A DNA stretch of 34,785 bases from positions 1-34,785 of IMG/VR virus record IMGVR_UViG_3300034281_000009; one strand, written 5' to 3'. Below the pieces are notes generated by a model. The model was not told the DNA's origin. It worked only from the letters and a program-made list of their open reading frames with translations, and ran no database searches. The position numbers were made by a program, and so were the translations under genes. The DNA is from a virus. This document shows, in pieces, positions 1 to 34,785 of the stretch. Position 1 is the first letter of the stretch. Every line of letters begins with the position of its first letter.

Positions 1-87
1 CAATTATTCCCAGGACCGATTGGGGAGCTCGGAAAAATACACATAGCAAAATGAGGACCCACCTAGGATAAGGAGTGGTGAGATGAA
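1..87. other. Leader upstream of the terminase genes
   Basis: This short stretch is richer in G and C than the rest of the window and contains no ORF with a start. It carries the ribosome site AGGAGTGG (71-78) for the small terminase gene. In related phages the cos packaging site, or the end of an HNH gene, often lies just upstream of the small terminase. Nothing here proves either, so it is marked only as the place where such a site would sit. Confidence 0.4.
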
Positions 88-438
88 GTGAGTAATAAAG
101 ATATATCAAAAGTTAGAAGAATAAACAAAGAGGAAAAAAGACTCAAAAAAAGTTTTGAAAAGATACCTGACGATAAAATGAACATTGCTGATGGATTGAT
201 CCGCAGAGCTGCGTATATGAAAATTACATTAGAGGATTATGAAAAAGATTTAGATGAGGGTGGATATGTAGAATTATTTAGTCAGTCAGAAAAATTAGAA
301 CCCTATGAAAGAGAAAGACCAGTGGCTCGCCTATACAACAGCATGAATAAAAACTATCAATGTATTATAAAACAACTTTCTGATCTGTTACCTAAAGGAG
401 TGATTCAACAAGTAGGTGATGGGTTCGATGAGTTCTAA
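88..438 (+). CDS. terS: Terminase small subunit (P27-like)
   Basis: Predicted small terminase of 116 aa, which recognises phage DNA and hands it to the large subunit for packaging. The protein is short, charged and helical, with a central segment (ADGLIRRAAYMKITLEDYEK, about residues 35-54) and a C-terminal half typical of P27-type subunits, but the motif content is weak. The call rests mainly on size and on sitting directly before a clear large terminase. The start is GTG 88, with AGGAGTGG 10 bases upstream. Its end overlaps the large terminase start, consistent with translational coupling. A different small DNA-binding protein in this slot is possible but less likely. Confidence 0.75.
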   Translation: MSNKDISKVRRINKEEKRLKKSFEKIPDDKMNIADGLIRRAAYMKITLEDYEKDLDEGGYVELFSQSEKLEPYERERPVARLYNSMNKNYQCIIKQLSDLLPKGVIQQVGDGFDEF

Positions 439-2104
439 TTATATTTTTGAATATTACGAAGAAATTAAAACAGATAAAATTGTTGTAAGTAGAAGGATTA
501 AATTACTTTATAAAAAGTTAGTTGATGATTTAAATAATCTTACTGGTGATTATATATTCGATATTGAGAAGGCTGAGAGGCCTATTATTTTTATAGAAAA
601 ATATTGTAAACATAGTAAAGGTAAGTGGGCAGGGTTACCAGTTGTTTTAGAATTATGGGAGAAGGCATTCATCCAGGCTATTTTTGGATTTGTAAATAAG
701 GAAACTGATAAGAGGAAATACACTAAGGCTGAATTATTTGTAGCTAGGAAGAATGGTAAAAGTTTAATAGCTTCTTGCATAGCTTTATATATGCTTACTA
801 AAGACGGTGAAGGAGGCGCGGAGTGCTATAGCATAGCAACGAAAAAAGACCAGGCTAAAATTATATGGCTTGAGGCTAAACGAATGATTAAGAAAAGCCC
901 TGCACTAAGCAAAAGATTAAAGACCTTAGTTGGTGAGATAGATTATGTGAAACAAGAAGCTGTATTTAAGCCACTCGGATCAGACAGCGATACACTTGAT
1001 GGTTTGAATCCAAGCTTCGTATGCGTTGATGAGTTACATGCGATCAAGGACAAAAATTTGATTGATGTTATGTACGACGGTATGACGACGAGAGAGCAGC
1101 CTTTATTTTTAGAGACTACGACGATGGGAACGATTAGAGAAAACATATTTGATATTGAATATGATTATGCGACCTCCATTATCGACGGGTACGAAGATAA
1201 AAACTCGAGTTTCATAGATGAAAACTTAATTGCATTTATATATGAGCTCGACAAGAGAGAAGAATGGACAGATCCAAAGGCTTGGATGAAAGCTAATCCA
1301 GGACTTGGAACAATAAAGGATTTAAAAAAGTTTGAAGCTAAAGTTGAGAGGGCAAAACAAAGACCTAGTGATGTTTCTAATTTGCTTTGTAAGGATTTCA
1401 ACATCAGGGAGAATAGTTCAGAGTCCTGGCTTACTTTTGAGCAGGCAAATAATGAAACAAAATTTGATATAGCAATACTTAAACCTCGGTATGGAATAGG
1501 TGGTGTAGATCTTAGTGATACAACTGACCTTTCCGCTGCTAAGGTTATTTTTATGCTACCGAACAATGACAACATTTATTGCATCAGTATGTATTGGCTT
1601 CCTGCTGATTTATTAGACCGAAAAATCAAAGAAGATAAAATACCATACGGACTTTGGCATGAGCAAGGGCATCTAAGACTTACTCCAGGTAATAGTGTTC
1701 ACCCCAAATATATTACTGAGTGGTTTGTAGAGGTACGTGATCAATTAGATATATATTTACCTTATGTTGGATATGATGCCTGGAGTGCTAAATATTGGGT
1801 AGAGGAAATGCAAACTTTTTTTGGTAAGGAAGCATTGATACCAGTTAGACAAGGTAAATTAACATTGAACTTACCTATGAAAAATCTAGGCTCTATGTTT
1901 GATAGCCATAAAGTTATATATAATAACAATCCGCTCGATAAATGGTGCTTCTGTAACACCAGTATTGATTTAGATACAAAGAATGGTACTATACAACCGC
2001 ACAAAGGGAGCAATAGGGCAAAAAGAATTGATGGGTTAGCCTGTTTACTAGATGCTTTTGTTGTGCTCGAAGAAAAAAGAAATGATTATCTTAACATGAT
2101 TTAA
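428..2104 (+). CDS. terL: Terminase large subunit
   Basis: ATP-driven DNA packaging motor and nuclease, 558 aa. The N-terminal ATPase has a P-loop variant RKNGKS (residues 107-112) and a Walker B segment FVCVDELHA (about 197-205). The C-terminal RNase H-like nuclease is marked by GVDLSDTTD near residue 365 and a late Asp in DGLACLLDAF. Length and motif order fit the HK97/P27-associated terminases. ATG 428 is chosen over GTG 416 and ATG 419 because AGGTGAT (414-420) gives a well-spaced ribosome site. The gene overlaps the small subunit by 11 bases. It works with the portal encoded next door. Confidence 0.95.
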   Translation: MSSNYIFEYYEEIKTDKIVVSRRIKLLYKKLVDDLNNLTGDYIFDIEKAERPIIFIEKYCKHSKGKWAGLPVVLELWEKAFIQAIFGFVNKETDKRKYTKAELFVARKNGKSLIASCIALYMLTKDGEGGAECYSIATKKDQAKIIWLEAKRMIKKSPALSKRLKTLVGEIDYVKQEAVFKPLGSDSDTLDGLNPSFVCVDELHAIKDKNLIDVMYDGMTTREQPLFLETTTMGTIRENIFDIEYDYATSIIDGYEDKNSSFIDENLIAFIYELDKREEWTDPKAWMKANPGLGTIKDLKKFEAKVERAKQRPSDVSNLLCKDFNIRENSSESWLTFEQANNETKFDIAILKPRYGIGGVDLSDTTDLSAAKVIFMLPNNDNIYCISMYWLPADLLDRKIKEDKIPYGLWHEQGHLRLTPGNSVHPKYITEWFVEVRDQLDIYLPYVGYDAWSAKYWVEEMQTFFGKEALIPVRQGKLTLNLPMKNLGSMFDSHKVIYNNNPLDKWCFCNTSIDLDTKNGTIQPHKGSNRAKRIDGLACLLDAFVVLEEKRNDYLNMI

Positions 2105-2122
2105 GGAGGTGAGATAAAATAT

Positions 2123-3334
2123 ATGGGATTATTCCAAAATATATTTGGTGGTAAAACTTCCAATCCAACGACTACCAGATTTGAACTTATTAGTGATTAT
2201 GGTAATGCGTTTTATGGTTGGGATGGCAAATTATATAAAAGTGATATTATACGTGCAGCCATAAGACCGAAGTCACAAGCGATTGGCAAACTTAAACCAA
2301 AACATTTAATGAGTTATGGTGAAGTCTTTAAAATTAATCCACAGCCTTATATAAGATTTCTTTTAGAAGAGCCTAATCAATACATGACAATGCAAGTAAT
2401 GCTTGAAAAGGTAACAACTCAATTTATGCTTAATAATAATGCTTTTATATATATTAAAAGAGATGACATGAACAATGTAAGTGAGTTATACCCTTTACCA
2501 GCAACAAATGTTGAAATGGTTCAAAATTCTAATAACAATTTGTTCTTGAAATTCACTTTTAATACAGGGCAACGAATGACAATACCTTATACTGACATAA
2601 TTCATCTAAGGCGGGATTTCAATGATAGTGATTTCTTTGGTGAAGCTCCACAAGATGCTATAAAAAGTTTAATGGAAGTAGTAACAACTACAGACCAAGG
2701 AATTGTGAAGGCAATTAAAAATTCTATGGTCATCCGATGGCTGATGAAATTTAAAAGTGTATTAAGACCTGAAGATAGGGAGTTAGAAGTAGATACTTTT
2801 GTAAAAACTTTTTTAAGTATTGATAAAGGTAAAGGTGTAGCTGCAACGGACCCAAAATATGATTTAGAACAAATCAAAAGTGAAAGTTTTATCCCAAACG
2901 CTGCGCAAATGGATAGAAGTGTTCTAAGATTATATAGTTTTTTTAACACTAACATCAAAATCATACAATGTCTTTACACTGAAGACGAATGGAACGCTTA
3001 TTTTGAAATGGAGATTGAACCTTTATCAAAACAATTGAGTGGAGAATTTACAAGAAAGTTATTTACTAGAAAAGAAAGAGGCTTTGGCAATTCAATAATC
3101 TTTGAAGCTAATAGTTTGCAATATGCTTCAATGGCAACCAAATTAGCATTAGTTGCTATGGTAGATAGAGGAGCTCTTACTCCAAATGAATGGAGAGAGG
3201 TCCTTAATTTAGGTCCGATTGAAGGCGGGGATGTACCGATTCGAAGATTAGACACTGCGGTAGTAGATACAAATATAGTAGATGCTAATGTAACTGATAC
3301 AAATCTAATAGATAATACTGGAGGAGGTGGATAA
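2123..3334 (+). CDS. Portal protein (HK97 family)
   Basis: Forms the dodecameric ring at the unique capsid vertex through which DNA enters and leaves. The 403-aa sequence has the usual features: an N-terminal segment ending in IRAAIRPKSQAIGKLKPK, a membrane-like core LLEEPNQYMTMQVMLEKV, the LYPLPATNVEM and DIIHLRRDF motifs, and a long helical stem before a short T/D/N-rich tail ending in four glycines. ATG 2123 follows AAGGAGGTGAG (2103-2113). The gene lies between terminase and protease as in most HK97-like morphogenesis operons, and its stop is one base before the protease start. Confidence 0.95.
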   Translation: MGLFQNIFGGKTSNPTTTRFELISDYGNAFYGWDGKLYKSDIIRAAIRPKSQAIGKLKPKHLMSYGEVFKINPQPYIRFLLEEPNQYMTMQVMLEKVTTQFMLNNNAFIYIKRDDMNNVSELYPLPATNVEMVQNSNNNLFLKFTFNTGQRMTIPYTDIIHLRRDFNDSDFFGEAPQDAIKSLMEVVTTTDQGIVKAIKNSMVIRWLMKFKSVLRPEDRELEVDTFVKTFLSIDKGKGVAATDPKYDLEQIKSESFIPNAAQMDRSVLRLYSFFNTNIKIIQCLYTEDEWNAYFEMEIEPLSKQLSGEFTRKLFTRKERGFGNSIIFEANSLQYASMATKLALVAMVDRGALTPNEWREVLNLGPIEGGDVPIRRLDTAVVDTNIVDANVTDTNLIDNTGGGG

Positions 3335-3335
3335 C

Positions 3336-3929
3336 GTGAAAGAGAAAGAAATAAGACAATTAATTAATGAAAAAATTGAGGTTCGTGCAGCTGGTGATGG
3401 GCAAAAGAAAACTATTGGTGGTTATGCAGTTAAATATAATTCACCTACTCTAATGCGGGACAGGTGGGGTGATGAATTCCTAGAAGAAGTTTCTGCTGGT
3501 GCCTTTGACAAGTCACTTCAAAATAGAAACCAAAAAGCATTATGGAATCACGAAAGTTCAAAGCCATTAGGAAGTGTTTCCGCTAACACTCTCAGATTTA
3601 ATCAGGATATATCCGGCTTAAATTACGATATAGATTTACCAAACAATTCCTATGGTAATGATGCCTTTGAAAGTGTTCAACGTGGAGATGTAGATGGAAG
3701 TAGCTTTGGTTTTATTTGTACAAATGATATATGGTCAAAAATTCAATACGAAAGCAGAGAAGTTTATAAACGTAGTATTGTTGAGGCTGAATTATTTGAG
3801 GTAAGTCCTTGTACCTTTCCTGCTTATGAAAGTTCAGAAATAAGTTGTAGAAGTTTAGAAGAATTTAAAGAAACTATTAATAAGCAGAATGAATTAAGAC
3901 AAAGATTAATCATTCAATCACTATTATAA
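3336..3929 (+). CDS. Prohead protease (HK97 family, S78/U35)
   Basis: Serine protease that removes the scaffold-like delta domain from the capsid protein during head maturation. Recognised by GGYAVKYNSPT near the start, the catalytic His in ALWNHESSKPLGS, the catalytic Ser in GDVDGSSFGF, and the late VSPCTFPAY motif. Length (197 aa) is normal. GTG 3336 is preferred over GTG 3327 because the ribosome site GGAGGTGG (3323-3330) would overlap the earlier codon. It lies directly upstream of its substrate, the major capsid protein. Confidence 0.95.
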   Translation: MKEKEIRQLINEKIEVRAAGDGQKKTIGGYAVKYNSPTLMRDRWGDEFLEEVSAGAFDKSLQNRNQKALWNHESSKPLGSVSANTLRFNQDISGLNYDIDLPNNSYGNDAFESVQRGDVDGSSFGFICTNDIWSKIQYESREVYKRSIVEAELFEVSPCTFPAYESSEISCRSLEEFKETINKQNELRQRLIIQSLL

Positions 3930-3957
3930 AAAATAAATTAAAAAGGAGATTAAAAAT

Positions 3958-5157
3958 ATGAAAAGATTACTTGAAATAATAGCAAGAAAAGCTGAAATTA
4001 GAAAATTACTCGAGGATCCAAAGGCTGACTTAGCTGCTCTTGAAAAAGAATTAAGAGATCTTAATGATGAAAAGGAATTAATTGAAAAAAGACAAAGACT
4101 TTTAAAAGAGGCAGAGGAAATTAACGAAGGTAAAGAAGGAACAGTTGTTGGAACTCTTATCACAGGTGTGGTAAAAGAAACTAAATCTAAACTAGACAAA
4201 TATAATACAGAAGAATATCGTCAAGCTTTCATGACTTATACTCTAACTGGAAATGTTACTCCAGAACTTAGGGTAGATGCAACTACAAAGACTACTGACA
4301 TTGGTGCAGTCATCCCTATGACAATTATGAATGAAGTTGTACAGAAATTAACATCCTTTGGTCAAGTTTATGCAAGAATTAGAAAGACTTCTTTCCCTGG
4401 CGGATTAAAAATTCCTACAGCTAGTGTAAAGCCAACTGCAACTTGGAAAACTGAAGGAAATCTAAGCGACAAACAAAAGAAAACTATCAGCACATATATT
4501 GAATTCAGCTATTACAAATTACAATGCAGAATGGCTACAAGCTTAGAGGCTGACACAGTAGCTTTACCAGTTTTTGAAGCAACTATAGCAGCTGATATGG
4601 CTGAAGCAATTGTAAAAGCATTAGAGACAGCAGTTATAAAAGGTAGCGGAGTAGGAGAACCAAAAGGTGTTACTATTCATACAGCAGAAATCCCTTCAGC
4701 ACAACAAATTACTATTGCAGCTGCTGATATGTCAAGATGGGATAAATGGAAAAAGAATGTATTTGCACAAATCCCTCTAGCTTATGAAGGTGCTGGTATT
4801 TTCTTAATGACAAAACCAACCTTTGAAACTTATATTGAAGGAATGGTTGATGCAGTAGGTCAACCTATAGCAAGAACAAATTACGGAATAACTGGAAGTC
4901 CTATTAGAAGATTTGGAGGCTATGAAGTTCTTTGTATTGAAGCAGGAGACCTGCCAAATTACGAAACAGCTTCTACGACTGATATATTTGCAGTCTTTGT
5001 TGATTTAAGTGAATATATATTAAATTCCAATCTCCAAATGACATCAAAAAGATACTTTGATGAAGTTACGGATGAATGGATTAATAAAATGACTCTTATT
5101 GCTGACGGTAAATTAAGAGATCCAAATGGAGTACTCTTAATTAAAAAGGGAGCTTAA
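3958..5157 (+). CDS. Major capsid protein (HK97 fold)
   Basis: Builds the icosahedral head. Residues 1 to about 75 are charged, predicted coiled coil (ELRDLNDEKELIEKRQR), the delta domain that scaffolds assembly and is then cut off. The rest is the HK97-fold shell protein, with GAVIPMTIMNEVV and SFPGGLKIPTASVK typical of the N-arm and E-loop region, and ALETAVIKGSGVGEPKGV typical of the P-domain. Length 399 aa fits the family. AAAAGGAG precedes ATG 3958. A hairpin terminator follows directly, as expected for a highly expressed structural gene. Confidence 0.95.
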   Translation: MKRLLEIIARKAEIRKLLEDPKADLAALEKELRDLNDEKELIEKRQRLLKEAEEINEGKEGTVVGTLITGVVKETKSKLDKYNTEEYRQAFMTYTLTGNVTPELRVDATTKTTDIGAVIPMTIMNEVVQKLTSFGQVYARIRKTSFPGGLKIPTASVKPTATWKTEGNLSDKQKKTISTYIEFSYYKLQCRMATSLEADTVALPVFEATIAADMAEAIVKALETAVIKGSGVGEPKGVTIHTAEIPSAQQITIAAADMSRWDKWKKNVFAQIPLAYEGAGIFLMTKPTFETYIEGMVDAVGQPIARTNYGITGSPIRRFGGYEVLCIEAGDLPNYETASTTDIFAVFVDLSEYILNSNLQMTSKRYFDEVTDEWINKMTLIADGKLRDPNGVLLIKKGA

Positions 5158-5160
5158 TAA

Positions 5161-5193
5161 AATAGGGTGGATAAAACCATCCTATTATTTTTA
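5161..5193 (+). terminator. Rho-independent terminator after the capsid gene
   Basis: A 10-bp stem (AATAGGGTGG against CCATCCTATT, one G-U pair) with loop ATAAAA is followed by ATTTTTAAT. It starts just after the capsid stop codon. It probably trims capsid transcripts while allowing partial read-through into the downstream head and tail genes. Confidence 0.8.
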
Positions 5194-5212
5194 ATCATGA
5201 GGAGGTTAAATA

Positions 5213-6496
5213 ATGAATCCGTACAATGGGAATTATGGTCAAACCATTCAAACTGATGGAAAAGTTAATATAGATATGGCATTCCTAGGACATATGGTTG
5301 TAACCGCTGCTGAAGCAGTAGCAACAAGTGGAACTGGCATAAAAACAGCCACTAATTTATTAGCAACAGCTCAAACTATTATAACTGGAATAACAGATCC
5401 AGCAGTGCCTAGAGCTTTAAGTGTAGTAGGTAATGTTTCTGGGATAACTGGAAATGTTTTAATAATTGGTAAGAATTATAATGATGAAGTCATAACAGAA
5501 ACTATTGCTCTTAATGCAGCCACTCCTGTGTTTGGAGCAAAAGCATTTAAGAATGTTACAAGTATTGCTTTACCTATAAGAGTGCATACTCCAGTAAGTC
5601 AAATTGAAACTGCAACAGTTGTGGGTGCAATAATTGCCGGAGGTAATGCAAGTGTCGTTATTACTGCTGCTGGAATGACGGGAACTCCAAAAACAATAAG
5701 CGTTCCTGTTATAGGAACTCTACAAGTAGAAACTTCTACGGTTGCAGGAGTGATTGCACCCGCAGGCGCAGGTAATGCAACAGTAATAGTAACCGCTGCT
5801 GGAATGACAGGCTCACCAATCACTTTAAGTGTTGCTGTTGCTAATGATGATACAGCTTCAGACGTAGCTGGTAAAATTAGAACTGCTATGGGTTTAAATG
5901 CAAATATTGCTGCTTTCTTTGCAATCACAGGAGCTACTTCTCATATAATTTTAACTAGATTAGCAGCTACCGCTAATGATTTAACCATGAATATAAGTGT
6001 AAACAATGGAACTTGTTCAGGATTAACTCCTGCATTAACAAGTGCAGATACTTTAGCAGGAGTTGTGGGAGATACAGCAACAATAGTTGCAGGTAAAATA
6101 ATTGCAGCACTTAATTTAGATGCAGCAGTTACTGCATTATTTACTGTTGGTGGTACTGGAGCTACAGTTACTTTAACTAAAATAATTCCAGTTGCTGATG
6201 ATGGAACTTTAAACATTGCAACTGACAATGGAACCTGTACAGGATTAACCACAGCGGGAACAAGTGTTAATACCCTTAATGGAGTGCCTTATGATAAAGT
6301 GAGCGTAGGATTTAATGACATAATGGGATTGCCTTTTAAATTATCACATAATACTGTTTTAGCAGCTTATTTAGGAAATACGAAGGAAGCTACACCACCT
6401 ACAGTGATTGTAAGTTCAACAGTTTTGGAAAGTAATACAATAGTTTTAAATAGCGCATTAAATGGAACAATAGTTGATATTTATTTAATCGTATAG
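5213..6496 (+). CDS. Capsid-associated structural protein with inserted repeats
   Basis: 427-aa Ala/Thr/Gly/Val-rich protein, probably a virion surface or decoration protein because it follows the capsid gene. The first 126 and last about 69 residues look like one short core protein. Between them (about 127-358) sit internal repeats: ETATVVGAI (132-166) matches ETSTVAGVI (173-208), and the segment at 211-284 matches 285-358, each copy ending in NNGTCSGLT or DNGTCTGLT with a conserved Cys. The spacing suggests beta-sandwich modules inserted into a smaller ancestor. AGGAGG precedes ATG 5213. The exact position in the virion is unknown. Confidence 0.6.
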   Translation: MNPYNGNYGQTIQTDGKVNIDMAFLGHMVVTAAEAVATSGTGIKTATNLLATAQTIITGITDPAVPRALSVVGNVSGITGNVLIIGKNYNDEVITETIALNAATPVFGAKAFKNVTSIALPIRVHTPVSQIETATVVGAIIAGGNASVVITAAGMTGTPKTISVPVIGTLQVETSTVAGVIAPAGAGNATVIVTAAGMTGSPITLSVAVANDDTASDVAGKIRTAMGLNANIAAFFAITGATSHIILTRLAATANDLTMNISVNNGTCSGLTPALTSADTLAGVVGDTATIVAGKIIAALNLDAAVTALFTVGGTGATVTLTKIIPVADDGTLNIATDNGTCTGLTTAGTSVNTLNGVPYDKVSVGFNDIMGLPFKLSHNTVLAAYLGNTKEATPPTVIVSSTVLESNTIVLNSALNGTIVDIYLIV

Positions 6497-6506
6497 AGGT
6501 GGTTTT

Positions 6507-6956
6507 ATGCTATTTTATGATGTAAAACTAGCTTTAAGGATTAGCAACGCTGCCTATGATGAAGAAATAGACAATTTAATTTTAGAGGCTAAAGAAGATT
6601 TAGAATGGGTTGGTATTTTGCCAGCAAAAATAATTGATACTGATGTTTTAATTAAAAGAGCGATATTAACTTATTGTAAAGCTAACTTTGGACTTAATAA
6701 TCCTGATAGTGTTAAATTACAATTAAGTTATGAGGCTATCAGGAATCATCTTGCAATGTCAATTGATTATATTTATTTTACAGTCACAATAATAGCGACT
6801 GAGCAAGGTACAATAACCTTTGATGGAGAAACTAAAGAATCAAACGATGCTGGAGTTGCAATCTTTTACTCAAAAGCTCAAGACCATGTTGAATATATTT
6901 TAGATGGAGTTACCGATTATATAGACATTACTCAAAATACAATTATAGGGGTGTGA
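6507..6956 (+). CDS. Head-tail connector (gp6-like) with extra beta domain
   Basis: 149 aa. Residues 1 to about 95 form the helical connector domain that docks beneath the portal: the pattern LALRISNAAYDEEIDNLI, then an aromatic/charged helix and RAILTYCKANFG, is typical of the phage gp6-like/QLRG connector group. Residues about 96-149 (TVTIIATEQGTITFDGET onward) look like an added small beta-sandwich that connectors usually lack. Ribosome site GAGGTGG precedes ATG 6507. Next come the head-closure and tail-completion genes, which supports the call. Confidence 0.75.
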   Translation: MLFYDVKLALRISNAAYDEEIDNLILEAKEDLEWVGILPAKIIDTDVLIKRAILTYCKANFGLNNPDSVKLQLSYEAIRNHLAMSIDYIYFTVTIIATEQGTITFDGETKESNDAGVAIFYSKAQDHVEYILDGVTDYIDITQNTIIGV

Positions 6957-6960
6957 GGAT

Positions 6961-7272
6961 ATGCTATTTAGAGAGGTAATAAATTTAATATATTTTATAG
7001 ATAGCATTGGAGCAATGGGTGATCCTATTAAAGTTCCAGCCAAAAGATTAAATATATTTGCTGACAAGCATAGCATAAGACAAAGCGAATTTTATCAAGC
7101 TATGGCTTCAGGACTAAGGCCAGAATTACAGTTTATTATCAGGACAATAGACTATCAGCAAGAGCCACAGCTTGAATACAATGATAAAATTTACAATATT
7201 ATAAGGACCTATGAGAAAGAGAATGAATTTATTGAATTGATCTGTCAAGGAATTACTAATGGGGTGATGTAA
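6961..7272 (+). CDS. Head closure / head-tail adaptor protein
   Basis: 103-aa small beta-barrel type protein of the phage head-tail joining family (SPP1 gp16-like), which plugs the connector after packaging. Recognisable features are AKRLNIFADKHSIRQSEFY, the PELQFIIR strand, and YNDKIYNIIRTYEK near the end. It starts 4 bases after the connector gene and overlaps the next gene by one base (ATG at 7272), showing tight translational coupling through the head-tail joining set. Confidence 0.8.
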   Translation: MLFREVINLIYFIDSIGAMGDPIKVPAKRLNIFADKHSIRQSEFYQAMASGLRPELQFIIRTIDYQQEPQLEYNDKIYNIIRTYEKENEFIELICQGITNGVM

Positions 7273-7709
7273 TGCCATTACCAAAGAGTGTAATTAAGAT
7301 TAATAAAAATGGTGTGCAATATACATCTAATGTGGATAGGGCAAGTTATACTATCAAAGAACTTAGCAGAGCTGCACTTAGGGATGTGGCAAGATTTATA
7401 AAATATACAATAAGGCAAAAATTTAATAAACTCCCTGGCATGAGAAAGCAAACCGGAAGATTTAAAGGAGCATATCAGCACTGGCTAAGAAGAATTGAAG
7501 GAGATTTACAAATAGGTATTAAAGCCAATACCTGGTATGGAGTAGACCAGGAGTTAGGGAGCAAGAATCAGCCTAAAAGAGATATTCTGAGGTCTTCTGT
7601 AATGGAAAATATAAATCAAATTAGAACTATCGAAGGTAAATATCTAAGTGCAATTGAAGATGAAAATAAAGCCCTGGGATTAATAAATGAAAGGGAGGAA
7701 ATTGAATGA
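7272..7709 (+). CDS. Tail completion protein (HK97 gp10-like)
   Basis: 145-aa basic protein of the HK97 gp10 / tail completion family, thought to sit at the neck where the finished tail joins the head. The family pattern is an N-terminal helix (AALRDVARFIKYTIRQKF), a small strand-rich centre (LQIGIKANTWYGVDQELGS), and a C-terminal helix. It overlaps both neighbours by a few bases. Confidence comes from the motif plus its usual slot between the adaptor and the tail terminator. Confidence 0.8.
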   Translation: MPLPKSVIKINKNGVQYTSNVDRASYTIKELSRAALRDVARFIKYTIRQKFNKLPGMRKQTGRFKGAYQHWLRRIEGDLQIGIKANTWYGVDQELGSKNQPKRDILRSSVMENINQIRTIEGKYLSAIEDENKALGLINEREEIE

Positions 7710-8101
7710 TAGCACTCCGAACAGTATTAAGTGCCTACTTAAAAACTCTTCATTCTAGAATATACTTTCAAATTGCACCTGAAAATGCTGTCTATCCTTA
7801 TATTGTGTATGACCTCCCTTCCATATTCTCAGATGGTGAAGGTGGAGAAACAATAACCTTAGATATTGATGGTTGGGATTTTAATGAAACAGGTGATACT
7901 GCATTAATTGAAACTCTAATGGCAACTATAAACGGTGTAACTGATATATATAATAATTCCACAGGACTCGATAAAAAAGTATTAGCAACTGATGAAATAT
8001 CGGTTGTTTTATATTTAGAGAATAAAATGGCATTGTTAGACGATGAAAAAAGAATTAAAAGAAGAAAATATACTTACTCAGGACAATTAATAAGGAGGTA
8101 A
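7706..8101 (+). CDS. Tail terminator-like protein (DUF3168-like)
   Basis: 131-aa protein in the position and with the shape of siphovirus tail terminators, which cap the tail tube. It has VYPYIVYDLP, then a long WDFNETGDTALIETLMATI strand-helix, and a charged C-terminal LDDEKRIKRRKYTYSGQLI that resembles the last strand of the family. The start overlaps the previous stop (ATGA at 7706). Identity is inferred from order and motif, so a related neck protein remains possible. Confidence 0.7.
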   Translation: MIALRTVLSAYLKTLHSRIYFQIAPENAVYPYIVYDLPSIFSDGEGGETITLDIDGWDFNETGDTALIETLMATINGVTDIYNNSTGLDKKVLATDEISVVLYLENKMALLDDEKRIKRRKYTYSGQLIRR

Positions 8102-8106
8102 AGATT

Positions 8107-8967
8107 ATGAGTTTAACTCAAACACAAATAGATAATGTGCAGATTGATTTTGCTAGAACTTATTTAGACTATGGATTAGTTGGAGAAAGATATCTTGGAC
8201 CAAGTAGAGGTGGTGGAGAATTTAAGGCAACAGGCAAAATAAGAGATATAGAATATGATGGTAACTATGGCAAAACAAAAGGAATGCAGGTTATTGAAGA
8301 AATTAGTGCTACTCTTAGCGTGACTATTTTAGATACCCAAATGGATAATATAGCTTTAGCAATACCATACGCTGATTATACAGCTGGAGTAGTGACTGCT
8401 AAAACTACTAACATTGGGTTAATACCAAATGGTGCTTATGTAACTAACGTAACAACCTTTTGCAAAACACTCGGCGGAGCTTATAAAAAAATAACTATTT
8501 ATAATGGCATGAGTGAAAGTGATTTTGATTTAAAAGCAAAGCCTAAAGGCGAAGGTGAAATAGCTTTAGATATTGAAGCTCATTGGGATGCAATAGATGA
8601 TTCTGCTGATTTATATAAAATTGAAGATGTAGCTAATATAAATGGTGATACTGTTAAGCCTACTATAATTACAGTACCTGCTGATGCAGCTCCAGCCGTA
8701 ATTGTGACTAGTAATCAAACAGCAGTATTCAGTAAAGATATTAAACAATCTGATATTAATAGCGATAACTTTATATTAATTAAAGCAAGTGATGGGACAA
8801 TTGTTGCTGGTGCTTTAACATATACAGTTGGGACTAAGACTGCTTTATTTAATCCAACTTCTGATTTAACCGCAGCAACAGCTTATATTTGGACTATAGC
8901 AAGAGTTAGAGATTTAGCGGGTAATATAATGCTACCAGTAGTAGTTAATTTTACAACTGCAACTTAA
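8107..8967 (+). CDS. Major tail protein with C-terminal Ig-like domain
   Basis: 286-aa tail tube subunit. Residues 1 to about 180 carry the tube fold (VGERYLGPSRGGGEFKATG, then IRDIEYDGNYGKTKGMQV), and about 185-286 form a bacterial Ig-like domain of the Big_5/SbsA type (PTIITVPADAAPAV, SNQTAVFSKDIKQSDINSD, RDLAGN). Such domains decorate the outside of tails and may weakly bind cell-surface sugars. AGGAGGTAAAG precedes ATG 8107. A terminator hairpin follows, as after the capsid gene, fitting a high-copy product. Confidence 0.85.
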   Translation: MSLTQTQIDNVQIDFARTYLDYGLVGERYLGPSRGGGEFKATGKIRDIEYDGNYGKTKGMQVIEEISATLSVTILDTQMDNIALAIPYADYTAGVVTAKTTNIGLIPNGAYVTNVTTFCKTLGGAYKKITIYNGMSESDFDLKAKPKGEGEIALDIEAHWDAIDDSADLYKIEDVANINGDTVKPTIITVPADAAPAVIVTSNQTAVFSKDIKQSDINSDNFILIKASDGTIVAGALTYTVGTKTALFNPTSDLTAATAYIWTIARVRDLAGNIMLPVVVNFTTAT

Positions 8968-8972
8968 TTGAC

Positions 8973-9001
8973 AGGTGGGGGAAACCTCACCTTTAATTTT
9001 T
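8973..9001 (+). terminator. Rho-independent terminator after the major tail gene
   Basis: Stem AGGTGGGG (8973-8980) pairs with CCTCACCT (8985-8992), one G-U pair, closed by a GAAA tetraloop and followed by TTAATTTTT. It lies directly downstream of the major tail protein and upstream of the chaperone ribosome site. It likely reduces transcription into the low-copy tail genes. Confidence 0.85.
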
Positions 9002-9013
9002 AGGAGGGAATTT

Positions 9014-9289
9014 ATGAATATTAAACAAGGCTTAAAAGTTAGCGCAATAATAGATAAATTAGGTTTAAAAATTACTAATGCAAAAGGAACTCAGGAAGAA
9101 ATTGGTGCTGACCTAATTATCCAAGTTATAAGTAAAGCATATAAAGCCGACAAAGAAATAATAAGCTTTGTTGCTGATATGAAGAAAATATCAATCAAAG
9201 AAGCTGAAGAGGTTAATCTAGTAGAATTTATAAAAGAGATAGGAGAAATTGACGGGCTAAAGGATTTTTTTCAGTCTGCGGTGAAATAA
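9014..9289 (+). CDS. Tail assembly chaperone, short form (gpG-like)
   Basis: 91-aa chaperone that coats the tape measure protein before tail tube assembly. It is a small acidic helical protein between the major tail gene and the tape measure gene, the standard slot. ATG 9014 is chosen because AGGAGGG (9002-9008) precedes it; the longer reading from GTG 8975 would run through the terminator hairpin. Near its 3' end codons GAT TTT TTT CAG form a T_TTT_TTT slip site, and a second reading frame continues after it, so this is the shorter of two predicted products. Confidence 0.85.
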   Translation: MNIKQGLKVSAIIDKLGLKITNAKGTQEEIGADLIIQVISKAYKADKEIISFVADMKKISIKEAEEVNLVEFIKEIGEIDGLKDFFQSAVK

Positions 9290-9570
9290 AACAACCCATA
9301 TTATTAGAAATATTAAACGAAATATATGGCTATAGCATTATGGAATTTGATTTCACCTTGGATATAATAACTCATGCCCTAGAGAAAAGTAAAGAGAAGG
9401 ATTTATGGGAAAACTATAAATTACAATATCCACAAATGAATAAAGAAAATTATTTTAGTTTTACAGAATATAAAGATGACCAAATGGGACATTCATTCAA
9501 AAAACATAGTCAAATATCTTATGAAGAAATTGAAGCAGAAATGCAGAAAGTAGAAAATGCCTTTTCATAA
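9014..9570 (+). CDS. Tail assembly chaperone, -1 frameshift fusion (gpGT-like)
   Basis: Predicted 185-aa fusion made when ribosomes slip back one base at 9265-9271. Codons 1-86 are shared with the short form; reading then continues from 9271 (TCA GTC TGC GGT GAA) without any stop through ATG 9340 to the stop at 9568-9570. The added half (GEIKQPILLEILNEIYGYSI, then a charged helical tail) looks like gpT-type C-termini. The second frame has no ribosome site before 9340, which argues against a separate gene. The G/GT pair is known from lambda and is common in Firmicute siphoviruses; the frameshift here is inferred from sequence only. Confidence 0.85.
9265..9271 (+). promoter_or_regulatory. Programmed -1 frameshift slippery site
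   Basis: Seven T residues in the phase GA T_TTT_TTT CAG relative to the chaperone frame match the X_XXY_YYZ slip pattern. The zero frame ends 18 bases later (TAA 9287-9289) while the -1 frame stays open for 99 more codons. No strong downstream pseudoknot was evident by eye. Confidence 0.85.
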
Positions 9571-9584
9571 AGGAGTTGATAAAA

Positions 9585-12158
9585 TTGGAGATATTTAAAT
9601 TATTCGGTTCTATACTTATAAACTCTGATCAGGCTGATGCTAGTTTAAAAAAGACTGATTCTAATGCCCAAAAAGTAGGTAATACATTAGGCAAAAGCAT
9701 AGGTACAGCTGTAAAATGGGGTGCTGGTATTGCTTTGGCAGCTGGGGCAGCTGCTGTTGGGATAGTTGCTCTTATAAATAAAACTGTAGATAATGCAGCA
9801 GCTATGAAAAAATTATCTGTAGCTACCCAACTCAGCATTAATGACACTCAGGAGTGGGCATATATATTTAAGAAAACTGGAAGTAGTACAGAAGTAATGA
9901 CAGGTGCCATTAACAAATTAGGGATTACTATGGGAAAGGCAGACGACGAAAGTAAGAAAGCAACCCAAGCTTTTAAAGACCTAGGAATTAATATAAATGA
10001 TGTTCATGGAAAACTGAAACCAACTGGAACTTTGTTTGAAGAGTCTATAACAAAGCTGGCTGGAATGAAAAATATGACGGAAAGAAATATCCTTGCCCAG
10101 AGATTGTTTGGTGGAAGTTATTCAGAATTATTGCCAATATTGAATCGAGGTAGTGCCGGCTTAGAGGATTTAAAGAAACGAGCTCATGACCTTGGCTTCG
10201 TGATGAGTGATGAAGGAGTTTTAGCAGCTGCTAAATACAAAAAATCAATGACTGATTTAAAAGAACAATTTTCATCAGTAGGCACAAAAATAATGACAGG
10301 ATTATTACCTTACCTTGCTGGATTTGCAACATGGGTTACTGCAAATATGCCTACTATTCAAGCAGTCATGAAAATAGCATTTACTGATATTGGTATTGCT
10401 ATAAAAATAATTGGAGGATTTATAACCAATACTTTAATACCGATTTTTAATAATTTATCAAATTGGATAAAAATAAATTTCCCTACGATTAAAAAAATAT
10501 TTTTAGATACATTGAAAGCATTGCAAACAGCTTATGATATTTATGTAAAACCAGCTATAACTTTTATTTTGGCAACATTCAAAAGTGTTTACGACTGGGT
10601 TATACTTAATATGCCTATAATAAAAGCTACTTTTAAAACTGCATTTGATGATATTAAAAAAGTAATTGATGATGTTAGTACAGCAATGAGTAAAGTAATA
10701 GATTGGTGCAAGAAATATCAAGAAATATTAATACCTTTAGCGGCTGGAATTGTAGCTGGAGGTATTGTATTTGGTATATATACGTTGGCAATAGGAGCTA
10801 TGACTTTAGCTACAACAATATGGGCAAGTATAACTGCTATAGCAATTGGTGCTGGAATAGCTTTTGGAGTTGTATTAGCATTTATAACAAGCCCAATAGG
10901 TATCGTTGTTATAGCAATAGGATTGCTTGTTGCAGCCTTTGTTTATGCTTGGAGAAATATAGATGGGTTTAAAGGAGCTGTATTAATAGCTTTCAACTTT
11001 ATAAAAAATATAATAACCACTGCACTGAATTTTATAATAAATAATATAATGTTTGTTTTAAATAGCATTAAAAGCTTTTGGAATACTTGGGGAAATACAA
11101 TAATGGCTTACGTTTCTATTTGCTTCAATAATATAAAAATTATTATAAATACTGTAATCAATGTTGTGAAAGATATTATAAACACAATTATGGCAATTAT
11201 TAAAGGCGATTGGAAAGGTGCTTGGGATAATATTGTAAAGGCTGTCAGAGATACTTTCGGGGGCATTGGAGCAGTAATTACTAATATTTTAGATGGTGTA
11301 AAGAAAATATTTACAGGGTTCGGGACAGCAGCTTTGAAAATAGGCAAAGATATTATGGGTTCTATAATCGATGGTATCAAAGCTAAAATAAAGAGTATTG
11401 AAAGTACTGTTAGTGATGTTAAAGATGCTATCGTAAATAAATTTAAAAGTCTATTTAAAATACATTCTCATTCAAAAGTTATGCAAGATATAGGCGTTAA
11501 TATTGGAGGAGGCATAATTGATGGACTTATAAAAGGGCTTAATCCAAAAGATATACTTGCACAAATAGGTAATACTGTGAGCGGAATTACTGGCGCTTTT
11601 TCAGGAGCTGGTGGAAACTTAGCAGGATGGATAAATAGTGCTATGGCAATTACTGGGATAGATCCAAATAATTTTAAAATGTTATATTCTCTAATCATGC
11701 ATGAAAGTGGTGGAAACCCAAATGCAATAAATCTATGGGACTCAAATGCAATGGCTGGTCATCCTTCGCAGGGTTTGATGCAAACAATTCCTTCAACTTT
11801 TTTGCAATACGGGATTAAAGCATTAGGTGGAATAACTAATCCCATTGCAAATATAGTGGCTGGTATTCGTTATATTTTGGCAAGATATACCTCGGTCGCA
11901 AATGTACCTGGACTTCGCAACATGGCTAACGGTGGTAAATATGTAGGCTATAAAGTAGGTAGTAGATATGTTCCATTTGACCAAGTCACCACAGTGCATG
12001 AAGGCGAACTAATAGCTCCAAAGAGCGAAAACCCTTATGCTAATTCAGGCGGTAGTATTCTGGGAAAACAACAAATCAATATTGGTACCATGATAGTTCA
12101 GGATAAAGGTGATGAAACTAGAAATCTTGCTCAGTTACAATTTTTATCAGCGTTATAG
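9585..12158 (+). CDS. Tape measure protein with lytic transglycosylase-like domain
   Basis: 857-aa protein that sets tail length and is ejected during infection. It has an N-terminal helical region, several hydrophobic stretches in the middle (about residues 380-470), a PhoB-like IHSHSKVMQDIGVNIGGGI motif, and a C-terminal SLT/goose-lysozyme-like domain (LIMHESGGNPNA, with Glu707 the likely acid, then SQGLMQTIPSTF and IANIVAGIRYI). That domain would cut peptidoglycan at entry. TTG 9585 is chosen because AGGAG (9571-9575) is 9 bases upstream; TTG 9576 is too close. At about 1.5 angstrom per residue the tail would be near 130 nm, a rough estimate. Confidence 0.95.
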   Translation: MEIFKLFGSILINSDQADASLKKTDSNAQKVGNTLGKSIGTAVKWGAGIALAAGAAAVGIVALINKTVDNAAAMKKLSVATQLSINDTQEWAYIFKKTGSSTEVMTGAINKLGITMGKADDESKKATQAFKDLGININDVHGKLKPTGTLFEESITKLAGMKNMTERNILAQRLFGGSYSELLPILNRGSAGLEDLKKRAHDLGFVMSDEGVLAAAKYKKSMTDLKEQFSSVGTKIMTGLLPYLAGFATWVTANMPTIQAVMKIAFTDIGIAIKIIGGFITNTLIPIFNNLSNWIKINFPTIKKIFLDTLKALQTAYDIYVKPAITFILATFKSVYDWVILNMPIIKATFKTAFDDIKKVIDDVSTAMSKVIDWCKKYQEILIPLAAGIVAGGIVFGIYTLAIGAMTLATTIWASITAIAIGAGIAFGVVLAFITSPIGIVVIAIGLLVAAFVYAWRNIDGFKGAVLIAFNFIKNIITTALNFIINNIMFVLNSIKSFWNTWGNTIMAYVSICFNNIKIIINTVINVVKDIINTIMAIIKGDWKGAWDNIVKAVRDTFGGIGAVITNILDGVKKIFTGFGTAALKIGKDIMGSIIDGIKAKIKSIESTVSDVKDAIVNKFKSLFKIHSHSKVMQDIGVNIGGGIIDGLIKGLNPKDILAQIGNTVSGITGAFSGAGGNLAGWINSAMAITGIDPNNFKMLYSLIMHESGGNPNAINLWDSNAMAGHPSQGLMQTIPSTFLQYGIKALGGITNPIANIVAGIRYILARYTSVANVPGLRNMANGGKYVGYKVGSRYVPFDQVTTVHEGELIAPKSENPYANSGGSILGKQQINIGTMIVQDKGDETRNLAQLQFLSAL

Positions 12159-12168
12159 GGGGTGAATT

Positions 12169-12954
12169 ATGAAAACTACTTATCTTGATTTAGATGGATT
12201 AAATTTAATAGCTGGTGATTATTTTTGTTGGGTTTCTAGCTTTTATGATGCTGATCGAACTGTAATAACTAATGAAATTTATAATGATGGTGTAACTCAT
12301 AACAGAAGTAAAACAAAAGAAAGAAAATTTTTATTAAATGGTTATATAAAAAGTAGAGCTGGCGTTAATACCATCAGACAAAAATTATTTAGCAATGGAC
12401 TTAAAAAATTAACAATAGGTATTAAAGATATGCCCCATGTTTTTGTTATGATTGATTTATTAAATTTTGTTGAGGATAGCTTAATTCCAGGTAAAATATC
12501 TTGTCAATTGATAGCTCCAGATCCATTCCTTTATGAGTTAACAACAGAAGAAATAACCCTTGGTGCAATAACAAATAATGGATTAGTTTTCCCTTTAATA
12601 TTCCCAATTGTTTTTGGAAGTATAACTGGTGAACAGGCTACAATTACGAATGTTGGAACAGCTATTGCTTATCCGGTTGTAACTATAATAGGTACCTGTT
12701 CTAATTTAATAATAACTAATTTAACTACCAGTGAAAGTATAAGTTTAAATATTGGTTTAATAGATACTGATATTTTAATTATTGATAGTAGACCAACTAT
12801 AAGAGGTATATATTTAAATGGAGATCAGCGAATGGACCTAAAATATGGCTCTTGGTTAACTTGTATTCCAGGTGATAATATATTTAATTTTCAAAGGACT
12901 TCTTCACAATCAAAACAACATTGTACAGTAGGATTGCAAGGTAGGTGGATCTGA
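12169..12954 (+). CDS. Distal tail protein (Dit-like)
   Basis: 261-aa protein in the slot after the tape measure, where siphoviruses encode the hexameric hub that joins tube to baseplate. The N-terminus (YLDLDGLNLIAGDYFCWV) and the LLNGYIKSRAGVNTIRQKL segment match the phage tail / Dit N-terminal domain, and ISCQLIAPDPFLYELTTE is the characteristic end of that domain. The C-terminal half is a galectin-like beta domain. AGGGGGTGA precedes ATG 12169. The stop overlaps the next start. Confidence 0.85.
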   Translation: MKTTYLDLDGLNLIAGDYFCWVSSFYDADRTVITNEIYNDGVTHNRSKTKERKFLLNGYIKSRAGVNTIRQKLFSNGLKKLTIGIKDMPHVFVMIDLLNFVEDSLIPGKISCQLIAPDPFLYELTTEEITLGAITNNGLVFPLIFPIVFGSITGEQATITNVGTAIAYPVVTIIGTCSNLIITNLTTSESISLNIGLIDTDILIIDSRPTIRGIYLNGDQRMDLKYGSWLTCIPGDNIFNFQRTSSQSKQHCTVGLQGRWI

Positions 12955-13988
12955 TGAAGTATCTCAAAATATTTGATAAGTCGCATAATATTTTGGATGA
13001 AATTGATGATTATAATGATTTGAAATATAGTTGGACACTTAATGGATTTGGTAAAGCTAATTTTAGTATAGGACTAGAAAGCTTAAAATGCATCCAACAA
13101 AACTTTCAGTTCAGGAATCTCATAGAAGTTTGGGATCAAGATGGTTATGTTGTTTGGGGTGGGCAATTAGTAGAAAGAACTTTTAATGATGGTAAATTAG
13201 ATTTATCTTTATATGGGTATTTGAGCCTTTTAGATAAGCGAAGATTAAGGGCAAAGAGTTATGCAGAAATGACATATGGCAATTTATTCACAGCTTTGCT
13301 TGCAGATATAAACATTCTTGAAGCAACTGGAATAACTTTAGGCACAATTGCTGGAGGTTCTTTAAAAACTCAAAGGATAGTAACTAATATAGACTTTTTA
13401 CTCACTAAGCTTCAGGACTATTGTGCTGATAGTAATAATGATATTGAGGTTGATAATTATAGGCATTTAAATTTTTATATTAAAAAAGGAGTAGTTAAAT
13501 CAAGCTATATTCTAGAATTTGGCGGTGATGCAGATAATATAATTGTAGCTCCTTCGCTTGGACAAAGTGGTCTTAATATTGCTAATAATATGTATAGTGA
13601 AATTACAAATGATTCAATTACTTTAACAAGTCTAGCAGAGGATACAACGTCAAAAGGTTTGTATGGACTTCAGGAAGGTGTTTTTAGTGGTAGTGATACC
13701 ATTGTACTTCAGGATACATTAGATAATAATACAATTGCAGAATTACAAAGAGTAGGTTATCCAACAAATAATATAAGCTTAAAAATAAAAGATAGTTCTC
13801 TTTGTCCATTTGATGATATTGAAGTAGGTGATAGCATCCCAATAAGTTTAAAACCATTTTGGGGCTTTACTAACACTCTAAGAATACTTGAAATGAATCA
13901 CAATGAAGATGACGGTACAAGAGATTTGATAGTGGGTGAAAGCTTATTTAGACCTAATCCTCCAAAAATAAAAATATTTAGGAAGTGA
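12954..13988 (+). CDS. Tail-associated protein (ReqiPepy6 Gp37-like)
   Basis: 344-aa baseplate hub protein, the Tal-type partner of Dit. The N-terminal NDLKYSWTLNGFGKANFSIG and YVVWGGQLVERTF, and the later YGYLSLLDKRRLRAKSYAE, match the siphovirus Gp37-like/prophage tail group. There is no clear peptidase domain after it, so the tip is probably structural. ATG 12954 overlaps the Dit stop (TGATG), with AGGTGG (12943-12948) as ribosome site; GTG 12945 would sit inside that site. Confidence 0.8.
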   Translation: MKYLKIFDKSHNILDEIDDYNDLKYSWTLNGFGKANFSIGLESLKCIQQNFQFRNLIEVWDQDGYVVWGGQLVERTFNDGKLDLSLYGYLSLLDKRRLRAKSYAEMTYGNLFTALLADINILEATGITLGTIAGGSLKTQRIVTNIDFLLTKLQDYCADSNNDIEVDNYRHLNFYIKKGVVKSSYILEFGGDADNIIVAPSLGQSGLNIANNMYSEITNDSITLTSLAEDTTSKGLYGLQEGVFSGSDTIVLQDTLDNNTIAELQRVGYPTNNISLKIKDSSLCPFDDIEVGDSIPISLKPFWGFTNTLRILEMNHNEDDGTRDLIVGESLFRPNPPKIKIFRK

Positions 13989-13992
13989 TTAA

Positions 13993-16029
13993 ATGACAAT
14001 AAAAACAAACTATTATGATGACCATACTTATTATTCACAAGATTTGGTTAATGAAAAAGCTTCGTTATTTACAGACGGTGTTTGTGGTGTAAGTAGTGGA
14101 GCTTTTCTTGTTTCTGCAAATAGTCCTGCTGATTTAAGTGTTGATGTAGCTATAGGCGGAGCTACTGTAAATGGGTTTTATATTGATTCAGATGGAATTA
14201 CAAATGTTCCTATTGTCGCAAATACAAGCGGATATAATCGAATTGATATAATTGTATTAGATGTTGATACATCCGGTGAATTAACAACTTTAATATCGGT
14301 TGAAGGTACTCCAAGTAGTTCGCCAATAGCTCCGTTACCGACAGCTTTTCAATTAGTTTTAGCTCAAGTGGCAGTTGGTAATAATGTTAGCGTAATTGAT
14401 CAAGTAAATATAACAGATGAAAGAGTAAATGTTGATCTTTGTGGTCAATTAGCGCTTAGACCAACCAAAACTACAATTGCTTTAACTTATTATGTAAATA
14501 CAACTTTAGGAAATGATAATAATTTAGGATTAGCGGTTGGAGCAGGAGCATTTAAAACAATAGGAAAAGCAGTTAGTATGATACCTCAAATAATTAATCA
14601 TACAATATCAATTAATGTGGCTGATGGAACGTATGCGGAAACTGTAAGTTTAAGTGGATTTGTTGGATCTGGTTATATCTATCTAACAGGTAATTCAGGC
14701 ACTCCGGCTAATGTTATAGTAAATATAATAAATGTTACCCATGTTACCTGCGGGTTGTCTATTAATGGCTTCAGGCTAAGTACAACAACAGTAAATGCTA
14801 TGACAATAACTACTAGTATAGGAATTGTGATCGCTAATATGTCAATTATAGCCTCAGCGCTTACTTTTGTTGCTATTTATTTTAATCATTCAAAAGGGAG
14901 AGTTCAAAATTCTATTATATCAAACCATCAAGATGCTATCTATGCTAATTATGAGAGTAATGTTTTCAGCGATACAAACTCTGGCACTTTAAATACAATT
15001 GGGTTATGCTCGTTAAATGGTTCAACTATTACAAAGTCAGGTATACAGCCTGCGGGTACAACAAATGAGTACACAATATATGGGAGTAGTATTTATAATA
15101 TTTTGGCTGATTGCACTATTGCAGATATAACTTATTATGTAAATAATGCAAGTGGAAATGATGGAAACTCAGGACTCGCTTCAGGAGCAGGCGCTTTTGC
15201 AACAATCGGGAAAGCTATTTCAATGATACCTCAGATAGTTAATCATACAGTAACGATTAATATAGCTGATGGAACTTATCAAGAGGGTGTTTTGCCAAAT
15301 GGTTTTATGGGTAATGGATCGCTATATATAACTGGGAATGTGGCTACTCGCACCAATGTTTTAATTCAATACGCTTTAATCCAAAACTGTTCAATACCAA
15401 TAATAGTTAGCGGGGCTAGATTTTTTTCAACAGCATATCATGGATTCGCAGTCCATAGATGCAATAGTGTTTCAGCAATTAGTTTATCTATAAATGGTAG
15501 TACAGGTTCAAAATTGGGTTATGCATATTATGATTCAAGAGGTGTGGTGCAGACCTGTGATGTGTCAAACCATCAAAGAGGCATACAATCAGATAATAGC
15601 GATATTCTCTCGATAGGAAATTCAGGGACTTTAAATGTAGTTGGCTTATATGCAACCAATGGAGGGCGGATAAGTAAATCTGGCACACAACCGAGTGGAA
15701 CTGACGCAGAGACACAATATAATAGCGGTAGAATTTTAAGCGATAATGTTATAAGTCTTTTAGCGGCAAATGGTTATAGATACAATGATGATGGTTCTAT
15801 AGATCAATGGATGACAATTACTTTGCCTGCTGATACATCTTCACATACTTTTACATTACCAATAGCCTTTCCAACGGGTATATTAAATGCACAAGTTACA
15901 ATATTGGATGCAGCAAATGCTTCTGCTGATTCTGCATGTAGACTTATTCAAATGAATGCAGCTTCAGTAGTAGTAGCAAATTCTCAAGCTTCAGCTAGAG
16001 AGGCTACAGTAAGGGCTATAGGATATTAA
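13993..16029 (+). CDS. Tail fibre / receptor-binding protein with duplicated beta-helix domain
   Basis: 678 aa. Residues 1 to about 160 form a baseplate-attachment domain (NYYDDHTYYSQDLVN, YNRIDIIVLDVD, NITDERVN). Two homologous modules follow, about 166-372 and 381-588, each opening with YYVN...GND...GL..GAGAF.TIGKA.SMIPQI and continuing with IADGTY or VADGTY, GNSGTLN and a KSG.QP.GT end. The pattern fits right-handed beta-helix proteins of the DUF1565/pectate-lyase type, which bind or degrade surface sugars. The last 85 residues (DDGSIDQWMTITLPADTSSH, then FTLPIAFP) resemble a fibre-tip domain like gp53 C-termini. No catalytic residues can be assigned with confidence. Confidence 0.75.
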   Translation: MTIKTNYYDDHTYYSQDLVNEKASLFTDGVCGVSSGAFLVSANSPADLSVDVAIGGATVNGFYIDSDGITNVPIVANTSGYNRIDIIVLDVDTSGELTTLISVEGTPSSSPIAPLPTAFQLVLAQVAVGNNVSVIDQVNITDERVNVDLCGQLALRPTKTTIALTYYVNTTLGNDNNLGLAVGAGAFKTIGKAVSMIPQIINHTISINVADGTYAETVSLSGFVGSGYIYLTGNSGTPANVIVNIINVTHVTCGLSINGFRLSTTTVNAMTITTSIGIVIANMSIIASALTFVAIYFNHSKGRVQNSIISNHQDAIYANYESNVFSDTNSGTLNTIGLCSLNGSTITKSGIQPAGTTNEYTIYGSSIYNILADCTIADITYYVNNASGNDGNSGLASGAGAFATIGKAISMIPQIVNHTVTINIADGTYQEGVLPNGFMGNGSLYITGNVATRTNVLIQYALIQNCSIPIIVSGARFFSTAYHGFAVHRCNSVSAISLSINGSTGSKLGYAYYDSRGVVQTCDVSNHQRGIQSDNSDILSIGNSGTLNVVGLYATNGGRISKSGTQPSGTDAETQYNSGRILSDNVISLLAANGYRYNDDGSIDQWMTITLPADTSSHTFTLPIAFPTGILNAQVTILDAANASADSACRLIQMNAASVVVANSQASAREATVRAIGY

Positions 16030-16040
16030 TTTCAATGATT

Positions 16041-16069
16041 CAATCTTTAATGAGATTGTTTTTTTATTT
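16041..16069 (+). terminator. Rho-independent terminator after the tail fibre
   Basis: Short stem CAATCT/AGATTG with loop TTAATG, followed by TTTTTTTATTT. The stem is only 6 bp, so termination may be partial, but the T-run is good. Confidence 0.65.
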
Positions 16070-16090
16070 AAAAAAATAGGGAGGTAAAAT

Positions 16091-16756
16091 ATGGATATAG
16101 ATAGAATGGCACCTGCTTCAGGAAGGACTATAAAGGAAGATGACTCCATAGTTAATCTTGGAGATGTATTTTATGAAATATCTCAAAATGGTTTAGCTTT
16201 TAAAAAGACAACTAATATAATTCCAATCTTTGAGGTGACAGCACTACCAAGCACAAACCAACCAGCAAATGATGATATTTCGATTGTATCAAGTTCTGCA
16301 TCAGATACCCAAATTATAACTTTGTGGGGTATTGATACAATAGGTTCAATTCAAACTTCGCAAATAACGCTGACTGGAACAACTCCAGTGGATGTAGTAA
16401 TTACTCCAAAATGGCAAACTTTATATGGAGCTTTCTTAGGGGATGTTTTGGGTAATATTTCAAAACGGGCTGTTGGAACTATTACAATTACTGAAAAAAG
16501 TGGTGGACTTACTATTTGTACAATTGCTCCAACAAAATTAAGCATAGGCTTACAGAGATTTAATCTTGCAGGTAAACAGGTTATCCTAGAAAATATTAGC
16601 GGGAATACTTGGTTCAATGATATTTTTGTTATAGCAGATGTTACTGGCAAATGTATTCAAATGGCGGGTAGGATGTGCCATGATATTACCGTAACTACTT
16701 ATTTATCTTTAATTTCAGATGGATCAGGCTCAACAATTCAAATTATGATTTATTAG
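16091..16756 (+). CDS. Predicted baseplate or tail structural protein
   Basis: 221-aa protein of unknown exact role. The N-terminus (MDIDRMAPASGRTIKEDDS) resembles the attachment segments of phage baseplate proteins; the rest is strand-rich Ser/Thr/Ile sequence ending in a compact beta domain (GNTWFNDIFVIADVTGKCI). It lies between the tail fibre and other host-contact proteins and has its own AGGGAGG ribosome site. No signal peptide or membrane segment is seen. It is probably part of the adsorption apparatus, inferred from position only. Confidence 0.5.
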   Translation: MDIDRMAPASGRTIKEDDSIVNLGDVFYEISQNGLAFKKTTNIIPIFEVTALPSTNQPANDDISIVSSSASDTQIITLWGIDTIGSIQTSQITLTGTTPVDVVITPKWQTLYGAFLGDVLGNISKRAVGTITITEKSGGLTICTIAPTKLSIGLQRFNLAGKQVILENISGNTWFNDIFVIADVTGKCIQMAGRMCHDITVTTYLSLISDGSGSTIQIMIY

Positions 16757-16768
16757 GAGGGAGATAAT

Positions 16769-17239
16769 ATGATTTATTATCAAGCTGATATTGGAACTAG
16801 ACATGATACAGCATTTGATGAAACTTTATATGGTAGAACAATTGCTGTTTTTAATAATTTGCATTCAACTCAAAGAGTTTATCCTACTTTAGCACCAGCT
16901 GCTAGAATTACACCAGGAACGCTTGCTTGGGTTTTAGGAACTTCGGTAGAAGTAATACCTACTGGCGCAATAACCACTCCATTTGATATCCATTTTCTTA
17001 ACATGGGTTATGTAGCCTCCCAAACGACCTATGAAATTCATATTTATTCAGGATTAGCAGGACACGAAGTTGATATTTGTTCAGCTCGTTTTACTAGGAA
17101 TAATCCTTTCGGGGATGCTCCAAGTGTACCCATAGCTGCACCAATACAACCTGCAAACACGAGAATTAGTGCTAGAATTGCAGCCGCTACAATTGGATCC
17201 AGTTATGCAGATATTACAATCGCTTATAATCCATATTAA
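16769..17239 (+). CDS. Predicted tail structural protein, unknown function
   Basis: 156-aa strand-rich protein with a recognisable jelly-roll-like rhythm (FDIHFLNMGYVASQTTYEIH, then IYSGLAGHEVDICSARFTRN) and no catalytic motif. AGGAGGGAG precedes ATG 16769. It lies in the run of host-contact genes between the beta-helix fibre and the collagen-like fibre, so a virion role is likely. The family was not recognised. Confidence 0.45.
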   Translation: MIYYQADIGTRHDTAFDETLYGRTIAVFNNLHSTQRVYPTLAPAARITPGTLAWVLGTSVEVIPTGAITTPFDIHFLNMGYVASQTTYEIHIYSGLAGHEVDICSARFTRNNPFGDAPSVPIAAPIQPANTRISARIAAATIGSSYADITIAYNPY

Positions 17240-17254
17240 AAGGAAGTGCTTTAA

Positions 17255-17593
17255 ATGGCTGGAATATATAACGTGGAGGTAGAGCAAGGAACAACCTTTT
17301 ATATAAAGTTAACTTGGAAAGATTCGCTTGGAGTTGTGGTTAATTTGAGTGGATATACAGCTCAATGGCAGATTAGAGTAGGAAGTATATTGTTAAATTT
17401 ATTATCTACAGGTACAAATCCAGCAATAATTATTACTCCAGCATCGGGAGTTATTGAGCTTAATCTTACACCAACTCAAACCATGACATTTACTAGGAGT
17501 GGAAATTATGATCTGAATTTAACTGGTCCATCTGGGATTGTCACTAGATTATTAGAAGGTAGCATAACAAGCTCATTGGAGGTGACATCATAA
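17255..17593 (+). CDS. Small Ig-like baseplate protein
   Basis: 112-aa beta-sandwich protein: VEQGTTFYIKLTWKDSLGVV, then VNLSGYTAQWQIRV, then ASGVIELNLTPTQTMTF. This pattern is common in short proteins encoded next to phage fibre genes and in the N-terminal domains of BppU-type baseplate proteins. AAAGGAAGTG precedes ATG 17255, and the last base of its stop is the first base of the collagen-like gene. It may act as a docking piece for that fibre, an inference from context. Confidence 0.55.
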   Translation: MAGIYNVEVEQGTTFYIKLTWKDSLGVVVNLSGYTAQWQIRVGSILLNLLSTGTNPAIIITPASGVIELNLTPTQTMTFTRSGNYDLNLTGPSGIVTRLLEGSITSSLEVTS

Positions 17594-19467
17594 TGGCAAA
17601 TTATACAGTAGTTGTTGAAACTGTTGCTGGAATTGAAGAATTAATAATTGAGTCTCCAGGTCCACAAGGAGCGCAAGGAATTCCTGGGGTTGCTGGAGTC
17701 GCAGGTGTTGCTGGCATAGATGGCGCAACAGGCGCTACAGGAGCAACCGGACCACAAGGTATTCAAGGAGTTGCTGGCGCAACAGGAGCTACCGGAGCAA
17801 CAGGTCCACAAGGAGAATATGGAGGCCCACAAGGTCCAATTGGTCCAACTGGTCCTCAGGGTAATGTTGGTCCAACTGGTCCTATTGGTCCCGCTGGAAT
17901 TCAAGGTATCCAAGGAGTAAAAGGCGACAAGGGAGATATAGGAAATACTGGAGCAACTGGGCTTCAAGGTATCCAAGGTATTCAAGGAATAAAAGGTGAT
18001 AATGGAAATGCTGGAATCCAAGGTGAGCAAGGAATACAGGGTGTAAAGGGTGATACAGGACTTCAGGGAATCCAAGGTATCCAAGGAATAAAAGGCGACA
18101 CTGGAATACAGGGAATTCAAGGAGTTGCAGGTCCTACAGGTGCAAAGGGTGATACGGGGAATACAGGCGCCGCTGGAGCTACAGGTGCAAAAGGTGATAC
18201 GGGAAACGCAGGAGCAACAGGTGCTACCGGAGCAACTGGACCTCAAGGTATCCAAGGAGTTGCAGGTGCAACAGGCGCTACAGGAGCAACCGGACCACAA
18301 GGGGCTACAGGTGCAACTGGGACTACAACAAGCATAATTGTAACAGATACAGCTAGTCACTTTGTATCAAGTCCAAAATCAGTGGAGAATGTACTTGCAG
18401 AACTTTTTACGTTTGCCAATGACGGTAAGACAGGAATCGCTGGTGTTGTTGGCTCTCCAAGTACTTCCAGCGAAACTTTTGCTCAATTAGTTACAGATAT
18501 TCAAAGTAGAAAGACAACTTTAGCGGCTAATCTTACAGCTAAAGGTGTAACAACGGTTAATACAGATACTTTATATAATATGGCTGCAGCTGTGGCTTCA
18601 ATAACAGGTGGTGGAGTAACTCCAACAAAAATAAACTTAAATATAACAGCTCCTTACCAAAGGGTAATCACTTTTACAAGTCCAGTATTAGCTACAGATT
18701 TATGCGTTTCGTTGATATACTATACACCTGGAACGCAGAACGTTTCTAAATATACTTGTAATTTTGGTAGTGGGGACTCAAGCGGTTTTAATGTAGGCGC
18801 AAATATTGTTTTCAATGGTGTAATGTATCTCCCAAATAAAACAACAACAGGAAATTTTACTGATATTGGAGTTATAGGAACTGGTGAACTTTGGGAGTCT
18901 CCTAGTTTGGATAATACAATATTCTATACCATAGATAGTTTATCATCTACAACGGGGGCTGTTCCTACATTGACAATAAATGGTACGAATCTTCCAGTTG
19001 TTACTTCGCAAAATAGCAATATAGATTTAACAGGTATTTATCAACTTATGAGTATAACTTTAACAGTGAATAGAACAGGTACGGGTGTAGTTTTAGCAGT
19101 TTTAAGTTTTGATAATGGCACAACTTGGTATGCATGGAATGGATCAGCTTTTATTACTGTTAATATTACAAGTTTATCTGATTTTAAGTCTAAAGGAATG
19201 ACAGCAACAGTAATAAATGCTTTAACTCTGGCGCAGTTAGAAAGCCAAAGAGGCAGTAGTACAACTCTTAGATTTGCTTATTACATCGAAATGGGAGCAC
19301 CAACTGACACAGCAAATATTGATACAATGCAAGTTAATGCATCTTTGCCTGGAACTTACGGGTTAGCTCCAAGCACAAATTATACAGCTACTTTAGCTGG
19401 TGATGGAACAACATTAACTTATAATTTATCTACATCAGGTATTTATGTTATAAATTATATGGGATAG
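17593..19467 (+). CDS. Collagen-like tail fibre protein
   Basis: 624 aa. Residues 1-22 are a short strand (YTVVVETVAGIEELIIE). Residues 23-245 are 74 Gly-X-Y triplets in two blocks (18 and 56), broken once by an extra Gly after GEY (residue 77). Such repeats fold as a trimeric triple helix and act as a rigid fibre shaft. A helical domain (about 262-330, with SVENVLAEL and MAAAVASI) and strand-rich domains follow, the likely tip. Near-identical modules GPQGIQGVAGATGATGATG at about 53-71 and 218-236 show internal duplication. Translation is coupled to the upstream gene. Confidence 0.9.
   Translation: MANYTVVVETVAGIEELIIESPGPQGAQGIPGVAGVAGVAGIDGATGATGATGPQGIQGVAGATGATGATGPQGEYGGPQGPIGPTGPQGNVGPTGPIGPAGIQGIQGVKGDKGDIGNTGATGLQGIQGIQGIKGDNGNAGIQGEQGIQGVKGDTGLQGIQGIQGIKGDTGIQGIQGVAGPTGAKGDTGNTGAAGATGAKGDTGNAGATGATGATGPQGIQGVAGATGATGATGPQGATGATGTTTSIIVTDTASHFVSSPKSVENVLAELFTFANDGKTGIAGVVGSPSTSSETFAQLVTDIQSRKTTLAANLTAKGVTTVNTDTLYNMAAAVASITGGGVTPTKINLNITAPYQRVITFTSPVLATDLCVSLIYYTPGTQNVSKYTCNFGSGDSSGFNVGANIVFNGVMYLPNKTTTGNFTDIGVIGTGELWESPSLDNTIFYTIDSLSSTTGAVPTLTINGTNLPVVTSQNSNIDLTGIYQLMSITLTVNRTGTGVVLAVLSFDNGTTWYAWNGSAFITVNITSLSDFKSKGMTATVINALTLAQLESQRGSSTTLRFAYYIEMGAPTDTANIDTMQVNASLPGTYGLAPSTNYTATLAGDGTTLTYNLSTSGIYVINYMG
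17659..18327 (+). repeat. Gly-X-Y coding repeat tract
   Basis: The DNA encoding the triple-helix shaft is a 9-bp-based repetitive tract. A module at about 17720-17812 recurs at about 18208-18303 with few changes. Tracts of this kind can change length by recombination, so the number of triplets may differ between phage isolates. Confidence 0.85.
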
Positions 19468-19480
19468 GAAGTGAGATAAT

Positions 19481-20188
19481 ATGCCCACAGTAACATGGAA
19501 TCCTTCTGATAAAAGTTATAGAATAACTTTGTCTGGTGGAAATTTAACAACAATATCTAATACAAATTGGGGCTCTGTAAGAGCAACAGCAAGCAAAACC
19601 AGTGGGAAGTTTTATTGGGAAATACTAGTTAACGCAGAATCTGACGGTGGAAACGATATTGGTATTGGCACAAGTTCAGCTAATTTAGAAACTTATATTG
19701 AAATAAGTACCACCTATTCTGCCGGAAATGGTGCATTAGACCATGTTTATAATACAGGCGATTTGATTGGAGTGGTCTGGGATTTAGCTAATAAAACACT
19801 TGATTTTTATCAAAATAATGTATTCCTTGTTAGAAGAACTTATACTTTCTCGGGTAGTATTTTTGCGATGGTAAGTGTATATAATTCCTCAAATTCCATG
19901 ACTACAAATTTTGGTGCAACTGCTTTTGTATATGCTATTCCAGCTGGATGCACTTCATACGATGAAAGCCAAGGATTAATCTTAAAATATTTAATATTAG
20001 ATGGAACAAATTTGAGGTCAATAACAGCAGGTAATTTAGTAACAAGGGCATCTACTGGAGATAGTGGAGCAACCCAAGAAACAGCTTTTCTAACTTATGG
20101 GATGGCTGATTTAACAACTTGGACAAATAGCTTATTAAGTCAAGTTGTAACACCACCAGCAAAAGTAGCACTTTATAAAAAATCTTAA
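19481..20188 (+). CDS. SPRY-like domain tail protein
   Basis: 235 aa. Residues about 5-145 read like a B30.2/SPRY lectin-like domain: WGSVRATASKTSGKFYWEIL, then IGIGTSSANLETYI, then GDLIGVVWDLANKTLDFYQN and FAMVSVYNSS. SPRY domains bind proteins or ligands in eukaryotes and appear now and then in phage fibres, where they probably contact the host surface. The C-terminal part (about 150-235) ends in a short segment common to tail-tip proteins. It follows the collagen-like gene by 13 bases with GGAAGTGAG as ribosome site. Confidence 0.7.
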   Translation: MPTVTWNPSDKSYRITLSGGNLTTISNTNWGSVRATASKTSGKFYWEILVNAESDGGNDIGIGTSSANLETYIEISTTYSAGNGALDHVYNTGDLIGVVWDLANKTLDFYQNNVFLVRRTYTFSGSIFAMVSVYNSSNSMTTNFGATAFVYAIPAGCTSYDESQGLILKYLILDGTNLRSITAGNLVTRASTGDSGATQETAFLTYGMADLTTWTNSLLSQVVTPPAKVALYKKS

Positions 20189-20219
20189 TCTATGAGATAT
20201 TTAAGGAGGACGAATATTG

Positions 20220-20456
20220 ATGGATTTTAAAATAAGATTTAAGAACCCAATATTTTGGATTACCTTTATAGGTTTATTTTTATCAAGTACAAGGATAAAT
20301 CCAATAACATTAACAAGCTGGATATTACTTAAAGATGCTCTATTATCTGTGTTAAGTAACCCATATCTCATTGGATGTTTTGTTATAGCTGCAATAGGTC
20401 AATTTAATGATCCAACAACTAAGGGACTATCAGATAAATCAGAGGATATAAAATAA
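20220..20456 (+). CDS. Holin (phi LC3 family)
   Basis: 78-aa membrane protein that would make the lesions needed for lysis. It begins with a short charged segment (MDFKIRFKN), has two hydrophobic stretches (PIFWITFIGLFL and YLIGCFVIAAIG), and ends with the family hallmark DPTTKGLSDS-like sequence (NDPTTKGLSDKSEDI). AAGGAGGA (20203-20210) serves ATG 20220, or TTG 20217 one codon earlier. It is followed by a strong terminator, and no amidase or other endolysin gene lies beside it, which is unusual. Confidence 0.9.
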   Translation: MDFKIRFKNPIFWITFIGLFLSSTRINPITLTSWILLKDALLSVLSNPYLIGCFVIAAIGQFNDPTTKGLSDKSEDIK

Positions 20457-20459
20457 TTT

Positions 20460-20503
20460 AAGGACCTGAGGTTAGAGGAATCTAGCTTCAGGTCTTTTTT
20501 TAT
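20460..20503 (+). terminator. Strong terminator ending the late operon
   Basis: GGACCTGAGG pairs with CTTCAGGTCT (with G-U pairs) around a loop of about 15 bases, followed by seven T. It closes the long rightward structural-lysis operon right after the holin and insulates the following cassettes. Confidence 0.85.
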
Positions 20504-20550
20504 TGTCAAAAATTACTATAAATATATCTTAAAAATCTTTATAAATACTG

Positions 20551-20579
20551 TTGACATCCATCTAGTTAGATGATATAAT
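20551..20579 (+). promoter_or_regulatory. Consensus promoter with embedded palindromic operator
   Basis: TTGACA (20551-20556) and TATAAT (20574-20579) are both perfect, with the optimal 17-base spacer. The spacer contains the perfect palindrome CATCTAGTTAGATG (20559-20572). A repressor bound there would block RNA polymerase directly. The likely controller is one of the phage DNA-binding proteins; which one cannot be told. Confidence 0.85.
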
Positions 20580-20591
20580 AGTATTATAGTA

Positions 20592-20633
20592 AAGGTAAAG
20601 CCACTCACCGCAAGGGAGTTAAGGTAAAAGGAG
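20592..20633 (+). ncRNA. Possible structured 5' leader with GNRA hairpin
   Basis: Downstream of the promoter, ACTC-A-CC-GCAA-GG-GAGT (20603-20619) folds as a hairpin with one bulged A and a GNRA tetraloop. It is flanked by AAGGTAAAG (20592-20600) and AAGGTAAAAG (20621-20630), the second running into the ribosome site AAAAGGAG. A control role on translation is possible; it is not a known element that I recognise. Confidence 0.4.
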
Positions 20634-20641
20634 TTTTGAAA

Positions 20642-20890
20642 ATGCAAGAAAGTAAAAAATATGAATTTAATTTTGACGAACTAGAAACAATTTACAATGC
20701 ATTAGTAAGAGATATAAAAATTGATAAAGAAGCATTACTAAAATTAGAAATAACAAGAGCTGAAAAAGATGAAGCTGAAGGACTGGATGAAAGTAAACAA
20801 GGATTTGAGGAGTTGACAATTGAAGCTGGGATTGAATGCGCTAAAAAATTAAAAATCAGGATTAATGATATGATACAAAATTTTAGATAA
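20642..20890 (+). CDS. Small acidic hypothetical protein
   Basis: 82-aa protein, predicted all-helical and highly charged (many Glu, Lys and Asp), with no recognised motif. ATG 20642 is chosen over TTG 20636 because AAGGAG (20628-20633) is well spaced only to the ATG. It is the first gene behind the operator-bearing promoter and is followed by a 58-aa HTH gene, so it may belong to a small repressor-controlled accessory operon. Function unknown. Confidence 0.7.
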   Translation: MQESKKYEFNFDELETIYNALVRDIKIDKEALLKLEITRAEKDEAEGLDESKQGFEELTIEAGIECAKKLKIRINDMIQNFR

Positions 20891-20923
20891 GATGGTACCA
20901 TTCTATCAAAGGAGCTGTTAAAG

Positions 20924-21100
20924 ATGGAATTAAGTGATATCACAATACTAAAAGAGGTATCGGAAACTTATGGAATACCTCTAAAGACTCTACAAGATCG
21001 GCTTAAAAGACTAGACGAAAATGTTGATTACAAAAAGTTTGGGAAGAGAAACACTACCATATTAAGCCCAACTGGAGTAGAAAAAATAATAAAAAAATAA
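20924..21100 (+). CDS. Small HTH DNA-binding protein
   Basis: 58-aa gene with a well-placed GGAG ribosome site. Residues about 5-27 (ITILKEVSETYGIPLKTLQD) form a helix-turn-helix of the kind seen in excisionases and small phage regulators, followed by a basic wing (DENVDYKKFGKRNTTILSPT). The shape is right for an Xis or Cro-like factor. It shares the operator-bearing promoter with the upstream hypothetical and could act on it; this is inferred. Confidence 0.75.
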   Translation: MELSDITILKEVSETYGIPLKTLQDRLKRLDENVDYKKFGKRNTTILSPTGVEKIIKK

Positions 21101-21215
21101 ATAAAAGGAAGCCCATCCCTCCGCATAAAGATTTGGACTTCCCATCAACCAACACCCAAAAGGACGTTGCTGTTTTATTATAGCATACTCCAGGGTGATT
21201 TAAAAAGGAGATGTT
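21101..21215 (+). other. Noncoding spacer with hairpins and direct repeat
   Basis: A stem GGAAG..CCA / TGG..CTTCC can form at about 21107-21141, and a weaker CAAC/GTTG hairpin before GCTGTTTTATT could be a poor terminator. The right end contains one copy of a 24-base repeat (21180-21203) and the ribosome site of the next gene. Confidence 0.45.
21180..21203 (+). repeat. 24-base direct repeat, copy 1
   Basis: Begins ATAGCATA and contains CAGGGTGA. It matches copy 2 at 21409-21432 in 21 of 24 bases, and all three differences are C/T changes. The two copies bracket a 61-aa gene. Confidence 0.8.
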
Positions 21216-21401
21216 ATGTTAATGGAAGAACAAAAATTAATTGATTTATCTGAAGAATTTAAACGTCTTATTGTTTATATTGAAAACGAAATAATAAAAT
21301 GTGAAGCTAAAAATGAAGATACTACTTTTTCATCTGGTCAACTCAGCGCAATTAAAATTGGATTAGATAGCGTAGAAACCATGGTTAAAAGAAATTGGTA
21401 A
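21216..21401 (+). CDS. Small hypothetical protein between direct repeats
   Basis: 61 aa, acidic and helical (EEQKLIDLSEEFKRLIVYIE), with no recognised family. AAGGAG (21205-21210) lies 5 bases before ATG 21216 and 11 before ATG 21222, so either could be used. The gene is framed by a 24-base direct repeat whose first copy overlaps its leader. It may be a small accessory or regulatory gene; function unknown. Confidence 0.65.
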   Translation: MLMEEQKLIDLSEEFKRLIVYIENEIIKCEAKNEDTTFSSGQLSAIKIGLDSVETMVKRNW

Positions 21402-21408
21402 TTCAAAG

Positions 21409-21432
21409 ATAGCATATTTCAGGGTGACTTAA
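21409..21432 (+). repeat. 24-base direct repeat, copy 2
   Basis: Second copy of the repeat at 21180-21203, starting ATAGCATA and containing CAGGGTGA, 8 bases after the 61-aa gene ends. Confidence 0.8.
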
Positions 21433-21471
21433 TAACTGGAAATAATAATATAATTTACCATAATCTCACCT

Positions 21472-21500
21472 TTGAGAAGCTTGTCTAAAAATAATATAAT
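21472..21500 (+). promoter_or_regulatory. Promoter of the zinc-ribbon membrane protein gene
   Basis: TTGAGA (21472-21477), a 17-base spacer and TATAAT (21495-21500) precede the gene by about 40 bases. With the terminator after the gene, this makes a self-contained expression unit. Confidence 0.8.
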
Positions 21501-21538
21501 AGAAGTATATAAACTAATGAGAAGGGGGACTAATTAAG

Positions 21539-22207
21539 ATGGAAAAGAAGAATATGAATCTAAAAAACTGTAAAGCTTGTAATGAGCCAATAGCGAAGGG
21601 TGTTAAGAAATGTGTTCATTGTGGTAAAGACCAAAGGAACTTTTTCATGAAGCACAAAATAATAACAGGATTATCAGTAATTATTGTTTTAGGTGTTATA
21701 GGTTCATCAGGGAATAAGTCTACCACTCCAACCATAGTAACACCAGCCACTGCAACCACTGCAACCTCTGGAGCAAAAGTTTCATCCGTATCAACAACTC
21801 CAGTAGTTGAAGTACAAAAGACATTCAAAATAGGTGATGTAGTAGCTCTAGGGAATATTAATTTGACTGTCAGCAAAATAGTTAGAAGCAATGGTAGTGA
21901 ATATGAAAAACCTAAGGCTGGCAATGAGTTTGTTATTATTTATGTTAAAATAAAAAATATAGATAAAGGCACAGTAAGTTATAATCCATTTTATTTTAAA
22001 TTACAAAATAGTAAAGGACAAGTAACAGATACGGCTATTACTATTATAAATACTGATACAGCATTAAGCTCTGGTGATTTAATTACAAATGGAGAAATTG
22101 AAGGCTCAGTTGTCTTTGAAGCACCAAAGGGAGATAAAGGACTTATACTGAGATATGAAGATAATATATTCACTTCTGATTCTAAAATATCTATAAATTT
22201 AAAATAA
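21539..22207 (+). CDS. Zinc-ribbon membrane-anchored DUF4352-like protein
   Basis: 222 aa. Residues 11-29 hold two CxxC pairs (CKACNEP and CVHCGKD), a zinc ribbon. A single hydrophobic segment (KIITGLSVIIVLGVIGSS, about 40-57) should anchor it in the membrane, followed by a Ser/Thr-rich linker. Residues about 95-222 form an Ig-like domain with IGDVVALGNINLTVSKI and NEFVIIYVKIKN, the DUF4352 pattern seen in exported lipoproteins. It has its own promoter and terminator and no link to phage assembly, so it is a likely lysogenic-conversion (moron) gene. Its effect on the host is unknown. Confidence 0.75.
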   Translation: MEKKNMNLKNCKACNEPIAKGVKKCVHCGKDQRNFFMKHKIITGLSVIIVLGVIGSSGNKSTTPTIVTPATATTATSGAKVSSVSTTPVVEVQKTFKIGDVVALGNINLTVSKIVRSNGSEYEKPKAGNEFVIIYVKIKNIDKGTVSYNPFYFKLQNSKGQVTDTAITIINTDTALSSGDLITNGEIEGSVVFEAPKGDKGLILRYEDNIFTSDSKISINLK

Positions 22208-22211
22208 ATAC

Positions 22212-22250
22212 AAAAGCACTCCTAATCATTCAGGAGTGCTTTTATTATTA
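22212..22250. terminator. Terminator, probably bidirectional
   Basis: Perfect 12-bp stem AAAAGCACTCCT (22212-22223) and AGGAGTGCTTTT (22232-22243) with an 8-base loop and T-rich sequence on the plus strand. The A-rich left arm gives a T-run in the other direction too, so it may end both the rightward moron and the leftward repressor operon, which converge here. Confidence 0.9.
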
Positions 22251-22277
22251 TTGAGAATTAATTAATATTTTCCTATG

Positions 22278-22484
22278 TTATAAAATTTCGCCTATATGTG
22301 CCTCTAAAAATTCATCAAGTTTGCTTAATACAACTCTTCTAACTCTTCCTATTTTCAATAATGGGAAGCCTTCTATACGGGTAAGACTTAACGCTTTTGA
22401 ATAGGATACACCAATTATTTCTGCAAACTCTTTTGTGTTACATGTTTTTTTAATTGCATTTTTTCTGTATTCTTCAATATCCAC
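22278..22484 (-). CDS. Excisionase-like HTH protein, tandem copy 1
   Basis: 68 aa, one of three neighbouring paralogs of identical length. A winged HTH of the excisionase/MerR-like kind: KKTCNTKEFAEIIGVSYSKA is the HTH, then FPLLKIGRVRRVVLSKLDEF forms the wing and C-terminal helix. Start is GTG 22484, with GAGAGGAG upstream; that leader is also shared with the middle copy. It is the last gene of the leftward operon, before the convergent terminator. It could be the phage excisionase or a regulator; the triplication leaves the division of labour open. Confidence 0.8.
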   Translation of the reverse strand: MDIEEYRKNAIKKTCNTKEFAEIIGVSYSKALSLTRIEGFPLLKIGRVRRVVLSKLDEFLEAHIGEIL

Positions 22485-22504
22485 TTTAATAAGTCTCCTC
22501 TCTT

Positions 22505-22711
22505 TTAAAGAATATCTCCTATATGTTCTTCTAAAAAATCATCCAGTTTGCTTAATATCGTTCTTCTGTCCCTTCCAATTTTCAACATTGGAAATCCTTC
22601 TATATGTGTTATACGTAAAGCTTTGTCATGTGATACCCCTAATATTTCTGACAACTCTTTAACACTGCATGTTTTTTTCTTTAGCTTATCTCTATACTCT
22701 TGTATATCCAT
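22505..22711 (-). CDS. Excisionase-like HTH protein, tandem copy 2
   Basis: 68-aa paralog with the same layout: KKTCSVKELSEILGVSHDKA (HTH) and FPMLKIGRDRRTILSKLDDF (wing). ATG 22711 is preferred over ATG 22732 because GGAGAGGAG lies between them at a proper distance from 22711 and the resulting length equals that of the other copies. Protein and upstream leader are closest to copy 1, suggesting the more recent duplication. It lies in one operon with copies 1 and 3. Confidence 0.8.
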   Translation of the reverse strand: MDIQEYRDKLKKKTCSVKELSEILGVSHDKALRITHIEGFPMLKIGRDRRTILSKLDDFLEEHIGDIL

Positions 22712-22731
22712 TTTAATAATTCTCCTCTCCA

Positions 22732-22938
22732 TTAAAAAATTTTCCCTATATGCTCCTCCAAAAATTCATCTAGTTTTGATAAAATGACTTTTCGGGATTG
22801 TCCAATTTCCCATAGAGGAAATCCTTGTATATGTGATACTCTTAACGCTTTGGCATAAGATATTCCTAGTATTACCGCCAATTCTTTGATCGTACAAGTT
22901 TTCTTTAGTAATTTCTCTTTGTATTCTGATTCTGTCAT
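22732..22938 (-). CDS. Excisionase-like HTH protein, tandem copy 3
   Basis: 68-aa paralog, the most divergent: KKTCTIKELAVILGISYAKA and FPLWEIGQSRKVILSKLDEF. Start ATG 22938 follows AGGCGGT. It is the first of the three in transcription order, after the XRE repressors. Differences from the others lie mainly in the recognition-helix neighbourhood and wing, as expected if the copies bind different sites. Confidence 0.8.
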   Translation of the reverse strand: MTESEYKEKLLKKTCTIKELAVILGISYAKALRVSHIQGFPLWEIGQSRKVILSKLDEFLEEHIGKIF

Positions 22939-22976
22939 TCAATTACCGCCTATCTATTATTTTATAAGTAAAAATA

Positions 22977-23198
22977 TTATTTTTTAGGGTACGGAGTGGA
23001 TATATCGGTCCTACCAAAAAGATAATCGGTTGAAACATTAAAATAACTAGCAATTTTCATTAATGTATCGTAGCATGGTTCTCTTTTACAATTTTCATAA
23101 CCAGAGATAGCTCTTCCCGAAAGATGTAATACCTTTGATAGCTTTTCTTGAGTTAAATCATTATCCTCTCTTAAAGCTCTTAACCTTTCATTAAACAA
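22977..23198 (-). CDS. XRE-family repressor
   Basis: 73-aa HTH_3 protein. FNERLRALREDNDLTQEKLS begins the domain and HLSGRAISGYENCKREPCYD is the recognition helix and turn; FNVSTDYLFGRTD is the usual end of Cro/CI-type small repressors. TTG 23198 is preferred because AGGAGG lies 9 bases before it and the protein then starts at the family's typical N-terminus; ATG 23219, directly after the upstream stop, is the alternative (80 aa). It follows another XRE gene in one leftward operon, so the two may cooperate or one may be Cro-like. Confidence 0.8.
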   Translation of the reverse strand: MFNERLRALREDNDLTQEKLSKVLHLSGRAISGYENCKREPCYDTLMKIASYFNVSTDYLFGRTDISTPYPKK

Positions 23199-23219
23199 TA
23201 CATAATTCCTCCTATTCAT

Positions 23220-23441
23220 TTAATGGGTATTCCCACCTTTTAATTTTGCCTCTAATAATATCCATGGATCTATCTCTAAAACAGTGCTTATTTTTAATAG
23301 TAAAGGTAACTTAATAGAATATTTTTGATTTTCTAGCTCACTTAGATAACTTCTACTTATCCCTGTTCTTTCAGCTAATTGTTTTTGAGTTAGCTTTTTA
23401 ATTTGTCTAAACTCTTTTATCTTCAGTCTATAATTATCCAT
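23220..23441 (-). CDS. XRE-family repressor with leaderless start
   Basis: 73-aa HTH_3 protein: KEFRQIKKLTQKQLAERTGI, then SRSYLSELENQKYSIKLPLL, ending with EIDPWILLEAKLKGG. The domain is complete and fits a phage immunity repressor. ATG 23441 has no ribosome site, and TATAAT ends 6 bases upstream, so transcription should begin at or near the A of ATG (leaderless mRNA), as for lambda cI from PRM. It heads the leftward five-gene operon and diverges from a ribbon-helix-helix gene across an operator-like palindrome. Confidence 0.85.
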   Translation of the reverse strand: MDNYRLKIKEFRQIKKLTQKQLAERTGISRSYLSELENQKYSIKLPLLLKISTVLEIDPWILLEAKLKGGNTH

Positions 23442-23447
23442 AAGTAT

Positions 23448-23477
23448 ATTATATATACATAATTATGCAAATGTCAC
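23448..23477 (-). promoter_or_regulatory. Leftward leaderless promoter of the XRE operon
   Basis: On the minus strand GTGACA (23477-23472, five of six consensus bases), an 18-base spacer and TATAAT (23453-23448). The start codon begins 7 bases after the -10 box, so the predicted transcript starts at the AUG. Confidence 0.75.
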
Positions 23478-23483
23478 TGGAAA

Positions 23484-23505
23484 GTTATGACATGTTATGT
23501 AACAT
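23484..23505. promoter_or_regulatory. Operator-like palindrome between divergent promoters
   Basis: Perfect palindrome ATGTTA-TG-TAACAT (23492-23505), and the half-site GTTATG occurs twice 10 bases apart (23484 and 23494), one helical turn. It lies between the leftward XRE promoter and the rightward promoter, the right place for repressor control of both. Confidence 0.7.
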
Positions 23506-23513
23506 TACGTGTC

Positions 23514-23542
23514 TTGATTGTACCTTATGTTTCTTATATAAT
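23514..23542 (+). promoter_or_regulatory. Rightward promoter for the ribbon-helix-helix gene
   Basis: TTGATT (23514-23519), 17-base spacer, TATAAT (23537-23542), ending 19 bases before ATG 23562. It faces the leaderless XRE promoter across the palindrome. Confidence 0.75.
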
Positions 23543-23561
23543 TCTATATGGGAGTGATACC

Positions 23562-23714
23562 ATGCTTATACATAGGGTTAGATTAGGTAGTTCAATAGAT
23601 AAAAAATTAGATGAAGAGTTGAGAAATTTATCAAAAAAATCAAGAATAGCAATTTCAAAACTTTTAGATGAAGCAATAGATGATTTATTAAATAAACATT
23701 CTGCTAAAAAGTAG
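23562..23714 (+). CDS. Ribbon-helix-helix DNA-binding protein
   Basis: 50-aa CopG/Arc-type protein: HRVRLGSSIDKKLDEEL is the strand and first helix, and SRIAISKLLDEAIDDLLN the second helix. Start ATG 23562 follows GGAGTGAT. It is transcribed away from the XRE operon from its own promoter, so it is in the place where a Cro-type antagonist is usually found, although the fold differs. The gene's last codons form the left arm of a terminator hairpin. Confidence 0.8.
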   Translation: MLIHRVRLGSSIDKKLDEELRNLSKKSRIAISKLLDEAIDDLLNKHSAKK

Positions 23715-23731
23715 AATGTTTTGTTATTTTT
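23695..23731 (+). terminator. Terminator overlapping the end of the RHH gene
   Basis: AACATTCT (23695-23702) pairs with AGAATGTT (23713-23720), followed by TTGTTATTTTTT. The left arm lies in the final codons of the ribbon-helix-helix gene, making it a one-gene transcript. Confidence 0.8.
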
Positions 23732-24015
23732 TGAATGAATTTAGTGCGGAATTGTCGAAAATTTCATGGCACTTAGATATATTTAAGTATATAATTTATT
23801 ATAGGAAGAATATTAAAAATATTGAATTTATTTAATTAAATAACAAATAAAGTAATTAAATTTGCATATAATATAATATAAGCTATATCTAAACATAAAT
23901 AATCCAGCTTAATAAAAAGATTAAAAAAGAGGGATTATTAAATATTTTAACGGGTTAATTCTACCCGAAATAATATAGAAAAAATACTTTACTAAAGCTT
24001 TTAAAAGATTAGGAG
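23732..24015. other. AT-rich intergenic region
   Basis: No ORF with a start and ribosome site was found. The stretch contains overlapping TATAAT hexamers (23867-23877) without a convincing -35 partner, and a small hairpin CGGGT/ACCCG (23951-23967) with no T-run. It separates the RHH gene from a small gene next to attP. Confidence 0.5.
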
Positions 24016-24024
24016 ATGAAAAAC

Positions 24025-24216
24025 GTGATAGACTACGAAAGATCTGTTATCAATCAGATGAATAAACCAATAGAAAATGAAGAATTGAAAATACTATGGG
24101 AGAATAAATCTTTTGCTTATAATTCTATATTTAAGTATTTAAAAAACTATGGACTAAAAGAAAAAGAATTAACTGAAGTTGCGGTATTAATAACAGGATA
24201 TCTCGAGTTAATTTAA
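24025..24216 (+). CDS. Small hypothetical protein next to attP
   Basis: 63-aa helical protein (IDYERSVINQMNKPIENEEL, then a C-terminal helix) without a recognised motif. GTG 24025 is preferred because AGGAG (24011-24015) is 9 bases before it; ATG 24016 would touch the ribosome site. It lies immediately left of the attachment site. A role in recombination is conceivable from position but not supported by sequence. Confidence 0.6.
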   Translation: MIDYERSVINQMNKPIENEELKILWENKSFAYNSIFKYLKNYGLKEKELTEVAVLITGYLELI

Positions 24217-24221
24217 GGCTT

Positions 24222-24246
24222 AAAAAAGTGCACAAAAAAGTGCACA
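24222..24246. repeat. Arm-type integrase sites, left pair
   Basis: Two direct copies of AAAAAGTGCACA, with GTGCAC at 24228-24233 and 24240-24245, 12 bases apart. Together with the right pair they flank the tRNA-like core, as arm sites bound by the N-terminal domain of a tyrosine integrase do. Confidence 0.75.
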
Positions 24247-24373
24247 AAAGTTTAAATTACATCTAAACTACTTTAATTAAAATTAAATTTGTTGCGTTTA
24301 AGAAATTTTATCAAGTATAATCAAGGGACGTAAAATCAACGGCAAGCTGATTTTTACAAAAGTTTCGAACCAA

Positions 24374-24421
24374 CCGTCTCCAAAACCGTTGGCCTAGGTT
24401 CAAGTCCTAGTACCCCTGCCA
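24374..24421 (+). other. attP: attP core: 3' half of tRNA-Trp(CCA)
   Basis: The sequence matches the 3' half of a bacterial tRNA-Trp: anticodon loop CTCCAAA (24378-24384, anticodon CCA), anticodon 3' stem ACCGT, a T-arm CTAGG-TTCAAGT-CCTAG (24394-24410), acceptor strand TACCCCT, discriminator G and CCA (24419-24421). The 5' half is absent, so it is not a working tRNA. Integration here would rebuild the host tRNA 3' end. The integrase gene is adjacent. The identity breaks within the anticodon stem (C at 24375), which marks the probable left edge of the core. Confidence 0.85.
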
Positions 24422-24432
24422 ATTCTTAAAAT

Positions 24433-24455
24433 AAAAAGTGCACAAAAAGTGCACA
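24433..24455. repeat. Arm-type integrase sites, right pair
   Basis: Two more direct copies of AAAAAGTGCACA, with GTGCAC at 24438-24443 and 24449-24454, 11 bases apart. They lie between the core and the integrase gene. Confidence 0.75.
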
Positions 24456-24507
24456 GATTTAAAAAAACAGAATTTATAAAAGCATTAGAATTAACTAATG
24501 CTTTTTT

Positions 24508-25602
24508 TTATTTGAAAATATTCTTAACTTGTTGATCTAATTCTTTAGTTTCTTCTAACCCTAAATGTTGATATATTTTTTTTAATACCCATATATCATG
24601 ACCAAGTCTACCAGCTGCATATTGATCTGGTACTTTATTTTTATAAAGTAAACTTGCATGATAATGTCTCAGGTCGTGGAATCTTATTTTAGGTAAATTA
24701 TTTTCCTCTTTATTTATTGTTTTTCTATATTTCTTAGTAAAGCTATGAGGATTCTGAGTGAATATTTCATATTGAATATCAACTTCATTTTCTTTTTTAT
24801 CATCACTCTTTTTAGGTTTAGATTGTTTTATAGTTTTCAATAAATCTATTAGGTAATCAGGAACTGCAATAGTTCTAATTCCATTATGGCTTTTAGGATC
24901 TTTAAACTCAAATTTATAACCTTCTTCTTCAAGAGCAAGAGCTTCATCAATTCTTATAGTTCCATCTTTTTCATTTAAGTCATTCCATTTTAATGCGAAT
25001 ATTTCACCTCTTCTAAGCCCACACCACCCAGCTAGTAAAATAATTGCCTCATCTTCAATACCAATTTTTTTGAATGCTAAGTATATTTCATTAAATTCTG
25101 CTTCTGTAGGAATCGTAGGTGTAAATTCTGCATTCTTTGGGGCCTTTATGTCAACACAAGGAGATTTTGTTTTAAGAGCATCATAGAACATCTTGGAGAG
25201 TGTAAAAAAATGTTTTCTTACTGTGGTGGATGAAAGTTTCCCTTTTAGTTTATCAGCAATATATTGTTTTATATGCATATCGGTTATTTGGTTTACTTTC
25301 ATGGTGCCAAAAGCTGGTTTAAAGTGAAGTTTTATATACATCTTATAGCCTTTAACTGTAGTTGGAGCAAGAAGCGGCTTATTTATTTCCAACCACTTGT
25401 CCATATAATCTGACATCTTCATCATGCTAAGGTTATTTAATGATTTGCTTTCAACTTGACTTTCTAACTCTCTAGCAGCTTTTTTGCATTCTTTTAAACT
25501 ATTCCTGGTAGCAAATTTTCTTAACATCGTTCCATTTGAATCTCTTCCTACGTATACAGTTGCTTTATAAGTTCCATTATCATTCTTTTTAATTGTGGCC
25601 AT
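24508..25602 (-). CDS. int: Tyrosine recombinase integrase
   Basis: 364-aa site-specific recombinase that inserts and excises the phage at the tRNA-Trp site. Residues 1 to about 50 are the AP2-like arm-binding domain (IKKNDNGTYKATVYVGRDSN), about 62-145 the SAM-like core-binding domain, and about 165-364 the catalytic domain. Visible active residues are Arg197 (GLRRGEI), Lys237, His309 and Arg312 (HDLRHYHA), His335 (LGHDIW) and Tyr344 (IYQHL). All are present, so it should be active. It is transcribed with the S24 repressor (stop and start separated by 1 base), with GGAGGTGA in the repressor's last codons as its ribosome site. Confidence 0.97.
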   Translation of the reverse strand: MATIKKNDNGTYKATVYVGRDSNGTMLRKFATRNSLKECKKAARELESQVESKSLNNLSMMKMSDYMDKWLEINKPLLAPTTVKGYKMYIKLHFKPAFGTMKVNQITDMHIKQYIADKLKGKLSSTTVRKHFFTLSKMFYDALKTKSPCVDIKAPKNAEFTPTIPTEAEFNEIYLAFKKIGIEDEAIILLAGWCGLRRGEIFALKWNDLNEKDGTIRIDEALALEEEGYKFEFKDPKSHNGIRTIAVPDYLIDLLKTIKQSKPKKSDDKKENEVDIQYEIFTQNPHSFTKKYRKTINKEENNLPKIRFHDLRHYHASLLYKNKVPDQYAAGRLGHDIWVLKKIYQHLGLEETKELDQQVKNIFK

Positions 25603-25603
25603 A

Positions 25604-26233
25604 TTATTTCACCTCCGATTTAAAACATACAGCCTTACCTAAAATTTTGATTTCTTTCTTATCTTTTTTTGAAAATATCATATCTTTGTAATTAGGATTT
25701 TCAGGTCTTAATATTATATTTCCTTCGATTTTATATAATCTTTTTAAAGTTGCCATCTCTCCATCTATTTGAATAGCGGCTATTTCTCCATTCTCAACAT
25801 CAGGTTGTTTACGTATATAGATTATATCTCCATCAAATATTCTTGCATTAATCATGCTATCACCCTTCGCCTTTAGACAAAAGTCTAAATCTTCATTGGG
25901 AAGAATATATTCATATCCTTGTATATCTTGTTGTGCAGAAATAGGAACACCGCAAGCAATCACACCAAGTATAGGTATCATTTTATATTTTATTTCGTCA
26001 CCATATTTATCATCAGTAATTCCAACCAAATAATCAGCTTTAACTCCAAAAAAATCAGCGATTGCAGAAACGTCAGTAAACTTTTGAGGTTCTTCTAAAT
26101 TATTTTCCCATTTAGAAATCATAGACTTGCTAATACTTCTGTTGTATTTATCATTAATAACCGTAAGTAGTTCTTCTTGTGTTAAATTCTGTTCTTTTCT
26201 AAGTTCCTTAATTTTATAACCAAATGTTTTCAT
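25604..26233 (-). CDS. S24/LexA-like phage repressor (CI type)
   Basis: 209-aa repressor with an N-terminal XRE HTH (GYKIKELRKEQNLTQEELLT, ISKSMISKWENNLEEPQKF) and a C-terminal self-cleaving domain: cleavage site Cys94-Gly95 in GVIACGVPI, nucleophile Ser126 (KGDSMINARIFDGD), general base Lys164 (MATLKRLY). It can thus respond to DNA damage through RecA-stimulated cleavage. ATG 26233 is chosen because GGAGGT lies just before it, inside the longer reading from 26245. It is divergent from a Cro-like gene across an operator-like site. Confidence 0.93.
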   Translation of the reverse strand: MKTFGYKIKELRKEQNLTQEELLTVINDKYNRSISKSMISKWENNLEEPQKFTDVSAIADFFGVKADYLVGITDDKYGDEIKYKMIPILGVIACGVPISAQQDIQGYEYILPNEDLDFCLKAKGDSMINARIFDGDIIYIRKQPDVENGEIAAIQIDGEMATLKRLYKIEGNIILRPENPNYKDMIFSKKDKKEIKILGKAVCFKSEVK

Positions 26234-26263
26234 TATTACCTCCATCTTTAACTCTATATAAAC

Positions 26264-26292
26264 ATTATATATTTAAAGTTTCGTGAAAGCAA
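26264..26292 (-). promoter_or_regulatory. Leftward promoter of the S24 repressor
   Basis: On the minus strand TTGCTT (26292-26287), a 17-base spacer and TATAAT (26269-26264). The spacer holds TTTCAC-GAAA, a half-operator resembling the TTCG-N4-CGAA sites nearby, which fits autoregulation. Confidence 0.75.
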
Positions 26293-26322
26293 TATATTTT
26301 TTAAAAAACTTAATGTATTTTA

Positions 26323-26351
26323 TTTACAATTAAACATTGTTGTGATACGAT
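26323..26351 (+). promoter_or_regulatory. Rightward early promoter
   Basis: TTTACA (26323-26328), 17-base spacer, TACGAT (26346-26351, four of six consensus bases). It is followed within 17 bases by TTCG-AACT-CGAA (26368-26379). This placement fits a repressible lytic promoter leading into the Cro-like gene and onward to the early genes. Confidence 0.6.
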
Positions 26352-26367
26352 ATATTCATAAATAAGT

Positions 26368-26379
26368 TTCGAACTCGAA
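26368..26379. promoter_or_regulatory. Operator-like site TTCG-N4-CGAA
   Basis: TTCG-AACT-CGAA lies between the rightward promoter and the Cro-like start codon. The same TTCG-N4-CGAA form recurs at 26634-26645 and 26661-26672. Confidence 0.65.
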
Positions 26380-26394
26380 GAAAGGAGTATTAAA

Positions 26395-26640
26395 ATGGCT
26401 GGAAAAACTAAGAATGGTGTTAGAAGAATGCATACCCCTTACACAAAATTTAAAGCTCTTATGCAAGAAAAAAATATTAAGCAAAAGGAGCTGGCTTTAT
26501 TACTTAACAAAACAATAACTGCAGTAAACCAAAATCTAAATGGTACAGGTGGAGATTTTAGCATGAGGGATGTTCGCAAAATATGTTTGGAATATGATAT
26601 TAGCTCAGATACGTTTTTTGTTAAACAAAAAGTTTCGTAA
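26395..26640 (+). CDS. Cro-like XRE-family regulator
   Basis: 81-aa HTH protein: TKFKALMQEKNIKQKELALL, then NKTITAVNQNLNGTGGDFSM, and RDVRKICLEYDISSDTFF. It is divergent from the S24 repressor, as Cro is from CI. AAAGGAG precedes ATG 26395. Its stop codon lies inside an operator-like inverted repeat. It is the first gene of the rightward early transcript. Confidence 0.85.
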   Translation: MAGKTKNGVRRMHTPYTKFKALMQEKNIKQKELALLLNKTITAVNQNLNGTGGDFSMRDVRKICLEYDISSDTFFVKQKVS

Positions 26641-26673
26641 TCGAAAAAGGTTTAGAATACTTCGATTACGAAA
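26633..26673. promoter_or_regulatory. Paired 13-bp inverted repeat of operator type
   Basis: TTTCGTAATCGAA (26633-26645) and its exact complement TTCGATTACGAAA (26661-26673) are 15 bases apart. Each arm is itself a TTCG-N4-CGAA site. There is no T-run after the right arm, so this is not a typical terminator; it may be a double operator, or an mRNA hairpin between the Cro-like and antirepressor genes. Confidence 0.7.
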
Positions 26674-26708
26674 TCGAAGAAATCTAGAGAAAGAAGGGAC
26701 AAGCTTGT

Positions 26709-27476
26709 ATGAACAAGTTAAAGATTTTTAAGAATGAACAATTTGGAGAAATAAGAACAATTATTGAGGATGAGCAACTTTGGTTTGTAGCTCAAGATAT
26801 TTCAAAAATATTAGATTATTCAGAAACTTCAGTAATGTTAAGAAGATTAGATATTGATGAAACTATGAAGATTGTACCCACCGAAATAGTCGGTACAAAT
26901 TCTATGGCGAGAGAAGTAACCGTCATAAATGAAAGCGGTTTATATAATGCAGTTTTAGGGAGTAAGAAACCAGAAGCTAGAAAATTTAAGAAATGGGTAA
27001 CAAGTGAAGTACTTCCAGATATCAGAAAACATGGAGCTTATATGACAGATGATTCAATTGAAAAAGCATTGACGGATCCTGATTTCTTAATTCAACTGGC
27101 TACTAATTTAAAAGAAGAAAAGTTAAAAAGATTGGATGCTGAAAAGAGAATTGAAATTGATAGACCAAAAGTAATTTTTGCAGATGCTTTGGAAATCTCA
27201 GATAATACCATCCTAGTAGGAGAACTCGCAAAGCTTCTAAAACAAAATGGAATTGATATTGGACAAAACAGATTATTTGAAAAACTTAGGGAAATGAATT
27301 ATTTAGGAACCAAAGGAGAATATAAAAATCTTCCAACTCAAAAGGCAATGGATTTAAAATTGTTTGAGATTAAGAAAAGAACAATAAATAACCCAGATGG
27401 AAGTGTAAGAGTTACTACTACAACAAAAGTTACGGGCAAAGGGCAAATATACTTTGTAAATAAATTCAAGATATGA
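26709..27476 (+). CDS. BRO/KilAC antirepressor
   Basis: 255 aa with two domains: N-terminal BRO-N (residues 1 to about 115: GEIRTIIEDEQLWFVAQDIS, VINESGLYNAVLGSKKPEAR, WVTSEVLPDIRKHG) and C-terminal KilAC/ANT (about 150-255: RPKVIFADALEISDNTILVG, then ELAKLLKQNGIDIGQNRLFE, and GKGQIYFVNKF). This combination is typical of phage antirepressors that disarm the lysogeny repressor. AAGAAGGGAC precedes ATG 26709. The gene follows a paired operator, so its expression is probably controlled by the repressor or Cro. Confidence 0.93.
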   Translation: MNKLKIFKNEQFGEIRTIIEDEQLWFVAQDISKILDYSETSVMLRRLDIDETMKIVPTEIVGTNSMAREVTVINESGLYNAVLGSKKPEARKFKKWVTSEVLPDIRKHGAYMTDDSIEKALTDPDFLIQLATNLKEEKLKRLDAEKRIEIDRPKVIFADALEISDNTILVGELAKLLKQNGIDIGQNRLFEKLREMNYLGTKGEYKNLPTQKAMDLKLFEIKKRTINNPDGSVRVTTTTKVTGKGQIYFVNKFKI

Positions 27477-27495
27477 GGGAAGAGGGAGACAATAT

Positions 27496-27735
27496 TTGGC
27501 AAACTTAAATGAGAATTCAACTGTTCAAGATATAGAGGAGTTTTTATTATTTCATATGGATGAAGCTGATGAAAGGAAGTCAACTATTAATCCATCATTA
27601 ACGAAAAAGCAAGTTTGGAATATAAATATGAGTGCAATTACAAGAGGTACTACAATTACAAGAGTTCATAATATTATGCTTAAAAATATAAAGAAAGAAT
27701 TTGGCTCTTATTATGAAAAAGAGGAGCAGAAATGA
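27496..27735 (+). CDS. Small early hypothetical protein
   Basis: 79 aa, charged and helical (MANLNENSTVQDIEEFLL, then KKQVWNINMSAITRGTTITR), with no known motif. The start is TTG 27496, with AGGGAG 7 bases before it. The stop overlaps a possible 23-aa gene (ATGA). It is the first gene after the antirepressor in the early region; function unknown. Confidence 0.65.
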   Translation: MANLNENSTVQDIEEFLLFHMDEADERKSTINPSLTKKQVWNINMSAITRGTTITRVHNIMLKNIKKEFGSYYEKEEQK

Positions 27736-27803
27736 TAAGACAGGCACCAATGTTTAAAAAATGCACATATAAAAGGATCCAGAGCGAATGGATTCCAAAC
27801 TGA
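27732..27803 (+). CDS. Possible 23-aa small protein
   Basis: ATG 27732 overlaps the previous stop (ATGA) and has GAGGAG 5 bases upstream, so it is well set for coupled translation. The product (MIRQAPMFKKCTYKRIQSEW plus 3 residues) is short and basic with one Cys. It may be a genuine micro-gene or the remnant of a longer gene. Confidence 0.35.
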   Translation: MIRQAPMFKKCTYKRIQSEWIPN

Positions 27804-27875
27804 AAACTATGAAAAATATACAAGTTAATTATAAGCTCAATTTTAAAATATATCAAATAAATGGGGGAATTAGTA

Positions 27876-28163
27876 ATGATAACAAAAACATTCATCTGTG
27901 ATTTATGTAAAAAAAGTGTAGGGGAGTTTGAACTATTTCAACTTAGCACCAATCTAACTATTCCAAAATCTAATGGTTACCTTCTAAGTTTGGCGACAGT
28001 TAAGAAAGATATTTGTAAATGTTGCTTAAAGGCAAAAGGTATTGTCATTGAAGAAACTGAGGATAGAAAAATAGCAGTTGAAATTGAACAAAAGAATCAA
28101 AAAACATTTGAATCTAAGATACTAGATTTGCTTGAAGATTTAGGAGTTGCATTTGTAGAGTAG
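27876..28163 (+). CDS. Small zinc-finger early protein
   Basis: 95 aa. ICDLCKKS near the start and ICKCCLKA in the middle give two CxxC pairs that could bind one zinc ion. The C-terminal third is helical. ATG 27876 is preferred over ATG 27861 because GGGGGA lies 7 bases before it and within the longer reading. It is encoded in the early region with other small zinc-binding proteins and may bind nucleic acid, but no family was recognised. Confidence 0.65.
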   Translation: MITKTFICDLCKKSVGEFELFQLSTNLTIPKSNGYLLSLATVKKDICKCCLKAKGIVIEETEDRKIAVEIEQKNQKTFESKILDLLEDLGVAFVE

Positions 28164-28198
28164 ATTGAATTTTAAATAAGTAAATGGGGGAACGAGAA

Positions 28199-28444
28199 AT
28201 GGGAAATGCAATGATAATCAGGAAATTAGAAAAATGCGGTAGGATTACTTTACCCATAGAAGTTAGGAAAAAATTTAAAATGGTTGCGGATGATCTAATT
28301 GAAATTTATACAGAGGGAGATACAATAATTCTAAAAAAATATGAACCATTTTGTTTATTCTGTGGAGAGTCAACGAATGTAAGGAAATATAAGGATAAGA
28401 AAATTTGTTTAAAATGTTTGGAAGCATTGAGGATTATGAGATGA
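28199..28444 (+). CDS. AbrB/SpoVT-like regulator with zinc ribbon
   Basis: 81 aa. Residues about 5-45 are a SpoVT/AbrB swapped-hairpin domain (RKLEKCGRITLPIEVRKKFK, then LIEIYTEGDTIILKKYE). Residues about 50-76 are a zinc ribbon (CLFCGES then CLKC). AbrB-type proteins are transcription regulators, and the ribbon could tune DNA or partner binding. Start ATG 28199 is chosen over ATG 28184 because GGGGGAA (28186-28192) lies 6 bases ahead of it. The stop overlaps the ATPase start (ATGA). Confidence 0.8.
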   Translation: MGNAMIIRKLEKCGRITLPIEVRKKFKMVADDLIEIYTEGDTIILKKYEPFCLFCGESTNVRKYKDKKICLKCLEALRIMR

Positions 28445-30111
28445 AAATTAAAAGAATAGAGTTTAAACACTTTTTAGGAATTGAGGAGTTTGAATTAGAG
28501 CCTGGGAAGATAAATATCATTAGTGGTCCAAAAGGAAGCAGTAAGAGCTCTGTCATAGAAGGAATTGAGAAAGTCTTTACTAACAAAAATCGAAGAACAG
28601 AGATTATCAAGCATGGAGCAGATGAAGCTATTTTATTTATTGAAACAGATGATGGTTTAGAAATTGGTCGCAAAATTAGAAATGATAAAGCTGATTATTT
28701 AAAAATCAGAAAAGGTGATGAAGGTGTTCCAAATACGGAAGCTTATCTAAGAAATTTCATTAATGGAGATGTTTTCAGGCCTGTAGATTGGGTGAACATG
28801 AAATCAGATCTACAGACAAAAAGTATTCTTAATATGCTTCAAATAGATTGGTCCCAGGAAAAAATTGAAAAATGGTTTGGGGAGATTCCTTCAAACATTG
28901 AATATGACCAACATATCTTGATGGTATTGAAGGCTATAGAGGTTAAATATTTTAAAGACAGAGAAGAACTCAATAGACAAATTAAGGAGCTTAGAACTCA
29001 AATACAGATTATTAAGAAGGATATGCCTGAGAATTATGACGGAGAAACTTGGAGAGATTTAAAAGTTCAAGACCTTTATAGGATAATATCCGATGCTCAA
29101 AAGACTAATGGATATATTAAACAAGCTCAATCCCTTCAAGAAAATATTCAGAATCAAATTGATACTATTACTGCAAATATTGAGAGTGAAGCAACTAGGG
29201 TACAGATGAAATATAAGGACCAAAGACAAGATATTAAAGATATTATTGACTCATCTAAAACCAAAATTGAAAAGACAAAAAATTTATTAAGTGAAGCTGA
29301 TTCTAATTTAAAAAATAGTCTAAGTCTTAATGAAACAGTATATCATCGTCTATTACGTGAACTTGAGAAAGAATTTGAGAAGAAGAAACAAGATTTAAAA
29401 CTTGTAAGTATGGCTGAAGATGAAAAAATGCTATCCAATACAACAAAGTTTAAAGAGGACCAAAAGGATACAATCCAGCTCCAAGAAACTAAGATAGCAA
29501 CTAAACAGCAGGAATTTATTTACCTAGATGAAATTGAAAATCAAGCACTTGAAGCAGTGAAGGTTAAAAAGGCTGCTGAAATTGAGAAGGTTAATGCAAG
29601 AGTTGGTAAGGCTGCTGAATATTTAAAAATAACTGAGTCTATTGAAATTGAATCTCTTCAAAAACAAGCAGATGAAGTTGCAACTATGCAGAGCTATTTA
29701 AGGCTCTGGGATAAGCTTGTCGATATTAGAGATAATCAATTGCCTGAGAGAGAGAGAAATGCAGAAGGGTTATCCTCAAAAATAGAAACTGCAAGGACAT
29801 TGCCTACTGAACTTTTAAAAACTGCTCAGATGCCAGTGGAAGGTATTTCGGTGGATGAGAAGGGATCAATCAGAATCAATAAAACTTTGATAGAAGGACT
29901 CTCTGATGGTGAAAAACTAACTTTAGCCATGAAGATAGCAAAGGCTCAGGCAGGGGAATTACGCGTTGTGTGTATCGACAAGTGGGAATCTTTGAATAAA
30001 AAGGCACAAGATAAACTTTTAAAAGAAATGGGAAATGATGAATTCCAATACTTTATAACTCAAGTTTCCGATACGGATAGTGATGGATTAGAGATAAAGA
30101 AAAATGTATGA
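28441..30111 (+). CDS. SMC/RecF-like AAA ATPase
   Basis: 556 aa. It opens with MKIKRIEFKHFLGIEEFEL, the N-terminus of Rad50/SMC/RecF ATPases, then Walker A GPKGSSKSS (29-37). About residues 180-430 are long charged helices, likely coiled coil. The C-terminal half returns to the head with the ABC signature LSDGEKLTLAMK and a Walker B segment VVCIDKWESL that lacks the usual acidic residue right after Asp. It heads the recombination set with a probable annealing protein and a nuclease. ATG 28441 overlaps the AbrB-like stop. Confidence 0.85.
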   Translation: MKIKRIEFKHFLGIEEFELEPGKINIISGPKGSSKSSVIEGIEKVFTNKNRRTEIIKHGADEAILFIETDDGLEIGRKIRNDKADYLKIRKGDEGVPNTEAYLRNFINGDVFRPVDWVNMKSDLQTKSILNMLQIDWSQEKIEKWFGEIPSNIEYDQHILMVLKAIEVKYFKDREELNRQIKELRTQIQIIKKDMPENYDGETWRDLKVQDLYRIISDAQKTNGYIKQAQSLQENIQNQIDTITANIESEATRVQMKYKDQRQDIKDIIDSSKTKIEKTKNLLSEADSNLKNSLSLNETVYHRLLRELEKEFEKKKQDLKLVSMAEDEKMLSNTTKFKEDQKDTIQLQETKIATKQQEFIYLDEIENQALEAVKVKKAAEIEKVNARVGKAAEYLKITESIEIESLQKQADEVATMQSYLRLWDKLVDIRDNQLPERERNAEGLSSKIETARTLPTELLKTAQMPVEGISVDEKGSIRINKTLIEGLSDGEKLTLAMKIAKAQAGELRVVCIDKWESLNKKAQDKLLKEMGNDEFQYFITQVSDTDSDGLEIKKNV

Positions 30112-30637
30112 ATCAGAATTTAAGAAATGTGAGATATGTGAGAGTATTAAAAAAGTGTTTTATTTCAGAAAGAAAATATATCTATGTGAGAGACACTATG
30201 CACAAATGAGTAGAAAAGAAAAATGTAATATTAGATGTTCTATGAAAGTTAAAAATTTAGAAAATGAAATATGGGAAGATATTATCGGATATGAAGAGTT
30301 ATATCTAATTAGTAACCTTGGGCGTGTGAAAAGTTTACCAAAATTCTTTCAAGGTGAAAAGATATTGAAACCAAGACTAGATAGATATGGCTATCCTACT
30401 ATTGGGCTAATAAAAAATAAAATTAAAAAAACATATAAAATCCATAGGTTAGTTACGAAAGCTTTTATTGAAAACCCTTTAAATTATCCATCTATTAATC
30501 ATAAAGATGAAAATAAAGAAAATAACAGTACGGACAATCTTGAATGGTGCACAGTTGGTTATAACAACAAATACGGGAATAGAATCAAACTTGCAGCTGA
30601 CACAAATAGGGGTAGAAAAAAATTAGGGGGTAAATAG
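30104..30637 (+). CDS. HNH homing endonuclease (NUMOD4-type)
   Basis: 177 aa. Residues about 55-75 are NUMOD4-like (NEIWEDIIGYEELYLISNLG), then RVKSLPKF, and about 115-150 the HNH motif (KTYKIHRLVTKAFIENP, SINHKDENKENNSTDNLEWC). The N-terminal 40 residues add cysteines (CEICES, CERHY) of possible zinc-binding type. This is a free-standing homing endonuclease, a selfish gene between the ATPase and the annealing protein. It starts inside the ATPase 3' end (8-base overlap), so it uses the same transcript. Confidence 0.85.
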   Translation: MYESEFKKCEICESIKKVFYFRKKIYLCERHYAQMSRKEKCNIRCSMKVKNLENEIWEDIIGYEELYLISNLGRVKSLPKFFQGEKILKPRLDRYGYPTIGLIKNKIKKTYKIHRLVTKAFIENPLNYPSINHKDENKENNSTDNLEWCTVGYNNKYGNRIKLAADTNRGRKKLGGK

Positions 30638-30640
30638 TTA

Positions 30641-31567
30641 ATGGAAATTAATAATCAAATGGCAAGAAGAGAAGATAACACCAATGTTACAGCACATATA
30701 GTTGAAGGTAGACAGGTTACAGAAGTCCAAGGAATGGTATGTATGGCCAAGCAATATCCAAGAGACCAATATGAGGCCTTTAATCGGATCATGAAATCCT
30801 GTGAAAGAACAGCATTAGCTGAGAATGCAATTTATCAATATCCTAAAGGTGGAACAAAAGTAACGGGTCCTTCAATAAGACTTGCAGAAGCTTTGGCACA
30901 AAATTGGGGGAATATTGATTTTGGGATTATGGAGCTGGAGCAAAAGAATGGTGAAAGCTCAGTAATGGCTTATGCATGGGATTTAGAAACAAATACAAGG
31001 CAAACTAAGTTATTTCAAGTCCCACATGTTAGATATTCTAGGGCAAAAGGAAATGAAAAGCTGACGGATCCACGAGACATTTATGAAATAGTTGCTAATA
31101 ATGGTGCCAGAAGATTAAGGGCATGTATTCTTGGAGTAATACCAGGTGATGTTATAGATGCAGCTGTCGATAAGTGCCAAGAAACTTTAAAGAATGGTTA
31201 TAAGGAACCACTGGAAGATAGAATAAAAAATATGATTGCTAAGTTTGATAAGGAATTTAGTGTAAAGAAAGAAATGTTAGAAAAATTAATGGGATACAAC
31301 ATTAATGCCTTTACTGAAATGGATGTTGTAAAGCTCATAGGCATATTTAAATCACTTAGGGATGGAATGGCAAAGCGTGAGGATTACTTTGAAATTAAGG
31401 CTGAAAAGAAAGTCACTGAACCTGCATCAACAAAGCTAGATGGTAAGTTCAAAAAAGATGAAAAGAAAGATGGTAAGAAGGATGAAAAAGTTAAGGAAGA
31501 TTCAGAATCAAAAATAAATGAAGAGGATATTCAAAAATTACCTTGGGAAGGTGGCGAAGAGGAGTAA
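30641..31567 (+). CDS. Recombination protein, probable single-strand annealing type
   Basis: 308 aa. The central part (AKQYPRDQYEAFNRIMKSCE, then GTKVTGPSIRLAEALAQNWG, then RLRACILGVIPGDVID) belongs to a phage family encoded between SMC-like ATPases and PD-(D/E)XK nucleases and likely acting like RecT/Rad52 annealing proteins. The C-terminus (about 250-300) is a Lys/Asp-rich flexible tail ending LPWEGGEEE, similar to single-strand-binding partners' acidic tails. The family name cannot be given with certainty. Ribosome site AGGGGG precedes ATG 30641. Confidence 0.6.
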   Translation: MEINNQMARREDNTNVTAHIVEGRQVTEVQGMVCMAKQYPRDQYEAFNRIMKSCERTALAENAIYQYPKGGTKVTGPSIRLAEALAQNWGNIDFGIMELEQKNGESSVMAYAWDLETNTRQTKLFQVPHVRYSRAKGNEKLTDPRDIYEIVANNGARRLRACILGVIPGDVIDAAVDKCQETLKNGYKEPLEDRIKNMIAKFDKEFSVKKEMLEKLMGYNINAFTEMDVVKLIGIFKSLRDGMAKREDYFEIKAEKKVTEPASTKLDGKFKKDEKKDGKKDEKVKEDSESKINEEDIQKLPWEGGEEE

Positions 31568-32073
31568 TGCCTATTGCAATGGATTTAAATGGGCGTAAGT
31601 TTGGAAGGCTAAATGTTATAAAAAAGGCAGAAAAGCAAAATAAGCAAGGTGTTCTTTGGCTATGCAGATGTGATTGTGGAAATGAAAAGATTTTAGATAC
31701 TTATCATTTAAATTCAGGAAAAACAAAGTCATGTGGATGTCTACAACGTGAAGCTGTTAGCTCATTACTAAAGACTCATGGTATGAGAAACACGAGGTTA
31801 AATAGTATTTGGCGAGGTATAAAGACTAGATGCACTAATAATAAGCGTATTGACTATAAATTTTATGGTGGAAGAGGTATTAAATTTTGTACTAGATGGA
31901 TTAGATTTGAAGAGTTTTATAAAGATATGGGCAAAAGCTACGAGGAGCACGTAAGGCAATATGGAGAAAAGAATACAACCATAGATAGAATCAATGTAAA
32001 TGGTAATTATGAACCTTCAAATTGTGGGTGGGCAACAAGAAAAGAACAAGTAAAAAATAGGAGGAGTCAATGA
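31567..32073 (+). CDS. HNH-type homing endonuclease with CDCG motif
   Basis: 168 aa. It begins MDLNGRKFGRLNVIKKAE (residues 5-22) and has LCRCDCGNEKILDTYHLNSG, then KTKSCGCLQREA, a zinc-binding segment, and a C-terminal region TTIDRINVNGNYEPSNCGWA that closes the domain. This is a common phage homing endonuclease group. The upstream gene's TAA overlaps its ATG (TAATG); ATG 31579 is an alternative start. It sits between the annealing protein and the nuclease, so both neighbours are probably linked by an insertion. Confidence 0.8.
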   Translation: MPIAMDLNGRKFGRLNVIKKAEKQNKQGVLWLCRCDCGNEKILDTYHLNSGKTKSCGCLQREAVSSLLKTHGMRNTRLNSIWRGIKTRCTNNKRIDYKFYGGRGIKFCTRWIRFEEFYKDMGKSYEEHVRQYGEKNTTIDRINVNGNYEPSNCGWATRKEQVKNRRSQ

Positions 32074-32864
32074 TGGAATTAAATGATGAAAATTATTTTT
32101 CAATTGAGGCCGATAAGGAATTTATGTCAGTTTCACAATATAAAAGTTTTTTAACTTTATATGGAGGTTGTGAGGCGAAGGCTGTAGCAAAGATAAATGG
32201 TTTGTGGAAAAACGAGGAAAGTATAGCATTGTTAGTGGGTTCTTATGTACATGAACATTTTGGCGGTACGTTAGGGAAATTCAAAGTTGAGCATCCTGAA
32301 ATATTCACAAAACAAGGAGAATTAAAATCAGTATTTAAAGTTGCCAACGATATGGTGAATACTCTTGAAAATGATAAATCTGTAATGCAGATAATGAAAG
32401 GCTCTAAAGAAAAAATCTATACCTTTGAATTATTCGAGACTCCTTGGAAAATTAAAGTTGATGTTGAGAATGAGAAAGAAGGGTACATAGTAGACATTAA
32501 AACTACTAGAGACTTTGAAAAACAATGGATTGAAGTTAATGGAAGAAATGTGAAAGTTACCTTTGTTGAGGCTTGGGGATATTTAATCCAAGCAACCATT
32601 TATAAAACTGGAATATCAATTATTAAAAATACTAGTGACATTGATTTCTTTATAGTTGCAGTCACTAAGCAAAGTCCACCTGATAAGGTAGTTCTCTATT
32701 TCACAGAAGATGATTTTGAGAAAACTTTAAAGGAAATTGAGATTAATCTTCCTCATATCCTGGCTGTAAAAAACGGAGAGATTGAGCCTCAAAGATGTAA
32801 TAAATGTGATTACTGTAGGTCCACAAAAAAACTGGATCAGGCTATACATTGGTCAGAGTTGTAA
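32073..32864 (+). CDS. PD-(D/E)XK nuclease of the recombination set
   Basis: 263 aa of the Cas4/YqaJ-type or DUF3799-type phage exonuclease. Marks are LVGSYVHEHFGG (helix with conserved His), KVDVENEKEGYIVDIKTTRD (the D..E/D-x-K core) and a Cys-rich C-terminus QRCNKCDYCRSTK with three Cys that may bind metal or an Fe-S cluster. It would supply single strands for the annealing protein. ATG 32073 is preferred over ATG 32070 because of GGAGGAG at 32060-32066. It follows the HNH gene with a coupled start. Confidence 0.85.
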   Translation: MELNDENYFSIEADKEFMSVSQYKSFLTLYGGCEAKAVAKINGLWKNEESIALLVGSYVHEHFGGTLGKFKVEHPEIFTKQGELKSVFKVANDMVNTLENDKSVMQIMKGSKEKIYTFELFETPWKIKVDVENEKEGYIVDIKTTRDFEKQWIEVNGRNVKVTFVEAWGYLIQATIYKTGISIIKNTSDIDFFIVAVTKQSPPDKVVLYFTEDDFEKTLKEIEINLPHILAVKNGEIEPQRCNKCDYCRSTKKLDQAIHWSEL

Positions 32865-32894
32865 CAGAAATTGAATTGTAGGGGATGGTAAGAC

Positions 32895-33635
32895 TTGCCT
32901 TTACTTGGATGGATTAAACTACACAGGCAAATAAGAGAATGCTTTTTATATATGGATAGACCATTTGATCGTACCCATGCATGGATAGATCTATTAATGC
33001 TTGCAAACCATGAAGAGAAAAAAATCATATTAGGTAATGAAACTTTGATAGTTGAAAGAGGCACTTTAGTCACTTCAGAAGTAAAATTATCTATCAAATG
33101 GGGCTGGTCTAGGGCCAAAGTTAGAGCTTTTTTACACGTCACGCAAACGGATGGAATGTTGATCAAAAAAAGCACATCAAAGTATACAAGTATAACCATT
33201 GCAAACTATAGCTTTTACCAGGATGTACAACCAACCGAAAGTTATCAAAAAAACATCAAAAAAACATCAAAAAGACAGCAAAAAAACACAAACAAGAATG
33301 TAAAGAAGATTAAGAATGATAAAGAAGATATTATAAATAATATCATAGGAGATTTTTCTGATAATTTATTATTAATTAAGGCATTAGAGGATTTTATAGA
33401 AATGCGCAATTTAATTAAAAAACCTTTAACAGATAATGCTATCAAATTAATATTTGTGCAGCTCGATAAATTAGCAATTAATGATGACGACAAAATAACA
33501 ATTTTAAATAATAGTATTTTAAATAGTTGGCCAGGCGTTTACGAATTAAAAGGTGGTGATCAAACTGGAAAAGATACTAGCAAGGATAATGGAGAAGGCG
33601 AAGTTGAATACGACTTCTCTGAATTCGGAGGTTAA
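32895..33635 (+). CDS. Replisome organiser (DnaD-like initiator)
   Basis: 246 aa. Residues about 1-105 form a winged-helix domain of phage replication initiators (LGWIKLHRQIRECFLYMDRP, then ERGTLVTSEVKLSIKWGWSR, and KVRAFLHVTQTDGM). Residues about 112-140 are a Lys/Asn-rich linker, encoded by an A-tract iteron array. The C-terminal part (about 150-215) is a DnaD-like helical domain (DFIEMRNLIKKPLTDNAIKL). It would bind the origin and load the helicase with the DnaC-type partner encoded next. The start is TTG 32895, with AGGGGA about 9 bases upstream. Confidence 0.8.
   Translation: MPLLGWIKLHRQIRECFLYMDRPFDRTHAWIDLLMLANHEEKKIILGNETLIVERGTLVTSEVKLSIKWGWSRAKVRAFLHVTQTDGMLIKKSTSKYTSITIANYSFYQDVQPTESYQKNIKKTSKRQQKNTNKNVKKIKNDKEDIINNIIGDFSDNLLLIKALEDFIEMRNLIKKPLTDNAIKLIFVQLDKLAINDDDKITILNNSILNSWPGVYELKGGDQTGKDTSKDNGEGEVEYDFSEFGG
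33244..33287 (+). repeat. Phased A-tract iterons, candidate origin
   Basis: Four tandem 11-base units inside the replisome organiser gene: ATCAAAAAAAC (33244), ATCAAAAAAAC (33255), ATCAAAAAGAC (33266), AGCAAAAAAAC (33277). The A-tracts recur about once per helical turn, which should bend the DNA. Repeats within an initiator gene are typical of origins (as in the lambda O gene). Confidence 0.6.
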
Positions 33636-34314
33636 TTGTGAACTATGTAAAGATACATCATGGATATTAACTAAAGATGGTGCTTACACAAGATGTAATT
33701 GTTTTTATAAGGAACAGTTAAAAAGGATGTGGTTAAACTTTGGGGTTAATCCAGACAAGATAAAAAAACTGAATGCTTATGAAACATATGATGATGTAAC
33801 TACCAAGGCTAAGGAAATGGCTAGAAAATATATAAATGATTATAAAGATGAAAGTTTGGCATTATTAGGTAAGCCAGGAGCTGGTAAGACACATATTATT
33901 TTAGCTATAGGAGCAGCTTTATTAAATAAAAATATAAGAGTTGTGTATATGCCTTATTTAGAAGTGATGATGGAATTAAAAGCTAATAGCATGGATGAGG
34001 AGAATTATATAAAAATTATTGAAAAGTATTTGAACGCTAATTTACTGATAATTGATGATCTGTTTAAAGATAAAGTTAAAAATGGAAAGTTATTACCCAG
34101 TGGGCTTACAGAGGCTGATTTAAAACATATTTATAGAATTTTAAATGTTAGATATAACAACCATAGCCCTATTATAGTTAGTTCTGAGTGTACACCTAAA
34201 ATGTTAATGAATTTGGATGAAGCAATAGCGAGAAGGATCCTAGAGCCCTGCGGAAAAAATATTATAGTTTTTGGTGAAAAGCATAACTACAGCATGAGGA
34301 AATTTGAGAAATGA
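33589..34314 (+). CDS. DnaC-like helicase loader
   Basis: 241-aa AAA+ ATPase that loads replicative helicase. An N-terminal zinc-binding part (CELCKDTSWIL then RCNC) precedes Walker A GKPGAGKT and Walker B LLIIDDLF, followed by a sensor region and an arginine (EAIARRILE) fitting the AAA+ arginine finger. The start is uncertain: ATG 33589 is chosen, with GTG 33553/33556 possible. All fall inside the replisome organiser gene, so the two overlap and are translated together. The stop overlaps the next ATG (ATGA). Confidence 0.9.
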   Translation: MEKAKLNTTSLNSEVNCELCKDTSWILTKDGAYTRCNCFYKEQLKRMWLNFGVNPDKIKKLNAYETYDDVTTKAKEMARKYINDYKDESLALLGKPGAGKTHIILAIGAALLNKNIRVVYMPYLEVMMELKANSMDEENYIKIIEKYLNANLLIIDDLFKDKVKNGKLLPSGLTEADLKHIYRILNVRYNNHSPIIVSSECTPKMLMNLDEAIARRILEPCGKNIIVFGEKHNYSMRKFEK

Positions 34315-34505
34315 AAAGCGACGTACAAGTAAAAATCATACTGGGTACTCAAAATGAAAAATCAAAGAAATTAGAAGAATTTAAAGAAACACATAATATT
34401 ATTAAAGTTTTTGATCATGGTGGAGCAATGATAATTACGTGGAATTCTGGACAATTATCTTTTGATGATATTGAGGAGGTGCCAGATGGCGATGTCCCTT
34501 TTTGA
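34311..34505 (+). CDS. Small hypothetical protein
   Basis: 64-aa protein (MKSDVQVKIILGTQNEKSKK onward) with a strand-rich core (AMIITWNSGQLSFDD) and an acidic end. It is translationally coupled to the helicase loader (ATGA at 34311-34314) and overlaps the next gene. No family recognised; replication-region position only. Confidence 0.65.
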   Translation: MKSDVQVKIILGTQNEKSKKLEEFKETHNIIKVFDHGGAMIITWNSGQLSFDDIEEVPDGDVPF

Positions 34506-34716
34506 ACTTAAAGAAAAATTCAATATATTACTTAAAAAATTTAACAGAGCAGAGAAATGGTTAGACGATAAGAAAGTACCCTTAGCTAAAAAAGAAGAAT
34601 GGCTAAATCAAGGCAAAATGGAAGTTTTAACAATAGAATTAAGCTCTTTGATGAAAGAATATAAAAAACTAACTGGCATTGAAATGACAAAAGATGAAGT
34701 ATTTGAGGGATTTTAA
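34486..34716 (+). CDS. Small charged hypothetical protein
   Basis: 76-aa helical, Lys/Glu-rich protein (MAMSLFELKEKFNILLKKFN, then KWLDDKKVPLAKKEEWLNQG). ATG 34486 is chosen because GGAGGTG (34475-34481) fits it well; the longer reading from 34462 has no ribosome site. Similar small coiled-coil-like proteins are common after helicase loaders. Function unknown. Confidence 0.65.
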   Translation: MAMSLFELKEKFNILLKKFNRAEKWLDDKKVPLAKKEEWLNQGKMEVLTIELSSLMKEYKKLTGIEMTKDEVFEGF

Positions 34717-34742
34717 AAATATCTAATTAGGAGGTATGAAAA

Positions 34743-34785
34743 ATGTATAATCAAAAAACTAGATGTAGGCAATGTGAATTTGCAG
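34743..34785 (+). CDS. Partial gene, CxxC protein (cut by window end)
   Basis: ATG 34743 follows AGGAGG and the frame reads MYNQKTRCRQCEFA to the window end. The CxxC pair suggests a small zinc-binding protein, but only 14 residues are visible. Confidence 0.5.
   Translation, partial: MYNQKTRCRQCEFA

Follow-up and report, generated by a model that had tools for sequence, protein, structure and literature searches.

The triplicated genes and their operon

The window, by which we mean the whole stretch of DNA analysed (34,785 bases), is a virus record of a temperate siphophage of Clostridium type. Terminase genes occupy 0-2 kb and tail genes extend to 20 kb, followed by the holin gene at 20217-20456, a cargo region and the integrase gene. 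Beyond the integrase come the gene of a CI-type, S24-domain repressor, then cro, an antirepressor gene and the replication genes. Some features were observed in passing: the product of 17593-19467 (plus strand) resembles a tail fibre and contains long Gly-X-Y repeats of collagen type; a holin is present in 19481-20640 and no endolysin gene was noticed nearby; and a NUMOD4/HNH homing-endonuclease-like gene (NUMOD4 E 1e-14) sits among the recombination genes, the first and second HNH-type ORFs lying at 30104-30637 and 31543-32073 (plus strand), of which the second is HNH-like by eye only. The genes at issue are those for three small Xis-like proteins, XisA, XisB and XisC, and their operon contains or adjoins the following features.

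22732-22938, minus strand: XisA, first Xis-like wHTH paralog, 68 aa, ATG start; the most diverged, with the wing WEIGQSRK
22505-22711, minus strand: XisB, second Xis-like wHTH paralog, 68 aa, ATG start; 76% identical to the Clostridium paraputrificum protein of locus L004
22278-22484, minus strand: XisC, third Xis-like wHTH paralog, 68 aa, GTG start; R33S in the recognition helix
22273-22953, minus strand: three tandem 227-bp units of leader plus gene (DNA repeat finder)
22977-23219, minus strand: XRE2, HTH_3 regulator of 80 aa in the same operon (HTH_3 E 6e-13)
23220-23441, minus strand: XRE1, HTH_3 regulator of 73 aa, first gene of the operon (HTH_3 E 1e-14)
23448-23477, minus strand: promoter-like site GTGACA-18-TATAAT of XRE1-XRE2-XisABC, the best promoter-like match in 22000-26800
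23489-23513, no strand: candidate operator, a 25-bp palindrome with pairing at 10 of 12 (shuffle P 0.06) that separates the two divergent promoters
23514-23542, plus strand: promoter-like site TTGATT-17-TATAAT of the RHH gene, one of the next best matches
23562-23714, plus strand: divergent ribbon-helix-helix (RHH) protein of 50 aa (RHH_3 E 8.5e-15)
22210-22245, minus strand: strong intrinsic terminator ending the Xis operon, terminator-like on both strands

Open reading frames, BLASTP and the repeat finder agree on three intact 68-aa paralogs, head to tail on the minus strand at these positions, as the first-pass annotation had described them. All frames are open, each comprising 68 aa plus a stop, and the proteins are 57-68% identical, BLASTP giving 63% (A-B), 58% (A-C) and 68% (B-C) at E 1e-29 to 1e-34, with 34 of the 68 columns invariant. 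In the DNA a unit of 227 nt occurs three times with a spacing of exactly 227 and 227, and an identity of only 75% and 65% to the reference copy shows that the units did not arise by duplication in the assembly. The ribosome-site leader that had been ascribed to two of the copies is indeed common to B and C (85% identity over the 26 nt upstream), whereas the leader of A is only 38-42% identical, which is to be expected if the unit consists of leader plus gene and A stands behind another upstream gene. The dN/dS ratios of 0.18-0.23 (NG86, with synonymous sites near saturation) imply that all three have been kept as proteins by purifying selection, and the near saturation furthermore implies that the duplication is old and that the copies have not been homogenised. 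A clade of the window copies excluding the relatives L004 and L040 obtained a support of 49/77, for which 68 columns are too few to settle the matter, and R49 together with a non-isoleucine at position 51, common to all three proteins, point to a single origin.

As read from the sequence, the operon is XRE1-XRE2-XisA-XisB-XisC with its own promoter-like site, a divergent RHH gene and a terminator, and the XRE1 transcript is probably leaderless, its start codon lying a few bases past the -10 element. The RHH reading frame opens at 23487 and its ATG behind GGGAG is that at 23562. Promoter-like sites number 28 across the region against 29.3 in shuffles, and the two promoters are therefore candidates by position and score and not by count, while six terminator-like sites were found against 1.3 expected. 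The matches of the XRE genes in PADLOC are those of generic HTH proteins. The notion of a single lysogeny operon is wrong: the Xis genes are cotranscribed, by their layout, with two XRE genes, whereas cI and int form another unit beyond attP, and the XRE-Xis operon is a second, separate regulatory module. The proposal of operators at 20559, 23492 and 26368 did not survive: there is no motif common to these places, the palindrome at 23489-23513 is unique within the window, and the 20.5-kb and cI-cro regions have no informative 9-mer in common with it, so that a common operator was rejected.

Two further genes of the cargo region deserve mention. The gene at 21539-22207 (plus strand), convergent with the Xis operon and with a terminator in common, encodes a zinc-ribbon and DUF4352 protein (E 2.5e-26) that is probably membrane-anchored cargo, and 20924-21100 (plus strand) encodes a 58-aa protein with a weak excisionase match (phrog_2655, E 8e-4, 20 bits). 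The latter gene belongs to a short operon of cargo genes, which is preceded by a TTGACA-TATAAT promoter and has a CATCTAGTTAGATG palindrome close to 20560.

Integrase, attP and tRNA-Trp

The attachment site and the genes on its far side from the Xis operon were mapped as follows.

24223-24246, no strand: two AAAAAGTGCACA repeats of the P arm, candidate Int arm sites (repeat finder)
24310-24339, plus strand: ATCAAG twice and AATCAA, weak candidate Xis sites in attP (motif search)
24374-24421, no strand: attP core, the 3' part of tRNA-Trp (compare the tRNA-Trp of L042)
24433-24455, no strand: two AAAAAGTGCACA repeats of the P' arm, candidate Int arm sites (repeat finder)
24508-25602, minus strand: tyrosine integrase (phrog_1, E 2.6e-55)
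25604-26245, minus strand: CI-type repressor with S24 peptidase domain (domain/profile match)
26395-26640, plus strand: cro-like gene, with no Xis-like gene behind it

The attP region (24223-24455) thus carries four perfect repeats, two on each side of the tRNA-Trp stretch. At the relative L042 (genome G084), which is a contig end with the int side and the tRNA-Trp only, a 75%-identical integrase adjoins an intact tRNA-Trp that includes this stretch, the repeats there being analogous, and integration of the phage into tRNA-Trp is therefore most likely. Since attP lies between int and the XRE-Xis operon, int-cI and XRE-Xis would come to lie at opposite ends of the prophage in a lysogen. The candidate Xis sites are found between the P arm and the core, with ATCAAG at 24310 and 24320, 10 bp apart, and AATCAA at 24334; a pair of the ATCAAG type is present in 5% of comparable windows. 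We also observed AAGTTTCGAAC both beside the attP core (24359-24371) and in the cI-cro region (26363-26374), and it is a candidate for a shared protein site.

Family, predicted fold and relatives

The excisionase-like nature of the three proteins is well supported by family profile matches, by linkage of the family to integrases and by the top fold matches. Taken singly, XisA, XisB and XisC score 19.6-23.2 bits with TIGR01764 'excise' (NCBIfam), below the curated cut-off of 28.8, and 22.2-25.3 bits with PF12728 HTH_17 over positions 3-50 of 51, below the gathering cut-off of 27. TIGR01764 matches 20 of the 21 members of the family assembled here (E up to 0.01; best 1.2e-8), and phrog_66 'excisionase and transcriptional regulator' matches 15 of them. 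A model of XisB built by AF2 from eight sequences (pLDDT 85.9, replacing a 6-sequence model at pLDDT 57) has the order a1-b1-a2-a3-b2-b3-a4, with helix 3-13, b1 14-15, helices 17-24 and 28-35, a wing of strands 42-45 and 48-52 and helix 53-63, the N-terminal helix being predicted with good confidence. Foldseek against 350,542 PDB chains ranked RdfS (8DGL; 67 columns, probability 0.97) first and second, Pukovnik Xis (4J2N; rmsd 1.6, probability 1.00) third and P2 Cox (4LHF) 16, with a BldC-DNA complex also among the matches; the E-values are weak (0.08-0.3), which is not unusual at 68 residues, at probabilities of 0.91-1.00. In a viral model library, models named Cox or excisionase were likewise among the best matches. 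XisA, XisB and XisC are thus predicted to be small winged-helix proteins with an extra N-terminal helix as in RdfS, which agrees with the small single-domain wHTH fold typical of RDFs. Sequence searches of the PDB with the Xis-like proteins did not recover RdfS, and the likeness is therefore one of fold and does not imply kinship. RdfS is reported to carry an N-terminal helix (residues 3-12) that other solved wHTH proteins lack and on which its oligomerisation and excision depend (PMC11963761), and the helix predicted for the window proteins occupies the corresponding position. The net charge (K+R minus D+E) is 0, +2 and +2 in XisA, XisB and XisC and -1 to +3 in single-copy relatives, and values of 0 to +2 would be low for an RDF and may count against this reading.

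That phages normally carry one such gene, as the first-pass annotation had it, is borne out by the relatives. Matches were found in 18 of 292 genomes near Clostridium paraputrificum, one apiece, at 37 places in 34 genomes among 226 of the order and at 32 places in 29 genomes among 391 of the class, and none of the roughly 65 places in about 59 clostridial genomes has tandem Xis-like copies, counting at an E cut-off of 1e-8 or 1e-9 with limited scored candidates per genome, so that a strongly diverged neighbour could escape. The closest pair of places is 1.5 kb apart (G414:C43) and one of the two has a stop. All 18 loci examined in detail have a single gene. By local search, a diverged HTH_17 gene of 53 aa was observed directly behind the Xis-like gene of one relative (L025:3758-3919, minus strand, E 2e-5), and a second HTH_17 gene lies near that of another (L038, E 1e-4). 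No match to the family was obtained in INPHARED phages or PLSDB plasmids (tblastn, XisB query, E 0.01). Likewise, A1, XRE2 and the integrase, used alone as queries against IMG/VR, gave no match, and A3, A4 and A5 recovered no more than a few loci, all distant, so that these scans yielded no close relative of the phage with the same operon, and a TerL search gave relatives at 45-57% only.

A tyrosine integrase is found within 2.7 kb of the Xis-like gene at 18 of 18 genome loci inspected, and in the phage form of the window the distance to int is 1.6 kb. The usual layout is int-cI divergent from cro-Xis (L004, L005, L024, L026, L029-L031 and others, and likewise the viral contigs L040 and L098), while the Xis-like gene directly precedes int at L035, L036, L037 and L039, and at L033 two XRE genes precede it as they do in the window. 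Unlike in these relatives, no family member is found behind cro in the window, and the Xis genes lie across attP from int, unlike at the 18 other loci, which counts against an RDF function. The main doubt about the RDF reading is that the window integrase is only 26% identical to the integrase type accompanying the single-copy relatives, which makes a cognate Int-Xis pairing here presumptive, and that the 20924-21100 protein has an excisionase match of its own, if a weak one. Profile scores below the cut-offs, fold E-values of about 0.1 and the weakness of the candidate Xis sites in attP likewise speak against it.

A family profile built without the three copies scores B at 118 bits, C at 106 and A at 93. 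In a comparison with 11 single-copy relatives, lone departures from conserved columns are few in B, at 21 and 66, and occur in C at 20, 24, 33, 48 and 52, and in A at 3, 7, 35, 38, 47, 48, 50, 66 and 68; those of A and C include positions of the recognition helix and wing, while helix 4 is nearly unchanged. This pattern fits changed DNA contacts on a preserved framework, in a sample too small for a formal test. B is thus nearest to the single-copy relatives and probably keeps the ancestral specificity; different binding sites for A, B and C are plausible, and mixed filaments of the three are conceivable by analogy.

Possible functions and comparison with known systems

Excisionases are proteins that turn integration into excision. 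Known RDFs bind cooperatively and head to tail, with low specificity, on direct repeats one helical turn apart (PMC7498355). If they behave like lambda Xis, Apl and RdfS, single Xis proteins would bind DNA weakly, align head to tail and bend it; on the P arm of attL and attR such a filament would steer the integrase from integration towards excision out of tRNA-Trp, and filaments formed at promoters would act as repressors or activators. Expression of the set would come under a switch belonging to its operon (XRE1, XRE2 and the divergent RHH protein), apart from the cI switch, and the capacity for excision and/or that switch could hence be induced independently of int and cI. With their altered DNA-reading surfaces, A and C might join B in a mixed filament or carry binding to further sites. 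We favour, with a probability of about 0.55, the joint explanation that XisA, XisB and XisC are tandem duplicates of one excisionase-type (RDF) gene whose products together bind DNA as filaments and thereby promote excision, control the switch of their operon, or both. A division of labour within this set is a more tentative proposal, in which the diversified proteins would, under the second switch, either co-assemble in order on a composite att site or each use separate sites, such as the phage's own attP, its own promoter or the att sites of other elements.

It may also be imagined that the three proteins have no role in excision and are transcription regulators of the Cox/AlpA/BldC kind, acting on the second switch (XRE1/XRE2 versus RHH) or on early genes, the true excisionase being another protein, for instance the product of 20924-21100. 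The divergent promoter region with two XRE genes and one RHH gene, the different type of the integrase, the BldC-DNA complex among the fold matches and the phrog_2655 match all agree with this notion, and regulation alone is imaginable since Apl and RdfS serve both functions. The family however tracks integrases at all 18 loci, the best fold matches are RDFs and the competing excisionase match is weak at 20 bits, and on balance we regard such a purely regulatory role as possible but doubtful. That the copies are functionally equal and that duplication just raises their dosage is unlikely: the head-to-tail tandem units, the near-identical leaders of B and C and the conserved C-terminal helix are in agreement with it, as is the requirement of RDF filaments for many protomers (PMC7498355), but the near saturation of synonymous sites marks the copies as old and not homogenised, and the departures of A and C include positions of the recognition helix and wing.

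A function in trans, in which the operon would be cargo expressed in the lysogen and its products competitor-type RDFs that block the integration of a rival element or force its excision, is in fair agreement with the location of the operon among the cargo genes that separate the holin from attP and with its own promoter-like site and terminator. Related proteins furthermore serve phages with another integrase type, and overexpression of RdfS strips its element from cells (PMC11963761). This is nonetheless quite improbable, as a lysogen may keep the promoter switched off and PADLOC gave no match for XisA, XisB or XisC. Degenerate or misassembled repeats without function, for which nothing speaks save the oddity of triplication, are hardly credible and in the main refuted, misassembly and pseudogenes alike being ruled out by the 25-35% DNA difference between the copies, their open frames and the dN/dS of about 0.2.

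To our knowledge, RDF filaments have so far been studied as homopolymers, with one protein per integrase. With three diverged, conserved paralogs of RDF type in tandem, nature provides a case in which the formation of hetero-oligomeric filaments can be examined, and the trio likewise allows asking whether duplication diversifies RDF specificity and whether a prophage applies RDFs to elements besides itself. Indeed attP, the candidate arm sites and the candidate proteins are all small and mapped, and are thereby directly open to a recombination assay.

The statement that no such case had been described is in agreement with our literature searches among open-licence papers, which gave the RDFs of tripartite ICEs (PMC5882170) and no tandem paralogous xis genes. 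These ICEs, with RdfS, RdfG and RdfM, resemble the window in having three RDFs in one element, but theirs are dispersed with one integrase each, whereas the window has tandem paralogs and one recognised integrase. RdfS of ICEMlSymR7A (8DGL, PMC11963761), the best PDB fold match, is like the window proteins a small wHTH protein in which an N-terminal helix (3-12, against 3-13 in our model) is followed by b1-a2-a3-b2-b3-a4, and it is not encoded beside its integrase and also acts on promoters; it differs by its one copy per element, its longer C-terminal tail and an identity of just 22% over the fold alignment. The wHTH core of Pukovnik Xis (4J2N) superposes on the window model with 1.6 A over 47 columns, but this protein is without the N-terminal helix, present in a single copy and 17% identical. 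The Apl/Cox RDFs of P2-like phages (PMC7498355) are wHTH proteins that also control lysis-lysogeny promoters and assemble cooperatively into filaments where direct repeats are spaced by one helical turn, yet they are encoded by one gene per phage and belong to another sequence family. The Xis-like genes of Clostridium prophages (L004, L005, L024-L034, L098 and L099) are of the same family and 47-76% identical to XisB, but these are single and situated on the cI-cro side of an int of another type, whereas the three of the window lie across attP, behind two XRE genes.
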